Positions 1-46,393 of a stretch of 46,393 bases of DNA are shown here, one piece after another. Made by a program: the position numbers and the translations under genes. Location: the IMG/VR virus record IMGVR_UViG_3300034682_000402, positions 1-46,393 of that record; one strand, given 5' to 3'. Positions within the stretch are counted from its first letter, which is position 1. Every line of letters begins with the position of its first letter. Below the pieces are notes generated by a model that was given only the letters and a program-made list of their open reading frames with translations, was not told where the DNA came from and searched no databases. Source of the stretch: a virus.

Positions 1-1176
1 CTACTGCGCTGGATGAAGTGCAGCTCTGGGCTTTTGGAAGTCTGCCCGGATGAACTTGCCATAGGTCTTGAACACCATGGTTACGTCGGCATGTCCCATC
101 TGGTCGGCCATGTACCAGGGGTTGGCGCCCGCCGTCAGACGGGACGAGGCAAATGTGTGACGTATTTGGTACGGATTGCGATATGCAATTCCCGCACGCT
201 GCATCAGAGGCAGCCAGGCCACTCTGCGGATCTGGGCATCTGTTTGCCACGGCGTCAGTGTGCGCTGGTTCAGCCACACCCGCCGGCCACGCTCAAAGCT
301 GATAGCTTTTTGCGCTAACAGCGCTTGGATCGCCTCTGCGCTCAGGTCCACCGTACGTTTGCCGGATTCCGTCTTGGGGCCCTTGATCACCCCCGCTACC
401 TGGTTCTGCTCAATCCGGGCTGTCGCACGCTCCAGGTCAATGTGCTGCCACTCCAGCGCTTGCAGCTCCCCTGGGCGCAGGCCCGTTTCAAACCAGAACT
501 GGAACATCGGCCACTCATCTGCCCGGCAGGCTTGCAAGATGGTGGCGCGCTCATCGCTGGTGAAAGGGTTCACCACGTAATCGCTGGCCTTGCTGTTTTG
601 CCGGATCAGCTTTGCCAGCGCGATGCGGTCAAATGGGTTGCTGGCGATCAACTCATCATTCAATGCATCCTCAAAAACCGAGCGCAGCGGTATCAACAGG
701 TTGCGAATCGCCTTGCTGGTGCAATCCATATCGCTCACCCAATCGCGCAAGGCTGACGGTGTTACCTCTGCTAGCTTCCAGCCATTCCAGTGGCGCATGC
801 GCTCGCTCGTGATCGACTTGAAGTAACCGCGATAGGTCGATGGCGACATCTGCCCGTTGGCCACCTGCTTTTCATACAGGGCCAGCTGCTTGTTCAGCAT
901 ATCCTCCACCTTGCAAAAGCCGTCATGTTGCGCTCGGGCCTTGGGGCTGCGGGGGAAGTACTCCGAATAGTCGAAGCTGCCTTGCGCAATCTTGCGCTTG
1001 ATCTCCAGGCGCAGGTTGGCGGCGTACTGCAGGGATTGCTTGGTGATGGGGCAGGGCGCTATCAACTCACGGCACTGCTGCCCATTCCACGTAAACGCAA
1101 TCTGGATGCGGTCGCCTGTCACAAGCTTGCGGATCAGAACGCCCGCTGGCGTTGCGAGATTTGGTTTCTTATCCAT
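1..1176 (-). CDS. int: phage integrase, tyrosine recombinase
   Basis: Tyrosine recombinase of 391 aa that would catalyse site-specific integration and excision of the prophage. Residues about 10-80 resemble the DUF3596-type arm-binding domain (TWNGQQCRE, then a FDYSEYFPRS stretch). Residues 90-195 are SAM-like core binding. The catalytic domain shows R234 (TGLRPGE), K268 (GPKTESGKR), Y336-x-x-R339 (NPYQIRH, Tyr replacing the usual His), H362 (MGHADV) and nucleophile Y372 (TYGKF). The start at 1176 (MDKKPN) is chosen because the upstream extension overlaps the xis-like gene and looks non-coding. The stop is at the first window base, so an att core beyond it cannot be seen. The first 43 nt overlap the upstream excisionase-like gene, implying co-transcription. 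Confidence 0.95.
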   Translation of the reverse strand: MDKKPNLATPAGVLIRKLVTGDRIQIAFTWNGQQCRELIAPCPITKQSLQYAANLRLEIKRKIAQGSFDYSEYFPRSPKARAQHDGFCKVEDMLNKQLALYEKQVANGQMSPSTYRGYFKSITSERMRHWNGWKLAEVTPSALRDWVSDMDCTSKAIRNLLIPLRSVFEDALNDELIASNPFDRIALAKLIRQNSKASDYVVNPFTSDERATILQACRADEWPMFQFWFETGLRPGELQALEWQHIDLERATARIEQNQVAGVIKGPKTESGKRTVDLSAEAIQALLAQKAISFERGRRVWLNQRTLTPWQTDAQIRRVAWLPLMQRAGIAYRNPYQIRHTFASSRLTAGANPWYMADQMGHADVTMVFKTYGKFIRADFQKPRAALHPAQ

Positions 1177-1388
1177 TCGTCGGCCTTTCTGACGTTGACA
1201 TAAAGACGGCGGTTGATCACTGCGCAGTGCGTGCCATCCAGCCACTTACCTTCCTTCCTGCGCTGGTGCACTGCGGTGGGTGTCACGCCTGTCAGCTCGT
1301 GATACTTCGCGGCCAGCACCCACTCAGGCTCGATCGAGGGCTGCACGGTAGTGCCGGTAGATGCTTTGGGTGTAACTGTGTGTTTCAT
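1134..1388 (-). CDS. excisionase-like small DNA-binding protein
   Basis: An 84-aa protein immediately upstream of, and overlapping, integrase, which is the usual xis position. The sequence EWVLAAKYHELTGVTP...QRRKEGKWLDG followed by NRRLYVNVRKADEWI fits a winged-helix excisionase fold: helix-turn-helix, then a wing, then a closing Trp-containing helix. The start is at MKHTVTP because the longer reading (from 1436) would run through a terminator hairpin. Family identity is inferred from shape and position; another small HTH adaptor is possible. Confidence 0.75.
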   Translation of the reverse strand: MKHTVTPKASTGTTVQPSIEPEWVLAAKYHELTGVTPTAVHQRRKEGKWLDGTHCAVINRRLYVNVRKADEWIRNQISQRQRAF

Positions 1389-1399
1389 GGTTTGGGCGC

Positions 1400-1423
1400 A
1401 AAAAAGCCCCGGTTCAAAGGGGC
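1400..1423 (-). terminator. intrinsic terminator, leftward
   Basis: Read on the minus strand: GCCCC stem, 8-nt loop, GGGGC, then six T. It lies between the 24-codon ORF and xis, so leftward transcription would need antitermination or read-through to reach xis-int. Confidence 0.6.
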
Positions 1424-1488
1424 AGGGGTTCATCAAAATCCGGGATGGGCGCGCGCTTGTCGCGCCGGGTGCGTTTGCGGCGGCTCAT
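1414..1488 (-). CDS. 24-aa basic-acidic peptide, uncharacterised
   Basis: A short reading frame starting MSRRKRTRRDKR and ending in an acidic tail (DFDEPLPL). It follows the 38-aa zinc-ribbon peptide by 14 nt, with GAGGG about 11 nt before its ATG. The stop lies inside the stem of the leftward terminator at 1400-1423. The strongly basic head could contact nucleic acid, but no function can be assigned. It is below usual gene-finder limits, and the case rests on location and a passable ribosome-binding site. Confidence 0.35.
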   Translation of the reverse strand: MSRRKRTRRDKRAPIPDFDEPLPL

Positions 1489-1502
1489 GGTGTGGCTGGC
1501 CC

Positions 1503-1619
1503 TCAATGCCCGCAGGGCAGGCCTTCGCCCGCGGCCGGCTCTTTGAACACCGGCGCGCCACAGCTGCCGCAATGTTTGATGGGGGTGGGCTGCTGGCCCG
1601 GGGTGGGTGGTGTGCTCAT
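1503..1619 (-). CDS. 38-aa zinc-ribbon-like microprotein
   Basis: A 38-residue reading frame beginning MSTPPTPGQQ. It has a Cys pair in HCGSCGAPVF and a second pair-like cluster at the end (LPCGH), the pattern of a minimal zinc ribbon. The start is supported by GGAG seven nt upstream of the ATG. It sits in the leftward accessory series just upstream of a 24-codon ORF and a terminator, with another terminator-like hairpin upstream (1632-1668). The function is unknown; many temperate phages carry such small Zn-binding proteins in the xis-proximal region. Confidence 0.5.
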   Translation of the reverse strand: MSTPPTPGQQPTPIKHCGSCGAPVFKEPAAGEGLPCGH

Positions 1620-1631
1620 GCCGTGCTCCAG

Positions 1632-1668
1632 AAAAAGAAAAGCCTGCCGGGCTTGCGCCGGGCGGGCT
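1632..1668 (-). terminator. probable leftward terminator
   Basis: Minus-strand hairpin with 11-bp arms (1641-1651 pairing 1658-1668, one mismatch and one wobble), followed by TTTTCTTTTT. Confidence 0.5.
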
Positions 1669-1690
1669 GGTTGAGGAAGAAAATATCAGT

Positions 1691-1740
1691 AAAAAGTGCC
1701 TCTAGCGCTTATTTAGAAAGCGCTAGCAGCTAGCAAAATT
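1691..1740. repeat. dispersed palindromic element, copy A
   Basis: Inverted arms TAGCGCTT (1703-1710) and AAGCGCTA (1718-1725), flanked by AAAAAGTGC on the left and AGCTAGCAAAAT on the right. Near-identical elements occur at 22832-22870 and 43342-43390, with a half-element at 15343-15364. Confidence 0.7.
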
Positions 1741-1920
1741 AAACCATCGTCTATCGCAATTGCAAGCGGTCCTGGTGGGCAACGCCTTGGACTTTGCTGG
1801 CGGCGCCGGCCAGCGTGGTGCTTTGCGCTGCGGCGCGGCGGGCCTGGGCTTCGGTGATCTCGGCCACGTGGCGCGGTGCCGGGTGTGCTTTCTGGGTGGG
1901 TGAGGGCGTAGACTTCGGGC

Positions 1921-2181
1921 ATGTCCAATATCTACGACTCCATGGTCAGTGCCCTGCGTGAGCACTGGAAAGCAAATGACAACGCATACCCCCAGCGGTT
2001 TGAACTGACCCAGGTCACGCTGGATTCGCTAGCGGCTACGCGCAAGCTGGTCAACGACACCATGAACTTCAAGAAGGGCGACGGCTGGGAGCAGGAGTTC
2101 CTGGGCGTGCCGCTGGTGCTGTCGACCGAGGGGGACGCCATGATCGACAAGGACGGCACGCGCGTGCCGCTCAGCGCCTGA
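1921..2181 (+). CDS. hypothetical phage protein, 86 aa
   Basis: An 86-aa soluble protein (MSNIYDSMVSALREHW...) with a mixed helix-strand composition and natural-looking codon use. It is oriented against its leftward neighbours and is followed 3 nt later by the convergent end of the 111-aa gene. The ribosome-binding site is weak (TTCGGGC before ATG). No family recognised. It may be a moron with its own promoter. Confidence 0.6.
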   Translation: MSNIYDSMVSALREHWKANDNAYPQRFELTQVTLDSLAATRKLVNDTMNFKKGDGWEQEFLGVPLVLSTEGDAMIDKDGTRVPLSA

Positions 2182-2184
2182 CGC

Positions 2185-2520
2185 TCAGCTTGGCTCTTTG
2201 GTGCTGAGCAGCCAAACGCGCCCCAAGTTTTCTTTGCACGCAGGGTAGTGACTGGCCGTTTTGACGGCCAGATTCTTTTTGCGCTTGTGCTTGATCCAGT
2301 GGCGCAAGGCGTTGCCGATGGCGCCGGTGTGCGCTGGCTCGCACTTGATGCACTGGCCGGGCTTCATGGACGCAAACAGCTCGTCGTAGCGGCCTGGGCC
2401 CAGGCTGCGCTTTTGTGGCGGGGGATCGTCGGCCACCTCCAGGTCTTCGATGTGGATGGCTGAGCGGCGCACGCCCTTGGTGTGCGGCTTGGTGGTGTTG
2501 AATGGGTCGTGGGCATGCAT
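2185..2520 (-). CDS. hypothetical phage protein with CxxC motif, 111 aa
   Basis: A 111-aa protein with an acidic N-terminal half and a basic C-terminal half (HWIKHKRKKNLAVKT). It contains QCIKCEP and a helix-rich segment GAIGNALRHWI that could be a DNA-binding helix. GGAGA six nt before the ATG supports the start. It is leftward, followed downstream by the convergent 86-aa gene. No family assigned. Confidence 0.65.
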   Translation of the reverse strand: MHAHDPFNTTKPHTKGVRRSAIHIEDLEVADDPPPQKRSLGPGRYDELFASMKPGQCIKCEPAHTGAIGNALRHWIKHKRKKNLAVKTASHYPACKENLGRVWLLSTKEPS

Positions 2521-2574
2521 AAATCGTCTCCGGCTTTAGCGGTGTGCTGGGTTAAGTTTTTGGGCGTGTAAATT

Positions 2575-2597
2575 AAAAAGCCCGCAAATTGCGGGCT
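2575..2597 (-). terminator. intrinsic terminator, leftward
   Basis: AGCCCGCA / TGCGGGCT stem with a T-rich tail (TTTTTAATTT) on the minus strand. It ends leftward transcripts before the 111-aa gene. Confidence 0.65.
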
Positions 2598-2656
2598 GGG
2601 TGCGGGAAATCTGTGTTTTAGGCAACAATGGGTCTTGTCTTAAATATGGAATTTCT

Positions 2657-2866
2657 GTGAATCAACCAATTGCACACGCTGAACTCATCGCTAGCTACAA
2701 AAAGGTGGCTGCAGACGCTGCCAAAAAAGCGGCGCTCATCCTGACGTCAGCCTTCAAGGGCCCTGGCGTGATCAAGTCGGTGAGTGAGACCGCAGCGAAG
2801 GCAGCCCGTCGTCGCGATGTGATCGCATCCAAGCTCGCGAAGCTGGGTGTGGCGCTGCCCCAGTAA
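2657..2866 (+). CDS. small lysine/alanine-rich protein, 69 aa
   Basis: A predicted helical protein rich in Ala and Lys (KKVAADAAKKAALI ... KAARRRDVIASKLAKLG). I prefer the GTG at 2657 (VNQPIAHAEL) because the longer reading from 2600 starts inside the preceding hairpin region. The gene is followed 14 nt later by a good rightward terminator, supporting a single-gene transcript. The basic, Ala-rich composition suggests nucleic-acid association but there is no recognisable domain. Confidence 0.55.
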   Translation: MNQPIAHAELIASYKKVAADAAKKAALILTSAFKGPGVIKSVSETAAKAARRRDVIASKLAKLGVALPQ

Positions 2867-2880
2867 GCTCAAAAATAAAA

Positions 2881-2909
2881 GCCAGCGTTGCGCTGGCTTC
2901 ATTGTTTTT
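2881..2909 (+). terminator. intrinsic terminator
   Basis: GCCAGCG TTG CGCTGGC stem-loop followed by TTCATTGTTTTT, directly after the 69-aa gene. Confidence 0.7.
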
Positions 2910-2924
2910 GGGCTTGCCAGAATC

Positions 2925-2952
2925 AAAAAACCCGCTTGACGCGGGTTTTTTT
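2925..2952. terminator. bidirectional terminator
   Basis: AAAAAA-CCCGC-TTGAC-GCGGG-TTTTTTT. Both strands end in a T run, so it separates the rightward 69-aa gene from the leftward 68-aa gene. Confidence 0.7.
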
Positions 2953-2954
2953 GT

Positions 2955-3161
2955 TCATCGGCCCCAAGTTTTGGGCTGGTAGAGCTCGACAGTCGTGCCG
3001 TTACAGATGCGGTAGCTGTCTGGTGGGGTTTGCCGCTCATGCACTTGGATTTTGACTCCTTCGGGCATCACGGTTTTAACCTGCTGCTTGACCGGCTGCG
3101 TCCACGGTTTTTTCGATGCTGAATCGTTCGCTGATTTAGCGCCTTTTTTTGCTGCTGCCAC
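2955..3161 (-). CDS. hypothetical phage protein, 68 aa
   Basis: A 68-aa protein with a Lys-rich N-terminus (AAAKKGAKSAN) and a C-terminal half with probable beta strands (VKIQVHERQ, DSYRICNGTTVELY). AAGAAGGG upstream of the ATG is a good ribosome-binding site. It ends 3 nt before the bidirectional terminator. No family recognised; its position suggests an early leftward gene of unknown role. Confidence 0.6.
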   Translation of the reverse strand: MAAAKKGAKSANDSASKKPWTQPVKQQVKTVMPEGVKIQVHERQTPPDSYRICNGTTVELYQPKTWGR

Positions 3162-3289
3162 GTGGACCCTTCTTCATATTCATCAAAAAATGAATTCGGG
3201 CTAGTGTGCCAGTAGTTTGAGTTTTTGCGAAACCGTCGCGCTGATACCCGTTGTTTCCATTAACACCGTTCAATCTGTAGCGATCGTGG

Positions 3290-3447
3290 TCAGGCTGATG
3301 GGGCTTTGGCGCCTGCTTCGGCTTTGGCGGTGATGCGGTAGGGCATGACCGCGCCCCAGCCGCCGTGGAATCGGGGTGTGGTCGTGCGGCAGCTCTTTTT
3401 TCAATAGCGTTCAGCACGGCGCTGCGGCGGCGGTCCTGGCGGGCCAT
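3290..3447 (-). pseudogene. possible frameshifted small gene
   Basis: Two coding-looking pieces in different frames: MARQDRRRSAVLNAIEKRAA from 3447, then TPRFHGGWGAVMPYRITA ending at a stop at 3290. The frame change falls at an A6 run (GAAAAAAG, about 3396-3403). A -1 slip there would join them into one protein of roughly 50 aa. It could be a decayed gene, a sequencing indel, or programmed slippage. The alternative 103-aa unshifted frame is Pro/Lys-rich and less convincing. Confidence 0.3.
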
Positions 3448-3460
3448 GGCGGCCAGCACC

Positions 3461-3631
3461 TCATCCAGCGCGGTGGGTGTGGAGGGGCTTGGTGCTGACG
3501 CTGCGGGCCCAGGGGTAGATGCTGAGGGCGTAAGTGGCCGCGGCCGCGCCGTTGCGCTGCTGGGTGGTGAAGCGGGTGTGCTTGCCACCGTCGAGGACGG
3601 TGACTTGGTAGGTGCGCAATGTGCGGGCCAT
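3461..3631 (-). CDS. small phage protein, 56 aa
   Basis: A 56-aa reading frame beginning MARTLRTYQVTVLDGGKHTR. AGGAG eight nt before the ATG supports it. The first half looks like two beta strands and the second a helix (AATYALSIYPWARSVS). It follows the 84-aa gene by 40 nt in the same direction and is probably co-transcribed. I do not recognise the family with certainty. The strength of the start signal and the protein-like pattern argue that it is real despite its length. Confidence 0.6.
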   Translation of the reverse strand: MARTLRTYQVTVLDGGKHTRFTTQQRNGAAAATYALSIYPWARSVSTKPLHTHRAG

Positions 3632-3671
3632 GGCGGTGCTCCTGCGGGTGTTGCGGTGGGGGTGAACGGGT

Positions 3672-3926
3672 TCATAGGCTGGGCAGCACCAGGGGCTGCC
3701 CCAGGCCGGCGCGCATGCGGCGCGGTGGGGCTGGGGGCATGCCGGGCAGCGCGGGCTGGGCCTGGGCAGCGGTCAGGCGCTGCTGCAGTGCCTGTTGCGC
3801 CTGCAGGTGCCGGGCGCGCTGCAGGGTGGTGCGTATGTCGGTGGCGGTGCTGTTGGTGTAGACAAAGGCCCGGTCGGTCAGCCAAACGCGGGGCAGGGTC
3901 AGGCGGCCGGGTGGGTGTTGGTGCAT
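3672..3926 (-). CDS. hypothetical phage protein, 84 aa
   Basis: An 84-aa protein with an N-terminal stretch LPRVWLTDRAFVYTNSTATDIRTTLQRARH, then a Gln/Ala-rich helix and a Pro/Arg-rich tail. GGAG eight nt before the ATG supports the start. It is downstream of a leftward terminator (3951-3975) and upstream of the 56-aa gene. No function assigned. Confidence 0.6.
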   Translation of the reverse strand: MHQHPPGRLTLPRVWLTDRAFVYTNSTATDIRTTLQRARHLQAQQALQQRLTAAQAQPALPGMPPAPPRRMRAGLGQPLVLPSL

Positions 3927-3950
3927 GTCGTGGCTCCGGTGCGTGGACGA

Positions 3951-3975
3951 AAAAAAGCCCGCTCGGCGGCGGGCT
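3951..3975 (-). terminator. intrinsic terminator, leftward
   Basis: Minus strand: AGCCCGC / GCGGGCT stem followed by a T run (A tract 3951-3956 on plus). It ends transcription of the 143-aa gene. Confidence 0.65.
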
Positions 3976-4102
3976 GGTGGGAAGAAAAAGCCGGTGCCTT
4001 GCGGCGCGCTGGGGGAAGCGGTTGAGGGAGGGAGGAGATGCCCCCAGCCCGGCTGAAAAGTGGTGGTGTGCTTGGTGGTGGCTGGGCTTGCCGTTGCGTA
4101 AC

Positions 4103-4534
4103 TCAGGCCGTGGCGGTGTCTTCAGGCGGCTTTTCTGCAAAGTCTGCCGGGAGCGGAAAAGACCGCAAAGTCTTGGTCAGCTCAAACAGCTTGAGAAAGA
4201 ACTGCCGCTCGTCCTCAATCCCCGTTGCCTTTTTGTAAATGCGTGCGGCGGTAGGGGTAAAAGCTGGGCGGTTGTAGATCTCTGCAAACTGGTTCATTCC
4301 AACAACAAGAGGGCTGTGCATGTCATCACCTTTGAAAAACGTGTCGGTGCAAGAAATAGAAGCGGCCATCGCGTAAGCGCTGCAGGCACTGTCTGCGGGG
4401 CAGGCATTCAGTGTGTCGATCAGTGAGTTGAAGTTCGACGCCAGAGTGCGTCGTGTTGAGCTGGCCATGTCGGCATGGGTAATACCTGATGAAGACGACG
4501 ACTTGCCTTTCTGACTGAGCTGCCACGCAGCCAT
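4103..4534 (-). CDS. hypothetical protein, 143 aa
   Basis: A 143-aa protein from MAAWQLSQKG, with a Ser-rich N-terminus, a Cys-containing middle (NACPADSACSAY) and a helical C-terminal half (QFAEIYNRPAFTPTAARIYKKATGIEDERQFFLKLFELTK). The start is tentative (AGGG about 16 nt upstream); an internal Met at MASSTRR is an alternative. It is the first gene after the putative PL-like promoter near 5.6 kb and is preceded by a hairpin-rich leader. A role in early lytic takeover is inferred only from position. Confidence 0.55.
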   Translation of the reverse strand: MAAWQLSQKGKSSSSSGITHADMASSTRRTLASNFNSLIDTLNACPADSACSAYAMAASISCTDTFFKGDDMHSPLVVGMNQFAEIYNRPAFTPTAARIYKKATGIEDERQFFLKLFELTKTLRSFPLPADFAEKPPEDTATA

Positions 4535-4572
4535 CAAACCCAAACACCCTGCGGCCAGGGCGCTTGGGTTTT

Positions 4573-4720
4573 CCCTCTGCTGTCGTGCAGAGGGTAACGC
4601 CGCTTGTGCGGCGGGCTTTGCTGATCTTGGCAACCCGGTTTGCCTCACCCTTTGACCGTGTACGCACTTTGGCGGCTGGATACAGCGGGACACTGCGCGG
4701 AGCACCCGCCATGCCGGGTG
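4573..4720 (-). other. hairpin-rich leader, repeat-like
   Basis: Three compact inverted repeats: CCCTCTGC/GCAGAGGG (4573-4594), CGCCGC/GCGGCG with loop TTGT (4598-4613) and CACCCG/CGGGTG (4703-4720). On the minus strand the segment also reads as a peptide (KVRTRSKGEANRVAK...) that I recall as a widespread annotated hypothetical in Beta- and Gammaproteobacteria. That suggests a conserved structured element rather than a unique gene. The recollection is unverified. Confidence 0.4.
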
Positions 4721-4840
4721 ACGCTATGGCGCCGGACGAACCCCAAACCTGGGCTGGGGAGCAACATCGGCAGTGCAGGGCGAGAGCGGATAGGGAAGGC
4801 GTTGCAGTAAATTGCTCTGTCTCAACGCAGGGGAGGGGGC

Positions 4841-5416
4841 ATGACAAGGCAGAGCAGCACTGAAATCTACAAAGGGCAGCGCCAGAAAGAAAAAAGGCTG
4901 TTGTACCGGTGTTTTCCGTTTCGCGCCCTTGAGCGGCTTTGCAAGGCTAGGTTCTTCGCCTTGTTTGGCAACAAATGCTTTAAATGCGGGGCTCCAGAGC
5001 TACCGCCGCGTGTGAACTGCTTTCCGGTTTTGTGTATGGACCACCACATACCGATGGTTCTTGGGGGCCGGCTGGAGCCAGGCAACATCGTCGCGCTGTG
5101 TCGGCGCTGTAACGAGCAAAAGCTTGATCAGCCCCCTGAGCAGTTCTACACCCCCCAGGAGCTTGCACAGTTACCGGCAATCTTTGCGCAGCAGGCGGCG
5201 CTGTTTGACTTCGCTTTTGATGAGGAGGCCTGGCTGCAAGACCCCACAGCCTATCTTGTCAGCCTTGGGCTGGATGAGGAACTGGTTGAGCAGTTGCTGC
5301 ATGACGAGCTGCATCCTGACTACATCGGCATGCCTGATCCCCGGCGGATCGAATTCACCATCTCTATGGATGTCAGCAGTTTGCTGAAAGACTTCGGCAA
5401 GGACACTGCTGGCTAG
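4841..5416 (+). CDS. HNH endonuclease
   Basis: A 191-aa protein with an HNH core: C46-x2-C49 (CFKCG), D67-H68-H69 (CMDHHIP), N82 (PGNIVALC), C87-x2-C90-N91 (CRRCN). The paired CxxC motifs would bind structural zinc and the DHH/N residues a catalytic metal. A long acidic helical C-terminus follows (EEAWLQDP...DEELVEQLLHDE), outside the nuclease fold. The start has an excellent purine-rich site (GGGGAGGGGGC-ATG). It lies on the strand opposite to the leftward early operon, inside the leader expected from the PL-like promoter. It could be a homing-type or packaging-associated HNH, or a moron nuclease. Confidence 0.85.
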   Translation: MTRQSSTEIYKGQRQKEKRLLYRCFPFRALERLCKARFFALFGNKCFKCGAPELPPRVNCFPVLCMDHHIPMVLGGRLEPGNIVALCRRCNEQKLDQPPEQFYTPQELAQLPAIFAQQAALFDFAFDEEAWLQDPTAYLVSLGLDEELVEQLLHDELHPDYIGMPDPRRIEFTISMDVSSLLKDFGKDTAG

Positions 5417-5443
5417 GCCTTCCCTATCCACTCTCTTGTTAAA

Positions 5444-5465
5444 GACCGGGGGCCAAGCCCCGGTC
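5444..5465 (-). other. GC-rich hairpin, possible leftward attenuator
   Basis: GACCGGGG / CCCCGGTC with a short loop. On the minus strand it is followed by TTTAAC. It lies about 125 nt downstream of the predicted PL start and could attenuate the early leftward transcript before it crosses the HNH gene. The T run is short, so termination is uncertain. The stretch 5466-5596 holds no convincing gene. Confidence 0.35.
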
Positions 5466-5596
5466 AATGCCGTGGCGCCCATCGCGGTGGCACCTTGCTG
5501 CGCGCTGTGAGGCGCTAGACCTTCCTCTTGCATCGATTCGGTACGGGGCAGATCGCTTCCCCTGGGTCGTGTCGCTGTTGGTGCTGCGATGGGTGA

Positions 5597-5644
5597 ATTA
5601 AACGTTATGTTTATCTTTGTGTCAAACGCTTTGTTTAAACAAAG
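5597..5644 (-). promoter_or_regulatory. PL-like leftward promoter with palindromic operator
   Basis: On the minus strand: -35 TTGACA (plus 5620-5625), 17-nt spacer, -10 TTTAAT (plus 5597-5602). Next to the -35 is a perfect 16-bp palindrome CTTTGTTTAAACAAAG (5629-5644). A half-site-like ATAAACAT lies in the spacer. The -10 and following bases (GTTTAATTC) are identical to those of the cro promoter at 7763-7791. Both are probably bound by the CI-type repressor. Confidence 0.65.
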
Positions 5645-5727
5645 TGTTGTAAGTTGTGCAGTGTTGCTGCTCATCCGACAATCGGAGTAATGGGATTGGG
5701 CTACAACCTTGGAAGGAGGTAACAGCC

Positions 5728-5850
5728 ATGCAAATGCAACCCAAAGAACCCCGCAAGGAGCAAGAACCCAAGCCCGAACCGATTGACCCGCCAAGCGATG
5801 CCCCTCCGGTAGAGCTACCGGGTGATCCGATGGATGAGCCAAATATTTAG
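5728..5850 (+). CDS. 40-aa Pro/Glu-rich microprotein
   Basis: A 40-aa protein (MQMQPKEPRKEQEPKPEP...) made almost wholly of Pro, Glu, Lys, Asp and Gln, so probably unstructured and acidic. It has one of the strongest ribosome-binding sites in the window (AAGGAGGTAACAGCC-ATG). It lies between the PL-like operator and the DUF2971 gene, divergent from PL and convergent with DUF2971. A candidate promoter TTGTGC-17-GACAAT lies in 5650-5685. The location inside the immunity region suggests an expressed lysogeny or early regulator, but there is no recognisable domain. Confidence 0.55.
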   Translation: MQMQPKEPRKEQEPKPEPIDPPSDAPPVELPGDPMDEPNI

Positions 5851-5855
5851 AGCGC

Positions 5856-5879
5856 AAAAAAGCCCGCGTGGGGCGGGCT
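5856..5879 (-). terminator. intrinsic terminator, leftward
   Basis: Minus strand AGCCCGC / GCGGGCT followed by TTTTTT. It ends the cI-DUF2971 transcript. Confidence 0.65.
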
Positions 5880-5955
5880 TGGGGGGAAATAGTTTTATGT
5901 TTTTGACTGCGGTCGTCGTATTTCGACCCAGAGCAGACCTGCACTAACGTTGGTA

Positions 5956-6798
5956 TTAGCTCGGAATACGAACGAGATAGTGTTCCGCATCAATTTCTGC
6001 CTGCTTACAGCAGACGTGAGAGTATTGCGGAAGCTCGGACAACAAGCTTTGAATCTCCTCCTTCTTGGATTCCAGCATCCTGCTACCTAAAACTATCGAT
6101 TTCACAGCGTCTGCAGGGAACGCGAAAAGATGCACAGCCTCTGGCCCGGCGCCGATTGTCTTGGATGCATCGGAAAGCGGGACAATCATTCTCCACTCTG
6201 CCTCATATTCCCATGCATCCCCCTTTGTCAAGAAGATAGAACCATCCTCTACGTCTGACAAAGTGAGCGAAGGGCGCTTTCTGCTATAGATAACCTTGCG
6301 CAGGTAGCGAAGTTCATCGTCAGCGTTTACCCTTCGATCGAAGAATGGGGATGTCTCATCGAATTCTATAACGAAGCCCCTGTGCGAGTCTGCGTAGTGC
6401 GCCCACATTAAAAGGTTGTCCGGATCTTCCGTAAGGCAAAGTATCCCGAAAAGCTCCTCCAGTTTTCGCGCCATAGTCTCTTGCAGGTGCGGCATCATCT
6501 GCGTAGATAGGCTGTTTAAGCTGGCGTGCAAAGTTGAAAGCTGGCTTTTGAGGAAAGCTTCCAGGGCGTGCGCAGGTATCAGCGAACGAAGCTCGTTTGG
6601 GAGCTTCGCAAGTTCCTCGGTAAGCACGCGCGGTAGCACTCGTTTAAATTCGGCGGCGGCGTAATCCGGCGTAGCGATTGCAGCTAAGTGCGGTTTGAGT
6701 TCAAAAGGATCGTTTAGTACCGCTGGCGAGGAAAAGCGAATGCACTGGTTCTGAACCACATCGGTCCGATCTGGATGTAGATACTTGTAGAGTGACAT
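5956..6798 (-). CDS. DUF2971 family protein in the rex position
   Basis: A 280-aa protein with the DUF2971 signature: N-terminal LYKYLHPD, RFSSPAVLNDPFEL near residues 22-35, the central ILCLTEDPDNLLMWAHYAD followed by RGFVIEFD, and WEYEAEWR later. The biochemical role of the family is not established. It lies downstream of, and co-oriented with, the cI repressor, exactly where lambda carries rexAB, and ends at its own terminator. The ribosome-binding site is weak, but a promoter-like TTGCTC-17-TAAATT lies in the 221-nt gap behind cI. I infer expression in the lysogen and a possible superinfection-exclusion role. Confidence 0.8.
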   Translation of the reverse strand: MSLYKYLHPDRTDVVQNQCIRFSSPAVLNDPFELKPHLAAIATPDYAAAEFKRVLPRVLTEELAKLPNELRSLIPAHALEAFLKSQLSTLHASLNSLSTQMMPHLQETMARKLEELFGILCLTEDPDNLLMWAHYADSHRGFVIEFDETSPFFDRRVNADDELRYLRKVIYSRKRPSLTLSDVEDGSIFLTKGDAWEYEAEWRMIVPLSDASKTIGAGPEAVHLFAFPADAVKSIVLGSRMLESKKEEIQSLLSELPQYSHVCCKQAEIDAEHYLVRIPS

Positions 6799-6858
6799 TT
6801 TTGATGGATAACTAGATAAAGACGACAGGCAAATATGCTCGTCGCTCTTTTAAAACTT

Positions 6859-6887
6859 AATTTATTCACCCTTCTGAGCGTGAGCAA
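6859..6887 (-). promoter_or_regulatory. possible promoter for the DUF2971 gene
   Basis: Minus strand TTGCTC (plus 6882-6887), 17-nt spacer, TAAATT (plus 6859-6864), in an AT-rich gap between cI and DUF2971. It would allow expression of DUF2971 independent of the cI promoter. Confidence 0.35.
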
Positions 6888-7019
6888 TCGCAAGCAAAAC
6901 CTTTAGGCAAATCTAGAAATTTCGAGATTGAAGCTTGTTGCGCGTAGTCCAAGTACCAATCAGGAATGTCTGCTTCTGGCCGAAAGCAGTCTGTGATCAA
7001 GTTACTTATTCACAGAGCA

Positions 7020-7715
7020 TTAAAGCTTTTTACCGTTCCAAGCCCAGACCACACGCCCTAGTACGTTCAACTGGTGGTCGCCGTTGAGTACATCCACGGT
7101 CTTGATGTTGATGTTGTCAGAGCTGACTTCCATAGCCCCATCCATGCGGATGCGCACACGCTTGATGTAGAGCTGGCCGCGCACTTCCAGCACGTAAACG
7201 CCTTCCATGCTGGATGGGTCGCGCGAGCCGACGTCCACCAGCAGCACATCACCATCGCTGAAGGTGGGCGCCATGCTTTCGCCGTGGGCGTGTATGAATT
7301 TCAGCTCTCGAATATTACTGGGCCGGATGTGCTGGTTGATCCAGTGGGAAGACAGAGCCAGGTCGCCCACCACGTAGTCGGCATCCAGCGCTTCATTACC
7401 GGGCCCCATGCTGCCGCAGTTGGCCAGCAGAGGGATTCGGATCAGGTCTTCAGACTCCGCGATTGCTTGTGTCTGGCGGATAACTGCTGGAGTAGAAGAA
7501 GCCGCAGTCATTGAGCCTTCGCCCGTGAGTAGCCAAGCAGCGCGAACGCCAATCACGGTTTCTGCAGTCATGGCCCCGGCGCGCGAAACGCCGCGTGTTT
7601 CCCAATTTTTCACCGTCTGAGGCGATTCGTTGAGAAGACGTGCGACCGCCGACTGGCCGGAGACATCTCGCATTTGCTTGGCTGCTTGGTACAGCCGTTC
7701 AGTAGAAGCGTGCAT
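7020..7715 (-). CDS. cI: CI-type repressor, S24 autopeptidase
   Basis: A 231-aa lysogeny repressor. The N-terminal helix-turn-helix is at residues about 20-45 (SAVARLLNESPQTVKNWETRG). The C-terminal LexA/CI-type S24 peptidase has Ser147 in HGESMAP and Lys185 in YIKRV. A Cys100-Gly101 bond (LLANCGSMG) is the likely RecA-stimulated self-cleavage site. The start at 7715 (MHASTERL) is chosen because upstream codons run across the operator sites. The Shine-Dalgarno is poor, so leaderless or near-leaderless translation is possible. It is divergent from cro across an operator-rich 82-bp gap. Confidence 0.9.
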   Translation of the reverse strand: MHASTERLYQAAKQMRDVSGQSAVARLLNESPQTVKNWETRGVSRAGAMTAETVIGVRAAWLLTGEGSMTAASSTPAVIRQTQAIAESEDLIRIPLLANCGSMGPGNEALDADYVVGDLALSSHWINQHIRPSNIRELKFIHAHGESMAPTFSDGDVLLVDVGSRDPSSMEGVYVLEVRGQLYIKRVRIRMDGAMEVSSDNINIKTVDVLNGDHQLNVLGRVVWAWNGKKL

Positions 7716-7728
7716 GTGTGAAATTTTC

Positions 7729-7797
7729 TGTTTAGTAAACAAAATGTTGTTAAACGTGGTGTTTGACTTTTGTTTAAACTGAATGTTTAATTCCTGC
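7729..7797 (+). promoter_or_regulatory. operator region and PR-like cro promoter
   Basis: Contains a perfect 13-bp dyad TGTTTAGTAAACA (7729-7741), TTGTTAAAC near 7748, and TTTTGTTTAAACTGAA (7769-7784). The rightward promoter is TTGACT (7763-7768), 17-nt spacer, TTTAAT (7786-7791). The third operator overlaps the spacer, so repressor binding would block cro transcription. The predicted start falls at the cro ATG (7798). Confidence 0.7.
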
Positions 7798-8040
7798 ATG
7801 CATCAAGACGAACAGCTCATCTCTCGGCTCGGCGGCGTAGTGAAGTTCGCAACGCGCTTGGGCCTCGACCCCAAAAAAGGTGGCGCTCAGCGCGTCCAGA
7901 ACTGGAAGAGCCGTGGCATCCCTGCAGCTATCGAGCGCGATAACCCGTGGATTGCCCACGAGCGCAACTTGATGCGCAGCAGCGCCTACCTGCGCGATGC
8001 CCCCTTGCCCCAAGCGACGCAGGAGGTGGCGCATGGCTGA
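7798..8040 (+). CDS. cro: Cro-like regulator
   Basis: An 80-aa protein (MHQDEQLISRLGG) with a Cro/YdaS-type helix-turn-helix: VVKFATRLGLDPKKGGAQRVQNWKSRGIPAAIE, residues about 13-45. It is divergent from cI over shared operators. I choose ATG 7798 over ATG 7783 because 7783 lies inside the promoter between -35 and -10. The transcript would start at or next to 7798, so the message appears leaderless. The stop TGA is part of a junction motif (8020-8040) that also holds a strong ribosome-binding site and ATG for a following gene. Confidence 0.85.
   Translation: MHQDEQLISRLGGVVKFATRLGLDPKKGGAQRVQNWKSRGIPAAIERDNPWIAHERNLMRSSAYLRDAPLPQATQEVAHG
8020..8040 (+). repeat. junction repeat, left copy
   Basis: A 21-bp block (CAGGAGG..GCGCATGG.TGA) at the end of cro. 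It matches 8581-8601 at 19 of 21 positions. Both copies combine a ribosome-binding site, an ATG and the stop of the upstream gene. Confidence 0.7.
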
Positions 8041-8042
8041 CA

Positions 8043-8420
8043 TCACCACCCTAGCGCTCGTTTGGCGGCCTCATTCAGCAGGTCTGCCGATGCTGCTGAC
8101 AGCACACCACCTACCCAGCCAAGCAGTACCAGCAGGTATTTCTGCAGGCGGCCAATTACGCCGCGTGCGCGTTTTTTTTCTTGCAGTTGCTGCGCATACA
8201 GACGCCCCTGCAGCGTGGGGGCGAATGCAACGAGGGCGTCGATTTCGCCTGCCGCCGTTGTGCTGCTGCGGTGTACGTGCCCGGTAGCCATTCCTGCATG
8301 GATCAATTCGGCTGCGGCATCCCAGTTTTCAGGGGTGGGTGTCTGGCCACTTAGCAAATGAAGGTAGGTGTCTATGGGCTCGAACGAGCGTTTTTTCTGG
8401 ATTGCGTTTGCTGGGGGCAT
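8043..8420 (-). CDS. small membrane protein, 125 aa
   Basis: A 125-aa protein from MPPANAIQKKRSF, with a mixed soluble region (DTYLHLLSGQTPTPENWDAAAELIHAG) and a C-terminal membrane segment at residues about 96-114 (YLLVLLGWVGGVLSAASA). It is convergent with cro, 3 nt from its stop. The start overlaps the 5' end of the opposite gene by 47 nt, so one of the two starts may be wrong. It lies wholly between two near-identical 21-bp junctions, suggesting an inserted moron. No family recognised. Confidence 0.55.
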   Translation of the reverse strand: MPPANAIQKKRSFEPIDTYLHLLSGQTPTPENWDAAAELIHAGMATGHVHRSSTTAAGEIDALVAFAPTLQGRLYAQQLQEKKRARGVIGRLQKYLLVLLGWVGGVLSAASADLLNEAAKRALGW

Positions 8421-8601
8421 GTTTATGTCCAATGTGGTGGGCGGCCTGCTGCCCAATGCGCTGCACCACTTTTGGCCTGATCGCTTTGATCCGCCCAAAA
8501 GCAGGCAGTGCGAGAAAGCCCCACCAGCCCGCACAGCACCTGCTGCTTTGGTGTCTGAGGTGTCTGTGCCTTCTGCGAATCAGGAGGGGGCGCATGGGTG
8601 A
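8374..8601 (+). CDS. small membrane protein, 75 aa
   Basis: A 75-aa protein (MGSNERFFWIAFAGG...) with an N-terminal hydrophobic helix at residues 6-24 and a soluble Pro/Ala tail. The 3' end overlaps the next gene by 8 nt through the junction ATGGGTGA. An upstream AAGG supports the start weakly. ATG 8419 would remove the overlap with the opposite gene. Function unknown. Confidence 0.5.
   Translation: MGSNERFFWIAFAGGMFMSNVVGGLLPNALHHFWPDRFDPPKSRQCEKAPPARTAPAALVSEVSVPSANQEGAHG
8581..8601 (+). repeat. junction repeat, right copy
   Basis: Second copy of the 21-bp block at 8020-8040, differing at two positions. It supplies the stop of the 75-aa gene and the start signal of the 89-aa gene. Confidence 0.7.
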
Positions 8602-8863
8602 ATCAGTGTCTGGAACAAAGACGACAACTGTTGAATTGCTTCGCCTTGCTGAGCGTTGGGCGAGAGCGTCGGGCAGTACGTTGACGTTTTGGCCCATGGA
8701 TTTGTCTTGTGCTTCTGAGTTGGTGGCCCAAGAAGGGAATGCCATGCTGGCATGTGCACTGCAGCTTCGGGCCACGTTGGCGGGGACAGCTGATTTTGCT
8801 CAGGCCATTGAGGATCTCGGTCTTGAGCCAGTCGGTCAGGACGCCAAAGGTCCAGGAGTTTGA
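8594..8863 (+). CDS. hypothetical early protein, 89 aa
   Basis: An 89-aa soluble protein (MGESVSGTKTTTVELLRLAERWARASG) with a helical N-terminus and a mid segment MDLSCASELVAQEGNAMLACALQLRATL. The start is backed by CAGGAGGGGGCGC-ATG. Most of the gene lies antisense to the DUF2513 gene on the minus strand, which is unusual. It is probably in the early rightward transcript after cro. No family recognised. Confidence 0.55.
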   Translation: MGESVSGTKTTTVELLRLAERWARASGSTLTFWPMDLSCASELVAQEGNAMLACALQLRATLAGTADFAQAIEDLGLEPVGQDAKGPGV

Positions 8864-9151
8864 TGGCGCTATGACCTGTTTTTTCGCTTTGGCCCACAAC
8901 GTGTCGTTGCGCACGGCTTCGGCAAATTCGCAGCCTGCCCATGTCAGCCGCCAGACGACGGCCATGTCTGCAGGTTTGATGCCGTCCTTTGGGTGTATCG
9001 CGGCTGTCAGCAACCCTGCTTCTTCCATCCATTGGACGTGGATGGCAAATGTTTCGTTGTCCAGATCTTTCAGATCGCGAAGCACTTGCCCAGGAGGTAG
9101 CGCTTCGGTTGCAAGTGCGATGCGCCTGATGACGTCCATATCCCGTTTCAT
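8603..9151 (-). CDS. DUF2513 family protein with anomalous C-terminal extension
   Basis: A 182-aa reading frame. Residues 1 to about 120 match the DUF2513 pattern: start MKRDMDVIRRIALATE, central VQWMEEAGLLTAAI, WRLTWAGCEFAEAVRNDTLWAKAKK, and WTFGVLTDWLKTEILNGL. The family is usually about 115-135 aa and common in phages, with unknown function. The remaining 60 residues are Arg/Gln/Cys-rich and lie antisense to the 89-aa gene. I read them as read-through past a lost native stop. The gene opposes the early rightward operon. Confidence 0.7.
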   Translation of the reverse strand: MKRDMDVIRRIALATEALPPGQVLRDLKDLDNETFAIHVQWMEEAGLLTAAIHPKDGIKPADMAVVWRLTWAGCEFAEAVRNDTLWAKAKKQVIAPSNSWTFGVLTDWLKTEILNGLSKISCPRQRGPKLQCTCQHGIPFLGHQLRSTRQIHGPKRQRTARRSRPTLSKAKQFNSCRLCSRH

Positions 9152-9250
9152 GCTCGCCCTCCTTGGCGTCGTTGGTCGTGTCGGAACTTCCATCGTAGCC
9201 AGGGCAGGGGCGGGCACCCGGTGCAAGGTGACGGGCGGCGCGCATGCCTG

Positions 9251-9511
9251 TTACCCCACCACGATGCGCTGCAGTCTGCGCAGGGCTTTGACTTCTTCGG
9301 CCGAGGCACTGCCGGTGACTTGCATGCGGGTGGTGGCGGTGTCCAGCCAGGCGTTCATGCGGTCGGCGCTGAAGCCGTGGCGTTCGCACTCGATGACGGT
9401 GGCCATGTGGGCCAGAAACTCTTCCAGCGCGGTGACGCGCAGTTGCAGGGCCTCGATATCAGTGGGGGCTGGGCTGGGTGTGGCTTGTGCTGGCTTGTTT
9501 GCGTTGCTCAT
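9251..9511 (-). CDS. hypothetical phage protein, 86 aa, coiled-coil-like
   Basis: An 86-aa protein (MSNANKPAQATPSPAPTD). It has a Pro/Ala-rich head and a heptad-like helix EALQLRVTALEEFLAHMATVIE, then a second helix ASAEEVKALRRLQRI. AAAGG upstream supports the ATG at 9511. It is divergent from the CII-like gene with 36 nt between starts. Function unknown; the coiled coil suggests a small oligomeric adaptor. Confidence 0.6.
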   Translation of the reverse strand: MSNANKPAQATPSPAPTDIEALQLRVTALEEFLAHMATVIECERHGFSADRMNAWLDTATTRMQVTGSASAEEVKALRRLQRIVVG

Positions 9512-9547
9512 GGTGCGGCCTTTCAAGGGTGAGGGGGTGTGGCTGTG

Positions 9548-10075
9548 ATGGGAGCTACTGTCTCAGTTGCTGCGGCCTTTGCCTATGGCGATATGAGCCC
9601 TGAGGCCGACATGGCCCGCGGCATGGATGTGCTGGATGCCGCCTTGCTGATTGCACAGGAGGTGCCGGGCGGTGTGCCCGCCCTGGCGCAGCGCATGGGG
9701 GTGTCTGCCAACACGCTGCAGCACAAGCTGAACCCGAACAACACCACGCACCACCTGACGCTGAAAGAGGCCATGGCCCTGCAGGTGGTGTCTGGCCGCC
9801 CGTATGTGCTGCACGCAATGGCGGCGGGGCTGGACTACATCTGCCACCGCAGCCGGCCCGACGATGCGCAGGGTGATGCGCTGGAGGCGTTCATGCGTGT
9901 GCAGCAGGCCATGGGTGAGCTGACGGCCGCTGCGGCCGATGCCTTGCGCGGCGGCGGGGATGTGAGCCAGAACGCCAAGCGCCGGGTTGAGCACTTTGCC
10001 AATGAGGCGATGGCCAGCATGGCGCACCTGGTCAGCACCGTGGCCGCGCGCGTACCGCAGCGGGGGGAGGGCTGA
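9548..10075 (+). CDS. CII-like phage regulatory protein (CP76 family)
   Basis: A 175-aa protein. Residues about 22-95 match the phage regulatory CII/CP76 family: VLDAALLIAQEVPGGVPALAQRMGVSANTLQHKLNP, then LTLKEAMALQVVSGRPYVLHAMA. The HTH (PALAQRMGVSANTLQHKL) is followed by an Ala-rich helical tail. GAGGGGG lies upstream; GTG 9539 is an alternative start. In this family the protein influences the lysis-lysogeny choice and early transcription. Its place after cro and before replication genes matches cII. Confidence 0.8.
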   Translation: MGATVSVAAAFAYGDMSPEADMARGMDVLDAALLIAQEVPGGVPALAQRMGVSANTLQHKLNPNNTTHHLTLKEAMALQVVSGRPYVLHAMAAGLDYICHRSRPDDAQGDALEAFMRVQQAMGELTAAAADALRGGGDVSQNAKRRVEHFANEAMASMAHLVSTVAARVPQRGEG

Positions 10076-10076
10076 T

Positions 10077-10907
10077 ATGCACATCCAGCTGAGCGCAAAG
10101 GTGATCAACCAGGCCGAGGTGCTGAAGCAGTTGCACGGCCTGACCGGGCCGCAGGCCGCGCGGGCCTACGCCAAGGCGCTGAACGATGTGGGGTTTGAGA
10201 TTCGCCGTGCCATGCAGGACGAGATGCGGGCGGTGTTTGACCGGCCCACCAGCTACATCATCCGCAGCCCGCGCGTGCGCATGGCCAAGCCGGACCGGTT
10301 GAGCGTGACGATCGAGCCGGCCTATATGGGTGGCAAGGGTGTAGACCCGCAGAAGATCTTGAACGCCCAGACCTGGGGAGGCCGTCGCACCGACAAGCGC
10401 AGTGAGGTGGCGTTGCGCCGCGCGGGCATCTTGCCTGTGGGCTATCAAACGGCCATTCCTGACGACGCCCGCGGCGGCCCTTACCCCGGCAGCGATGACG
10501 GCCGGGGCAATCTGCGCGGGGCTTTTCTGGTGCAGCTGATCAGCTACTTCCAGGCGTTTGGGGAGCAGGGCTACAAGGCCAACATGAGCGCCAGGGGCTA
10601 CCAGCGCGTGCATCGCGGCACCAAGCGGCAGACGAGGCGGCGTTACTTCGTTGCCTATGGCGCGCTGCGCGGTGGGCCGCGCATCACCCAAAAAGGCGAG
10701 GCAGACGAGCGCACGGCCCACTTGCAGCCCGGCATCTGGGGTGTGAGTGGCACCGGCGGTGCAGACCTGCGCCCGGTGTTGCTGTTTGTGAAGCAAGGCA
10801 CCTACCAGCCCCGCCTGGACATGAACAAGGTGGCCCAACGGGCCGATGCCGAGGCGTATCTGGCCCGGCGCATTCGTTTTCGCCTGCGGGAGGCCGCTGG
10901 CGTATAG
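10077..10907 (+). CDS. phage protein, possibly minor tail (Z-like)
   Basis: A 276-aa protein from MHIQLSAKVINQAEVLKQL. An N-terminal helix AYAKALNDVGFEIRRAMQDEMRAVFDRPTSYI precedes IEPAYMGGKGVDPQKIL, a Gly-rich region and RPVLLFVKQGTYQPRLDM. The general pattern (helical start, then RPVLLFVKQ) recalls lambda minor tail protein Z relatives, but I cannot confirm it. Oddly, it sits in the early region between the CII-like gene and replication genes, not with the tail genes. GGGGGGAGG upstream of the ATG is strong. Confidence 0.65.
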   Translation: MHIQLSAKVINQAEVLKQLHGLTGPQAARAYAKALNDVGFEIRRAMQDEMRAVFDRPTSYIIRSPRVRMAKPDRLSVTIEPAYMGGKGVDPQKILNAQTWGGRRTDKRSEVALRRAGILPVGYQTAIPDDARGGPYPGSDDGRGNLRGAFLVQLISYFQAFGEQGYKANMSARGYQRVHRGTKRQTRRRYFVAYGALRGGPRITQKGEADERTAHLQPGIWGVSGTGGADLRPVLLFVKQGTYQPRLDMNKVAQRADAEAYLARRIRFRLREAAGV

Positions 10908-10944
10908 CCGGTTCCTGCCCAGATATCGAGAGGAGAGATCCACC

Positions 10945-11280
10945 ATGCCACAGACCACCGTGACGGGGCGCGACACCAGCGCAGCAGCCTTTGCCGCCCT
11001 GGGCAACGAAGGGCGCCGCCGCCTGAATGAGCGCCTGTACGCATCCCTGCGCCATGCCCACCAGTGCGGCACACGCGACATGAGCCGCCGTGAGCTGCGC
11101 GACTACCACCACCAGCAGACCGGCGAATGGCTGGAGCTGTCCAGCGTGGCCAGCACCGTCAACGCCTTGCTGGCCGCCGGCAAGCTGGAGGAGGGCGAGG
11201 TGCGCATGTGCAGCCTGTCCAGCCGCCAGCGCGAGATCACGCCCGTGCGCTGCAAGGCCCACCAGGCGCGGCTGGACTGA
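10945..11280 (+). CDS. winged-helix-like early protein, 111 aa
   Basis: A 111-aa protein with helices (NERLYASLRHAHQCGTRDMSRRELRDYHH), a probable recognition helix (SSVASTVNALLAAGKLEEGEV) and a strand-rich end (RQREITPVRCKAHQ), the layout of a winged helix. GAGAGGAGAG upstream of the ATG is a strong site. It is 15 nt upstream of the replication initiator and probably co-transcribed. It could assist replication or be a regulator; no family confirmed. Confidence 0.65.
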   Translation: MPQTTVTGRDTSAAAFAALGNEGRRRLNERLYASLRHAHQCGTRDMSRRELRDYHHQQTGEWLELSSVASTVNALLAAGKLEEGEVRMCSLSSRQREITPVRCKAHQARLD

Positions 11281-11295
11281 TATCGAAAGCACTGT

Positions 11296-12021
11296 ATGAG
11301 CACCATCATCATGTCGGCCTGCTGGCCGCTACAGGGCATGTCGCCTGCGCAAAAGGCCGTTCTGATATCGCTGGCCGATCAGGCGAATGACGACGGCTAT
11401 TGCTGGCCGTCCATCAAGACCATCGGCATCCGCACCTGCCTGTCTGACCGGGCGGTGCAGGGTGCCATCAAGTGGCTGATTGCCGCCGGTTTGCTGCGCA
11501 CCAGCACACGCAGCGGCACGTCCACCGTGTACCAGCTGACCCCCGCAGCATATGCACCCCCGCAGGAAATGCGCCCCGCAGATGCTGCACCCAGGGGTGC
11601 AGAAAATGCACCCCCACCCCCGCAGCTCCTGCACCCCACCCCCGCAGATGCTGCACCCAAACCATCAATGAACCGTAATTTGAACCGTCAAGGAACCAAA
11701 CCTCCGCGACGGCGCGCGGAGCCTGTCCCCAAACCGGACGACGTGACCGAGCAGGTCTGGTGCGACTGGCAGCAGCTGCGCAAGGCCAAGCGGGCACCGG
11801 TGACGGACACCGTGGTGCTGGGCGCACGCGCCGAGGCGGCCAAGGCCGGCATGACGCTGGAGGCCTTCCTGCAGCTGTGGTGCATCCGCGGCTCGCAAGG
11901 GCTGCAGGCCGCGTGGCTCAAACCTGCAGAACTGCCGCCGGGCCAACGCTTGCCGGCGGCCAACACCCACAAGCACGCTGCTGCCGCAGCTACGATTTTT
12001 GATGGAGTTTGGGATGCATGA
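11296..12021 (+). CDS. replication initiator (helix-turn-helix, lambda O-like role)
   Basis: A 241-aa protein whose N-terminal about 75 residues form an HTH_36-type winged helix (SPAQKAVLISLADQANDDGYCWPSIKTIG, then AVQGAIKWLIAAGLL). A Pro/Ala-rich linker (residues about 82-125) is encoded by an iteron-like DNA cluster. The C-terminal half is a conserved-looking helical domain (VWCDWQQLRKAKRAPVTDTV...). Initiators that carry their origin inside the gene, as lambda O does, have this layout. The next gene, lambda P-like, overlaps by 8 nt. Confidence 0.8.
   Translation: MSTIIMSACWPLQGMSPAQKAVLISLADQANDDGYCWPSIKTIGIRTCLSDRAVQGAIKWLIAAGLLRTSTRSGTSTVYQLTPAAYAPPQEMRPADAAPRGAENAPPPPQLLHPTPADAAPKPSMNRNLNRQGTKPPRRRAEPVPKPDDVTEQVWCDWQQLRKAKRAPVTDTVVLGARAEAAKAGMTLEAFLQLWCIRGSQGLQAAWLKPAELPPGQRLPAANTHKHAAAAATIFDGVWDA
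11541..11661 (+). other. candidate replication origin: iteron-like cluster
   Basis: Within the initiator gene, CCCCGCAG occurs five times (near 11541, 11558, 11574, 11618, 11640). TGCACCC occurs five times direct (11553, 11586, 11607, 11630, 11652) and once inverted (11595). AT-richer sequence with a repeated AACCGT follows (11661-11700). Position and repeats resemble lambda ori in gene O. A low-complexity Pro/Ala linker could create part of the pattern by codon bias. Confidence 0.5.
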
Positions 12022-12577
12022 CGTGGCAACGTTGACGGCTGACGCCATCCAGCAAGCGCATGCCAGGGCCGCAGATCCGGGCATGGACGCAGCTGCAGAG
12101 GGCATGCAGGTCAGCACCGTGGTGCGCAAGCTGTTCGTGCTGCTGCAGGGCAGCTACGGCAGCCTGTTCGTCAGCAAGTTCGCCACAGGGCTGAAGGACG
12201 GCCAGGGCCGCGACAAGGGCGTGCGTGCGGCCATGTCCGTCTGGCAGGCACGGCTGGGCCACTTCCCTGCCGACGTGCTGGAGGCGGCCGCCTACCGCGT
12301 GATGGCAGAGAACCCAGCGTTCCCGCCCAACCTGCCGCAGATCGAGGCGGCATGCCAGGCCGCCATGCCGCGCCAGACCTACGCCCAGCAGCAAGGGCTG
12401 ACCGCGCTGCCACCGCCTGCACCTGCCCAGCCCGTGCAGGTCAGCCTGCAAGAGCGCAACGACGGCAAAGACTGGGCACGCCGCATCGTTGCCCGGCTGA
12501 AGAACGGTGACACCAGCATCTGCCGCTACACCGCCATGTCGGCCCGCATGGCCCTGGGGCTGGAGGCCAAGCTGTGA
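12014..12577 (+). CDS. replication protein P-like (helicase loader)
   Basis: A 187-aa protein. The core VWQARLGHFPADVLEAAAYRVMAENPAFPPNLPQIEAAC is typical of lambda P/phage replication P relatives, which recruit the host DnaB helicase to the initiator at the origin. A Pro-rich linker and a basic helical C-terminus (DWARRIVARLKNGD) follow. ATG 12014 has TGGAG upstream and overlaps the initiator stop by 8 nt, implying translational coupling. Confidence 0.75.
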   Translation: MHDVATLTADAIQQAHARAADPGMDAAAEGMQVSTVVRKLFVLLQGSYGSLFVSKFATGLKDGQGRDKGVRAAMSVWQARLGHFPADVLEAAAYRVMAENPAFPPNLPQIEAACQAAMPRQTYAQQQGLTALPPPAPAQPVQVSLQERNDGKDWARRIVARLKNGDTSICRYTAMSARMALGLEAKL

Positions 12578-12692
12578 TGGCCGCCTGCACCATGCGCCGC
12601 GCCGGTCGCGGGTCCTTCCCGGCCCGTCCAGATGCGGGTAATTCGAGCCGCGTTGTCGGACTGTTGTGTGAGTTCCTTAAGGGGGTTATGTG
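12578..12692 (+). other. gap with candidate cos region
   Basis: 115 bp without a gene between replication and packaging genes. It holds GC-rich blocks (GTCGCGGGTCCTTCCCGGCC near 12604-12623) and GCGGGTAATTCGAGCCGCG (12634-12652). Cos sites of lambda-type phages lie just upstream of the small terminase gene, so this is the natural place for cos, but no overhang can be fixed by eye. Confidence 0.35.
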
Positions 12693-13229
12693 ATGAAGAT
12701 TGAACTGGAAGAGCGCCCTACACAAGCAGAGTTTGCTAGTCTTATAGGAGTAACTCAGCCCGCGATCAGTGCCATGGTGGCTGATCGCCGCCTGCCGCAG
12801 AACGGCACATGGTTGGAGTTGATTCGCGCCTATGTGGGTCAACTGCGCAAGACCGCAGCCGGTCGGGGCGAAGAGGTGTCAGAGCTGGCGCGCCAAAAGA
12901 CTTTGCTCATCAAGGCCCAGACCGAAGCCCAGGACCTCAAAAACTCCGTCGCCCGGGGCGAGTACGCACCCATCGGCATCCTGGCCGACGTGCTGGCGCT
13001 GGCCAGCTCCGCCATCGTCGATCGGCTGGACCAGCTTGAAGGCCAGTTGCGCAAAGCCTGCCCCGACCTGCCCGAGGACGCCCGCCAGGTGGTGCTGCGC
13101 GTGATTGCCGATGCGCGCAACGAGTGGATCCGCTCCACCTCCAAGCTGGTGGCCGACTCGGTCGAGCGCATGGCCCAGTCTGAGGAAGATGAACACGACG
13201 CACTTGATATCAGCGAGGACGCAGTTTGA
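12693..13229 (+). CDS. terminase small subunit (Nu1-like)
   Basis: A 178-aa protein. The N-terminal HTH (residues about 8-30, PTQAEFASLIGVTQPAISAM) would bind cos DNA. A long helical region (RQKTLLIKAQTEAQDLKNSVARGEYAPI) matches Nu1-family small terminase subunits, which tether the large subunit through the C-terminus. AAGGGGG seven nt upstream supports ATG 12693. It overlaps the TTG start of the large subunit by 4 nt. Confidence 0.85.
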   Translation: MKIELEERPTQAEFASLIGVTQPAISAMVADRRLPQNGTWLELIRAYVGQLRKTAAGRGEEVSELARQKTLLIKAQTEAQDLKNSVARGEYAPIGILADVLALASSAIVDRLDQLEGQLRKACPDLPEDARQVVLRVIADARNEWIRSTSKLVADSVERMAQSEEDEHDALDISEDAV

Positions 13230-15295
13230 CCGTATCGCTCCTCACGGAGGCCGTTGCCGCCATCCAGTCCGCAACCGAGCTCGGCCTCTCCAGCCTGCGC
13301 GCCGAGGTGCCCCAGACCCTCAGCGAATGGGCGGCTGCGCACTTCATCCTGGCGGGCGAATCCAGCCACCAAAAGGGCGGCTGGGTGGGCTGGCCCTTCC
13401 AGCAGGGCATTCTGGATTTCATGAGCGACGACCGCATCGAAGAGCTGGCCGTCAAAAAGTCCAAGCGCGTGGGCTACACCAAGATGATCACCGCCTTCGT
13501 CGCCTACAACATCGCCCACCGCCGCCGCAAACAGGCCCTGTGGCAGCCCACGGATGACGACCGTGACAGCTACGTCAAGAGCGAGATCGAGCCGGTGTTG
13601 GATGGCGTGGCCGCCGTGCAGGCTGCCCGCCGCCGGGGCAAGGGCGTGGAAGACACCATCAAATACAAACCCTTCCGCGACAGCGTGCTGCACCTGCTGG
13701 GTGGCAAGGCCGCCCGGGCCTACCGCCGCATCACCGTGGCCGTCTCCATCCTCGACGAGTGGAGTGCGTTTGACCAAAGCATTGAAAAGTCTGGCGACCC
13801 CGGCAGCCTGGCCAAAGGCCGCCTGGAAGGCGCGCCGTACCCCAAGTTTGTGGGCGGCAGCACCCCCCGCATCAAAGGCCTGTGCCATGTCGAGCGCGCG
13901 TGCGAAGACGCCAACGCCTACGTGCAATATCAGATCGAATGCCCGCGCTGCGGCGCAGAGCACCCGCTGACCTGGGGCGCCAAAGAGCTGCCCTACGGCT
14001 TCAAATGGGTCAAAGGCCAGCCCGATACCGTGCGCCACGTCTGCCCCCACTGCCGCGAAAGCATCACCCAGGGCGACTACCTGCCCGGCGGCTGGCCCCT
14101 GGTGGGCACCTGGGTGTGCCGCAAAACCGGCATGCGCTACGGTGCAGACCGCATCTGGCGCACCGCCACAGGCCAGCCCTGCCGCCCGCCACGCACGCTG
14201 GGCGTACACGTCTGGGCCGCCTACAGCCCGCAGCGCACCTGGGTCAGCATCGTGGATGAGTTTGAAAAAGCCCACCGCGCTCTGCAGGCCGGTGACGTGG
14301 GCCCCATGACCAGTTTCACCAACGAAACGCTGGGTGAGACCTGGGAGGTGAAGGGCGAAAGCACCGACGAACACGTCCTGCAAGCCCGGGCTGAGGAATA
14401 CCCCCTGGGCCGCGTGCCCACCGGCGCGCTGCTGCTGACTGCCGGGGTCGACGTGCAGCGCGACCGCTGGGAAATCGCCATCTGGGGCTGGGCCCGCGGA
14501 CTGGAAAGCTGGGCCATCACCCATCACATCATCCACGGCAACCCCGCCAACGATGCTGATTGGGAGCCCGTTACCCACTACCTGCAACAGCGCTTTGTGC
14601 AGGCCTGGCACGGCGGCAGCCTGGGGCTGTCTGCCATCAGCATCGACTCTTCCGACCAAACCCAGGCCGTCTACAACTGGGTGCGCAGCGTGCAGGGCCA
14701 GCTGCCCGGCCTGCGCGCCATCAAGGGCGACAACAACGACAACCGCAACATCGTCGGCCCCAGCAGCCTGCAAGAAGTCAACTACCGTGGCCGCAAGATT
14801 GCCCGTGGCATCAAGTTGTGGCTGGTGGGCGTGGACAACGCCAAGGATCTGCTGCTGGGCCAGCTGGCCATCACCCAGCACGGCCCCGGCTATGTGCACA
14901 CCAGCCAGGCGCTGCCGCGCGAGTGGTATGAGCAGCTGACCGCCGAGCAGCGCATTCTGGCCAAGGTCAACGGCAAAGACACCTACCGCTGGGTGAAGCG
15001 CCGCCCGCGCAACGAAGTGCTGGACTGCCGCAACTACGCCCTGCACGCCGCCATGGCCCTGGGCATCCACAAATGGCCAGAGGCCCGCTGGCTGCAGCTG
15101 GAGCAGGCCGTGCAACCCCCGCAAGACCTGTTCAGCCCCGCGCCCGCCGCAACGCCTGCGGCACCCAGCATCAGCGCAGAACTGGCCGCAGCCACCACGC
15201 CCCACACAGGCCCCCAGGCCGCTTTCCACACCGCCGCCAGCCCACCGCTCCGCGTGGCTGATGAAGCACTGTTTGCCCCCATCAGCATGTACTGA
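13226..15295 (+). CDS. terminase large subunit (GpA family)
   Basis: A 689-aa DNA-packaging motor. The N-terminal ATPase has a Walker A-like KSKRVGYTKM (78-87, the degenerate form of the GpA family) and Walker B VSILDEW (173-179). Two CxxC pairs (C239/C242 and C273/C276) suggest a zinc-stabilised insertion. A C-terminal cos-cleaving nuclease begins around 405 (TAGVDVQRDRWEIAIWGW). The start is TTG at 13226, overlapping the upstream stop (TTGA), with GAGG seven nt before. An Ala/Pro-rich tail follows residue 635. Confidence 0.95.
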   Translation: MTVSLLTEAVAAIQSATELGLSSLRAEVPQTLSEWAAAHFILAGESSHQKGGWVGWPFQQGILDFMSDDRIEELAVKKSKRVGYTKMITAFVAYNIAHRRRKQALWQPTDDDRDSYVKSEIEPVLDGVAAVQAARRRGKGVEDTIKYKPFRDSVLHLLGGKAARAYRRITVAVSILDEWSAFDQSIEKSGDPGSLAKGRLEGAPYPKFVGGSTPRIKGLCHVERACEDANAYVQYQIECPRCGAEHPLTWGAKELPYGFKWVKGQPDTVRHVCPHCRESITQGDYLPGGWPLVGTWVCRKTGMRYGADRIWRTATGQPCRPPRTLGVHVWAAYSPQRTWVSIVDEFEKAHRALQAGDVGPMTSFTNETLGETWEVKGESTDEHVLQARAEEYPLGRVPTGALLLTAGVDVQRDRWEIAIWGWARGLESWAITHHIIHGNPANDADWEPVTHYLQQRFVQAWHGGSLGLSAISIDSSDQTQAVYNWVRSVQGQLPGLRAIKGDNNDNRNIVGPSSLQEVNYRGRKIARGIKLWLVGVDNAKDLLLGQLAITQHGPGYVHTSQALPREWYEQLTAEQRILAKVNGKDTYRWVKRRPRNEVLDCRNYALHAAMALGIHKWPEARWLQLEQAVQPPQDLFSPAPAATPAAPSISAELAAATTPHTGPQAAFHTAASPPLRVADEALFAPISMY

Positions 15296-15342
15296 TCAAA
15301 CCAAGAAATACAAACAAAAACAGCCTGCAACGCACACCAGAC

Positions 15343-15364
15343 AAGCGCTAACAGCTATTAAAAA
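15343..15364. repeat. dispersed palindromic element, half copy
   Basis: AAGCGCTAACAGCTATTAAAAA matches the right half of the elements at 1691, 22832 and 43342, in the gap between the large terminase and the Mor-like gene. Confidence 0.5.
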
Positions 15365-15373
15365 GATACCACC

Positions 15374-15715
15374 ATGCACCAGCACAACCCAAGCACCACC
15401 CCCTCTGTTGCCAGCACCAGCACGCCCAGCAGCGGCCACAAGCTGGATCCCATCGCCGTGCTGCGCGAAGAACTGGCCGCCGCCGCCATCTGCCATGGCG
15501 TGGAGCGCGTGGATGATTTGACGGAGGAGCTGGTGCGCCGCTATGTGCAGCGGCTGGGTGGGGCGCAGATCTACGTGCCAAGTGCACGTTCGTTAGAAAA
15601 AACCAAGATGGCTGCTGAGATCCGAGAACGATTCACAGGCCGCAATGCGAGGGAGCTGGCCAAGGTGTATGGACTTACCCCAAGGCACATTCGTAGGCTA
15701 TTGATGGCCGAGTGA
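15374..15715 (+). CDS. Mor-family transcription activator
   Basis: A 113-aa protein. Residues about 60-113 match the Mor/C family of phage Mu: GGAQIYVPSARSLEKTKMAAEIRERFTGRNARELAKVYGLTPRHIRRLL, i.e. the beta strand of the dimer head and a C-terminal HTH. An N-terminal Ser/Thr/Pro-rich extension precedes it. Mor activates middle promoters and C late promoters by contacting RNA polymerase. Here the protein may switch on the late head-tail operon. Placing a Mor relative between a lambda-type terminase and portal is uncommon. Confidence 0.85.
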   Translation: MHQHNPSTTPSVASTSTPSSGHKLDPIAVLREELAAAAICHGVERVDDLTEELVRRYVQRLGGAQIYVPSARSLEKTKMAAEIRERFTGRNARELAKVYGLTPRHIRRLLMAE

Positions 15716-15737
15716 GTCCAAAGCCTTTTTGATCAAC

Positions 15738-15771
15738 TTGAAACATCTAGTCACTTATGTATGATCCAAAA
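15738..15771 (+). promoter_or_regulatory. promoter of the MTase-HerA-NurA cassette
   Basis: TTGAAA (15738-15743), 16-nt spacer, TATGAT (15760-15765). Transcription would start at about 15772, the A of the methyltransferase ATG, so the message looks leaderless. No Shine-Dalgarno precedes either candidate ATG. Confidence 0.6.
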
Positions 15772-16680
15772 ATGAGCGGACATGAGGTTTTTGCGCAACC
15801 TTGTGAAAATATTAGAAAGATCAGTTTGGCATCTGAAATAAATAAAACTGATGAAGAGGGACTAATAAAAACCCCGGTTGTCCCCCCCCTGAAATGGGCG
15901 GGAGGGAAAAGATGGTTTGCGGCTAACCACAAATCTTTAATACCTAAAGAATTTAACAAATACATCGAGCCATTTGTAGGTTCGGCTGCATTGTTTTTTG
16001 ATATGCAGCCAAAAGAAGCACTGCTGGCTGATCTGAATCAAGAGCTAATCAATCTTTACACAGTCATTCGTGATAAGCCTAAAGATTTAGCCAAGAAAAT
16101 GCGGCAGCACCAAAGGAATCATAATTTTGATTATTACTACAAAATGCGTGCTATGGATTGTCAAACTGATTTGACAAAAGCTGCACGTACTTTGTATTTG
16201 AATAGGACATGTTGGAATGGCCTGTATCGTGTGAATCTTAAGGGCGAGTTTAATGTGCCCAAAGGTACTAAAGATAAAGTCGTTGTTGATACAGATGATT
16301 TCCCGTTGCTGGCCTCGGTGCTCAAAAATATTGATTTGAAATGTCAAGATTTTGAAATAAGTATTAACTCGGCAAAAAGTGGTGATTTCTTATTTGTAGA
16401 TCCACCTTATACCGTGGCTCATAATAATAACGGATTTGTTAAATACAACCAGAATTTGTTTAGTTGGGATGATCAGATTCGTTTGAGGAATGCAGTTTTA
16501 AAGGCCGCACGTCGTGGTGTACATATTGTGGTCACAAATGCGAATCATCAATCGGTCAAAGACCTGTATGTAGATAAAGCATTCAGTGTACAAGTGGTTG
16601 CCAGGGCTTCAACAATCTCTGGTGCAAGTAAAAGTCGTGGCAAGTTTGAAGAGATAGTAATACAGGCAAATATTTCATAG
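15772..16680 (+). CDS. Dam-like DNA adenine N6-methyltransferase
   Basis: A 302-aa class I DNA adenine methyltransferase of the Dam/DpnM (D12, alpha) type. SAM-binding features are PPLKWAGGKRWF (39-49), FVGSAALFF (68-76) and LLADLNQELINLY (84-96). The catalytic motif is DPPY at 210-213. A target-recognition insert lies between (RTLYLNRTCWNGLYRVN). It would methylate adenine in a short DNA site. I start at 15772 because the in-frame ATG at 15757 lies upstream of the -10 element of the only good promoter. The DNA is much AT-richer than flanking phage genes. It is followed 14 nt later by the HerA gene, suggesting self-DNA marking for a defence module. Confidence 0.92.
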   Translation: MSGHEVFAQPCENIRKISLASEINKTDEEGLIKTPVVPPLKWAGGKRWFAANHKSLIPKEFNKYIEPFVGSAALFFDMQPKEALLADLNQELINLYTVIRDKPKDLAKKMRQHQRNHNFDYYYKMRAMDCQTDLTKAARTLYLNRTCWNGLYRVNLKGEFNVPKGTKDKVVVDTDDFPLLASVLKNIDLKCQDFEISINSAKSGDFLFVDPPYTVAHNNNGFVKYNQNLFSWDDQIRLRNAVLKAARRGVHIVVTNANHQSVKDLYVDKAFSVQVVARASTISGASKSRGKFEEIVIQANIS

Positions 16681-16694
16681 AGGAGTGCGTAGGG

Positions 16695-18758
16695 ATGAAT
16701 GTGTTAAACCGCCTTGCTAATAATGCAGCAACAAATGGCAATCCTATTGATGTATTGCGGCACTTTCTTGATAACGAGCAAAAGCAAGAAGCTGCCCGTA
16801 ATCTCGATCAAATGCGATTTGTTGGCTATGTGATTGAGCTGGGTTATGACACAGCAAAAATCATTACCAATGATCCCTATAAGGTCGCAGTAGGCGGTAT
16901 TCCACGCGGATCATTTTTGATCATGACACCCGCGAAGGAAGACAAGGCGCCACCACATTTCACCTTGCTGCGTGTGAATGGCGTCTCCCCAACGCCTCTC
17001 TCTAGCCAAGTGCAACAGACTTATTTTGAGTTGCAAAAAAAATCCATGCCCGAGCTGGATGTCTGGACGCAAAGCGAACTGCAGTGGGGCGCGCTGGACT
17101 GCGACGTGTTGGGCATGTTCTACGCAGATCCTCAGCAGATGAGTGAGTTGCGCTTTTCTGGCGACGTCAACAACGTGGTCAGCGCGCACCGCTACAAGGT
17201 TTTCTCTCCAAACGATGAACTGCTCAAGTTGATCGTAAATGGCATGGTCAAGAAAGAGCAGCAAGCTGAAATTGGCATATTGCGCACGATGGAGTGCGGG
17301 TTGTTCAGCAATGGCGCAGTTACCAATATCCCTGTCAAGATTTCCATGAAGGATTTCAAGGGCTGCCGCACGGCCATGTTTGGTAAAACTCGCCTGGGTA
17401 AATCAAACGTGGTGAAGCTGCTTGCCACAGCAATGCTTGATGCAACAGCTAATGAACAAGCTGTTGGTCAGTTAATATTTGATGTTAATGGTGAGTATGC
17501 AAATGACAACCACCAAAATCTTTCTGTAAAAACTGCTTATCCAGAAAGATGCGAGGTGTATGCGCTAACAAAGCGTCCTGGCACAGAATCCCGCCAGATG
17601 CGTTTAAATTTCTACGAGCAGACCGAATCTACTATTGATATATTAGGTGAATTTCTTGCGGCGAATAATAGAAATTCTATTTATATGTCTGGTTTTGCTA
17701 GCGTCAAGTTGCCAAGTATTGAGGAGGTTTTGTCTCTTCCACAAAACGAACAAACAAGACCTGTTAGAAAAATTTTATTTCTATGGGCTATTCTGAAAAA
17801 AGCTGGATTTAGTGTAAATGAGAGAAAGCTAAGAGATCTAGGAGTAAAAGTACCAAGATCTGGATTCTTCGATCCGGGGTTTTCGGACAAGCTGCGCCAA
17901 GTAATTTATCCTGATTCCAAAGTTGATGCATCCACAGGTAAGGCGATACTTCCACCTACACCAAATTCGTTGGATACATTGGTCCGTGAACTCGAGCTTG
18001 TAGCAAACTATAAAAGAGAAAATTCCCAGGATAAAATTTTTACAGAGCTGAGTAAATCGTCGGGTAAGCCTCTGTTTGATGCTGAAGACTCCGTTTTGTT
18101 GGATTTTCTATCTCCTGCTTCTGGGCGAGCAGGTCCATCAGTTTTGATGGCGTTCACAGATTTTCATTCACATGATGCAGGTGATTTTATTAATGAGATA
18201 AATGAACTTTTAGATAAGGGGAAGACCGTTATATTGGATTTAGGGAGTGCTTCAGATAAGATTAGGAAGTACTTTTCAGATATGTTATCTAAAGCAGTTT
18301 TCGCAAAACAAGAAGAAAAATTTGTAAACAACGCTTTGGGAAATAAGTTCGTGCAGCTGTATTTTGAAGAAGCGCACAACCTTTTCCCACCAGATGGCAA
18401 GGATCTGACGGGCGTGTACGCCCGCTTTGCCAAGGAGGGGGCCAAGTTCCACATTGGCATGGTTTATTCGACACAGTCGCCATCCACGATCAACAAAGAG
18501 TTGCTAGCCCAGACTGAAAATTTCTTTATTGGTCACCTGTCCAGTCAAGACGAAGCGAAGTCTTTGGCCCGTGTGCAAGTTGCGTTCGCTGGGGTGCAAG
18601 CAGATATCTTGCGTGCCAAGACGCCAGGCTATATGCGCATGCTCACGATGTCGCACCGTTTCGTCGTGCCGTTGCAAGCGAACTTGTTTGAAGATCGTGT
18701 GAAAGGGTTAACACCTGTGGTACTTCCGCCGTTGCCAGCAATTCCAGCTGCAATTTAA
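16695..18758 (+). CDS. HerA-family ATPase/translocase
   Basis: A 687-aa P-loop ATPase of the HerA/FtsK superfamily (DUF87-type). An N-terminal barrel-like region comes first (YVIELGYDTAKIITND...GGIPRGSFLIM, HAS-barrel position, residues about 43-77). Walker A is GKTRLGKS (230-237). LIFDVNGEYAND follows (about 258-270). Walker B is LYFEEAHNLFP near 555-565, and a sensor-like YSTQSPS lies near 595. HerA forms hexameric rings that pump DNA and pair with NurA nucleases, the product of the next gene (10 nt downstream). GAGGAG upstream of the ATG is strong. The central third is visibly AT-richer than both ends. Confidence 0.9.
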   Translation: MNVLNRLANNAATNGNPIDVLRHFLDNEQKQEAARNLDQMRFVGYVIELGYDTAKIITNDPYKVAVGGIPRGSFLIMTPAKEDKAPPHFTLLRVNGVSPTPLSSQVQQTYFELQKKSMPELDVWTQSELQWGALDCDVLGMFYADPQQMSELRFSGDVNNVVSAHRYKVFSPNDELLKLIVNGMVKKEQQAEIGILRTMECGLFSNGAVTNIPVKISMKDFKGCRTAMFGKTRLGKSNVVKLLATAMLDATANEQAVGQLIFDVNGEYANDNHQNLSVKTAYPERCEVYALTKRPGTESRQMRLNFYEQTESTIDILGEFLAANNRNSIYMSGFASVKLPSIEEVLSLPQNEQTRPVRKILFLWAILKKAGFSVNERKLRDLGVKVPRSGFFDPGFSDKLRQVIYPDSKVDASTGKAILPPTPNSLDTLVRELELVANYKRENSQDKIFTELSKSSGKPLFDAEDSVLLDFLSPASGRAGPSVLMAFTDFHSHDAGDFINEINELLDKGKTVILDLGSASDKIRKYFSDMLSKAVFAKQEEKFVNNALGNKFVQLYFEEAHNLFPPDGKDLTGVYARFAKEGAKFHIGMVYSTQSPSTINKELLAQTENFFIGHLSSQDEAKSLARVQVAFAGVQADILRAKTPGYMRMLTMSHRFVVPLQANLFEDRVKGLTPVVLPPLPAIPAAI

Positions 18759-18768
18759 GAGGTAACGC

Positions 18769-20109
18769 ATGCCATACCAATCAGGAACGCGCCTGCCAGG
18801 CGAAACTGCGTCCAAGCTCGGGCACCTTGCGGTCATTGAAAGCCCTTGGGTGCAATCCCTTGTCAAAGACTTTGAGAGTGGCCCGCAGGTCGAGGGTGAC
18901 CCCTCCAAAACCGTCTGGCACAGCTTTGACCCCACAGGGGTAGAGCCGCTCAAAAACATCTGGGTGGTCGATGGCTCTTTTGTTGCTGTCACCACAGAGC
19001 AAAAACCGCCGCGTGAAGTCTCATTCGTCAAGACTGCGCTGCTCATGCTCGATCAAGCCAAGATTGATGCCATCGACAAAGACTTTCCGCACCCGCTGCT
19101 GCTGCGTGATGTGATGAAAGACTCTGGCGTGCAGCACGCCACGGCCTTCCCGCTCAAAAACGTGCGCACCAGCATGGGCAGCAATTACGACGCTGTGCGC
19201 AACATCATTCGCGATTCAATTCGCATTGACCAAGACGGCATTTTTCACGAAACGCAAAAGTGGCTGGCCTACCGCAAGTGGGAGGATGCACCCGGTGCAA
19301 GCTCTCCTGCTTTTCAGTGCCCGCATTGCTTTGAGCAGATCGAACAGGGCCTGCCGCATGATGCAGACCAAGGCCCATGCCCGCATTGCGGTGAAGAAGT
19401 CTTTCTGTCTGACCTGTGGGGCTTTCACATGGAGATGGGCGAAGACAGCGCTGCAGATTCAATTGCGTCGTCTTACATGCTGATCATGGAGCACCTGATG
19501 CTCTTTACCGCTGTGCGCGTTTTCTGGAACCACACAGACCGCTCATTGGTCAGCAACACCCTGTTTATCAAAGATGGCCCGCTGACATTGCGCAGCCAAT
19601 ATTCAAAAATGGTGGACAACATCCGCACATTTTTGGAGTACGCCAAGCAAATTCAACGCCCGGTACACGTGGTTGGGCAGGAAAAAACAGGGTTCTTTGC
19701 AGATCATCTCAGCTCCATCGCACGTTTTGCCAAACCCGAAGAGCGTGGCGATTTGATGAGCTATGCGCCGCTCACCCACTCATACGTGCACCGTGAGGTG
19801 TACCGCTCCCCCAAGGTGCAAAACCCATATGGCTTGAAAACCAATTGGGGCGAAAAACTTTACGTCAAGCTGGACCCTGCCAGTTGGATCGTGCTGAACG
19901 TGCCACCGGGCGCATACAACGCAGATCCAGAGTGGCCAACTCAAACAGACCTGATTGGCCTTGATCGCATCTTGGCGACATTGCCATCACTGGTCAGCCA
20001 TAAATTTGAATGTGCGCTTTATCCGGTGGAGTTGGCGAATGGGATTGCATCGATGTCTAGTTATCCATCGGCATCGATTTTGAAGAATTTTCTTAAAGCG
20101 AATAGTTAA
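18769..20109 (+). CDS. NurA-family nuclease with zinc ribbon
   Basis: A 446-aa RNase H-fold nuclease. NurA hallmarks are WVVDGS (65-70, catalytic Asp68), FIKDGPL (266-272, Asp269), VVGQEKTG (301-308, Lys306) and a C-terminal segment ending in a YPVELANGIA-type helix. NurA acts as a dimeric 5' end nuclease on DNA fed by HerA. Between the first two motifs is an inserted CPHC...CPHCG ribbon (C184, C187, C204, C207), likely zinc-binding, which I do not recall as standard in NurA. The base composition is closer to the phage than that of the next two genes. AGAGG upstream supports the start. Confidence 0.82.
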   Translation: MPYQSGTRLPGETASKLGHLAVIESPWVQSLVKDFESGPQVEGDPSKTVWHSFDPTGVEPLKNIWVVDGSFVAVTTEQKPPREVSFVKTALLMLDQAKIDAIDKDFPHPLLLRDVMKDSGVQHATAFPLKNVRTSMGSNYDAVRNIIRDSIRIDQDGIFHETQKWLAYRKWEDAPGASSPAFQCPHCFEQIEQGLPHDADQGPCPHCGEEVFLSDLWGFHMEMGEDSAADSIASSYMLIMEHLMLFTAVRVFWNHTDRSLVSNTLFIKDGPLTLRSQYSKMVDNIRTFLEYAKQIQRPVHVVGQEKTGFFADHLSSIARFAKPEERGDLMSYAPLTHSYVHREVYRSPKVQNPYGLKTNWGEKLYVKLDPASWIVLNVPPGAYNADPEWPTQTDLIGLDRILATLPSLVSHKFECALYPVELANGIASMSSYPSASILKNFLKANS

Positions 20110-21222
20110 ATGGATGGTGGTGCTCCTGTGGTGATGGAAAATTCTGAAAATTCTAAGTGGTTAGCATCGCTTAGGTATGAATCTATTGTTTTCAGAAACA
20201 ATTTTAGGAAATTTCTTAATAAATGGTGGAATGCAATTTTTATTACATTTTCTTTTGTGGCATTTGCTATTCCGCCTATTTGGTATAGTGCATGGTTTCC
20301 TGATGCACAGCAAGCCTTATATCAGGAAATGCAGAATAATCAAAAAGAGGAAAAAGAAAAAAATAGTATTAAAAAGCCTGGATTTTTTCAAGTTAGCTTT
20401 CATCATATTAATGATTTTTCAGCGCCGCCACCGTGGTTATTGATCTTTACTTTGATTTATATTTTGGCTCAAGTTAAACAATTCAACATTACAGAGGAAA
20501 ATATAAAACTTAAAGCTCAAAATATTGATTTAATAAAAGACAAGTCCTCAGTTGAATCTGATATGGATAAGTTGAATACAGAGTTTGAAGACTACAAAAT
20601 TAAAGCAAGAGAAGAATTAAGTGATGAAAAGTTAGAGCACTATGATACAAGAAAACATTATTCATATTCTGTAAAACAAGAGTTGCAAAATTTCTTCACG
20701 CAAAATAAGTGGTTTGATGAGAATTATTGTAGATTTAGTTTGTATACATTTGATAAAAATTTCTCTTCAGCAAATCTAATTCATCGGTATTGCATAATTT
20801 CAAGATTCGAAAAAGCAGGTAGACTGTCCATTTCTGCCAAAGACGGTGTAATTGCTGCTGCATTGAATAATGGTGATTCTGTTTGGGTTAAAGTCATAAA
20901 GCATTCAAAAAAAGATAATAAAAAATATGAAGCAGCAATCAGAAAATGTCTTTCTGAAAATTATGGTGTAACGGTTTCTGATGAAACATTTAAAAATGTA
21001 AGGATGAAGCCTTCTGTTTATTATTGTCGATCAATTAGGCGGCAGAATGGGCTTGATTTAGGTAAGTTTGCTGTTTTTGTAATAGAAAGTGAAAATCCAG
21101 AAGCATTTACGGAAGAAATGCTAAATCAAGTTTTTAGCCAGAAAATGATTCAAATTCACAGAATGGTTGATCACTTGTCTAGGCTTGAAGCAGTCATGAA
21201 TCCAACTAAGGAGGCAGCATGA
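20110..21222 (+). CDS. two-TM coiled-coil membrane protein, candidate toxin/effector
   Basis: A 370-aa protein. Membrane helices are at about 41-61 (NAIFITFSFVAFAIPPIWYSA) and 108-122 (PWLLIFTLIYILAQV). A charged coiled coil spans about 125-175. The C-terminal domain (about 185-360) includes DGVIAAALNNGDSVWVKVI, reminiscent of a GAF-type ligand domain. It starts directly after the NurA stop (TAA-ATG), with no strong ribosome-binding site, and overlaps the Panacea gene by 4 nt. Very AT-rich. Pairing with a Panacea protein suggests a membrane-acting toxin. The alternative is a membrane sensor for the HerA-NurA complex. Confidence 0.75.
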   Translation: MDGGAPVVMENSENSKWLASLRYESIVFRNNFRKFLNKWWNAIFITFSFVAFAIPPIWYSAWFPDAQQALYQEMQNNQKEEKEKNSIKKPGFFQVSFHHINDFSAPPPWLLIFTLIYILAQVKQFNITEENIKLKAQNIDLIKDKSSVESDMDKLNTEFEDYKIKAREELSDEKLEHYDTRKHYSYSVKQELQNFFTQNKWFDENYCRFSLYTFDKNFSSANLIHRYCIISRFEKAGRLSISAKDGVIAAALNNGDSVWVKVIKHSKKDNKKYEAAIRKCLSENYGVTVSDETFKNVRMKPSVYYCRSIRRQNGLDLGKFAVFVIESENPEAFTEEMLNQVFSQKMIQIHRMVDHLSRLEAVMNPTKEAA

Positions 21223-21686
21223 GTGTACTTGAATCATTAATAATATACATTTGTTTGAATTATCCTTATGGTAATGAGCTTTCAAAAGCAAGACTAACTA
21301 AGTTAATATATTTGATGGACTGGGAAAGTTGTAAAGAAAATGGGCATCAATTAACAAATATTAATTGGTTTTTCCATAATTATGGTCCATATGTAGATGA
21401 TGTTGTTAATGAGGCGTATAAAAGTGATTATTTGAATGTTGGAGGGGAATTGAACTTTTATGGTGAGAGGAAAGAAGTTATTTATTTGGATGATGAAAAT
21501 AATGTCGATCCGAACTTGGATAATTACCAAATATCAATTGCAAATAAAGTTTTAAATGATACTAGACATATGTTTTGGAATGAGTTTATTGCGTACGTTT
21601 ATTCAACACCTCCAGTAGTCAGAGCTAATAGGTATGAGCACTTAAATTTAGTGGCACAAGCACATCGGATGAGACGGGAGGGATAG
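21219..21686 (+). CDS. Panacea (SocA/DUF4065) domain protein, candidate antitoxin
   Basis: A 155-aa protein. Residues about 15-75 carry the Panacea/SocA signature: ELSKARLTKLIYLMDWESCKENGHQLTNINWFFHNYGPYVDDVV. SocA is a proteolytic adaptor antitoxin in Caulobacter. Panacea proteins neutralise many unrelated toxins (PanTA systems), including membrane-disrupting ones. AAGGAGG before ATG 21219 and the ATGA overlap with the TM gene indicate coupled translation, the standard toxin-antitoxin layout. It closes the AT-rich island. Confidence 0.85.
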   Translation: MSVLESLIIYICLNYPYGNELSKARLTKLIYLMDWESCKENGHQLTNINWFFHNYGPYVDDVVNEAYKSDYLNVGGELNFYGERKEVIYLDDENNVDPNLDNYQISIANKVLNDTRHMFWNEFIAYVYSTPPVVRANRYEHLNLVAQAHRMRREG

Positions 21687-21724
21687 TCATCTGGTCAATT
21701 TTGAATCTGGGGTATAGTTAGGAC

Positions 21725-21811
21725 ATCACGCCCGTAAGCGTGATCTGGGCTTGGTCGCCCGGTAGTCAAGGCGCAGCAGCCGCGCCACAAACAAGTTGGT
21801 TGCGGCTTTTT
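21725..21811 (+). ncRNA. C4-like antisense RNA upstream of rha1
   Basis: A -10 element TATAGT (21713-21718, in GGGGTATAGTTA) would start a short RNA at about 21725. It has a TCACGC/GCGTGA hairpin (21726-21743), a segment at 21750-21771 complementary to the downstream leader at 21893-21912 (two blocks of 7 bases and one of 4), and an intrinsic terminator AGCCGC/GCGGCT-TTTT (21778-21811). The order of antisense segment, terminator, target and antirepressor-type gene is that of phage C4 RNAs. The -35 is weak. Confidence 0.6.
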
Positions 21812-21983
21812 GCTTTCTAAGCGTGTCTGCGCACGCACACGGCTCCGGTTTACGGTGGGCCGTGTGGGGACACCCGCAAGGGTGTGCCGGATCCTTGACC
21901 CGGTCGACCAACCCTGCACGGTCCACCACCTTCTCTTGGTCGGGGAGGTGATGGGTTCAAAACTCGTCGTCAAGGAGCCTGTC
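21812..21983 (+). promoter_or_regulatory. structured leader of rha1
   Basis: Contains the target of the upstream short RNA (CCTTGACCCGGTCGACCAAC, 21893-21912), a hairpin GACACCC/GGGTGTG near 21870-21886, and pairing of CCACCACCT with AGGTGATGG near 21921-21953. An in-frame upstream ATG (21951) with a too-close GAGG precedes the preferred start, which has AAGGAG six nt before it. Confidence 0.5.
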
Positions 21984-22808
21984 ATGGCTGACACCTCTCT
22001 CGGTTCTTCTGCATCCGCCGTTTCCGCTCGCCCTGAGCTTTCGATCCACAACGGCATCGTCACCACCACCAGCGTTCAAGTCGCACAGTTCTTTGGCAAG
22101 CGCCATGACAACGTGCTGCGTGCGATCCGTGTTTTGCTCCGTGAAGGTGCGTCTGCGGATTACCTCCTCAATTTTGAGGAGGTAATCATGGACTTCACGA
22201 ATGGCAAGGGTGGCGTGCAAAGTGGCACTGCCTACCGCATGACCCGTGAAGGCTTCATGCTCCTCGCCATGGGCTTCACCGGCAAAGAGGCGCTGCGCTG
22301 GAAGCTGGCCTTCATCGCCGCCTTCAACCGGATGGAGGCCGAGCTGCAAAAGCCCGCCTACGACCCCGCCCGCATCCAGCTGGCCCACAGCCTGGCCGCT
22401 CAGGCCGCCGCGCAAGTCACCCAGACCGTGTTTGATGCCATTGCCTCCGGCCGCGACAGCGACTGGCGCCGCGTGCGCTACCTGCTCAGCTTCGGCTACG
22501 ACCGCGACGGCCAGCCCACCATCCCCCAGGCGCAGGTGGTGGGGGATGACCAGATGGTCACCTCCCTCAACGCGCTCATCCAGCACATCACCAAGCACGA
22601 CGTCATCCCCTCCGACGCGCAACTGGCCGCGCTGGTCACCGCCTGCGCCCAGCAACTCTCCGAACGCGCCCAGGTGCGCGAGTTGCGCGCCGCCACCAAA
22701 GCCAGCGCTGCCCCAGCCTCCACCGCTGTGGCCGCGCCCATACCACCCCACATCGGGCTCGACGGCAAGCCACTGCCCCCCGGCACCTTCCGCGCCGTGT
22801 TTGTATGA
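21984..22808 (+). CDS. rha: Rha-family phage regulator 1
   Basis: A 274-aa protein. Residues about 20-115 match the pRha family: LSIHNGIVTTTSVQVAQFFGKRHDNVLRAIR, LLNFEEV, YRMTREGFMLLAMGFTGKEALRWKLAFIAAFNRMEAEL. Rha proteins are antirepressor-like phage regulators; lambdoid rha products interfere with growth in some hosts. The C-terminal 150 residues (DWRRVRYLLSFGYDRDGQP...) are shared with the second Rha at 43.4 kb, ending in the same DGKPLPPGTFRAVFV. ATG 21984 follows AAGGAG. A 14-bp perfect inverted repeat lies inside the gene before an internal Met69 with its own Shine-Dalgarno. Confidence 0.9.
   Translation: MADTSLGSSASAVSARPELSIHNGIVTTTSVQVAQFFGKRHDNVLRAIRVLLREGASADYLLNFEEVIMDFTNGKGGVQSGTAYRMTREGFMLLAMGFTGKEALRWKLAFIAAFNRMEAELQKPAYDPARIQLAHSLAAQAAAQVTQTVFDAIASGRDSDWRRVRYLLSFGYDRDGQPTIPQAQVVGDDQMVTSLNALIQHITKHDVIPSDAQLAALVTACAQQLSERAQVRELRAATKASAAPASTAVAAPIPPHIGLDGKPLPPGTFRAVFV
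22158..22187 (+). repeat. perfect inverted repeat covering an internal ribosome-binding site
   Basis: GATTACCTCCTCAA-TT-TTGAGGAGGTAATC: 14-bp arms with a 2-nt centre. The right arm contains GAGGAGGT five nt before an in-frame ATG (22188, Met69 of Rha). As RNA the arm would hide that Shine-Dalgarno. Confidence 0.8.
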
Positions 22809-22831
22809 GTGCGCCGCACGCAGTCGCGGTT

Positions 22832-22870
22832 TTGATAGCTGCTAGCGCTTGCTGGGTAAGCGCTAGCGGG
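22832..22870. repeat. dispersed palindromic element, copy B
   Basis: TAGCGCTT (22843-22850) and AAGCGCTA (22858-22865), flanked by GATAGCTGC, just after the rha1 stop. It matches copies at 1691 and 43342. Confidence 0.7.
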
Positions 22871-22897
22871 TGATTTGTCTTGAAGTTTCGAGCATGA

Positions 22898-22933
22898 AAA
22901 AGCCCCTGCTGGCGTTGGCTGGCAGGGGCTTTT
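22898..22933 (+). terminator. strong intrinsic terminator after rha1
   Basis: AAGCCCCTGC / GCAGGGGCTT stem (22900-22909 with 22922-22931) followed by TTGT. A-tract on the other side. It isolates the regulatory module from the late operon, which therefore needs its own promoter in 22934-23060. Confidence 0.8.
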
Positions 22934-22997
22934 GTATGAGTTTGTTTTGCTATCAAAATAATCGTTCATGTTGTTGATTTGCCTGGGTTGGAATGGG

Positions 22998-23037
22998 CGG
23001 ACATGTTTTTGTGACAGATGTCATCTGGAGATGTCCG
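22998..23037 (+). promoter_or_regulatory. dyad upstream of the late operon, possible activator site
   Basis: CGGACAT (22998-23004) and ATGTCCG (23031-23037) form a 7-bp inverted repeat, with an extra ATGTC between (23018-23022). It is the only clear dyad in the 127-bp gap before the first head gene and is a candidate Mor-type activator site. No good -35/-10 pair is visible, as expected for an activated promoter. Confidence 0.35.
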
Positions 23038-23060
23038 GGCTGCGCTGAGAACCTTGGCGC

Positions 23061-23303
23061 ATGGGTATCTACAGCCACCTCACCAACGAACAGCTCACCA
23101 CGCGGCGCGACAGTTATCTGGCCGCGCTGGATGCGCGCCTGACCGGCCCCACGCAGGCCAGCAGCAGCGCCGAGGGGGCGGGTGCCCGTTCCGTGCAGTT
23201 CAACGCCGACAACACGCAACTGCGCCAGGCGATTGACGCCATCAATGCCGAGCTGCAGCGCCGCGCAGGCGTGCAGCCACGCCGGCCCATCTATCTGGTG
23301 TAA
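23061..23303 (+). CDS. gpW-like head-tail joining protein
   Basis: An 80-aa protein. Two helices (LTNEQLTTRRDSYLAALDARL and TQLRQAIDAINAELQRRAG) flank a short strand region (ARSVQFNAD), and it ends RRPIYLV, matching the size and helix-strand-helix plan of lambda gpW. It lies between terminase and portal as in lambda. gpW plugs the connector so that tails can bind. Weak ribosome-binding site. Confidence 0.8.
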   Translation: MGIYSHLTNEQLTTRRDSYLAALDARLTGPTQASSSAEGAGARSVQFNADNTQLRQAIDAINAELQRRAGVQPRRPIYLV

Positions 23304-23305
23304 GC

Positions 23306-24964
23306 ATGGGCCGCAACGCACGCCACAGCCGCCCAGCGCGCCAAGAGCGCCAAAGCCGCGCCCCGCAGCCTTTGCTGGCCCAGGGCGGGGCGGCCATGTC
23401 TGCGCACCAGGGCGCATCGCACACCGATTTGGCGCTGCGCGACTGGCACCCGCACGGCGGCAGCGCCGATGCGGATTTGCTGCCCGAGCTGTCCACGCTG
23501 ACTAACCGTTCCCGTGACCTGGCCCGCAATGACGGGCTGATGGCGGGCGGCATCCAGACCCACCGCGACAACGTGGTGGGCGCAGTGCTGCGCCTGTCGG
23601 CCGTGCCCGATTACCGCCTGCTGGGCTGGTCGCCCGAGAAGGCCCGCGAGTGGGGCAACCACGTGGAGGCGCACTTTCGCAGCTGGGCCGACACCACGGA
23701 TTGCGATGCGGCCCGCACGCTGGATTTGCTGGGCCTGACGGTGCTGGCCCTGGGCGGCGAGATGGTGAACGGCGATGCGGTGGCCATTCCCCACTGGCTG
23801 CCCCGGCCCGACAGCCCCTGGGCCACGCGCCTGAGCGTGATTGAGGCCGACCGGCTGGAGACCCCGCCGCACCTGGAGGGCATGGCCCGCATCCGCCGTG
23901 GGGTGGAGCTGGACCGCCACGGCGCGCCCGTGGCCTACCACTTTCGGGCGGCGCACCCGGGCGATGCGCTGTACCTGCGCGGCGATGAGGCGCTGGACCT
24001 GAACCGCTGGGAGCGCGTGCCCGCCTTCACCCCCTGGGGCCGCCGCCGCGTGATCCACCTGCACGCCAAGGAGCGCACGGGCCAGACGCGGGGCAAACCC
24101 ATCGTCAGCGCGGTGATACGTGAGTTCCACATGGCGGGCAAGTACGCGCAAAACGAGTTGCAGGCCAGCCTGGCCAATTCGCTGGTGGCGGCGTTTTTGG
24201 AGTCGGATCTGGACCAGGAATCGGCCTCGGCCCTGTTTGGCGAGCAGCCGCGTGATGCCTGGGCCACGTCGGTGCGGCAGGCGCAAAGCATCGGCAAGCT
24301 GCAGGGCGCGGCGGTGATCCCGCTGCCCGCAGGGGCCAAGATGAGCAGCTTTACCCCCGGCCGCCCGAATGTGGCGTTTGAGGCCTTCATGCTGGCGGTA
24401 GAGCGGCGCATTGCCGCTGGCATGAACCTGCCTTATGAGCTGTTTGCCAAGGATTTCAGCCGCGTCAACTACAGCAGCGCCCGCGCCGCCTTGCTGGAGG
24501 CGTGGCGCTACTTTCATGGCCGCCGCCGCTGGCTGACCAGCACCTGGCTGCGCCCCATTTATGAGCTGTGGCTGGAAGAGGCGGTGAACGCCGGCGTGAT
24601 CGACGCGCCGGGCTTTTACGCCAACCGCTATGCCTATACGCGCTGCCGCTTTGTGTTTGGCGGCAAGGGCTGGGTGGACCCGGTCAAAGAGATCACCGCC
24701 GCCAAGCTGCGGCTGGAGATTGGTGTCTCCACCCTGGAGCAGGAATGCGCCGAGCAGGGCCTGGACTGGGAAGAGGTGCTGCACCAGCAGCGCATTGAAG
24801 CCCAGCGCCGTGCAGAGCTGGGCCTGCAAGCCCCCGCGCAAGCCACCTGGGTGGCCGGTGCTGACACCGCAGGCAAGGCCGACCCGGACGACAGCCAGCC
24901 GCCCGCCACACCGCAGCGCAACCGGGGTGCCGAGCAACAGGCGCAGCAAGGGGGCCCAGCATGA
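23306..24964 (+). CDS. portal protein (lambda gpB family)
   Basis: A 552-aa portal forming the dodecameric DNA gate at one capsid vertex. Diagnostic stretches are STLTNRSRDLARNDGLMAGGIQTHRDNVVG, WADTTDCDAARTLDLLGLTVLALGGEMVNGD, and GRPNVAFEAFMLAVERRIAAGMNLPYELFAKDFSRVNYSSARAALLEAWRYF. ATG 23306 follows the gpW stop by 2 nt. An internal Met31 is an alternative. It ends in an ATGA overlap with the protease gene. Confidence 0.95.
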   Translation: MGRNARHSRPARQERQSRAPQPLLAQGGAAMSAHQGASHTDLALRDWHPHGGSADADLLPELSTLTNRSRDLARNDGLMAGGIQTHRDNVVGAVLRLSAVPDYRLLGWSPEKAREWGNHVEAHFRSWADTTDCDAARTLDLLGLTVLALGGEMVNGDAVAIPHWLPRPDSPWATRLSVIEADRLETPPHLEGMARIRRGVELDRHGAPVAYHFRAAHPGDALYLRGDEALDLNRWERVPAFTPWGRRRVIHLHAKERTGQTRGKPIVSAVIREFHMAGKYAQNELQASLANSLVAAFLESDLDQESASALFGEQPRDAWATSVRQAQSIGKLQGAAVIPLPAGAKMSSFTPGRPNVAFEAFMLAVERRIAAGMNLPYELFAKDFSRVNYSSARAALLEAWRYFHGRRRWLTSTWLRPIYELWLEEAVNAGVIDAPGFYANRYAYTRCRFVFGGKGWVDPVKEITAAKLRLEIGVSTLEQECAEQGLDWEEVLHQQRIEAQRRAELGLQAPAQATWVAGADTAGKADPDDSQPPATPQRNRGAEQQAQQGGPA

Positions 24965-26346
24965 GCCAGCGCACCTATCCCCATCTGGCAGACCGCCTGC
25001 TGAACACGCCGCTGCTGCTACACCCGCAGAAGCTGGACGCCATCATCGCCGGGCTGGGCCAGCGCCTGCTGGGCGTGGATGGCCTGCACCTGGATGCGGC
25101 AGAGCTGACCGCCCGCGCCGTGTTGCCTGCTGAGATGTTCACCACCCGCCGTGGTGAGCGGTCTGACCGCGGCTATCGCGTGGTGGATGGCGTGGCCGTC
25201 ATCAGCGCCATGGGCGGGCTGGTGCACCGCACCAAGCTGGCGGCCGACAGCAGCTTGTTGATTGGCTACAACGACCTCGCCGCAGACCTGGAAGACGCTC
25301 TAGCCAAGGCCGACGTACACGCGATTGCGCTGGTGTTTGACAGCCCCGGCGGCGAGGTGTCTGGCGCGTTTGAGCTGGCCGAGCGCATTTACGCCGCCCG
25401 TGGGCACAAGCCCCTGGTGGCCGTGGCCGATGGCATGGCCGCCAGCGCTGCCTATCTGGCCGCCAGTGCGGCGGATGAGGTGGTGGTGTCTGCCACGTCG
25501 TACGTGGGATCGATTGGCGTGGTCATGCGGCATGTGGATTTCAGCCGCGCCCTGGCCAATGACGGCATCACCGTATCGCACATCTTTGCTGGCGAACACA
25601 AGATCGACGGCAACCCCTACCAGCCCTTGCCCGATGCCGTGCGTAACGCGCTGCAGGCCGACATCGAAGGGCTGTACCAGATGTTTGTGCAGGCCGTGGC
25701 GAAACACCGCGGCCTGGACGAGCAAGCCGTGCGCGACACGCGTGCGGGCGTTTACCGGGGCGTGGCCGCAGTGGCTGCGCGTTTGGCCGATCGCATTGGC
25801 ACTGTCGATGCGGTGGTGGCTGAACTGGCGGCCCGGCGCAACCACGCAGTAGCCGCTGCCGTGGGCATTTCACTCCAACCTTGGGAAACCTCTATGTCTC
25901 ATGCATCCGCGACTGCAGCGGCCGCAGCTCCTGCTGCGCCCGCTGATGCCACCACCACTGCGGCCACCACTGCCGCTGCTGCCCCCACAGCGCCCGCTAC
26001 GGCCAGCCAGGCCGATCTGGACAAGGCACGCGCTGAAGGCGCAGCCGCTGAGCGTGCCCGTGTGGCCGCAATTACCGGCCACCCCAACGCCGCCGCCAAC
26101 CCGGGCATCACCCAGCAGTGCATTGCCACGGGGCTGAGTGCCGAGCAGGCCAAGGGCTTTCTGGATGCCGCGCCGGCTGCGGCTACCACCACGGCCAGCG
26201 CACAGGCGGGCAACCAGTTTGCCGCTGCGATGGCGGCCATGGGCAACCCCAATGTCTCTGGCGTGGAAGCCGCCGCGCCCGACAGCGCGGCCGCCACCGC
26301 ACAGGCCGCTGCGGGCTGGGGCAAGGCCTTTGGCATTGCGCAGTAA
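24961..26346 (+). CDS. S49-type capsid protease with scaffold domain (gpC-like)
   Basis: A 461-aa protein. Residues 1-305 form an S49/SppA-like peptidase: FDSPGG (126-131), nucleophile Ser162 in DGMAASAAYL, general base Lys214 in GEHKIDGNPY. Residues about 312-461 are Ala/Pro/Thr-rich with the conserved end GWGKAFGIAQ, equivalent to the lambda Nu3 scaffold region. The protease matures portal and scaffold in the prohead. An internal ATG at 25894 (MSHASATAAA) could start a separate scaffold protein, as Nu3 does inside C. Confidence 0.92.
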   Translation: MSQRTYPHLADRLLNTPLLLHPQKLDAIIAGLGQRLLGVDGLHLDAAELTARAVLPAEMFTTRRGERSDRGYRVVDGVAVISAMGGLVHRTKLAADSSLLIGYNDLAADLEDALAKADVHAIALVFDSPGGEVSGAFELAERIYAARGHKPLVAVADGMAASAAYLAASAADEVVVSATSYVGSIGVVMRHVDFSRALANDGITVSHIFAGEHKIDGNPYQPLPDAVRNALQADIEGLYQMFVQAVAKHRGLDEQAVRDTRAGVYRGVAAVAARLADRIGTVDAVVAELAARRNHAVAAAVGISLQPWETSMSHASATAAAAAPAAPADATTTAATTAAAAPTAPATASQADLDKARAEGAAAERARVAAITGHPNAAANPGITQQCIATGLSAEQAKGFLDAAPAAATTTASAQAGNQFAAAMAAMGNPNVSGVEAAAPDSAAATAQAAAGWGKAFGIAQ

Positions 26347-26385
26347 GCCAGCACGCAACCCGTTGATACACAAGGAGCACACACC

Positions 26386-26772
26386 ATGAACGTGCAAGAA
26401 ATGGGCCCCGGCACGGCCTGCTATCTGGTCAGCGAAGCCAATGGCACCCGCTCGCGCGAGGTCATCACCGTGGCCCAGGGCCACAACCTGCTGCCCGGCG
26501 CGGTGCTGGGCATGGTGGCCGCCACCGGCAAATTTGTGCCGGTAGACCCCACCAACGGCAGCGGCGAGGGCGAAACCCCCGACGGCAGCCAGACCGCCGT
26601 GGCCGTGCTGTACGCCGGGGTGGACACCACCGAGGCCGAAAAGCCCGGCGTGATTACCGCCCGCGATGCCGAAGTGGCCGCCCACGCGCTGGCGTGGCCC
26701 GCAGGCATGACCGAACCCCAGAAAACCGCCGCACTGGGCCAGCTGGCCAGCGTGGGCATTGTTGCCCGCTAA
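26386..26772 (+). CDS. head decoration protein (gpD-like)
   Basis: A 128-aa protein matching the lambda gpD/HDPD fold: EVITVAQGHNLLPGAVLGMVA near residues 25-45, TAVAVLYAGVDTTEAEKPGVITARDAEV, and a closing TAALGQLASVGIVAR. gpD trimers stabilise the expanded capsid after packaging. AAGGAG before the ATG is a strong site, in keeping with high expression. Confidence 0.92.
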   Translation: MNVQEMGPGTACYLVSEANGTRSREVITVAQGHNLLPGAVLGMVAATGKFVPVDPTNGSGEGETPDGSQTAVAVLYAGVDTTEAEKPGVITARDAEVAAHALAWPAGMTEPQKTAALGQLASVGIVAR

Positions 26773-26796
26773 AGCGGCGCAGAAAGGCAAACCAAC

Positions 26797-27840
26797 ATGG
26801 CAGACATCACTCTCTTCAGCCACGGCGCGTTCAGCATGACCACGCTGTCGGCGGCCATCCAGCAGGCGCCCTATACGCCGCAATTGCTGGGGCAACTGGG
26901 CATTTTTACGCCCGACCGCGTGCGCACCACCACCATCGCGGTGGAGCAAAAGGGCGGCGTGCTGTCGCTGATCGGCACCAGCGAACGCGGCGCGCCCATT
27001 GAAGAAGGCAAGGGCGAGCAGCGCGACATTCGCCACTTTGCCACCAGCCGCATCGCACGCGGCAAGACGCTGATGGCGGCAGAGCTGCAGAACATCCGCG
27101 CTTTTGGCCAGACCAGCGAGATGCAGGCCGTGCAAAACGAGGTGGCCGAGATCATGAACGGCAAGACCGGCCTGCGCGCGGCGGTGGAGCTGACGCACGA
27201 GCACATGCGCCTGGGCGCAGTGCAGGGCAAGGTGATGAATGCGAGTGGCAAATTGCTGTACGACTGGTTTGAGGCGTTTGGCATCGATCGCCCAGCCACC
27301 ATCAACTTTGACTTTGCGGCGGCCACGGCGGAGGAAGGCAAGGTGCGCGTGAAGTGCAGCGCAATCATCCGCGCCATGATGCGCGGCAGCCACGGCGCAT
27401 GGTTGCCCGGCACCACCTATGCCGTGGGCCTGTGCGGGGACGACTTTTTTGACGACCTGACCAGCAACCCCGAGACCCGCGCCACCTACCTGAACCAGCA
27501 GGGCGCCAGCGAGCTGCGCAACGACATCGGCCAGGTGTTTGGCAGCTTTCGCTACGGCAACATCCTGTTCATCAACTACCGGGGCACGGACGACAAGAGC
27601 ACGGTCGCCATCCACAACGATGAGTGCCAGTTCTTCCCCGTGGGCGCGCCGGATGCGTTCAAGGCGGGTTTCTCGCCTGCGGAGTTCCTGCCCTTTGTGA
27701 ACACGCCCGGCCAGGACGTGTACGCCATGGTGGTGCCCGACCTGGATCGCCAAGCCTGGGTGCGCCCTGAGGTGTACAGCTACCCGCTGTTCATGTGCAC
27801 CCGCCCTGGCATGCTGCAGCGCGGCAAGCGCAAGGCGTAA
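26797..27840 (+). CDS. major capsid protein (gpE-like)
   Basis: A 347-aa HK97-fold capsid protein of the lambda E family. It starts MADITLFSHGAFSMTTLSAAIQ, with TIAVEQKGGVLSLIGTSERGAP, the elongated E-loop region, and a C-terminal FFPVGAPDAFKAGFSPAEFLPFVNTPGQDVYAMV. AGAAAGG upstream supports the start. It follows gpD by 24 nt. Length and order match lambda E. Confidence 0.95.
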   Translation: MADITLFSHGAFSMTTLSAAIQQAPYTPQLLGQLGIFTPDRVRTTTIAVEQKGGVLSLIGTSERGAPIEEGKGEQRDIRHFATSRIARGKTLMAAELQNIRAFGQTSEMQAVQNEVAEIMNGKTGLRAAVELTHEHMRLGAVQGKVMNASGKLLYDWFEAFGIDRPATINFDFAAATAEEGKVRVKCSAIIRAMMRGSHGAWLPGTTYAVGLCGDDFFDDLTSNPETRATYLNQQGASELRNDIGQVFGSFRYGNILFINYRGTDDKSTVAIHNDECQFFPVGAPDAFKAGFSPAEFLPFVNTPGQDVYAMVVPDLDRQAWVRPEVYSYPLFMCTRPGMLQRGKRKA

Positions 27841-27846
27841 GCAGCC

Positions 27847-28182
27847 ATGACGGCAAGCCTTGCCCCTTTTGCTGCGGTGGACGCCCTGATTGCGCAGGGC
27901 GTGGGCCGGGCCCTGTCCAACGCCACGGCCACGTGGCACGGCGGGCCTGCGTTTGGCGTGCACCTGTACCAAAGCGCTGCGGATGGCTTTGGTGAAGTGG
28001 TCACTACCCAACGCCACACCGTCAGCCTGTGCGTGCTGAACGCGCCAGGTGTGGCGGAGGGCGGCAGCGCCTTGCAGATCAACGGCCAGCCTTGCCGCAT
28101 CACCGGGCCTGTGGTGCCGGATGCCGGTGGTTGGGCCACTTTCCCCATTGTGTTCACGGAGGGTGCCGATGCTGGCCCTTGA
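27847..28182 (+). CDS. head-tail joining protein (FII-like)
   Basis: A 111-aa protein, mainly beta-strand (ATWHGGPAFGVHLYQ, TVSLCVLNAPGVAEGGSALQINGQPCRI, GWATFPIVF), immediately after the capsid gene. Size, beta content and position fit lambda FII-type head completion proteins, where the tail attaches. It overlaps the next gene by 14 nt. The assignment rests mostly on position. Confidence 0.65.
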   Translation: MTASLAPFAAVDALIAQGVGRALSNATATWHGGPAFGVHLYQSAADGFGEVVTTQRHTVSLCVLNAPGVAEGGSALQINGQPCRITGPVVPDAGGWATFPIVFTEGADAGP

Positions 28183-28579
28183 AACCTTGATTGCCCAGCG
28201 CCTGCGGGAGCAGGGCGCCTTGGCCGGCTGGCAGGTGCGCGAGGGCTGCCAGGACACGGACCGCCGCGGCGTGCCTGCGGTGGATGTGCGCATGGGCGGT
28301 GCCAGCGTGCCCCAGGTGCGCAAGCCCGCCGCCACGCTGCAGCCGGAGTGGGTCATCACCCTGGTGGTGCGCCGTGGCCCGGACGCGGCCCAGCAGCTGG
28401 ATGCGGCGCTGGTGGCTGCCATCACCAGCCTGCACAACTGGCGCCCAGCGGACGCCAGCGGCCGCGGCTGGACAGAGCTGCAGGTGGCCAACGTGCTGCC
28501 TGCGGACTTTGCTGACGTGGCCCTGGTGGGCTACCAGATCACTTTCACCACGGCGGCTGTGTTCCACGGCCAGCCCTGA
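28169..28579 (+). CDS. probable tail terminator (gpU-like)
   Basis: A 136-aa protein: a helical start LALETLIAQRLREQGALAGWQVREG, strands VPAVDVRMGGASVPQV and PEWVITLVVRRG, and a last strand VALVGYQITFTTAAVF. This alpha-beta plan fits tail terminators such as lambda gpU, which cap the tail tube. GGAGGG upstream of ATG 28169 and the overlap with the preceding gene support the start. A minor tail protein of another type is possible. Confidence 0.6.
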   Translation: MLALETLIAQRLREQGALAGWQVREGCQDTDRRGVPAVDVRMGGASVPQVRKPAATLQPEWVITLVVRRGPDAAQQLDAALVAAITSLHNWRPADASGRGWTELQVANVLPADFADVALVGYQITFTTAAVFHGQP

Positions 28580-28603
28580 TCCACCAACTTTGCGGAGCAA
28601 CCC

Positions 28604-29395
28604 ATGCCCTTGATCCATGAGAAAAGCCAGTACCTGATCCCCCGGGGGCGGGTGTACTTTGACCCGTTTGATGCCTCTGAACGCCTGACCGGTGAAATCG
28701 ACCTGGGCAACTGCCCGGGCGTCACCCTGTCGATCGAGACGGAGAAGTCGGAGCACTTCAGCAGCCAGGGCGGCTTGCGTGAAAAGGACGGCAGCTGGGT
28801 GGTGCAGGTACAGCGCACCGGCGCGCTGCAGTGCGACAACTTCAGCCCGAGCAATGCCGCGCTGTGGCTGAGTGGCACGCACGAAGTCAAAACCCAGGCT
28901 GCCACGCCTGTCACGGACGAAGAGCGCACCGTGCTGCCCGGGCGCCAGTACCAGCTGGGCGCCACCGCAGCCAACCCGCTGGGCGTGCGCAACGTGAGTG
29001 CCATCACCGTCACCCCCAAGGCGGGTGGCGATGCTTACGTAGCGGGCACTGACTACAACGTGGACACCGAGACCGGCCGCGTGCAGATCCTGGAAGGCGG
29101 CGCCATCACCCAGGCCACCGCCGTGCTGTTTGGCTACACGCCTGTGGCAGGCAAGTTCGAGTCGGTCAAGTCCGGTGCCAAGTCGGAGCTGACGGGCGCG
29201 CTGCGTGTGGTGTCTGACAACGCCGCTGGCGGCAACCGTGACTGGTTCCTGCCCAAGGTGACGCTCAGTGCCAGCGGCGATCTGGCCCTGATTGCCGAGG
29301 GCACGGACGTGATCGTCATGGAGTTTGAGCTGGAAGCCCTCAAGCCCGCGAATGCCGAAGCCATCTATTGCGATGGCCGCCCCGTGGCCGTGTAA
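28604..29395 (+). CDS. major tail tube protein
   Basis: A 263-aa protein with the tail-tube pattern: RGRVYFDPFDASERLTGEIDLGNCPGVTLSIETEKSEHFSSQGGLREKDGSW, then beta-rich repeats (SAITVTPKAGGDAYVAGTDYNVDTETGRVQI), ending SDNAAGGNRDWFLPKVTLSASGDLALI. It forms stacked hexamers of the siphophage tail. The middle segment looks like an inserted Ig-like domain. A hairpin follows that may reduce read-through. Confidence 0.85.
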   Translation: MPLIHEKSQYLIPRGRVYFDPFDASERLTGEIDLGNCPGVTLSIETEKSEHFSSQGGLREKDGSWVVQVQRTGALQCDNFSPSNAALWLSGTHEVKTQAATPVTDEERTVLPGRQYQLGATAANPLGVRNVSAITVTPKAGGDAYVAGTDYNVDTETGRVQILEGGAITQATAVLFGYTPVAGKFESVKSGAKSELTGALRVVSDNAAGGNRDWFLPKVTLSASGDLALIAEGTDVIVMEFELEALKPANAEAIYCDGRPVAV

Positions 29396-29412
29396 CCCCT
29401 GGCCCTTGCACC

Positions 29413-29440
29413 ACCGCCCGGCAGCCCGCCGGGGCGGTTT
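29413..29440 (+). terminator. weak terminator/attenuator after tail tube
   Basis: ACCGCCC / GGGCGGT stem (29413-29419 with 29432-29438) followed by only three T. It likely lowers transcription from the abundant tail-tube gene into the tape measure. Confidence 0.45.
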
Positions 29441-29500
29441 GCCCTGCGGCCGCGTTGGCTGCAGCGCAAACCGTTAGCCACCACTTGCTTTCAAAACACC

Positions 29501-32176
29501 ATGGCTTTTAAACCCATTCAGATCGTCATCAACGCCAAGGACAACGCGTCTGCGGTGCTGGGCCGCCTGGAAAAAGGCGTCAAAGCCGTGGGCCTGGCCG
29601 TGGCGGGTTACCTGGGCATTCGGGCGTTTGCCAGCGGCATTCAGGGTGCGGCTGAGTTTGAAGCCGCCATGAGCCGCGTGAAGGCGGCCACCGATGGCAC
29701 CGCCGAGGAAATGACGGCGCTGACCCAGGCCGCACAGAACGCGGGCAGCAACACCAAGTACACCAGCGTGCAGGCCGCGGGCGCGCTGGAGAACCTGGCC
29801 AAGGCGGGTTTGAGCGCGGGGGACTCCATCAAGGCACTGCCCGCCGTGCTGGCCCTGGCGCAGGCGGGCGATGTGGAGCTGGCCACCGCCAGCGAATACG
29901 TGACCAAGGCCGTCATGGGCATGGGCCTGGCCTTTGATGACGCCGGGCGCGTGGCGGACGTGTTGGCCAAGGGCGCCAACGCCACCAACACCAGCGTGGA
30001 GGGCCTGGCCCAGGCGCTGAGCTATGCCGCGCCCGTGGCCAATTCGCTGGGCGTCAGCCTGGAGAGCACGGTGGCCATCATTGGCAAGTTTGCCGATGCG
30101 GGCATTGATGCCAGCCGCGCGGGCACGGCGCTCAACAGCATCATGAGCCAGTTTGCCAACCCGGCCAGCAAGTTCCGCCAGGAGCTGGGTGCGGCAGGCA
30201 TAGTGACCACCGACTTTGACAAGGCCTTGCGCCAACTGGCCGCCAGTGGCCCTGCGGGGGAGCGTGCCATCAACGCCGTGGGTCTGGAGGCCGGCCCTGC
30301 GCTGCGCGCCTTGCTGAACCAGGGCATGGGCGCGCTGGATGGGTTGACCGACAGCCTGCGCAACGCACAAGGCAGCGCCGAAGCCACGGCGCGCACCATG
30401 GCCGACAACCTGCAGGGATCGCTGACCGGGCTGGGCAGCGTGTGGGATGCGGTGGTCACCGCGCTGAACACGCCGGTGCTGCCGGTGTTGAAGCAGGGGG
30501 TGGATGCGCTGGCGGGGTCGCTGCGCCGCCTGGTGGACGATGGCTCAGTCACCCGCATGGGGCAGGTGCTGGCCACGGCGTTTGACAACGGCATCCAGGG
30601 GGTGCAGAAGTTCCTGGGGGCGCTGGACGTCAATCAGATCATTTTGCGCATGCAGGTGATGGCCAGCGAGGTGGGCGAGGCCTTCCAGCGCATCACCACC
30701 TTTGCCACCAATGCGGGCCACGCCGTGCGCATGGCCTGGGGCGTCATGTCGGCTGGCACCAGTGGGGTGATGGCCGTCATCTACAAGGTGGGCGAGGCGT
30801 TTGCCGGCGTAGCAAGCAATATCCAGTCTGGGCTGGCACTGCTATATGACGGGCTGAGCAAGGTCACCTTTGGCGCGATCTCTGAGGCCTATGCGCAGGC
30901 TGCCGCAGAGGTGCGCTTGTCTGCAGAGGCAACCTGGGCGGCATCTCAGGCGTTGGCAGATAAATCGCGCGAATCCTTCAACGCCATGGCGGAAGGTGCA
31001 GAGCTGGCACGCGATGGCTGGGCGGGGTTGACCGAGACGGTGGAGCAGGCCGCACCTGCAGCAGCCCAGACCGGGGAGGCGCTGCAGCAGCTGGCCCAGG
31101 GCGTGGAGGCTGTCACCCAGGCGCAGAACAAGGCCGTGCCTGCAGCCCAGGCCAAGGCACAGGCAGATGCGCAGGCTGCCCAGGCGGTCAAGCAACTGCG
31201 GGCTGAGTACGCCCAGCTGGTGGCCAGCGGCAACATGCAGGCTGCCGCCAGGACGTTGATCGAGATCGATCGCATCCAGCGCAGGCTGGCCGGATCTGCA
31301 GAGGCCGCAGCGGAATCTGCCGCTTTGATCGACCAGGCCTACGCGGACTTGGGGCTGGAGACGCCCAAGGAATTGCAGCGCCTGGCAGACCAGGCATCTG
31401 TGGCCTTCAAGCGGCTGGAGAAAGACGGCACCCAGCCACCCCAGCGCATTGCCCAGGCCTGGCAGGTGATGGCCGAGCGCACGATTGCCGCCAATGGTGG
31501 GATCGCCCCGGCCTGGCTGAAAACCGAGGCCGCGGTCAAAGGCTATGAAATTGCGCTGGACCGTGCCGGCAAAGCCGTGGTCAGCACCGAGCGCGCCACG
31601 GCGCGGGCTGCGGGGCGCATGGTCAGCGACTTTGACAAGGTGGGGCGTGCAGCCGATCGCGCGGGCCAGCGCATCCACAACATGCGCCGTGCTGCCGAGT
31701 CGCAGGACGGTGATGGGGCCAAGCCATTTGGCTCCCCCAACATTGCGGAGCGTGGCACCACCAACCCCATTCAGAACCTGGTGCCCGCCAACATTCAGAC
31801 CGAGGCCGAGCTGGATGCCTGGTGGCAAGCGTGGCAGCGCCAGTACAAGGAGCAGAACCCCTTCGACGTCAAGAGCCGGGGGCAGTTGGGCAACTACCAG
31901 ATGGCGGTGACCCGGTTTGCGATGGAGGGCGCCCGCAAGCAGATCCAGATGCAGCAGGCCGTGAAGGCGGCCGGGCAGCCCGCGCAGGCTGCGGTTGCGC
32001 CCATGCCGGAAGTCAGCACCGCCCAGCAGTTGGTGACCCAGGTGCACCGCCATGAAATTTCCTTGGGCGGGCGAGAGCTGGGCGCCATCCAGACGGATGC
32101 CGCGGGCAGCAGCGTGCTGCAGAGCCTGTTCAGTGAGCTGGAGCGCAGCGCCCGACTGACAGGAGCACCAGTCTGA
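29501..32176 (+). CDS. tape measure protein (TP901-type core)
   Basis: An 891-aa protein. The conserved TP901 core is at residues about 40-300: AAEFEAAMSRVKAATDGTAEEMTALTQAAQNAGSNTKYTSVQAAGALENLAKAGLSAGD...LEAGPALRALLNQGMGALDGL. Hydrophobic helices follow near 400-445 (AWGVMSAGTSGVMAVIYKVGEAFAGVASNI), then long Ala/Gln-rich coiled regions. It sets tail length and is injected with the DNA. There is no gene between it and the tail tube, where G/GT-type assembly chaperones usually lie. It ends in a TGATG junction with the next gene. Confidence 0.93.
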   Translation: MAFKPIQIVINAKDNASAVLGRLEKGVKAVGLAVAGYLGIRAFASGIQGAAEFEAAMSRVKAATDGTAEEMTALTQAAQNAGSNTKYTSVQAAGALENLAKAGLSAGDSIKALPAVLALAQAGDVELATASEYVTKAVMGMGLAFDDAGRVADVLAKGANATNTSVEGLAQALSYAAPVANSLGVSLESTVAIIGKFADAGIDASRAGTALNSIMSQFANPASKFRQELGAAGIVTTDFDKALRQLAASGPAGERAINAVGLEAGPALRALLNQGMGALDGLTDSLRNAQGSAEATARTMADNLQGSLTGLGSVWDAVVTALNTPVLPVLKQGVDALAGSLRRLVDDGSVTRMGQVLATAFDNGIQGVQKFLGALDVNQIILRMQVMASEVGEAFQRITTFATNAGHAVRMAWGVMSAGTSGVMAVIYKVGEAFAGVASNIQSGLALLYDGLSKVTFGAISEAYAQAAAEVRLSAEATWAASQALADKSRESFNAMAEGAELARDGWAGLTETVEQAAPAAAQTGEALQQLAQGVEAVTQAQNKAVPAAQAKAQADAQAAQAVKQLRAEYAQLVASGNMQAAARTLIEIDRIQRRLAGSAEAAAESAALIDQAYADLGLETPKELQRLADQASVAFKRLEKDGTQPPQRIAQAWQVMAERTIAANGGIAPAWLKTEAAVKGYEIALDRAGKAVVSTERATARAAGRMVSDFDKVGRAADRAGQRIHNMRRAAESQDGDGAKPFGSPNIAERGTTNPIQNLVPANIQTEAELDAWWQAWQRQYKEQNPFDVKSRGQLGNYQMAVTRFAMEGARKQIQMQQAVKAAGQPAQAAVAPMPEVSTAQQLVTQVHRHEISLGGRELGAIQTDAAGSSVLQSLFSELERSARLTGAPV

Positions 32177-32559
32177 TGGCGACGCACTTTCTGAACGGTA
32201 TTGCGCTGCCCGGCGGCATGTTGTGGGTGGATGAGTTCACCTGGGCTGCAGCCCAGCGCAGCGTGGAGCGCAGCATCACCGGCGCGCAAATCATTGACGT
32301 GGCCTCCAAGGTGGCGGGCCGCCCCATCACCTTGCAGGGTGCCCAGGACCAGGGCTGGATCCGCCGCGCCACCTTGCTGGCGGTGCGCGCCCTGGCCGAT
32401 GCCCCGGATGGGCGCTACCCGCTGGAGCTGGCCAGTGGGGAGGCGTTCACGGTGATGTTTGCCCCAGAAGACGCGATCGAGGCCCAGCCCATCAGCCGGC
32501 CCGAGCTGCCCCAGGACACCCACCCCTATGTCGCCACGCTGCGGCTGATCACGGTTTGA
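32176..32559 (+). CDS. minor tail protein, 127 aa
   Basis: A 127-aa beta-rich protein (MATHFLNGIALPGGMLWVDEFTWAAAQRSVERSITGAQIIDV) ending PYVATLRLITV. It directly follows the tape measure with a 1-nt overlap, the position of distal-tail (M-like) proteins. Function is inferred from order only. Confidence 0.65.
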   Translation: MATHFLNGIALPGGMLWVDEFTWAAAQRSVERSITGAQIIDVASKVAGRPITLQGAQDQGWIRRATLLAVRALADAPDGRYPLELASGEAFTVMFAPEDAIEAQPISRPELPQDTHPYVATLRLITV

Positions 32560-32578
32560 ACAGAAGGAAGCGCACGCA

Positions 32579-35500
32579 ATGACAGGCATCAGCGACGGCG
32601 ATATCAAAATCCTGGCCTCCAAGGTCATGGACGATGTGCCCGAGGGCGGCGGCGGACCCACGGGCAAGGTGATTGCTTGGGGCAAAAGCAATCAGATCTT
32701 CGAAGATGTCACCGAGGTCGACCGTGCCAGTGGTGACGTCAGCATTCGCCAGACCTTCGGCGCTGTGCAGACGGGCAACACCGATGCACTCAGCGATGCC
32801 AACATCATCATCGACCAGCCCGCGACCGACCCCAACATCAGCGTCACCATCGCGGCTTGTGGGCACTTCGCCAAGCGCAGCGAGATTGCCACGGCCATCT
32901 CCAACTACCTGATTGCGGGCACGGAGTGGAACGGCATCCTGCTGGGCAACCACGTCCAGGGCCAGGGCAACATCCAGATTTTCCACCGACCCGGCACCTC
33001 GGCACCACCGATTGGCCGCACCCTGGTGCTGGTGCTCAACGAAGGTTTGCCGACCGAAAAACGCCAGTTTGTGCGCATCATCCGCACGGATACCGCAGAG
33101 CGCACCTTCACCTACATGGCTGGTGGGAACCCGGTGGACTACCAGGCGCTGGTGACCACCTGCGAGATCGGCAGCCGCCTGGAGCATGCGTTTGTGGGCA
33201 GCGAGCCCAACCGGACGTTCACCCGGGATGCCAATGCCACGCGGCTGCGTGACACCACGGTGGCCGATGCAATGCAGTTCTATGGTGCCTCGCCCATGAC
33301 CGCGGCCTACGCCTTGGGAGACCCTGCGCGCCAGGTCAAGGTGGCCAGCATCTACACCCAGCTGGTGCCCAGCAGCCGCACCGAGCGCGTCAACCTGGAC
33401 CAGCGCCCGGCCGCCATGCGCAGCATCACCCTGGCCACGGGCCCGCGTGAGGTCACCGTGCCCATCACGCCGCACACCTACCGCTTCAAGGTGGGCCAGG
33501 AAAACCGCGGCTACAGCTGGACGACCATCCTGCGCCCGTTCCCCAGCCCAGGCACCTTGGTGATCAGTTTCATGGTGCTGGGCACCTGGTACACCTGCCA
33601 GGACGATGGCGCGGGCACGCTGGTGGGCGATGCCGTAGGCACCATCAACTACGCCAACGGCTCCGTGGCCATCACCTTGCCCGCCTTGCCGGATGTGGGC
33701 TCGGCCGTGCTGTTCCAGTGGGGCGAGACCACAGGCTTTGTCAACCGCAGCAGCACCTTGCTGCAAGTGCGCCAGCCCGAGTACATGCTGCAGCTGGGGC
33801 ACACGGGCATCAAGCCCGGGACGCTGCAAATCCAGTGGGAAAGCGGTGGCCAGCTCAAAACCGCCACCGACAACGTGGGCGTGCTGGCTGGTGATGCCGC
33901 CGGCGAGATCAACTACGCCAGTGGCGAGCTGCTGCTCAAGCCCGCGCTGGCCGCCTGGATCGATGCGCAGGGCGAGTTTCGGATCAGCTACCAGTACGCC
34001 ACCATCATCACCAAGAATGTGGCGGCCAGCACAGATGCGGCCGGTTTTGCCACCCTGGCCCTGGACAGCGTGCCGGCCGCGGGCAGCGTGAAGGTGCAGT
34101 GGGTGACCGCGCGCAACGTGACGGCCAGCAGTGGCGGCAGCAGCACCGGCGCATCGGCGGGCAAGGGCAGTGGAGCGAATATTGGTGCCTTGGCGCAGTC
34201 AGACGGCAGCTTTGTGCCCACCGTGCGCATGTACGGCATCCCCAACGGGGTCAGCCAGCAGGCCACCTACAGCCGCAGCACCGTGGCCAGCAGCAAGACC
34301 CAGGAGCTGCAGTACCACACGCTCACGGACGATGCTGCGGGCAGCTTTGGCCCCCGTGGCACCATCAACTATGCGGGCAAGAGCCTGACCGTCAAGCTGA
34401 TCGATCTGGATGCCACCACCGAGGGCTACCAGACCGCGTACGAAAAAAGCACCGCCTTTGAAAACGCCACCATGAACGGCGGCAGCGTCAGCAACAGCTC
34501 GGCGCAAAAGGGTGGTGAAAGCGCCAGCGTGTCCGTGTCCGAGCAGCTGCTGGCGGCCAGCACCGTGCAGGTCAGCTATGCGCAAAGCTTTGCCAGCCCG
34601 CTGAATGCACAGCAGACCTGGCAGCCGCCGGCGGTCAGTATCGACCTGTGCCCCTACACCAGCCAGTACGTGGTGCCTGGCAGCGTGCAGTTCACCTGGC
34701 GGGGGCATACCTACATCGATGTGGATGGCGATCTCATCCGTGACCGCACCAGCAGCAACCCCGGCACCGTGGCCGGGCGCATGGACTATGAGGCGGGCAT
34801 TGCCTACCTGAGCGACTACCTGGTCACCACCGCCGCGCCCCTGGTGCTGCAAAGCCTGTGGACCACGCGCAAGCAGTGGACAGCGGGCAGCGTGTTCTTT
34901 CGCACGCCGGCGGCGCCCGTGGCGGTGCAGGGCATCACCCTGAACCTGTCGGATGCCCAGGGCCATGTGCTTACCCTCACGCCGGATCTGGAGGGCTATT
35001 TCAACACCGCGCAAAGCCGCGGCCGCATCGACTACCAGGCGGGCTTGGCGGAAATCCAGTTCGGTGCCTTTGTGGACGCCGCCGGTTTGACCGAGGCCGA
35101 GCGCGCGGAGTGGTGGTTTGACTCCGCGGACGTGGGCGCGGTGCAGGCGGGCAAGGTCTGGAAGCCCCTGCCAATTGATCCCACCACGCTGCGCTTTAAC
35201 AGCGTGACCTATGTGTACCTGCCGCTGGACGCCGCCATCATCGGCATGGACCCGGTGCGCCTGCCCAGCGATGGCCGGGTGCCCGTGTACCGCAACGGCT
35301 ACCTGGTGGTGGTGGGCCACACCGGCGTGCTGCCTGCGGCCAGCCTGAGCAACGGGCAGACCATTGACTGCGCCCGCACACGCCTGAGCCGCGCCTGGAT
35401 CGTGGGGGCCGATGGTCAAAAAATCCAGACCGGCTGGAGCGTGGATCTGGATGCGGGCCGGGTCAGCATCGTGGATGTGACCGGCTGGGCCCAACCGGTG

Positions 35501-36118
35501 CGCGTGCACCACCGCATCGAAGAGATGGCCCGGATTGCCGATGTGCAGCTCAACGGCACGCTGACGTTGACCAAGGCGCTGAGCCACGACTTTCCCGTGG
35601 GCAGCGTGGTCAGCAGTGCCTTGTATGTGGGCTCGCTGCGCGCCCGGGTCAGTCTGACTTTCGCGCAAGCCGCCTGGGTGGATCAGGCATGGTCTGACAG
35701 CCTGATGGGTAACGCTGCGGTCTCCCGCTACGACGATACCAATTTTCCTCTGGTGGTCACCAATGCCGGGGCCTTGTCCGAGCGCTGGGTGCTGCGCTTC
35801 ACCAACACCACCACGGTGGAGGTGATTGGCGAGCACGTGGGCAACCTGGGCAGCTTCCCGATCGCCAACGACATCGCCCCCATCAACCCCAACACCCGCA
35901 CCGACACGCAGGCCGGCGTGCCTTATTTCACGATCAAGGCCGGCGGCTGGGGCGCGGGCTGGGCGGTGGGCAACGTGCTGCGCATCAACACCGTGGGGGC
36001 CATGCAGCCCTTTGCCTGCATTCGCACCGTGCAGCCCAGCGAGGCAGCAGGCACGGACTACAGCTTTGGCGTGCTGGTGCGCGGCGACATCAATCGCCTG
36101 GGCGCCAGCGAGCAATGA
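32579..36118 (+). CDS. large tail/tip protein with repeated beta modules
   Basis: A 1179-aa protein. After a non-repeated N-terminal 330 residues come several copies of a module built as PG-x-L/V-x-I-x-W, then D-x-x-G-x-L-x-GDAxGxINYAxG. They begin near residues 320 (PGTLVISFMVLG), 408 (PGTLQIQWESGG), 580 (DDAAGSFGPRGTINYAG), 700 (PGSVQFTWRGHTY) and 800 (DLEGYFNTAQSRGRIDYQAG). A C-terminal region from about 870 lacks the module. It probably forms the tail tip or side structure. It resembles none of the lambda J domains I can recognise. AGAAGGAAG upstream supports the start. Confidence 0.75.
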   Translation: MTGISDGDIKILASKVMDDVPEGGGGPTGKVIAWGKSNQIFEDVTEVDRASGDVSIRQTFGAVQTGNTDALSDANIIIDQPATDPNISVTIAACGHFAKRSEIATAISNYLIAGTEWNGILLGNHVQGQGNIQIFHRPGTSAPPIGRTLVLVLNEGLPTEKRQFVRIIRTDTAERTFTYMAGGNPVDYQALVTTCEIGSRLEHAFVGSEPNRTFTRDANATRLRDTTVADAMQFYGASPMTAAYALGDPARQVKVASIYTQLVPSSRTERVNLDQRPAAMRSITLATGPREVTVPITPHTYRFKVGQENRGYSWTTILRPFPSPGTLVISFMVLGTWYTCQDDGAGTLVGDAVGTINYANGSVAITLPALPDVGSAVLFQWGETTGFVNRSSTLLQVRQPEYMLQLGHTGIKPGTLQIQWESGGQLKTATDNVGVLAGDAAGEINYASGELLLKPALAAWIDAQGEFRISYQYATIITKNVAASTDAAGFATLALDSVPAAGSVKVQWVTARNVTASSGGSSTGASAGKGSGANIGALAQSDGSFVPTVRMYGIPNGVSQQATYSRSTVASSKTQELQYHTLTDDAAGSFGPRGTINYAGKSLTVKLIDLDATTEGYQTAYEKSTAFENATMNGGSVSNSSAQKGGESASVSVSEQLLAASTVQVSYAQSFASPLNAQQTWQPPAVSIDLCPYTSQYVVPGSVQFTWRGHTYIDVDGDLIRDRTSSNPGTVAGRMDYEAGIAYLSDYLVTTAAPLVLQSLWTTRKQWTAGSVFFRTPAAPVAVQGITLNLSDAQGHVLTLTPDLEGYFNTAQSRGRIDYQAGLAEIQFGAFVDAAGLTEAERAEWWFDSADVGAVQAGKVWKPLPIDPTTLRFNSVTYVYLPLDAAIIGMDPVRLPSDGRVPVYRNGYLVVVGHTGVLPAASLSNGQTIDCARTRLSRAWIVGADGQKIQTGWSVDLDAGRVSIVDVTGWAQPVRVHHRIEEMARIADVQLNGTLTLTKALSHDFPVGSVVSSALYVGSLRARVSLTFAQAAWVDQAWSDSLMGNAAVSRYDDTNFPLVVTNAGALSERWVLRFTNTTTVEVIGEHVGNLGSFPIANDIAPINPNTRTDTQAGVPYFTIKAGGWGAGWAVGNVLRINTVGAMQPFACIRTVQPSEAAGTDYSFGVLVRGDINRLGASEQ

Positions 36119-36131
36119 ATAGGAAGCAGCA

Positions 36132-37313
36132 ATGACAGCAAGTACATCCGTGAAATGGGCAGTCTCCAGCATGGTGGGCGCCCCCACGCTCAATGGCGCC
36201 GCAGGCAGTTTGATCGCTGTGCTGGATGCCTTCCTGGTCAATGGCTTTGGCACCAAGGCCGTGGACAGCGCGCAAGTGACCGGTGGCGTGTGCCGCCTGG
36301 CCATCACTGGGGCCAGTGCTGCGGTGGATCACTGCGTGATCCAGCTGGCCGGGGTGACGGGCAGCGGTGCCGTGCTCAACGGCCTGCAGCGCGTGAAGAC
36401 CGCTGCGGCCAGTTACGTGGAGTTCGCCTGCGATTTGCCCGACGGCGCATTGACCGGCACCATCACTTTCAAGATCGCACCTTTGGGTTGGGAAAAGGTT
36501 TTCTCCAAAACCAATGTGGCGGTGTACCGCAGCACCGATCCAGCGGGCACCCGCGCGTATTACCGGGTGGATGACACCAATGCTCTGTATGCACGCGTCA
36601 CCATGTATGAGTCCATGAGTGATGTGGATACTGGTGTGGCTGCTGCACCGACAGCGCCTGCGGGTGGGTTTTACTGGCACAAGCGCAGTGCAGCTGCTGC
36701 CACTGGTGTGTACTGGTTGCTGCGCGGTGATAGCAGAGGGTTGTATGTGTCCGCGGCACCGCAGGCCGCGACTTTGCCTGCTGGCAGTGGTGGATACGGG
36801 CTCTACACCCACTATCTCGGGGAACTCAACAGCTACCGCAGCGGCGATGCCTGGTGTGCCTTGCTGACGGGCGCCGTCAGCACGACCTATACCGACTTGG
36901 CGGGCTGTGTTTTCACAGCCAGTGGTGTCACGGGTGGACTGCTGCTGCAGCGTATGTCGGCTGGGCTGGCGGGGGCGTTGCAGGTATCGCGTGCCATCAC
37001 AGGCAATACGGCTGCCACATCTGGCAACGATGCTACCTTGGGGACCTATCCCAGCCGCGCAGACAACGGGCTGCGCCTGTCTTCGATCATGCTTTCCGAT
37101 GGAGTGATGGCCAGTTTTGGGCCGCGTGGTGAGCTGCCGGGGGCCTACCACTGCCCGCAAACTGGGGTGGTGGGGGCCATGGGAGCCGATGCGTTCATGA
37201 CGCAGGGCCAAGGCAGCTTTAGCAACCGGCAATTGCAGTCAGTGGGCTGCGGCAGCCTTTCCGGCGCGGCGCTGGGCTGTGGCTTTATCGACATCACCGG
37301 CCCTTGGAGATAA
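36132..37313 (+). CDS. tail-tip associated protein, 393 aa
   Basis: A 393-aa protein rich in Gly, Ala, Ser and Thr with alternating strands. It includes PAGTRAYYRVDDTNALYARVTMYESMSD and a C-terminal segment LRLSSIMLSDGVMASFGPRGELPGAYHCPQTG followed by Cys-containing turns (CGSLSGAALGCGFIDITGPWR). It probably decorates the tail tip or contacts host surface. AGGAAG lies nine nt before the ATG. No family recognised. Confidence 0.65.
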   Translation: MTASTSVKWAVSSMVGAPTLNGAAGSLIAVLDAFLVNGFGTKAVDSAQVTGGVCRLAITGASAAVDHCVIQLAGVTGSGAVLNGLQRVKTAAASYVEFACDLPDGALTGTITFKIAPLGWEKVFSKTNVAVYRSTDPAGTRAYYRVDDTNALYARVTMYESMSDVDTGVAAAPTAPAGGFYWHKRSAAAATGVYWLLRGDSRGLYVSAAPQAATLPAGSGGYGLYTHYLGELNSYRSGDAWCALLTGAVSTTYTDLAGCVFTASGVTGGLLLQRMSAGLAGALQVSRAITGNTAATSGNDATLGTYPSRADNGLRLSSIMLSDGVMASFGPRGELPGAYHCPQTGVVGAMGADAFMTQGQGSFSNRQLQSVGCGSLSGAALGCGFIDITGPWR

Positions 37314-37316
37314 GCC

Positions 37317-38732
37317 ATGCCAGCAACGACTTGGCGACTGACAGGGCTGACGCTGCCCCAGGGGCAAGACTTGCGTATCACCGGCGTGCAGCTGTGGGCC
37401 GGTGATGCCGATGTGACCGCACTGGCCACGGTCAGCAGCAGCTTTGCGCCCAGTGCCGGTGCGCTGGCTGACCTGACAGATGGTAGCGTGTTGACGGCTT
37501 GCACTTGGCTCAGCGAGCAAGTGCGCCAACCTGGCTTTTATATCGAATGGACGTTTGCCAGTGCTGTTGAAATCTCGCGGGCCTTCTTGGGGGCTGCTGT
37601 TTATGCAGCAGTCCTGAGAGGGGCTGCTAGTGTGATCAATGCTGTTGCGGCCGTGCCGGGTGGTGTGCAGTTGGGTGCCGTTTCGTGGGCGACCAAAGCA
37701 GCGCTGGACCTGGGCGCTGTAGGGTTCTGGTCGCTCAATGGTGCTGCAAGTGCACAGCCTGACGAGGTGGCGGGAGTGCGCAATGCCACCCGATCTGGGG
37801 GGAGCGTAGTGGCCGCTATGTTGGCAGTGGATAGTCAGCAGGCGTTTGACCCGCAAGGCTCGGGATCGATTCGCATCCCTTCGGCAACAGGGGTGGATGC
37901 AGCTGGGTTCTCGATTGCGATAGATTTTCAGTACACGACGGCGGTCAATACCGTGATTGCTGAGCACGGCAATAACAACAATGGATGGTCGCTGCAGGCA
38001 TTGGGGTCATCGGGTAGTGCATTTGGTGTTCCAGATAACTTGCTGTCCTTTTGCATGGGGGTCAATGGCAGCAATTTTGCGATGTGGTTCTCCGACGAGC
38101 CGGTCAATGACGGCAAGCCTCACCGTGCTGTGATTGCTGTCTCGGGCGTTGGTGTAGTTCAAATTTACTTGGATGGGCGAGATGTCACGCGCAGAGGATC
38201 AAACCCAGTAATTGGCAGTCGCATCTATAACACTGACTACATTGACATTGGATCGCGAGCGGGTGTTGCTGGTTTGGCGGCAGGCAGTCGGCTTGCCAAC
38301 TTCGCGCTCTTCAACCGTACGCTCAGCGGGCAAGAGGCTCGTAGGCTCTCGTTATCTGTGGAGTGGCCGGTGCAGACACTGCGGCAGTCAGTGTCTCTTG
38401 CAGATTATCAGTCGCACTGGCTGGCTCAAGGAGCAGGCGCGACTGCATCGCCACAAGTTGTTGCTTTGGATCTGGAAAACGGCGGCCGTGGGTATATCTA
38501 CGGCACCGTAGAGCTGTTCAACCAGGCCGGCAACCTGCCGCTACCCCGCCGCGTGCGCCTGCACCGCAGCCGCGACGGCCTGCTGGTGCGCGAGACCTGG
38601 AGCAACGCCCAGGGCCAGTATCGCTTTGAAGGCATCAACCAGCGCTACGCCTATGACGTGATCGCCTGGGACCACGAAGGCCTGCAGCGGTCCGTGGTGG
38701 CCAATGACCAGACCCCCGAGGTGACGCCATGA
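37317..38732 (+). CDS. tail protein with LamG-like domain, candidate receptor binder
   Basis: A 471-aa protein. Residues about 135-345 form a concanavalin/LamG-like jelly roll: GSIRIPSATGVDAAGFSIAIDFQYTTAVNTVIAEHGNNNNGWSLQ, then HRAVIAVSGVGVVQIYLDGRDVTRRGSNPV and YIDIGSRAGVAGLAAGSRLANFALFNRTLSGQEA. A C-terminal carboxypeptidase-regulatory-like beta domain follows (RRVRLHRSRDGLLVRETWSNAQGQYRFEGIN). LamG folds bind glycans, so this is the best receptor-binding candidate. The LamG segment is less GC-rich than the flanks, suggesting domain exchange. ATGA overlap with the next gene. Confidence 0.8.
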   Translation: MPATTWRLTGLTLPQGQDLRITGVQLWAGDADVTALATVSSSFAPSAGALADLTDGSVLTACTWLSEQVRQPGFYIEWTFASAVEISRAFLGAAVYAAVLRGAASVINAVAAVPGGVQLGAVSWATKAALDLGAVGFWSLNGAASAQPDEVAGVRNATRSGGSVVAAMLAVDSQQAFDPQGSGSIRIPSATGVDAAGFSIAIDFQYTTAVNTVIAEHGNNNNGWSLQALGSSGSAFGVPDNLLSFCMGVNGSNFAMWFSDEPVNDGKPHRAVIAVSGVGVVQIYLDGRDVTRRGSNPVIGSRIYNTDYIDIGSRAGVAGLAAGSRLANFALFNRTLSGQEARRLSLSVEWPVQTLRQSVSLADYQSHWLAQGAGATASPQVVALDLENGGRGYIYGTVELFNQAGNLPLPRRVRLHRSRDGLLVRETWSNAQGQYRFEGINQRYAYDVIAWDHEGLQRSVVANDQTPEVTP

Positions 38733-39172
38733 CGGCCCCGGCCTATTACGAGTGGCGCCTGGGCGGCACATTGCTGCTGGTCCAGCTGCAGGCCACGCTG
38801 GCGCGTCTGGACATTGGCGCCACCGGCAACGCCGTGGTGCGCCTGTACACCACGGCCCGGCCAGACACCATGGTCGTCAGCCCTGCGCCCTGGCTGGAGA
38901 TCCCGTTGGCCCGGCCTGCCGGGGTGATTGCCGATGGCCTGCTGGTGCTGCAGCCGCAAAACGCGGCCGGCGTCATGGTGTTGGCCAGTGGCATCCCCCG
39001 CTGGGCCGAGCTGGTGGCCGCCGATGGCGCGGTGCTGGCCGAGGGCGGTGTCACGGCCGCAGGTGTGGGTGGCTGCTTTGAAGTAGCGGGCGGCACCGTG
39101 CCGGAGGGTGAGCAGGCGCCCCAGTTCTACGCAGGGGGCATCGTGACCCTGACCGGCTCCACGCTGGGCTAA
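38729..39172 (+). CDS. tail-associated protein, 147 aa
   Basis: A 147-aa beta-rich protein (MTAPAYYEWRLGGTLLLVQLQATLARLDIGATGNAVVRLYTT...) translated through an ATGA overlap with the LamG protein. It ends FYAGGIVTLTGSTLG. It is probably a tip accessory or chaperone for the preceding protein. No family recognised. Confidence 0.65.
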   Translation: MTAPAYYEWRLGGTLLLVQLQATLARLDIGATGNAVVRLYTTARPDTMVVSPAPWLEIPLARPAGVIADGLLVLQPQNAAGVMVLASGIPRWAELVAADGAVLAEGGVTAAGVGGCFEVAGGTVPEGEQAPQFYAGGIVTLTGSTLG

Positions 39173-39175
39173 GCC

Positions 39176-41068
39176 ATGGCCAGCACGCGCCTCATCTTTG
39201 ACCAGCAGCGGCCGGCGGAGGGCAATCCCGTGCGCCTGGTGTTTGGTGCGGGCGGTGATGCGGAAGTGCCCACCTATGCGCTGTCGGCCCAGGGACGCAT
39301 TACTGTGGGGCTGCGTGGTCAGGTGCGCATGGCCAGCGTGCTGCAGTTGTGCGCCCAGGGCCGCATCACCGGCCTGCGCGGCACTGTGGCCATGGGCTGG
39401 AATGTCAACGTCAGCCGCCCGGTGGTGGCCCATGCCGTGGACAGCGCGCAGAGCGCCCAGCCCCTGCGGGCGGCGGTGCACAGCCTGTGGCAGCAGGCCC
39501 AGCGCAACCAGGCGGCCGTGCAACAGGTCTGGCAGGACGCCCGGCATGTGGCGGCCCAGGTGCAGGCCCTGTGGCAGCAGGCACAGCCCCTGCGTGCCGC
39601 AGGCCAGGACACCCAGCAGGACGCCGCCCCGGTGCGCCATGGTGGCAGCGCCCGGTTCGAGCAGGCCGTGCGGCTGCACGCCGCAGCGGTAGATGCCATG
39701 CAGGACGCCCAGGCCCTGCGCAGCGCAGCCCTGGCGGCCTTCCAGCAGGCGGTGCGCCTGCGTGCTGCCACACAGGCACACGTGCAGCAGGGCATGCCGG
39801 TGGCCGGCCACTGGCTCACCCGCTTTGCCCATGGCCTGCCCGTGCGTGTGGGCGTGTATGGGCAGTTTGAGCAAGCCACCCAGCCCGGCCCAGGCCTGTG
39901 GCTGTGGCCGCAGCCCCCCAAACCCCAGCCGTGCTACGTGCCCGGGCTGCCCGCCCGGCTGGTGTTTGACCAGGCCTACGCGCCGGGCCTGCCAGCTGCG
40001 CTGGTGTTCCGTTGCAGCGGCAAGACCCCAGATCCGCAGCCCACGCCGCACTACGTCATCCCCTTACTGCCTGCCTATATGCAAGTCCACCACCTCACCG
40101 CGCACCTGCTGCCGGGCATGGAGCCCGTGCCGCTCACCGACCTGACCCTGGCCGCCGACGATGATGGCTACGGCTGGAGCCTGACCGCCAGCGGCCCTGA
40201 GCACCTGATGGACCAGCTGGCCCCCGTGGCCGGGTTGCCCGCCCAGGTGCAGGTGGTCATCAACGGCATGGCCTTTGTGTTTGCCATCACCAGCACCGCG
40301 CGCAGCCGCAGTTTTGAGCGCAAGCGCGTGGCGGTGCAGGGCGTCAGCGTCACGGCCTTGCTGGGCGCGCCCTACATGCCGCAGCAAAGCTGGCTCAGCA
40401 CCGCGCCGGCCACCGCCCAGCAGCTGGCCGTGCAGGCGCTGGAATTCACCGGCTTGGGGCTGGACTGGCAGATTGCCGACTGGCTGGTGCCCGCCGGCGC
40501 GTGGAGCTTCCAGGGCACGCTCCTGCAGGCCGTGCTGCGCGTGGCAGAAAGCGTGGGCGCCGTGGTGCGCAGCCACCCCACGGCCGCGCAGCTCATCGTC
40601 GCGCCGCGCTACCCCGTGCTGCCCTGGCACTGGGCCGATGCCACGCCGGATGTGCGCATGCCCGCCGCTGTCATCGCCACCGACGAGCTGCGGCCCGAGC
40701 CTCGCGCCGACTACAACGCCATCTATGTGACCGGCGGCAGCGTGGGCGGCGTGCAGGGCCACGTGGTGCGCGCACTGAGCGCCCGCGACAAGCTGGCCCC
40801 CGCCGTGCAGGACGACCTGATCACCCATGCCGACGCCGCCCGCCTGCGGGGCCAGTGGGCCCTGGCCGCCAGCGGCAACAAGCTGCTGCACACCATCAGC
40901 ATGCCCGTGCTCACCGGCGGCACCCATCCCGGCATCGTGCGCCCCGGCCAGCTGCTGGAGGTGGCTGACACCGATGGCACCTGGCGCGGCCTGGTGCGCG
41001 GCGTCAACGTCAGTGCCACGCTGCCCCGCGTGCGCCAGCAACTCACCGTGGAAAGGGTGGCCGCATGA
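39176..41068 (+). CDS. tail hub-like protein with helical repeat insert
   Basis: A 630-aa protein in two parts. Residues about 80-225 are near-regular helical repeats of the type QQA-x-x-LRAA-x-x (LWQQAQPLRAAGQDTQQDAAP, FEQAVRLHAAAVDAMQDAQ, FQQAVRLRAATQAHVQQG). Residues about 285-630 look like a baseplate/tail hub (VPLTDLTLAADDDGYGWSLTASGPEHL, SWLSTAPATAQQLAVQALEFTGLGLDW, YNAIYVTGGSVGGVQGHVVR), resembling Mu gp44/P2 gpD-type hub relatives. The N-terminus repeats RLIFDQQRPAEGNPVRLVF-like strands later (ARLVFDQAYAPGLPAALVF). ATGA overlap downstream. Confidence 0.7.
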   Translation: MASTRLIFDQQRPAEGNPVRLVFGAGGDAEVPTYALSAQGRITVGLRGQVRMASVLQLCAQGRITGLRGTVAMGWNVNVSRPVVAHAVDSAQSAQPLRAAVHSLWQQAQRNQAAVQQVWQDARHVAAQVQALWQQAQPLRAAGQDTQQDAAPVRHGGSARFEQAVRLHAAAVDAMQDAQALRSAALAAFQQAVRLRAATQAHVQQGMPVAGHWLTRFAHGLPVRVGVYGQFEQATQPGPGLWLWPQPPKPQPCYVPGLPARLVFDQAYAPGLPAALVFRCSGKTPDPQPTPHYVIPLLPAYMQVHHLTAHLLPGMEPVPLTDLTLAADDDGYGWSLTASGPEHLMDQLAPVAGLPAQVQVVINGMAFVFAITSTARSRSFERKRVAVQGVSVTALLGAPYMPQQSWLSTAPATAQQLAVQALEFTGLGLDWQIADWLVPAGAWSFQGTLLQAVLRVAESVGAVVRSHPTAAQLIVAPRYPVLPWHWADATPDVRMPAAVIATDELRPEPRADYNAIYVTGGSVGGVQGHVVRALSARDKLAPAVQDDLITHADAARLRGQWALAASGNKLLHTISMPVLTGGTHPGIVRPGQLLEVADTDGTWRGLVRGVNVSATLPRVRQQLTVERVAA

Positions 41069-41301
41069 GCACCAACCTCTACAAGCGCCTCAAGGCCCTG
41101 CTGCCCGATGCCCCCGTGCTGACTGGCACCGTCACCGTGCTGCATGCCGATGGCAGCGCAGACGTGGCCCAGGACGGCGGCGCGGGCCAGCTGCGCGTGC
41201 GCAACCCCCTGCTGCAGCCTAGCGGCGCGCGCGTCTACGTGCAGGGCGGGGCCATCACCGGGCCGGCGCCTGACTTGCCCTACGTACTGATTGAAGTCTG
41301 A
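41065..41301 (+). CDS. small tail protein, OB-fold-like, 78 aa
   Basis: A 78-aa protein (LTGTVTVLHADGSADVAQDGGAGQLRVRNP...GARVYVQGGAITG) with five short strands, suggestive of a small OB or spike-like domain. It overlaps the hub-like gene by 4 nt and is probably a partner of it, as spike or plug. Function inferred from position. Confidence 0.6.
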   Translation: MSTNLYKRLKALLPDAPVLTGTVTVLHADGSADVAQDGGAGQLRVRNPLLQPSGARVYVQGGAITGPAPDLPYVLIEV

Positions 41302-41338
41302 ACCACACACAACACCGAGCACAGAAAGAGAGGCGCGC

Positions 41339-41677
41339 ATGGACGACTGGGGCGACGAGCTGCCGGTAATCAACATCGAGCAGGTCAACCAACGCTTTGA
41401 CAAAGGCAGTGAACGCATGGCCGCCATTGAACGTGGCCTGGGCGGCACCACCCGCGAGCTGGGGCAGAACAACGCCGAGCTCGCCAAAACCCGGCAAGAG
41501 CTGCACGAGCTGAAACAGCAACTGGCCGATCTGCTGGAGTTTTTTGACGCCATGCAAGGTGCTTTCAAGGTCTTGCGCTGGCTGGGCATGTTGGCCAAAC
41601 CCATGGCCGCCATCGTGGCGCTGGGCGTGGCCCTCATCGGCGCATGGAACGCAGCCAAAGGCATCTATCCCAAATGA
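41339..41677 (+). CDS. coiled-coil single-TM protein of the lysis module
   Basis: A 112-aa protein with an acidic N-terminus, coiled coil at residues about 25-72 (RMAAIERGLGGTTRELGQNNAELAKTRQELHELKQQLADLL) and one C-terminal membrane helix at 85-106 (PMAAIVALGVALIGAWNAAK). The layout resembles XhlA/holin-associated proteins. It overlaps the endolysin by 4 nt (ATGA). It could be the holin, pinholin or its regulator. GAGAGG precedes the ATG. Confidence 0.75.
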   Translation: MDDWGDELPVINIEQVNQRFDKGSERMAAIERGLGGTTRELGQNNAELAKTRQELHELKQQLADLLEFFDAMQGAFKVLRWLGMLAKPMAAIVALGVALIGAWNAAKGIYPK

Positions 41678-42144
41678 ACTACAAGCACAAACTCATCGCC
41701 GCCATCGGCGCGGCCGCCACCGCCCTGGTCGTACCCCTGGTGGCCAGGTACGAAGGCACCGTGCAGCGCACCTACCGCGACCCCATCGGCATCATCACCG
41801 CGTGCACCGGCCACACCGGGCCTGAGCTGCGCATGGGCCAGACCTTCACCCGCCAGCAGTGCGAGGCCATGCTGTACCAGGACCTGGCCCAGCACGCCGA
41901 CGCCCTGGGTTGCATCCGCCAGCCGCTGACCGACGGGCAGCGCGCCGCCTTCCTCAGCTTTGCCTTCAACGTGGGGGAGGGGGCGTTTTGCCAATCCACC
42001 CTGGTGCGCAAGGCCAATGCGGGCGACCTGCAGGGCGCGTGCGCAGAACTGAGCCGCTGGACCTATGCCGGTGGCAAGCAACTGCCCGGACTGGTGCAAC
42101 GCCGCGCGGCAGAGCGCCAGCTGTGTGAAGGGGGGCTGGCATGA
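41674..42144 (+). CDS. SAR endolysin, GH24 lysozyme
   Basis: A 156-aa T4/P21-type lysozyme cutting peptidoglycan glycan strands. The catalytic triad Glu27, Asp36, Thr42 has the standard E-8-D-5-T spacing (YEGTVQRTYRDPIGIITACTG). Residues 6-24 (KLIAAIGAAATALVVPLVA) form a weakly hydrophobic, Ala-rich signal-anchor-release segment, implying Sec export and later release. Cys44 and other Cys could act in disulfide control. The conserved AFLSFAFNVGEGAFCQST lies at the centre. Confidence 0.93.
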   Translation: MNYKHKLIAAIGAAATALVVPLVARYEGTVQRTYRDPIGIITACTGHTGPELRMGQTFTRQQCEAMLYQDLAQHADALGCIRQPLTDGQRAAFLSFAFNVGEGAFCQSTLVRKANAGDLQGACAELSRWTYAGGKQLPGLVQRRAAERQLCEGGLA

Positions 42145-42641
42145 AAACCGCCGCCATCGCACTGGCTGCAGGCATTGCCCTGGGGGGCAGCGGCGCGTGG
42201 TGGGTGCAAAGCCTGCGTGCAGGTACTGCCATCGCCCTGCGCAACGACCAACAGTCAAAACAGGCACTAGCCCAGGCACAGAAAGCGCAGCAAGCTGCAG
42301 AAATCAAAGCGGCAGGGCGACTGCAGCACGCCGCAGCGCAACAGGACAACACCCATGCATACACCCAAGAAATCCAGCGGCTGGAAGCTGGCCGCACTGC
42401 TGATGCTGCCCGCATTGCAAGCCTGCAGCACCACCTGCGCACCACCGCCACCCAGCACGCCCAGGCTGCCAGTGACGCCGCTGCCTGCCGAGATCTCGCA
42501 GATCAACACCAGCAACTCGCAACCCACGCTGCACAAGGCGCAGGCGTGGTTGGAGAGCTTGTCCACCTGGTCCAGCAGCGTGACGCCCAAGTCAATGCCC
42601 TGATGGGGCAGATTCGCACAGACAGGCAATGGCTGGACTGA
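42141..42641 (+). CDS. Rz: Rz inner-membrane spanin
   Basis: A 166-aa protein with an N-terminal signal anchor (residues 3-22, TAAIALAAGIALGGSGAWWV), then a long Ala/Gln-rich periplasmic coiled coil (KQALAQAQKAQQAAEIKAAGRLQHAAAQQ, RTADAARIASLQHHLRTTATQHAQAAS). With Rz1 it bridges inner and outer membranes and fuses them in the last lysis step. ATGA overlap with the endolysin gene; Rz1 is nested in another frame. Confidence 0.88.
   Translation: MKTAAIALAAGIALGGSGAWWVQSLRAGTAIALRNDQQSKQALAQAQKAQQAAEIKAAGRLQHAAAQQDNTHAYTQEIQRLEAGRTADAARIASLQHHLRTTATQHAQAASDAAACRDLADQHQQLATHAAQGAGVVGELVHLVQQRDAQVNALMGQIRTDRQWLD
42355..42603 (+). CDS. Rz1: Rz1 outer-membrane lipoprotein spanin, nested in Rz
   Basis: An 82-aa reading frame lying entirely inside Rz. 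A signal peptide with lipobox LQAC (Cys24) follows KLAALLMLPA. The mature part is Pro-rich (APPPPSTPRLPVTPLP), typical of Rz1. Cys24 would be lipidated and inserted in the outer membrane. It is longer than many Rz1 proteins; the C-terminal half (SNSQPTLHKAQAWLESLSTW) may extend the periplasmic arm. Confidence 0.85.
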   Translation: MHTPKKSSGWKLAALLMLPALQACSTTCAPPPPSTPRLPVTPLPAEISQINTSNSQPTLHKAQAWLESLSTWSSSVTPKSMP

Positions 42642-42799
42642 ACGAAATGCTGTTTACCCAAATCAACATCGCAAAGCAGCTAGACCCTGCAGGTGCTGAC
42701 CGCTTTGCCCGCCGCCTTGCGTTGGCGCATGTGCTGGCAGCGTTGGGCATTACCGCAGGTGGGTTGGGTGCATTGGTGATGGCCATCCGCTGGCAGTAA
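42629..42799 (+). CDS. 56-aa single-TM microprotein after Rz
   Basis: A 56-aa reading frame (MAGLNEMLFTQINIAKQLD...) with a soluble head and one C-terminal membrane helix (HVLAALGITAGGLGALVMAIRW, about 34-55). The start overlaps the Rz end by 13 nt, and the stop overlaps the convergent HNH gene by 50 nt. It may be a second small holin, an antiholin or a lysis regulator. The ribosome-binding site is modest (ACAGG). Confidence 0.6.
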   Translation: MAGLNEMLFTQINIAKQLDPAGADRFARRLALAHVLAALGITAGGLGALVMAIRWQ

Positions 42800-43142
42800 G
42801 TGCTACTAGTGCAGGGTGCCACTTGCCCTGTGCAACGCGATGCTGGATGCGCGCCTTGTACTGTTCGGGGCTTGGCGCATTGGCGGCACGACCTTTATGA
42901 CGCGTCGCATTACAGAATTTGCACGCTGCGGCAATGTTCTTGCGCACGTCCTTGCCGCCGTCTTGCTGCGCGTGCAAATGCTCCGCAGTGCTTTGACACA
43001 GCGGGATCAATTTCTTGGGAATATTGAATCGAGAGGCAAAAGCAGCTTGATCGCTACTTTCCCACATAGGCAGACCGCAGTAAAAGCAGCGACCGTTTTG
43101 GGTGTTGAATGCGAATTTGCGTAGTGTCTGTAGTTTGGTCAT
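42750..43142 (-). CDS. HNH endonuclease, second
   Basis: A 130-aa protein from MTKLQTLRKFAFNTQNGRC, with an HNH-like zinc core: C19-x2-C22 (GRCFYCGLPMW), CQSTAEHLHAQQDGGKDVRKNIAAACKFCN, in which EHLHAQQDGG takes the place of the usual HxxP(x)GG motif and CKFCN supplies the second CxxC plus Asn. HNH nucleases often sit next to the cos/terminase end of phage genomes; after excision this one is nearer the left arm. Oriented leftward with a hairpin and T-rich leader. It overlaps the 56-aa gene tail-to-tail. Confidence 0.85.
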   Translation of the reverse strand: MTKLQTLRKFAFNTQNGRCFYCGLPMWESSDQAAFASRFNIPKKLIPLCQSTAEHLHAQQDGGKDVRKNIAAACKFCNATRHKGRAANAPSPEQYKARIQHRVAQGKWHPALVALTASGWPSPMHPTHLR

Positions 43143-43159
43143 CTGAAAAAACACAAATG

Positions 43160-43177
43160 AACCTGCCGTAGCAGGTT
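43160..43177 (-). terminator. hairpin with T tract before the HNH gene
   Basis: AACCTGC / GCAGGTT with loop CGTA. On the minus strand it is followed by CATTTGTGTTTTTT, then the HNH ATG. It acts as a terminator for rha2 transcripts, or as a leader structure of the HNH gene. Confidence 0.5.
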
Positions 43178-43341
43178 GGTTGTGCTGTTCCAGGAGCCCC
43201 AGGTGGGAGACTACAAGGCACCGCCCCAGAGGGAAGTACGGTTGTGCATGGAATTGCTCCAATGCGGTCGGTTTCGCAAGCCGAACGCATGAATTTTCAT
43301 GCACCGTCTTGATGGCTGCAAGATTTGTTGGGAATTTGATG

Positions 43342-43390
43342 AAAAGTGCTGCTAGCGCTTATCAAGAAAGCGCTAACAGCTATCAAATTA
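43342..43390. repeat. dispersed palindromic element, copy C
   Basis: TAGCGCTT (43353-43360) and AAGCGCTA (43368-43375), flanked by AAAAGTGCTGC and ACAGCTATCAAAT. Closest to copy A; immediately downstream of rha2. Confidence 0.7.
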
Positions 43391-43398
43391 AACATGCA

Positions 43399-44202
43399 TC
43401 ACACAAACACCGCGCGGAACGTGCCGGGTGGCAGGGGCTTGCCATCGTGGCCGATGCGCGGTGATACGGGTGCTGCCACGTTGGCCGGTGCCGCAGTTGG
43501 GGCGGAAGCCGCCACCGCAGTGGTTGCGCGGCGCTCGCGGATCTGGGCGCGTTCGGACAGGCGCTGGGTGCAGGCCGAGGCCAGGGCCGCCAGCTGCGTG
43601 TCGCTGGGCATGATGTCGCCCTTGGCAATGTGCTGCGTCAGCTCGGGCAGGGACGCAATGATTTGCCCATCGGTCACCGCCTTGGCCAGCGGCAGGCTGG
43701 GCTGGCCGCTTTGGTCGTAGCCAAAACTCAGCAGATAGCGGGCGCGGCGCCAGTCGGCGGTGTTGCCGGACAGCACCGCATCCAGCACCGTTTGCATCAC
43801 CTGCGCGCCGGCTTGGCTGGCCAGCGTTTGGGCCAGTTGCAGGCGCTGGGCGTCGGGGGCGGGTTGCTTTTGCAGCTCAGCCTCCATGCGGTTGAAGGCG
43901 TCGATGTAGGCCAGCTTGAATGCCAGGGCCTTCTTGCCGGTGAAGCCCATGGCCAGCAGCGTGAAGCCGTCGCGGGTGAGGCGGTAGGCGGGATAGCGTT
44001 GACCGTTTTGCTCGTCTGTTACATGGGTCTCCTCAAAATTGAGGACACCCCCTGTAGTTAGCTGAGGGAGAAGATTGCGAATGTCGCGCAGTACGTTGGC
44101 GTGCAATTTGCCAAAGTAGCGCGCCAGGTCAGTGCTGAGGGTGGTGGGTTTGCCGTCAACGACGGTGATGGCGGGCGAGATAGCCAGTGCGGACTGAGAC
44201 AT
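43399..44202 (-). CDS. rha: Rha-family phage regulator 2
   Basis: A 267-aa paralogue of the product at 22 kb. The N-terminal pRha domain is ITVVDGKPTTLSTDLARYFGKLHANVLRDIRNLL, LNFEETHV, YRLTRDGFTLLAMGFTGKKALAFKLAYIDAFNRMEAEL. The C-terminal half is aligned throughout with Rha1 (DWRRARYLLSFGYDQSGQPSLPLAKAVTD) and ends identically. ATG 44202 has GGAG seven nt upstream (GGAGCACCTT). It is preceded by a C4-like leader and followed by palindromic element C. The N-terminal region differs more than the C-terminal one, so target specificity may have diverged. Confidence 0.9.
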   Translation of the reverse strand: MSQSALAISPAITVVDGKPTTLSTDLARYFGKLHANVLRDIRNLLPQLTTGGVLNFEETHVTDEQNGQRYPAYRLTRDGFTLLAMGFTGKKALAFKLAYIDAFNRMEAELQKQPAPDAQRLQLAQTLASQAGAQVMQTVLDAVLSGNTADWRRARYLLSFGYDQSGQPSLPLAKAVTDGQIIASLPELTQHIAKGDIMPSDTQLAALASACTQRLSERAQIRERRATTAVAASAPTAAPANVAAPVSPRIGHDGKPLPPGTFRAVFV

Positions 44203-44390
44203 AAGGTGCTCCGTGATGAGACTTGTGAAGCCTTGCCACAGCGTTCTTACGCACTGAGACAAGGTGGCCGGGAGGTTAAGAACCTAGATCACGCTAGGCG
44301 GACTTCTTCCCCTTGCGGGTGTTGTATCCGTCGCCCTCCCGGCCAAAAAATCAGCACCTGCAAGGGGGCAGGCGCGCAATGTCCGGGCGC
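44203..44390 (-). promoter_or_regulatory. structured leader of rha2
   Basis: Contains the target GCGTGATCTAGGTTCTTAACC (plus 44274-44294 as its complement), which can pair with the upstream short RNA. A 10-bp stem GGCCGGGAGG / CCTCCCGGCC joins 44335-44344 to 44266-44275. A second copy of GCGTAAGAAC (44243-44252) gives an alternative partner for TTCTTA. Mutually exclusive pairings could expose or hide the rha2 start. Confidence 0.5.
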
Positions 44391-44465
44391 AAAAAAACCG
44401 CCAACTATCGGGTGCGGTTCTTCCGCGTGATCTAAGGAGTTCTTACGCTCCATCTCTTTCGAGAC
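44391..44465 (-). ncRNA. C4-like antisense RNA upstream of rha2
   Basis: A short RNA predicted from a TTGCCT-16-TATACT promoter, starting near 44465 and ending at an intrinsic terminator (AACCGC/GCGGTT, then seven T; plus 44391-44420). It carries GTAAGAAC and TAGATCACGC (plus 44425-44448), complementary in two blocks to the rha2 leader at 44274-44294. Same order as at 21.7 kb, with different sequences. Confidence 0.6.
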
Positions 44466-44471
44466 CGCGCC

Positions 44472-44499
44472 AGTATAGCGTGTGTTGTGGGAGAGGCAA
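44472..44499 (-). promoter_or_regulatory. promoter of the rha2 leader RNA
   Basis: Minus strand TTGCCT (plus 44494-44499), 16-nt spacer, TATACT (plus 44472-44477). Confidence 0.5.
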
Positions 44500-44766
44500 G
44501 GGGGCTGCTTGCGACCCATTGCTGCCATCCGAGCTTTGACAACCGATAACCGGTGTGCAGCGATTGCTGCCCATCGACTCCGTGACATGAATGGCGGTTT
44601 TTTGCCACCACCTGTCGTTTAATTATATTATTTGCGAACTTTGTGTATCACATGTGCAGCTGTGTCAGTAACAGAGCCGCAAACCTCCCTAGCTGATGGC
44701 AAAGGGCGATTTATGCAAAAACACCTTTCAATTCATAAATTATATTATTAATCAGTCATTCGTGAA
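44500..44766. other. AT-rich intergenic region
   Basis: No gene recognised between the rha2 promoter and the AT-rich membrane-protein gene. GC content drops sharply after about 44610. The last 60 bases (ATAAATTATATTATTAATCAG) hold several possible -10 elements for the rightward gene but no single convincing promoter. Confidence 0.4.
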
Positions 44767-45342
44767 ATGATTATTAAATTCAGCATAAATTCCCCTAATC
44801 CACCATCTTGGATGGTGCTGTTGGCATATGCAATTCCATATCTAATTTTATTTGGGGTGGCTATTTTTTGGCCGTCGCACCACAGTCCATTTGGACTTGA
44901 TTTTACTCATGCCAGCTTAACTACAACAATTCCTTCAATAAAAGGATATGTCGAAAAATCAGAATTTCCTCATGCAACCGCTGCATTCTTTTTCATCAGT
45001 GGCTTGATGGTGATTCCATATTTTATATTATCATTAGTTAATCCGATTTTGCCTTATATTTCATCAAAACGAGCATCCATATATTTTGATAAATACAAAA
45101 AATCTCGCATGCGTGCTTGGGTTGCGCTTATTATTATATCTCCAATAATGATTTGGGGTTCATGGATTCAGCCTGGATATCAATTTAATGTTGCACCAAT
45201 ATCTGATCAAAGATGGGCTTTAGCCATATTTGGCTTATATTTCAGCTTCTTTTTCCAGTTGGCATTATTAGCGACAGCTTTCCGTTGCATGCTTTTTTTT
45301 GAGGAGATATTAAATAGAGGAACTGGCCATAGCATAGAATGA
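44767..45342 (+). CDS. four-TM membrane protein, candidate lysogenic conversion gene
   Basis: A 191-aa integral membrane protein. Hydrophobic segments lie at about 15-34 (WMVLLAYAIPYLILFGVAIF), 72-93 (AAFFFISGLMVIPYFILSLV), 116-134 (AWVALIIISPIMIWGSWI) and 150-172 (ALAIFGLYFSFFFQLALLATAF), plus a basic loop (SSKRASIYFDKYKKSRMR). It is strongly AT-rich compared with phage genes and lies at the right edge next to host-like remnants, the usual place for morons. It may alter the host envelope or block superinfection. No family recognised and no clear Shine-Dalgarno. Confidence 0.7.
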   Translation: MIIKFSINSPNPPSWMVLLAYAIPYLILFGVAIFWPSHHSPFGLDFTHASLTTTIPSIKGYVEKSEFPHATAAFFFISGLMVIPYFILSLVNPILPYISSKRASIYFDKYKKSRMRAWVALIIISPIMIWGSWIQPGYQFNVAPISDQRWALAIFGLYFSFFFQLALLATAFRCMLFFEEILNRGTGHSIE

Positions 45343-45407
45343 GTGGGCAACTGGCGATAAAGTTGGAAAAATCGGTGGCGCGCTTGGCAAGGCACTGCAA
45401 TAGATAG

Positions 45408-45740
45408 TTATTTTTTAAACACGGCTGAGGCATTAAAGAAGCCAGCCCTCAGCCGCGCAATCGGTATCTCATTCAGCTTGGTTTTGTACCTGGGTGTGCG
45501 CCGTTCCTGCTTCATCCGCCACCCGTCTTCGTCCTCTTGCGTGCGCCCGGTGCTGGCGATGTGCACCGTGGCCTTGCCATACCGCTCGTTGATCTTGTCC
45601 ATGGCCTCCATCAGCTTGCTGTGGTCGCGCTTGGGCGCCGGCGCGTCAAACAGCAGGTCGCCCTGCACCTGGTTGGTGGCGGAGGTCAGGTCCAGCAGCA
45701 TCACCCCGGCCTTGGCAGCTGGTTGAAGATGAAATTCACC
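45408..45740 (-). pseudogene. umuC: truncated umuC (DNA polymerase V, C-terminal DUF4113 fragment)
   Basis: About 110 codons matching the extreme C-terminus of UmuC: KAGVMLLDLTSATNQVQGDLLF, then HSKLMEAMDKINERYGKATVHIAS and MKQERRTPRYKTKLNEIP. The whole polymerase body is missing; an in-frame stop lies just upstream at 45741-45743. The break coincides with the 3' end of the 216-aa membrane protein gene, so a recombination or insertion event probably replaced the 5' part. Non-functional as a polymerase. Confidence 0.85.
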
Positions 45741-46351
45741 TCAAAATTTCGATTGGGTGGCATGTAAATGTCACTACCATCCTTATCCAGCGCCGAACAC
45801 ATCAAGTCCTTATCCACTGCACTGTATTCAAAACACTTCATATTCATTGTTATTCTTGGGAATGCAAATGATGTTTTTGGAGGGGGTGCATCTTTTTTAG
45901 GAATGCTCAGCCACAGGCCACTGAGGCGCCAGCCAGCAATCCCGGGCAGATAAAAATCTCTATAAAAGGAAAATTCGTAGTTTTTAGGACCCACTTGGGT
46001 GATAGTGAGTGGCAGTTGCTTACTGTAGTAAGAAATTGGGCGTCCAGGAATGAGAAACCCATGCCACTGATTTATCCACTTGGTCGTGGTGTACGCGCCC
46101 ATATGCACGTTCATCTCGTAGCCTTGATCAAAAGGGAAAGTACCCTTGATCGTCACTAAGTCCTGAGGGTGCGGGTTGATGGTGGGGGTCAGCACCCAGT
46201 CCCAAATGTGCGAGAGCCCATACAGCACCAATAGCGTTGTGATCAGCCAGTGTTTGCGTGTCCATGCACGTAAGCGGGCAAGGATCCCGATGGGAGGAGG
46301 TGGTGCAGGTGGCTTATTGCGTAATGTGTCCCAAGGTTTGGCGTCGCTCAT
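45701..46351 (-). CDS. single-TM membrane-anchored protein, 216 aa
   Basis: A 216-aa protein from MSDAKPWDTLRNK: a Pro-rich cytoplasmic head, one membrane helix at about 34-55 (HWLITTLLVLYGLSHIWDWVL), then a beta-rich extracytoplasmic domain (LVTIKGTFPFDQGYEMNVHMGA, PLTITQVGPKNYEFSFYRDFYLPGIAGWRLSGLWLSIP). AAGGA precedes the ATG. The stop lies within the umuC remnant. Function unknown. It could be a second conversion gene or the first host gene at the right boundary. Confidence 0.7.
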   Translation of the reverse strand: MSDAKPWDTLRNKPPAPPPPIGILARLRAWTRKHWLITTLLVLYGLSHIWDWVLTPTINPHPQDLVTIKGTFPFDQGYEMNVHMGAYTTTKWINQWHGFLIPGRPISYYSKQLPLTITQVGPKNYEFSFYRDFYLPGIAGWRLSGLWLSIPKKDAPPPKTSFAFPRITMNMKCFEYSAVDKDLMCSALDKDGSDIYMPPNRNFEVNFIFNQLPRPG

Positions 46352-46393
46352 CTCATCCTTTGTTACGTCAGTCGTGCAGCGCACGTGACCCAC

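What the first reader, a model, noticed from the sequence alone, without database searches (positions are those of the whole stretch)
15772..21686. Five-gene cassette in a prophage: Dam-like MTase, HerA, zinc-ribbon NurA, two-TM protein, Panacea
Seen: five co-oriented genes with gaps of 14, 10 and 0 nt and one 4-nt overlap, AT-richer than flanking genes, with their own promoter, placed between a large terminase/Mor gene and head genes. Known: HerA-NurA pairs process DNA ends, HerA partners with several nucleases in anti-phage systems, and adjacent methyltransferases often mark self DNA. Inference: a defence system in which methylation protects host and prophage DNA while HerA-NurA degrades unmodified DNA. 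The TM-Panacea pair would be a fail-safe or membrane sensor. I know of no named system with this exact set.
Basis: partly seen in the sequence, partly recalled or inferred. Interest (0 to 1): 0.93.

Follow-up and report, generated by a model that had tools for sequence, protein, structure and literature searches.

The report
Methylase-guarded HerA-NurA restriction system
A prophage carries, in a slot that related prophages fill with other anti-virus genes, a three-gene unit (a DNA-marking enzyme, a DNA pump and a nuclease) that recurs across bacteria and archaea and probably destroys DNA lacking the mark, plus a separate two-gene membrane module.

Summary
The five genes are there, with the stated spacing and low G+C; the claimed promoter is no better than chance. 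They are two modules, not one system.

Core: Dam/DpnM-type adenine methyltransferase, HerA, zinc-ribbon NurA. Among genome loci with close HerA relatives, the methyltransferase lies directly upstream in 72/76 and NurA directly downstream in 71/72, across 16 named phyla including archaea. Their divergence is correlated (Mantel r 0.77-0.90), and methyltransferase type changes once on the HerA tree while phylum changes at least 25 times. HerA's closest solved relative is TdpA (2.5e-41); the NurA model's closest fold is TdpB (4e-9). So this is a TdpAB-like pump-nuclease paired with an m6A methyltransferase. PADLOC-DB 2023 has no model for this NurA, and no paper held describes the set.

Add-on: the 2-TM protein and Panacea occur only in this copy. 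Three Panacea homologues elsewhere each have a similar 2-TM partner overlapping upstream: probably a toxin-antitoxin-like pair.

Location: close relatives carry PD-Lambda-5, retron, AbiL-like or KAP cargo in the same mor-rha slot; backbone homology stops at about 15,579 and resumes at about 21,718. Defence is well supported; methylation-gated degradation is inferred, untested.

The parts
15580..21717 (.). exchangeable cargo slot between mor and rha; boundaries are where homology to related prophages stops and resumes
   Evidence: blastn against L091, L092, L099, L107: homology ends at 15561-15579 (inside mor) and resumes at 21718-21724; relatives hold other cargo there
15772..16680 (+). Dam/DpnM-type N6-adenine DNA methyltransferase (alternative start 15757); module 1
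   Evidence: MethyltransfD12 1e-49; Dam TIGR00571 2.3e-70; M.DpnII 2dpm 4.5e-59, EcoDam 2g1p 4.8e-29
16216..16260 (+). predicted target-recognition segment NGLYRVNLKGEFNVP, as in the GATC enzymes DpnM and Dam
   Evidence: alignments; conserved in 43 type-A loci
16399..16410 (+). catalytic motif DPPY (residues 210-213 from the start at 15772)
   Evidence: invariant in 63 sequences
16695..18758 (+). HerA/TdpA-type hexameric DNA pump ATPase (687 aa); module 1
   Evidence: DUF87 1.8e-11; TdpA 8wet 1.9e-30 single sequence, 2.5e-41 profile
17382..17408 (+). Walker A, GKTRLGKSN with K236
   Evidence: G230, T232, R233, G235-N238 invariant in 43 sequences
18360..18377 (+). Walker B region YFEEAH
   Evidence: Y556, E558-H561 invariant
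18769..20109 (+). NurA/TdpB-type nuclease with internal zinc ribbon (446 aa); module 1
   Evidence: AlphaFold model pLDDT 88.5; Foldseek: TdpB 8wfd_G 4.1e-9, NurA 7f6d 6.8e-6, 1zup 3.7e-5, 9x1n 5.8e-5
18970..18972 (+). predicted catalytic Asp68 codon
   Evidence: D68 invariant in 67 sequences
19318..19389 (+). zinc ribbon C184-x2-C187 ... C204-x2-C207
   Evidence: C204, C207 invariant, C184, C187 at least 90%
20110..21222 (+). two-TM, coiled-coil protein with a conserved soluble C-terminal domain; module 2, likely toxin or sensor partner of Panacea
   Evidence: hydrophobic segments at residues 42-60 and 104-122; C-terminal pattern shared with partners of three other Panacea proteins
21219..21686 (+). 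Panacea (SocA-like, DUF4065) antitoxin-type protein; module 2
   Evidence: PF13274 1.4e-12; homologues 37-40% identical, each of three with an overlapping 2-TM partner
15374..15715 (+). mor: Mor-family activator, left border of the slot
   Evidence: PF08765 1e-13; present left of the slot in relatives
21984..22808 (+). rha: Rha-type phage regulator, right border of the slot
   Evidence: PF09669 7.9e-25; present right of the slot in relatives

Best explanation
The cargo is two modules. The core (MTase, HerA, NurA) is a restriction-modification-like defence system. The MTase marks adenines in its site, predicted GATC, in host and prophage DNA. HerA assembles as a hexameric dsDNA pump coupled to NurA, as in TdpAB and canonical HerA-NurA, and the complex degrades DNA that lacks the mark. 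Self/non-self discrimination probably happens in the pump-nuclease complex during loading or translocation, because no separate sequence-specific endonuclease is present. The 2-TM/Panacea pair is a separate toxin-antitoxin-like or sensor module captured into the same slot, possibly a back-up. Shown by computation: gene content, conserved co-linearity, co-inheritance, TdpA/TdpB kinship, hotspot location. Inferred: the anti-phage effect, GATC specificity, protection of DNA from HerA-NurA by methylation, and the toxin role.
For: Conserved operon order, MTase upstream in 72/76 and NurA downstream in 71/72 loci. Correlated divergence, Mantel r 0.77, 0.77, 0.90, no permutation of 2,000 as high. MTase type changes once on the HerA tree against at least 25 phylum changes. 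TdpA as closest solved HerA and TdpB as closest fold of the NurA model. DpnM/Dam-like recognition segment. Slot shared with PD-Lambda-5, retron, AbiL-like, KAP and other defence cargo in sister prophages. ORFs beside genomic copies match 159 PADLOC families against 28 for an equal number of control ORFs. The 2-TM/Panacea pair recurs without HerA-NurA in the DNA examined.
Against: No activity data of any kind. A related pump-nuclease with a methylase serves DNA donation in Thermus. Three cyanobacterial plasmid relatives have HerA-NurA with no MTase next door, and L043, L076, L080 and L082 lack it directly upstream, so the MTase is not always adjacent. How a nuclease complex would read methylation in sparse GATC sites is unknown. 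The PADLOC comparison counts models, not genes.
Confidence: 0.66

Rival explanations
1. The MTase-HerA-NurA unit is a DNA transfer machine like the Thermus ICETh1 donation system: the HerA-type pump and NurA move DNA out of the cell, and the methylase is auxiliary.
For: In T. thermophilus ICETh1, the HerA-like TdtA is encoded with a NurA-like nuclease, a type IIG enzyme and a N4/N6 methylase; loss of TdtA, NurA or the type IIG enzyme impairs donation (PMC5365140, PMC7767461). A Meiothermus copy of the present unit exists (L049).
Against: ICETh1 gene order differs (NurA upstream of TdtA, methylase downstream of PF01555 type, against PF02086 here). No relaxase, integrase or mating genes form a constant part of the 80 loci. 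The prophage slot holds defence cargo in sister phages.
Confidence: 0.1
2. HerA-NurA is a DNA-end repair or recombination pair carried by the prophage for its own replication, and the MTase is an unrelated orphan that protects phage DNA from host restriction.
For: Canonical HerA-NurA acts in end resection (papers). Phages often carry Dam-like orphan MTases (general knowledge; PADLOC orphan MTase models also match).
Against: This HerA is much closer to TdpA than to repair HerA (2.5e-41 against 9.6e-14 for 4d2i). MTase and HerA-NurA stay adjacent and co-inherited over many phyla, mostly outside phages. The slot holds other cargo in close relatives, which therefore do without it.
Confidence: 0.08
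3. All five genes form one integrated defence system in which the membrane protein senses failure of the core and Panacea holds it in check.
For: Gaps of 14, 10, 0 and -4 nt suggest co-transcription; all five lie inside one exchanged block.
Against: The last two genes are absent from all 89 other loci with the core and their relatives stand alone elsewhere. Sister prophages show that the slot collects unrelated cargo.
Confidence: 0.12

Closest known systems
TdpABC (phosphorothioate-based defence; TdpAB structures 8wet, 8wfd, 8y1k)
   Same: HerA is closest to TdpA by sequence and NurA closest to TdpB by fold; both systems pair the pump-nuclease with a DNA-modifying gene (TdpABC biology from memory).
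   Different: The modification gene is an adenine methyltransferase, not TdpC; NurA carries a zinc ribbon and shows no sequence-level match to TdpB.
Type II restriction-modification systems of Dam/DpnM type (for example DpnII)
   Same: GATC-type m6A methyltransferase beside a nuclease.
   Different: The nuclease side is an ATPase pump plus NurA, not a sequence-specific restriction endonuclease.
HerA-coupled anti-phage systems (Sir2-HerA, DUF4297-HerA; PADLOC HerA models)
   Same: HerA-family pump joined to an effector enzyme; weak PADLOC HerA matches (1.1e-19 at best).
   Different: The effector is NurA-type, a methyltransferase is part of the unit, and HerA is closer to TdpA.
Thermus ICETh1 DNA-donation operon (TdtA, NurA-like, methylase, TthHB27I)
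   Same: HerA-like pump, NurA-like nuclease and a DNA methylase in one operon on a mobile element (PMC5365140).
   Different: Other gene order, other methylase family, extra type IIG enzyme, function in DNA export.
PanAT toxin-antitoxin pairs
   Same: Panacea gene overlapping a partner gene; some PanT partners are membrane-acting (PMC8832971).
   Different: Toxicity and neutralisation untested; this 2-TM/coiled-coil partner was not matched to a published PanT cluster.

Membership tests
TdpABC | TdpA-type HerA pump | tested here: met
   Best PDB profile match TdpA 2.5e-41, next 3.9e-18
TdpABC | TdpB/NurA-type nuclease partner | tested here: met
   Fold search best match TdpB 8wfd_G 4.1e-9; next gene in 71/72 loci
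TdpABC | TdpC gene for phosphorothioate modification in the operon | tested here: not met
   The cassette has no gene besides the five described; the modification gene is a D12 methyltransferase. Not filed as TdpABC
TdpABC | phosphorothioate in host DNA | not testable with these tools
   needs DNA chemistry
Restriction-modification system | DNA methyltransferase with intact catalytic and SAM motifs | tested here: met
   DPPY and G44/K46 motif residues invariant; Pfam 1e-49
Restriction-modification system | linked, co-inherited nuclease | tested here: met
   both partners adjacent in 64/69 loci; MTase type changes once on the HerA tree
Restriction-modification system | cleavage or degradation blocked by the cognate methylation | not testable with these tools
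   needs biochemistry or plating assays
Restriction-modification system | sequence-specific restriction endonuclease | tested here: not met
   none of the five genes matches one; it works like R-M only if the pump-nuclease reads the mark
Canonical HerA-NurA repair pair | HerA and NurA in one operon | tested here: met
Canonical HerA-NurA repair pair | association with mre11-rad50 or end-resection function | tested here: inconclusive
   no constant extra neighbour beyond the MTase was seen; mre11/rad50 were not searched by name
PanAT toxin-antitoxin | Panacea domain in a two-gene overlapping unit with a small partner | tested here: met
   PF13274 1.4e-12; 4-nt overlap; same plan in L188, L190, L191
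PanAT toxin-antitoxin | partner is toxic and neutralised by Panacea | not testable with these tools
   needs expression tests
Anti-phage defence system | location in defence islands or hotspots | tested here: met
   mor-rha slot with defence cargo in sister prophages; 159 against 28 PADLOC families
Anti-phage defence system | reduces phage infection | not testable with these tools
   needs plating assays

The most novel reading that the evidence does not exclude
A distinct class of restriction-modification in which base methylation is read by the translocating HerA-NurA complex itself: a hexameric pump feeds DNA to its nuclease unless it meets adenine methylation. There would be no sequence-specific endonuclease, and pump-nuclease and MTase would be matched as cognate sets (type A GATC-like, type B another site) that move together across bacteria and archaea.
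Probability: 0.42. Interest if true: 0.86.

Novelty: new variant of a known kind. Interest (0 to 1): 0.72.

Why it matters
If right, the TdpAB-type pump-nuclease is not tied to phosphorothioation: a widespread branch uses adenine methylation as its self mark. That makes a direct question testable, namely how a HerA-NurA machine senses a small chemical mark on DNA, with natural variants (MTase types A and B) that should need different marks. It would also add a system that current defence annotation misses: PADLOC-DB 2023 gives only separate HerA and MTase models and nothing for this NurA. The mor-rha slot itself looks like a productive place to find further defence genes.

Tried and rejected
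Five genes as one conserved system: rejected, the TM and Panacea genes are unique to this copy among 90 loci. Own promoter: no better than shuffles. TM protein structure: single-sequence AlphaFold pLDDT 41.5, not interpretable; a GAF-like reading of its C-terminus is by eye only, Pfam and a PDB profile search gave nothing. NurA by sequence: Pfam, phmmer and PDB profile searches found no NurA; only the fold search did. GATC avoidance in the prophage backbone: not marked (146 observed, 174 expected), so uninformative. Viral-contig scans with single NurA, TM and Panacea sequences found no relatives. Prevalence: 1 of 399 sampled genomes in the phylum of G001 matched, and that one is the source of L008. 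Papers: no TdpABC text and no MTase-HerA-NurA system among the papers held; two older comparative-genomics papers recalled from memory were not held, so a prior mention there is not excluded. The Deinococcus m4C system of PMC10855626 is a GIY-YIG type II system, not this.

Full report
Observation. The window is a virus record of 46,393 bases. Spacing is as stated, and the stretch is AT-rich against its surroundings. The promoter claim is not supported beyond chance. Terminase and Mor are separate genes upstream; an Rha-type regulator and then head genes follow downstream.

What the proteins are. The MTase is of the D12/Dam class. Its closest solved relative is M.DpnII (4.5e-59), then E. coli Dam, and its segment NGLYRVNLKGEFNVP is nearly that of both GATC enzymes. 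GATC is therefore the predicted site, not a measured one. HerA's closest solved relative is TdpA: 1.9e-30 with the single sequence and 2.5e-41 with a 43-sequence profile, against 3.9e-18 for the next protein. The third protein has no Pfam NurA match. A confident model built from 61 homologues (pLDDT 88.5) matches TdpB in the TdpAB-DNA complex best (4.1e-9), followed by Deinococcus NurA, Thermotoga TM1739 and Thermococcus NurA. D68, E241, D269 and K306 are invariant, and a CxxC...CxxC zinc ribbon is conserved.

Conservation. A HerA alignment search of 84,980 species genomes gave at least 442 relatives; the best 80 were kept. An ORF and iterated-HMM survey shows MTase-HerA-NurA in that order in nearly all of them: MTase directly upstream in 72 of 76 loci where it could be seen, NurA directly downstream in 71 of 72, both in 64 of 69. 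Sixteen named phyla are represented, among them Pseudomonadota, Bacillota, Bacteroidota, Chloroflexota, Spirochaetota, Actinomycetota, Cyanobacteriota, Methanobacteriota and Candidatus Heimdallarchaeota. These rates hold for the HerA clade nearest the window. More distant relatives on plasmids and in a Vibrio phage pair with other MTases (L001 divergent D12; L002 and L006 PF01555), and three cyanobacterial plasmids have no MTase next door.

Co-inheritance. Pairwise divergence of the three proteins is correlated (r 0.77, 0.77, 0.90; none of 2,000 permutations as high). The MTases fall into two recognition types, A (DpnM/Dam-like) and B (KGMWR.N..FNVGYG). On the HerA tree this type changes once, while the phylum label needs at least 25 changes. 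The unit thus appears to move as a cognate set. The tree is a quick one, and bins of metagenomes can hold foreign contigs.

Location. The portal protein led to close relatives in IMG/VR. In those with terminase, mor and rha, the mor-rha interval holds different AT-rich cargo (35-43% G+C against 57-64% for the whole locus). Against L091, whose terminase and portal are 98% identical to the window's, homology stops at 15,579 and resumes at 21,724; other relatives give 15,561-15,562 and 21,718-21,723. That interval is the cassette. Cargo elsewhere matches PD-Lambda-5 (L091, L106), a retron type IV reverse transcriptase (L101), AbiL-like (L104), a NsnB/AriA-like ATPase (L096), a KAP NTPase (L105) and PDC-S49 (L107). 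The slot is a prophage defence hotspot.

Neighbourhood of genomic copies. 126 ORFs next to the core match 159 PADLOC families at 1e-15; 126 ORFs from control regions of 16 carrier genomes match 28. The counts are of families, not genes, and related models count several times, so this is a rough enrichment.

The add-on pair. Neither the 2-TM protein nor Panacea occurs in the other 89 loci. The three closest Panacea homologues examined, from a V. harveyi plasmid and two genomes, each have an overlapping upstream gene for a protein of the same plan: hydrophobic segments near the N-terminus, coiled coil, conserved soluble C-terminus. A more distant homologue sits beside a MazF-type toxin. Panacea is a known promiscuous antitoxin with some membrane-acting partners (PMC8832971). 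A toxin-antitoxin-like pair is the likeliest reading; toxicity is untested, and a GAF-like domain is only suspected.

Mechanism. Most likely the MTase marks self DNA and HerA-NurA degrades unmarked DNA, with the mark read by the pump-nuclease. This rests on kinship with TdpAB, whose modification-linked role I know from memory only. The main functional rival is DNA transfer, because Thermus ICETh1 uses a HerA-like pump and NurA for DNA donation (PMC5365140, PMC7767461). Gene order, methylase family and context differ there.

Novelty. PADLOC-DB 2023 recognises the HerA and MTase only by models of other systems or generic MTases and has none for this NurA. No held paper describes the set, but the library is partial and older comparative genomics was not available. 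I class it as a new variant of a known kind: a TdpAB-like pump-nuclease with base methylation as the likely mark.

Noticed in passing
window 21848-21933 (+): C4 antisense RNA (RF01695, 66.2 bits) just right of the cargo slot and left of rha, in the flank conserved among sister prophages.
   Followed up: partly
window 4697-4771 (+): Burkholderiales-2 cis-regulatory RNA (RF02917), which hints at a Burkholderiales host.
   Followed up: no
window 44258-44344 (-): sRNA-Xcc1 family match (RF02221, 67.3 bits) near the right end of the record.
   Followed up: no
window 43351-43996: About 73% identical, in inverted orientation, to the rha region of sister prophages: probably a second Rha-like gene on the minus strand.
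   Followed up: no
window 1-1245 (-), 7020-7799 (-), 5956-6798 (-): Tyrosine integrase with Arm-DNA-bind_2, S24-type repressor, and a DUF2971 protein: the left arm of a temperate phage.
   Followed up: no
L002 2126-5924; L001 1309-3502: HerA of the Deferribacter plasmid is interrupted by an IS200/IS605 element with TnpB, and HerA of the Vibrio phage is split into two overlapping ORFs.
   Followed up: no
L092, L095, L097, L100, L115 mor-rha intervals: Slot cargo with weak or no family matches (HATPase-like, RelA/SpoT-like, unnamed pairs): candidates for undescribed defence genes.
   Followed up: partly
L091 6148-7506 (-): A 452-aa protein without Pfam match sits beside PD-Lambda-5 A and B in the slot.
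   Followed up: no
L055 (G011:C1:2969871-2971190) and L045 (G009:C16:128409-129728): The six-frame NurA matches in these two genomes are reported with one stop codon inside; could be read-through at the end or a decayed copy.
   Followed up: no

What the first reader, a model, noticed from the sequence alone, without database searches (positions are those of the whole stretch)
44203..44499. Second, sequence-divergent C4-like module at the other end of the prophage controlling rha2
The same order recurs on the opposite strand: promoter TTGCCT-16-TATACT, short RNA with GTAAGAAC and TAGATCACGC, terminator with T7, then a leader with the complementary GCGTGATCTA and TTCTTA blocks, a 10-bp GGCCGGGAGG stem and a second GCGTAAGAAC. 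The pairing is kept but the bases differ from the rha1 copy, which argues for selection on structure.
Basis: seen in the sequence. Interest (0 to 1): 0.75.

Follow-up and report, generated by a model that had tools for sequence, protein, structure and literature searches.

The report
C4-type antisense RNA switch for rha2
Upstream of a phage regulatory gene (rha2) lies a three-part RNA switch in which a folded antisense RNA can pair with the gene's ribosome-binding site and an upstream short RNA carries a copy of that target; it works like the C4 switch of phage P1 but is built from sRNA-Xcc1, an RNA family of unknown target, which this gives a likely function.

Summary
On the minus strand, before rha2, the order is: promoter; short RNA with two target blocks (a1, b1) and terminator; folded RNA with complementary blocks (a', b'); then a2 and b2, b2 running into the Shine-Dalgarno of rha2. 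This is the annotated plan of phage P1 (a1-b1-C4-a2-b2-icd/ant). The rha1 copy is true Rfam C4; the rha2 copy is not. It is sRNA-Xcc1 (RF02221, 67.3 bits), a family that Rfam does not group with C4 and for which I found no published target. Comparison gives the target: in 40 distinct viral loci and 36 bacterial/plasmid/phage loci the variable a'/b' blocks match their own upstream and downstream sequences far better than swapped partners (0 of 5000 permutations in each of four tests). Pooled, 63 of 73 RNAs have at least 6 nt complementary within 20 nt upstream of an ATG, against 15% for swapped pairs. Targets are Rha, Bro-N, KilA-N and P22-type antirepressors and, in four loci, the toxin gene symE. 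The upstream short RNA matches the place and fold of Salmonella IsrK, which activates an antirepressor in trans. Known kind (C4), new variant, and a proposed function for sRNA-Xcc1. No wet evidence for this phage.

The parts
44472..44499 (-). sigma-70-like promoter TTGCCT-16-TATACT
   Evidence: 9 of 12 matches; consensus match only
44388..44466 (-). short IsrK-like RNA: 5' hairpin, hairpin showing a1 in its loop, single-stranded b1, terminator
   Evidence: fold z -3.75, 0/200 shuffles; isrK RF01394 18.2 bits, below the gathering score of 50; same fold as RF03163/isrK in P1 and Gifsy-1
44439..44445 (-). a1 block TAAGAAC (complement of a')
44425..44436 (-). b1 block CTTAGATCACGC (complement of b')
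44388..44427 (-). intrinsic terminator of the short RNA, T7
   Evidence: T-run after b1 in 28 of 37 homologous loci against 6% background
44354..44375 (-). second terminator-like hairpin with T6 just before the folded RNA
44258..44344 (-). sRNA-Xcc1-type (C4-like) antisense RNA: 10-bp outer stem around two hairpins
   Evidence: RF02221 67.3 bits, gathering 53; fold z -3.6; covariation in 36 homologues
44285..44294 (-). b' block GCGTGATCTA in the hairpin-2 loop region
44277..44283 (-). a' block GTTCTTA, single-stranded between hairpin 2 and the outer stem
44243..44249 (-). a2 block TAAGAAC in the rha2 leader
44209..44217 (-). b2 block ATCACG running into the Shine-Dalgarno GGAG of rha2
43399..44202 (-). 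rha2, 267 aa, Phage_pRha (PF09669, E 3.9e-30)
   Evidence: PHROG Rha-like regulator and anti-repressor families
21742..21812 (+). rha1 upstream short RNA with a1 TTGGTCG 21751-21757 and b1 GTCAAGG 21765-21771
   Evidence: isrK 20.9 bits, below threshold
21848..21933 (+). C4 antisense RNA of rha1; b' CCTTGAC 21893-21899, a' CGACCAA 21905-21911
   Evidence: RF01695 66.2 bits, gathering 45
21936..21977 (+). a2 TTGGTCG 21936-21942 and b2 GTCAAGG 21969-21975 overlapping the Shine-Dalgarno of rha1
21984..22808 (+). rha1, 274 aa, Phage_pRha

Best explanation
The stretch is a complete C4-type antisense switch for rha2, built on an sRNA-Xcc1-family RNA. One promoter (44499-44472) makes a short terminated RNA carrying a1 and b1; transcripts that read through continue into the folded antisense RNA (44344-44258) and then rha2. 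The folded RNA shows b' in a hairpin loop and a' as a single strand; these pair with a2 and with b2 at the rha2 Shine-Dalgarno and block translation, keeping the antirepressor-like protein Rha2 low during lysogeny. The short RNA displays the same target as a1+b1, pairs more strongly with the antisense RNA, and so probably titrates it and releases rha2. Shown by computation: anatomy, structure with covariation, block matching to own targets across many loci, adjacency to antirepressors. Inferred: transcription and read-through, processing of the antisense RNA from the long transcript (as for P1 C4), translational repression, activation by the short RNA.
For: RF02221 67.3 bits over 53. Same element order as P1, whose record annotates a1, b1, C4, a2, b2, icd/ant, and as Gifsy-1, where isrK, c4-a1b1 and C4 lie in a row before the antirepressor. 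40 distinct viral loci: summed block lengths own vs swapped 14.9 vs 7.7 upstream and 13.2 vs 7.1 downstream, 0/5000 permutations, own best of row in 34 and 32 of 40. 36 further loci: 13.6 vs 8.6 and 11.4 vs 7.3, 0/5000 each. Pooled 63/73 with at least 6 nt complementary within 20 nt upstream of an ATG vs 14.7% swapped; best of 10000 permutations 23. Helix covariation: 14 of 23 pairs with two-sided changes, 0/500 shuffles. Downstream genes: Phage_pRha 9, Bro-N 8, KilA-N 4, P22_AR_N 2 of 40; annotated antirepressors in a Bordetella phage, Rac-SA53 and E. coli prophages. Short IsrK in trans raises anrP translation about 139-fold (PMC4825925).
Against: No expression data for this phage. The rha2 a2/b2 pairing (7+6 nt) is unremarkable alone. 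C4 and c4-a1b1 models do not detect the rha2 RNAs and the homologue model R1 does not detect C4, so common descent with C4 is not shown. About half of the downstream ORFs in homologues have no Pfam hit. The IsrK paper explains its data by a cis structure in orf45, not by C4.
Confidence: 0.86

Rival explanations
1. Cis-only attenuation: a1b1 in the nascent leader pairs with a'/b' of the same transcript and switches between folds (as in structures A and B of the IsrK paper), with no free antisense RNA acting in trans.
For: a1b1 and a'b' are about 100-150 nt apart on the read-through transcript and pair strongly (-24.5 kcal/mol); PMC4825925 reports alternative cis structures at isrK.
Against: b2 at the Shine-Dalgarno is kept in 63/73 loci, which a pure a1b1/a'b' fold does not need; a terminator lies between the two RNAs; sRNA-Xcc1 was mapped as a discrete 88-nt RNA in Xanthomonas (PMC2996969).
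Confidence: 0.2
2. The folded RNA is mainly a trans-acting sRNA aimed at host genes (the published reading of sRNA-Xcc1/sXF as a virulence or vesicle-borne sRNA), and the adjacent rha2 is incidental.
For: sRNA-Xcc1 is controlled by HrpG/HrpX in Xanthomonas, and Xylella homologues are found in vesicles with predicted targets elsewhere (PMC12444791; PMC12189769).
Against: a' and b' change in step with the leader of the neighbouring gene across 73 RNAs; no fixed host target could track that.
Confidence: 0.05
3. The complementary blocks are by-products of GC-rich terminators and duplicated leader sequence, without antisense function.
For: Terminator-like hairpins abound here; a1b1 and a2b2 could be a degenerate duplication.
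Against: The a' and b' complements differ from locus to locus yet match within each locus; swapped pairs fail (0/5000), and a run with many loci on the wrong strand gave weaker matches.
Confidence: 0.02

Closest known systems
C4 antisense RNA of phages P1/P7 (RF01695) with targets a1b1 (RF03163) and a2b2
   Same: Order a1-b1, antisense RNA, a2-b2, regulatory gene; outer stem enclosing two hairpins; b' in the hairpin-2 loop, a' single-stranded; b2 at the Shine-Dalgarno; controls an antirepressor-type gene.
   Different: Not recognised by the C4 or c4-a1b1 models; hairpin 1 carries a nearly invariant internal loop (AUACAA..ACCCGNAAGGGGAAG) absent from C4; target is rha directly, without an icd-like leader gene.
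sRNA-Xcc1 (RF02221), Xanthomonas integron sRNA
   Same: Family membership by curated score (67.3 over 53 bits); same core.
   Different: Described as a virulence-regulated trans sRNA with no known target; here it sits in a phage leader with a defined adjacent target.
IsrK (RF01394) of Gifsy-1
   Same: Short terminated RNA just upstream of a C4-type RNA and antirepressor; a1 in a hairpin loop, b1 single-stranded, terminator; in Gifsy-1 isrK overlaps the c4-a1b1 match.
   Different: Rfam score here only 18.2 bits (gathering 50); activation in trans untested here.
sar RNA of P22 and SymR/SymE
   Same: Antisense control of an antirepressor (sar) or of SymE (SymR).
   Different: From general knowledge, those are encoded opposite their target; here the RNA is upstream on the same strand with two short split blocks.

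Membership tests
sRNA-Xcc1 (RF02221) | Covariance-model score at or above the gathering score | tested here: met
   67.3 bits over 53
sRNA-Xcc1 (RF02221) | Discrete RNA of about 88 nt detected in cells | not testable with these tools
   Mapped in Xanthomonas (PMC2996969); no RNA data for this phage
C4 antisense RNA (RF01695) | Covariance-model score at or above the gathering score | tested here: not met
   No C4 match to the rha2 leader at E<=5; the rha1 leader does match at 66.2 bits
C4 antisense RNA (RF01695) | Outer stem enclosing two hairpins, a' and b' exposed | tested here: met
C4 antisense RNA (RF01695) | Encoded upstream, same strand, with a2/b2 targets at the Shine-Dalgarno of an antirepressor operon | tested here: met
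   Phage_pRha
C4 antisense RNA (RF01695) | Processed by RNase P from the long transcript | not testable with these tools
   5' end GGC is like the GG motif reported for C4 processing (PMC5320573); no cleavage data
c4-a1b1 (RF03163) | Covariance-model score at or above the gathering score | tested here: not met
   No match at E<=5
c4-a1b1 (RF03163) | Two hairpins, a1 in the second loop, b1 3' of it, complementary to the downstream RNA | tested here: met
   fold; blocks
isrK (RF01394) | Covariance-model score at or above the gathering score | tested here: not met
   18.2 bits, gathering 50; P1's own a1b1 RNA also scores below threshold, 35.1 bits
isrK (RF01394) | Activates the downstream antirepressor in trans | not testable with these tools
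   Shown only for Gifsy-1 (PMC4825925)

The most novel reading that the evidence does not exclude
sRNA-Xcc1 RNAs are a second large class of C4-type antisense switches. Each carries its own target pair (a2b2) at the ribosome-binding site of the next gene and its own decoy (a1b1) upstream, and the class has spread from phage antirepressors onto plasmids and integron cassettes, where it controls the toxin SymE as an RNA antitoxin with a built-in anti-antitoxin RNA.
Probability: 0.7. Interest if true: 0.72.

Novelty: new variant of a known kind. Interest (0 to 1): 0.62.

Why it matters
sRNA-Xcc1 has been studied as a virulence and vesicle-borne sRNA with no confirmed target. The comparison here gives its members a concrete, testable target: the ribosome-binding site of the next gene, an antirepressor in phages and symE in integron-type cassettes. 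It also ties separately named things (C4, c4-a1b1, IsrK/orf45) into one layout. In Gifsy-1 the isrK match overlaps the c4-a1b1 match and the C4 match falls in the orf45 region, so published IsrK data may already be a functional test of the a1b1 decoy, whose role in P1 is annotated only as 'putative'. A phage carrying one C4-type and one sRNA-Xcc1-type module for two Rha paralogues offers an insulated pair for testing specificity.

Tried and rejected
Energy-only duplex swaps: a weak downstream signal because GC-rich stems dominate; replaced by ordered two-block scoring. First pass over the bacterial loci used the wrong strand for minus-strand matches; redone, the wrong-strand rows serving as an informal negative control. 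Pairing of the rha2 CCCCTTGC (44367-44360) with hairpin 1: found here but not conserved in homologues (mean 4.8 vs 5.0 nt for shuffles), rejected. Rha2 protein searches reached only two viral loci and one genome, too few; the RNA core pattern worked. Blastn with the Rfam consensus in plasmids gave little. RNAalifold on the short RNAs gave a poor consensus (3 pairs), so that model was not used. mir-8515, snoU83B and mir-1231 matches are taken as chance. Two of the 48 pattern matches (L005, L025) did not fold like the family and were left out.

Full report
What is in the window. The minus strand before rha2 carries, in order: a sigma-70-like promoter 44499-44472; a short RNA, about 44466-44388, that folds into a 5' hairpin, a GGAG...CTCC hairpin with TAAGAAC in its loop, a single-stranded TTAGATCACG and a terminator with T7 (z -3.75, 0/200 shuffles as stable); a second terminator-like hairpin 44375-44354; a folded RNA 44344-44258 with a 10-bp outer stem around two hairpins (z -3.6); then TAAGAAC 44249-44243, ATCACGGAG 44217-44209 and the ATG of rha2 at 44202. 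rha2 encodes a Phage_pRha protein. In the naming used for phage P1, the folded RNA holds b' (GCGTGATCTA, hairpin-2 loop region) and a' (GTTCTTA, single strand); the short RNA holds a1 and b1, the leader a2 and b2, and b2 runs into the Shine-Dalgarno.

The other copy. Before rha1 on the plus strand: a1 TTGGTCG 21751, b1 GTCAAGG 21765, C4 RNA 21848-21933 with b' CCTTGAC and a' CGACCAA, a2 TTGGTCG 21936, b2 GTCAAGGAG 21969-21977, ATG 21984. Cross pairings between the modules fall in the shuffled range.

Family. Rfam calls the rha1 RNA C4 (66.2 bits) and the rha2 RNA sRNA-Xcc1 (67.3 bits, gathering 53). C4 and c4-a1b1 do not score on the rha2 leader at E<=5, and isrK scores 18.2 bits, below its gathering score of 50. 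A model built from homologues of the rha2 RNA finds the window RNA and relatives but not the C4 RNAs of the window, Gifsy-1 or P1. So it works like C4 but is not a C4-family member by model.

Homologues. An exact core pattern found 48 viral contigs; two that did not fold like the family were dropped, and with loci already held this gave 40 distinct RNAs. In 36 aligned RNAs, 14 of 23 pairs have changes on both sides, covariation score 0.297 against 0.105 in shuffles, 0/500. Blocks were scored as ordered exact complements. Upstream: own mean 14.9 nt, swapped 7.7; downstream: 13.2 against 7.1; 0 of 5000 permutations reach either sum. A T-run follows b1 in 28 of 37 loci against 6% of random stretches. 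Among 369 genomes drawn from one class, 12 have RF02221 over the cut-off. In 36 loci from these genomes, plasmids and phages (a few repeating viral records already counted): 13.6 against 8.6 and 11.4 against 7.3, 0/5000. After removal of repeats, 73 RNAs: 63 have at least 6 nt complementary within 20 nt upstream of an ATG, swapped 14.7%, best of 10000 permutations 23. The permutations do not model relatedness, but related loci share blocks, which raises the swapped score and makes the test conservative.

Downstream genes. Of 40 viral loci: Phage_pRha 9, Bro-N 8, KilA-N 4, P22_AR_N 2; PHROGs add anti-repressor families. Bordetella phage vB_BaM-IFTN1, Rac-SA53 and two E. coli prophages have annotated antirepressors there; 161 of 5426 E. 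coli genomes carry a similar RNA. An IncL/M plasmid has the element before a KilA-N gene near blaOXA-48. Four chromosomal loci have SymE toxin genes with a'/b' complements at the symE start; one of them (L090) has attC-like palindromes next to it. A 2025 survey reports sRNA-Xcc1 upstream of symE in Xanthomonas integron cassettes and suggests a divergent mechanism without naming a target (PMC12444791).

Known frame. The P1 record annotates a1, b1 (putative), C4, a2, b2, icd, ant1. In Gifsy-1, isrK (34316-34240) overlaps c4-a1b1 (34329-34277), and C4 (34214-34131) follows, before the antirepressor; P1's a1b1 region also resembles isrK (35.1 bits). The IsrK paper shows that short IsrK in trans turns on translation of the read-through transcript, about 139-fold for anrP (PMC4825925). 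I therefore read the rha2 short RNA as a decoy that frees rha2 from its antisense RNA. That step is inference. P1 C4 is released by RNase P at a GG motif (as cited in PMC5320573); the rha2 RNA starts GGC, but cleavage is untested.

Literature check. No held paper links sRNA-Xcc1 with C4-type control: the one holding both terms lists them as separate Rfam annotations in Xylella. Subscription papers, among them the 2011 sRNA-Xcc1 paper, are not held, so prior recognition cannot be excluded.

Verdict. Observation confirmed; interpretation supported with refinements; new variant of a known kind. The wider value is a proposed, testable target for sRNA-Xcc1.

Noticed in passing
window 4697-4771 (+): Burkholderiales-2 RNA (RF02917, 80 bits over 67.9), a cis-regulatory motif upstream of an HNH endonuclease gene at 4841-5416.
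   Followed up: no
window 21725-21746 (+) and 44286-44294 (-): The 5' hairpin of the rha1 short RNA shares the 9-mer GCGTGATCT with the b' loop of the rha2 RNA; 4 copies in the window against 0.24 expected, one of them being the complement of b1. Possible cross-talk or chance.
   Followed up: partly
window 44327-44306 (-); alignment A2 columns 18-39: The internal loop and tetraloop of hairpin 1 (ATACAA.ACCCG.AAGGGGAAG) are nearly invariant across sRNA-Xcc1-type RNAs; strict invariance in A2 is imposed by the search pattern, but most loci found by model keep a similar core. Candidate protein or tertiary contact.
   Followed up: no
L055 1998-2976: sRNA-Xcc1-type RNA before a KilA-N gene, roughly 900 nt downstream of blaOXA-48 on an IncL/M plasmid.
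   Followed up: partly
L065, L067, L090, L091: SymE toxin genes directly downstream of sRNA-Xcc1 RNAs with matching a2/b2 at their start; attC-like sites near L090.
   Followed up: yes
L057 34131-34329 (-): Gifsy-1 isrK overlaps the c4-a1b1 match and the C4 match falls in the region described as orf45, a link I did not find stated in the papers searched.
   Followed up: partly
loci L009, L029, L047, L079, L092 and others: Many short ORFs (70-150 aa) of no Pfam family sit at the target position of these RNAs in other genomes.
   Followed up: no
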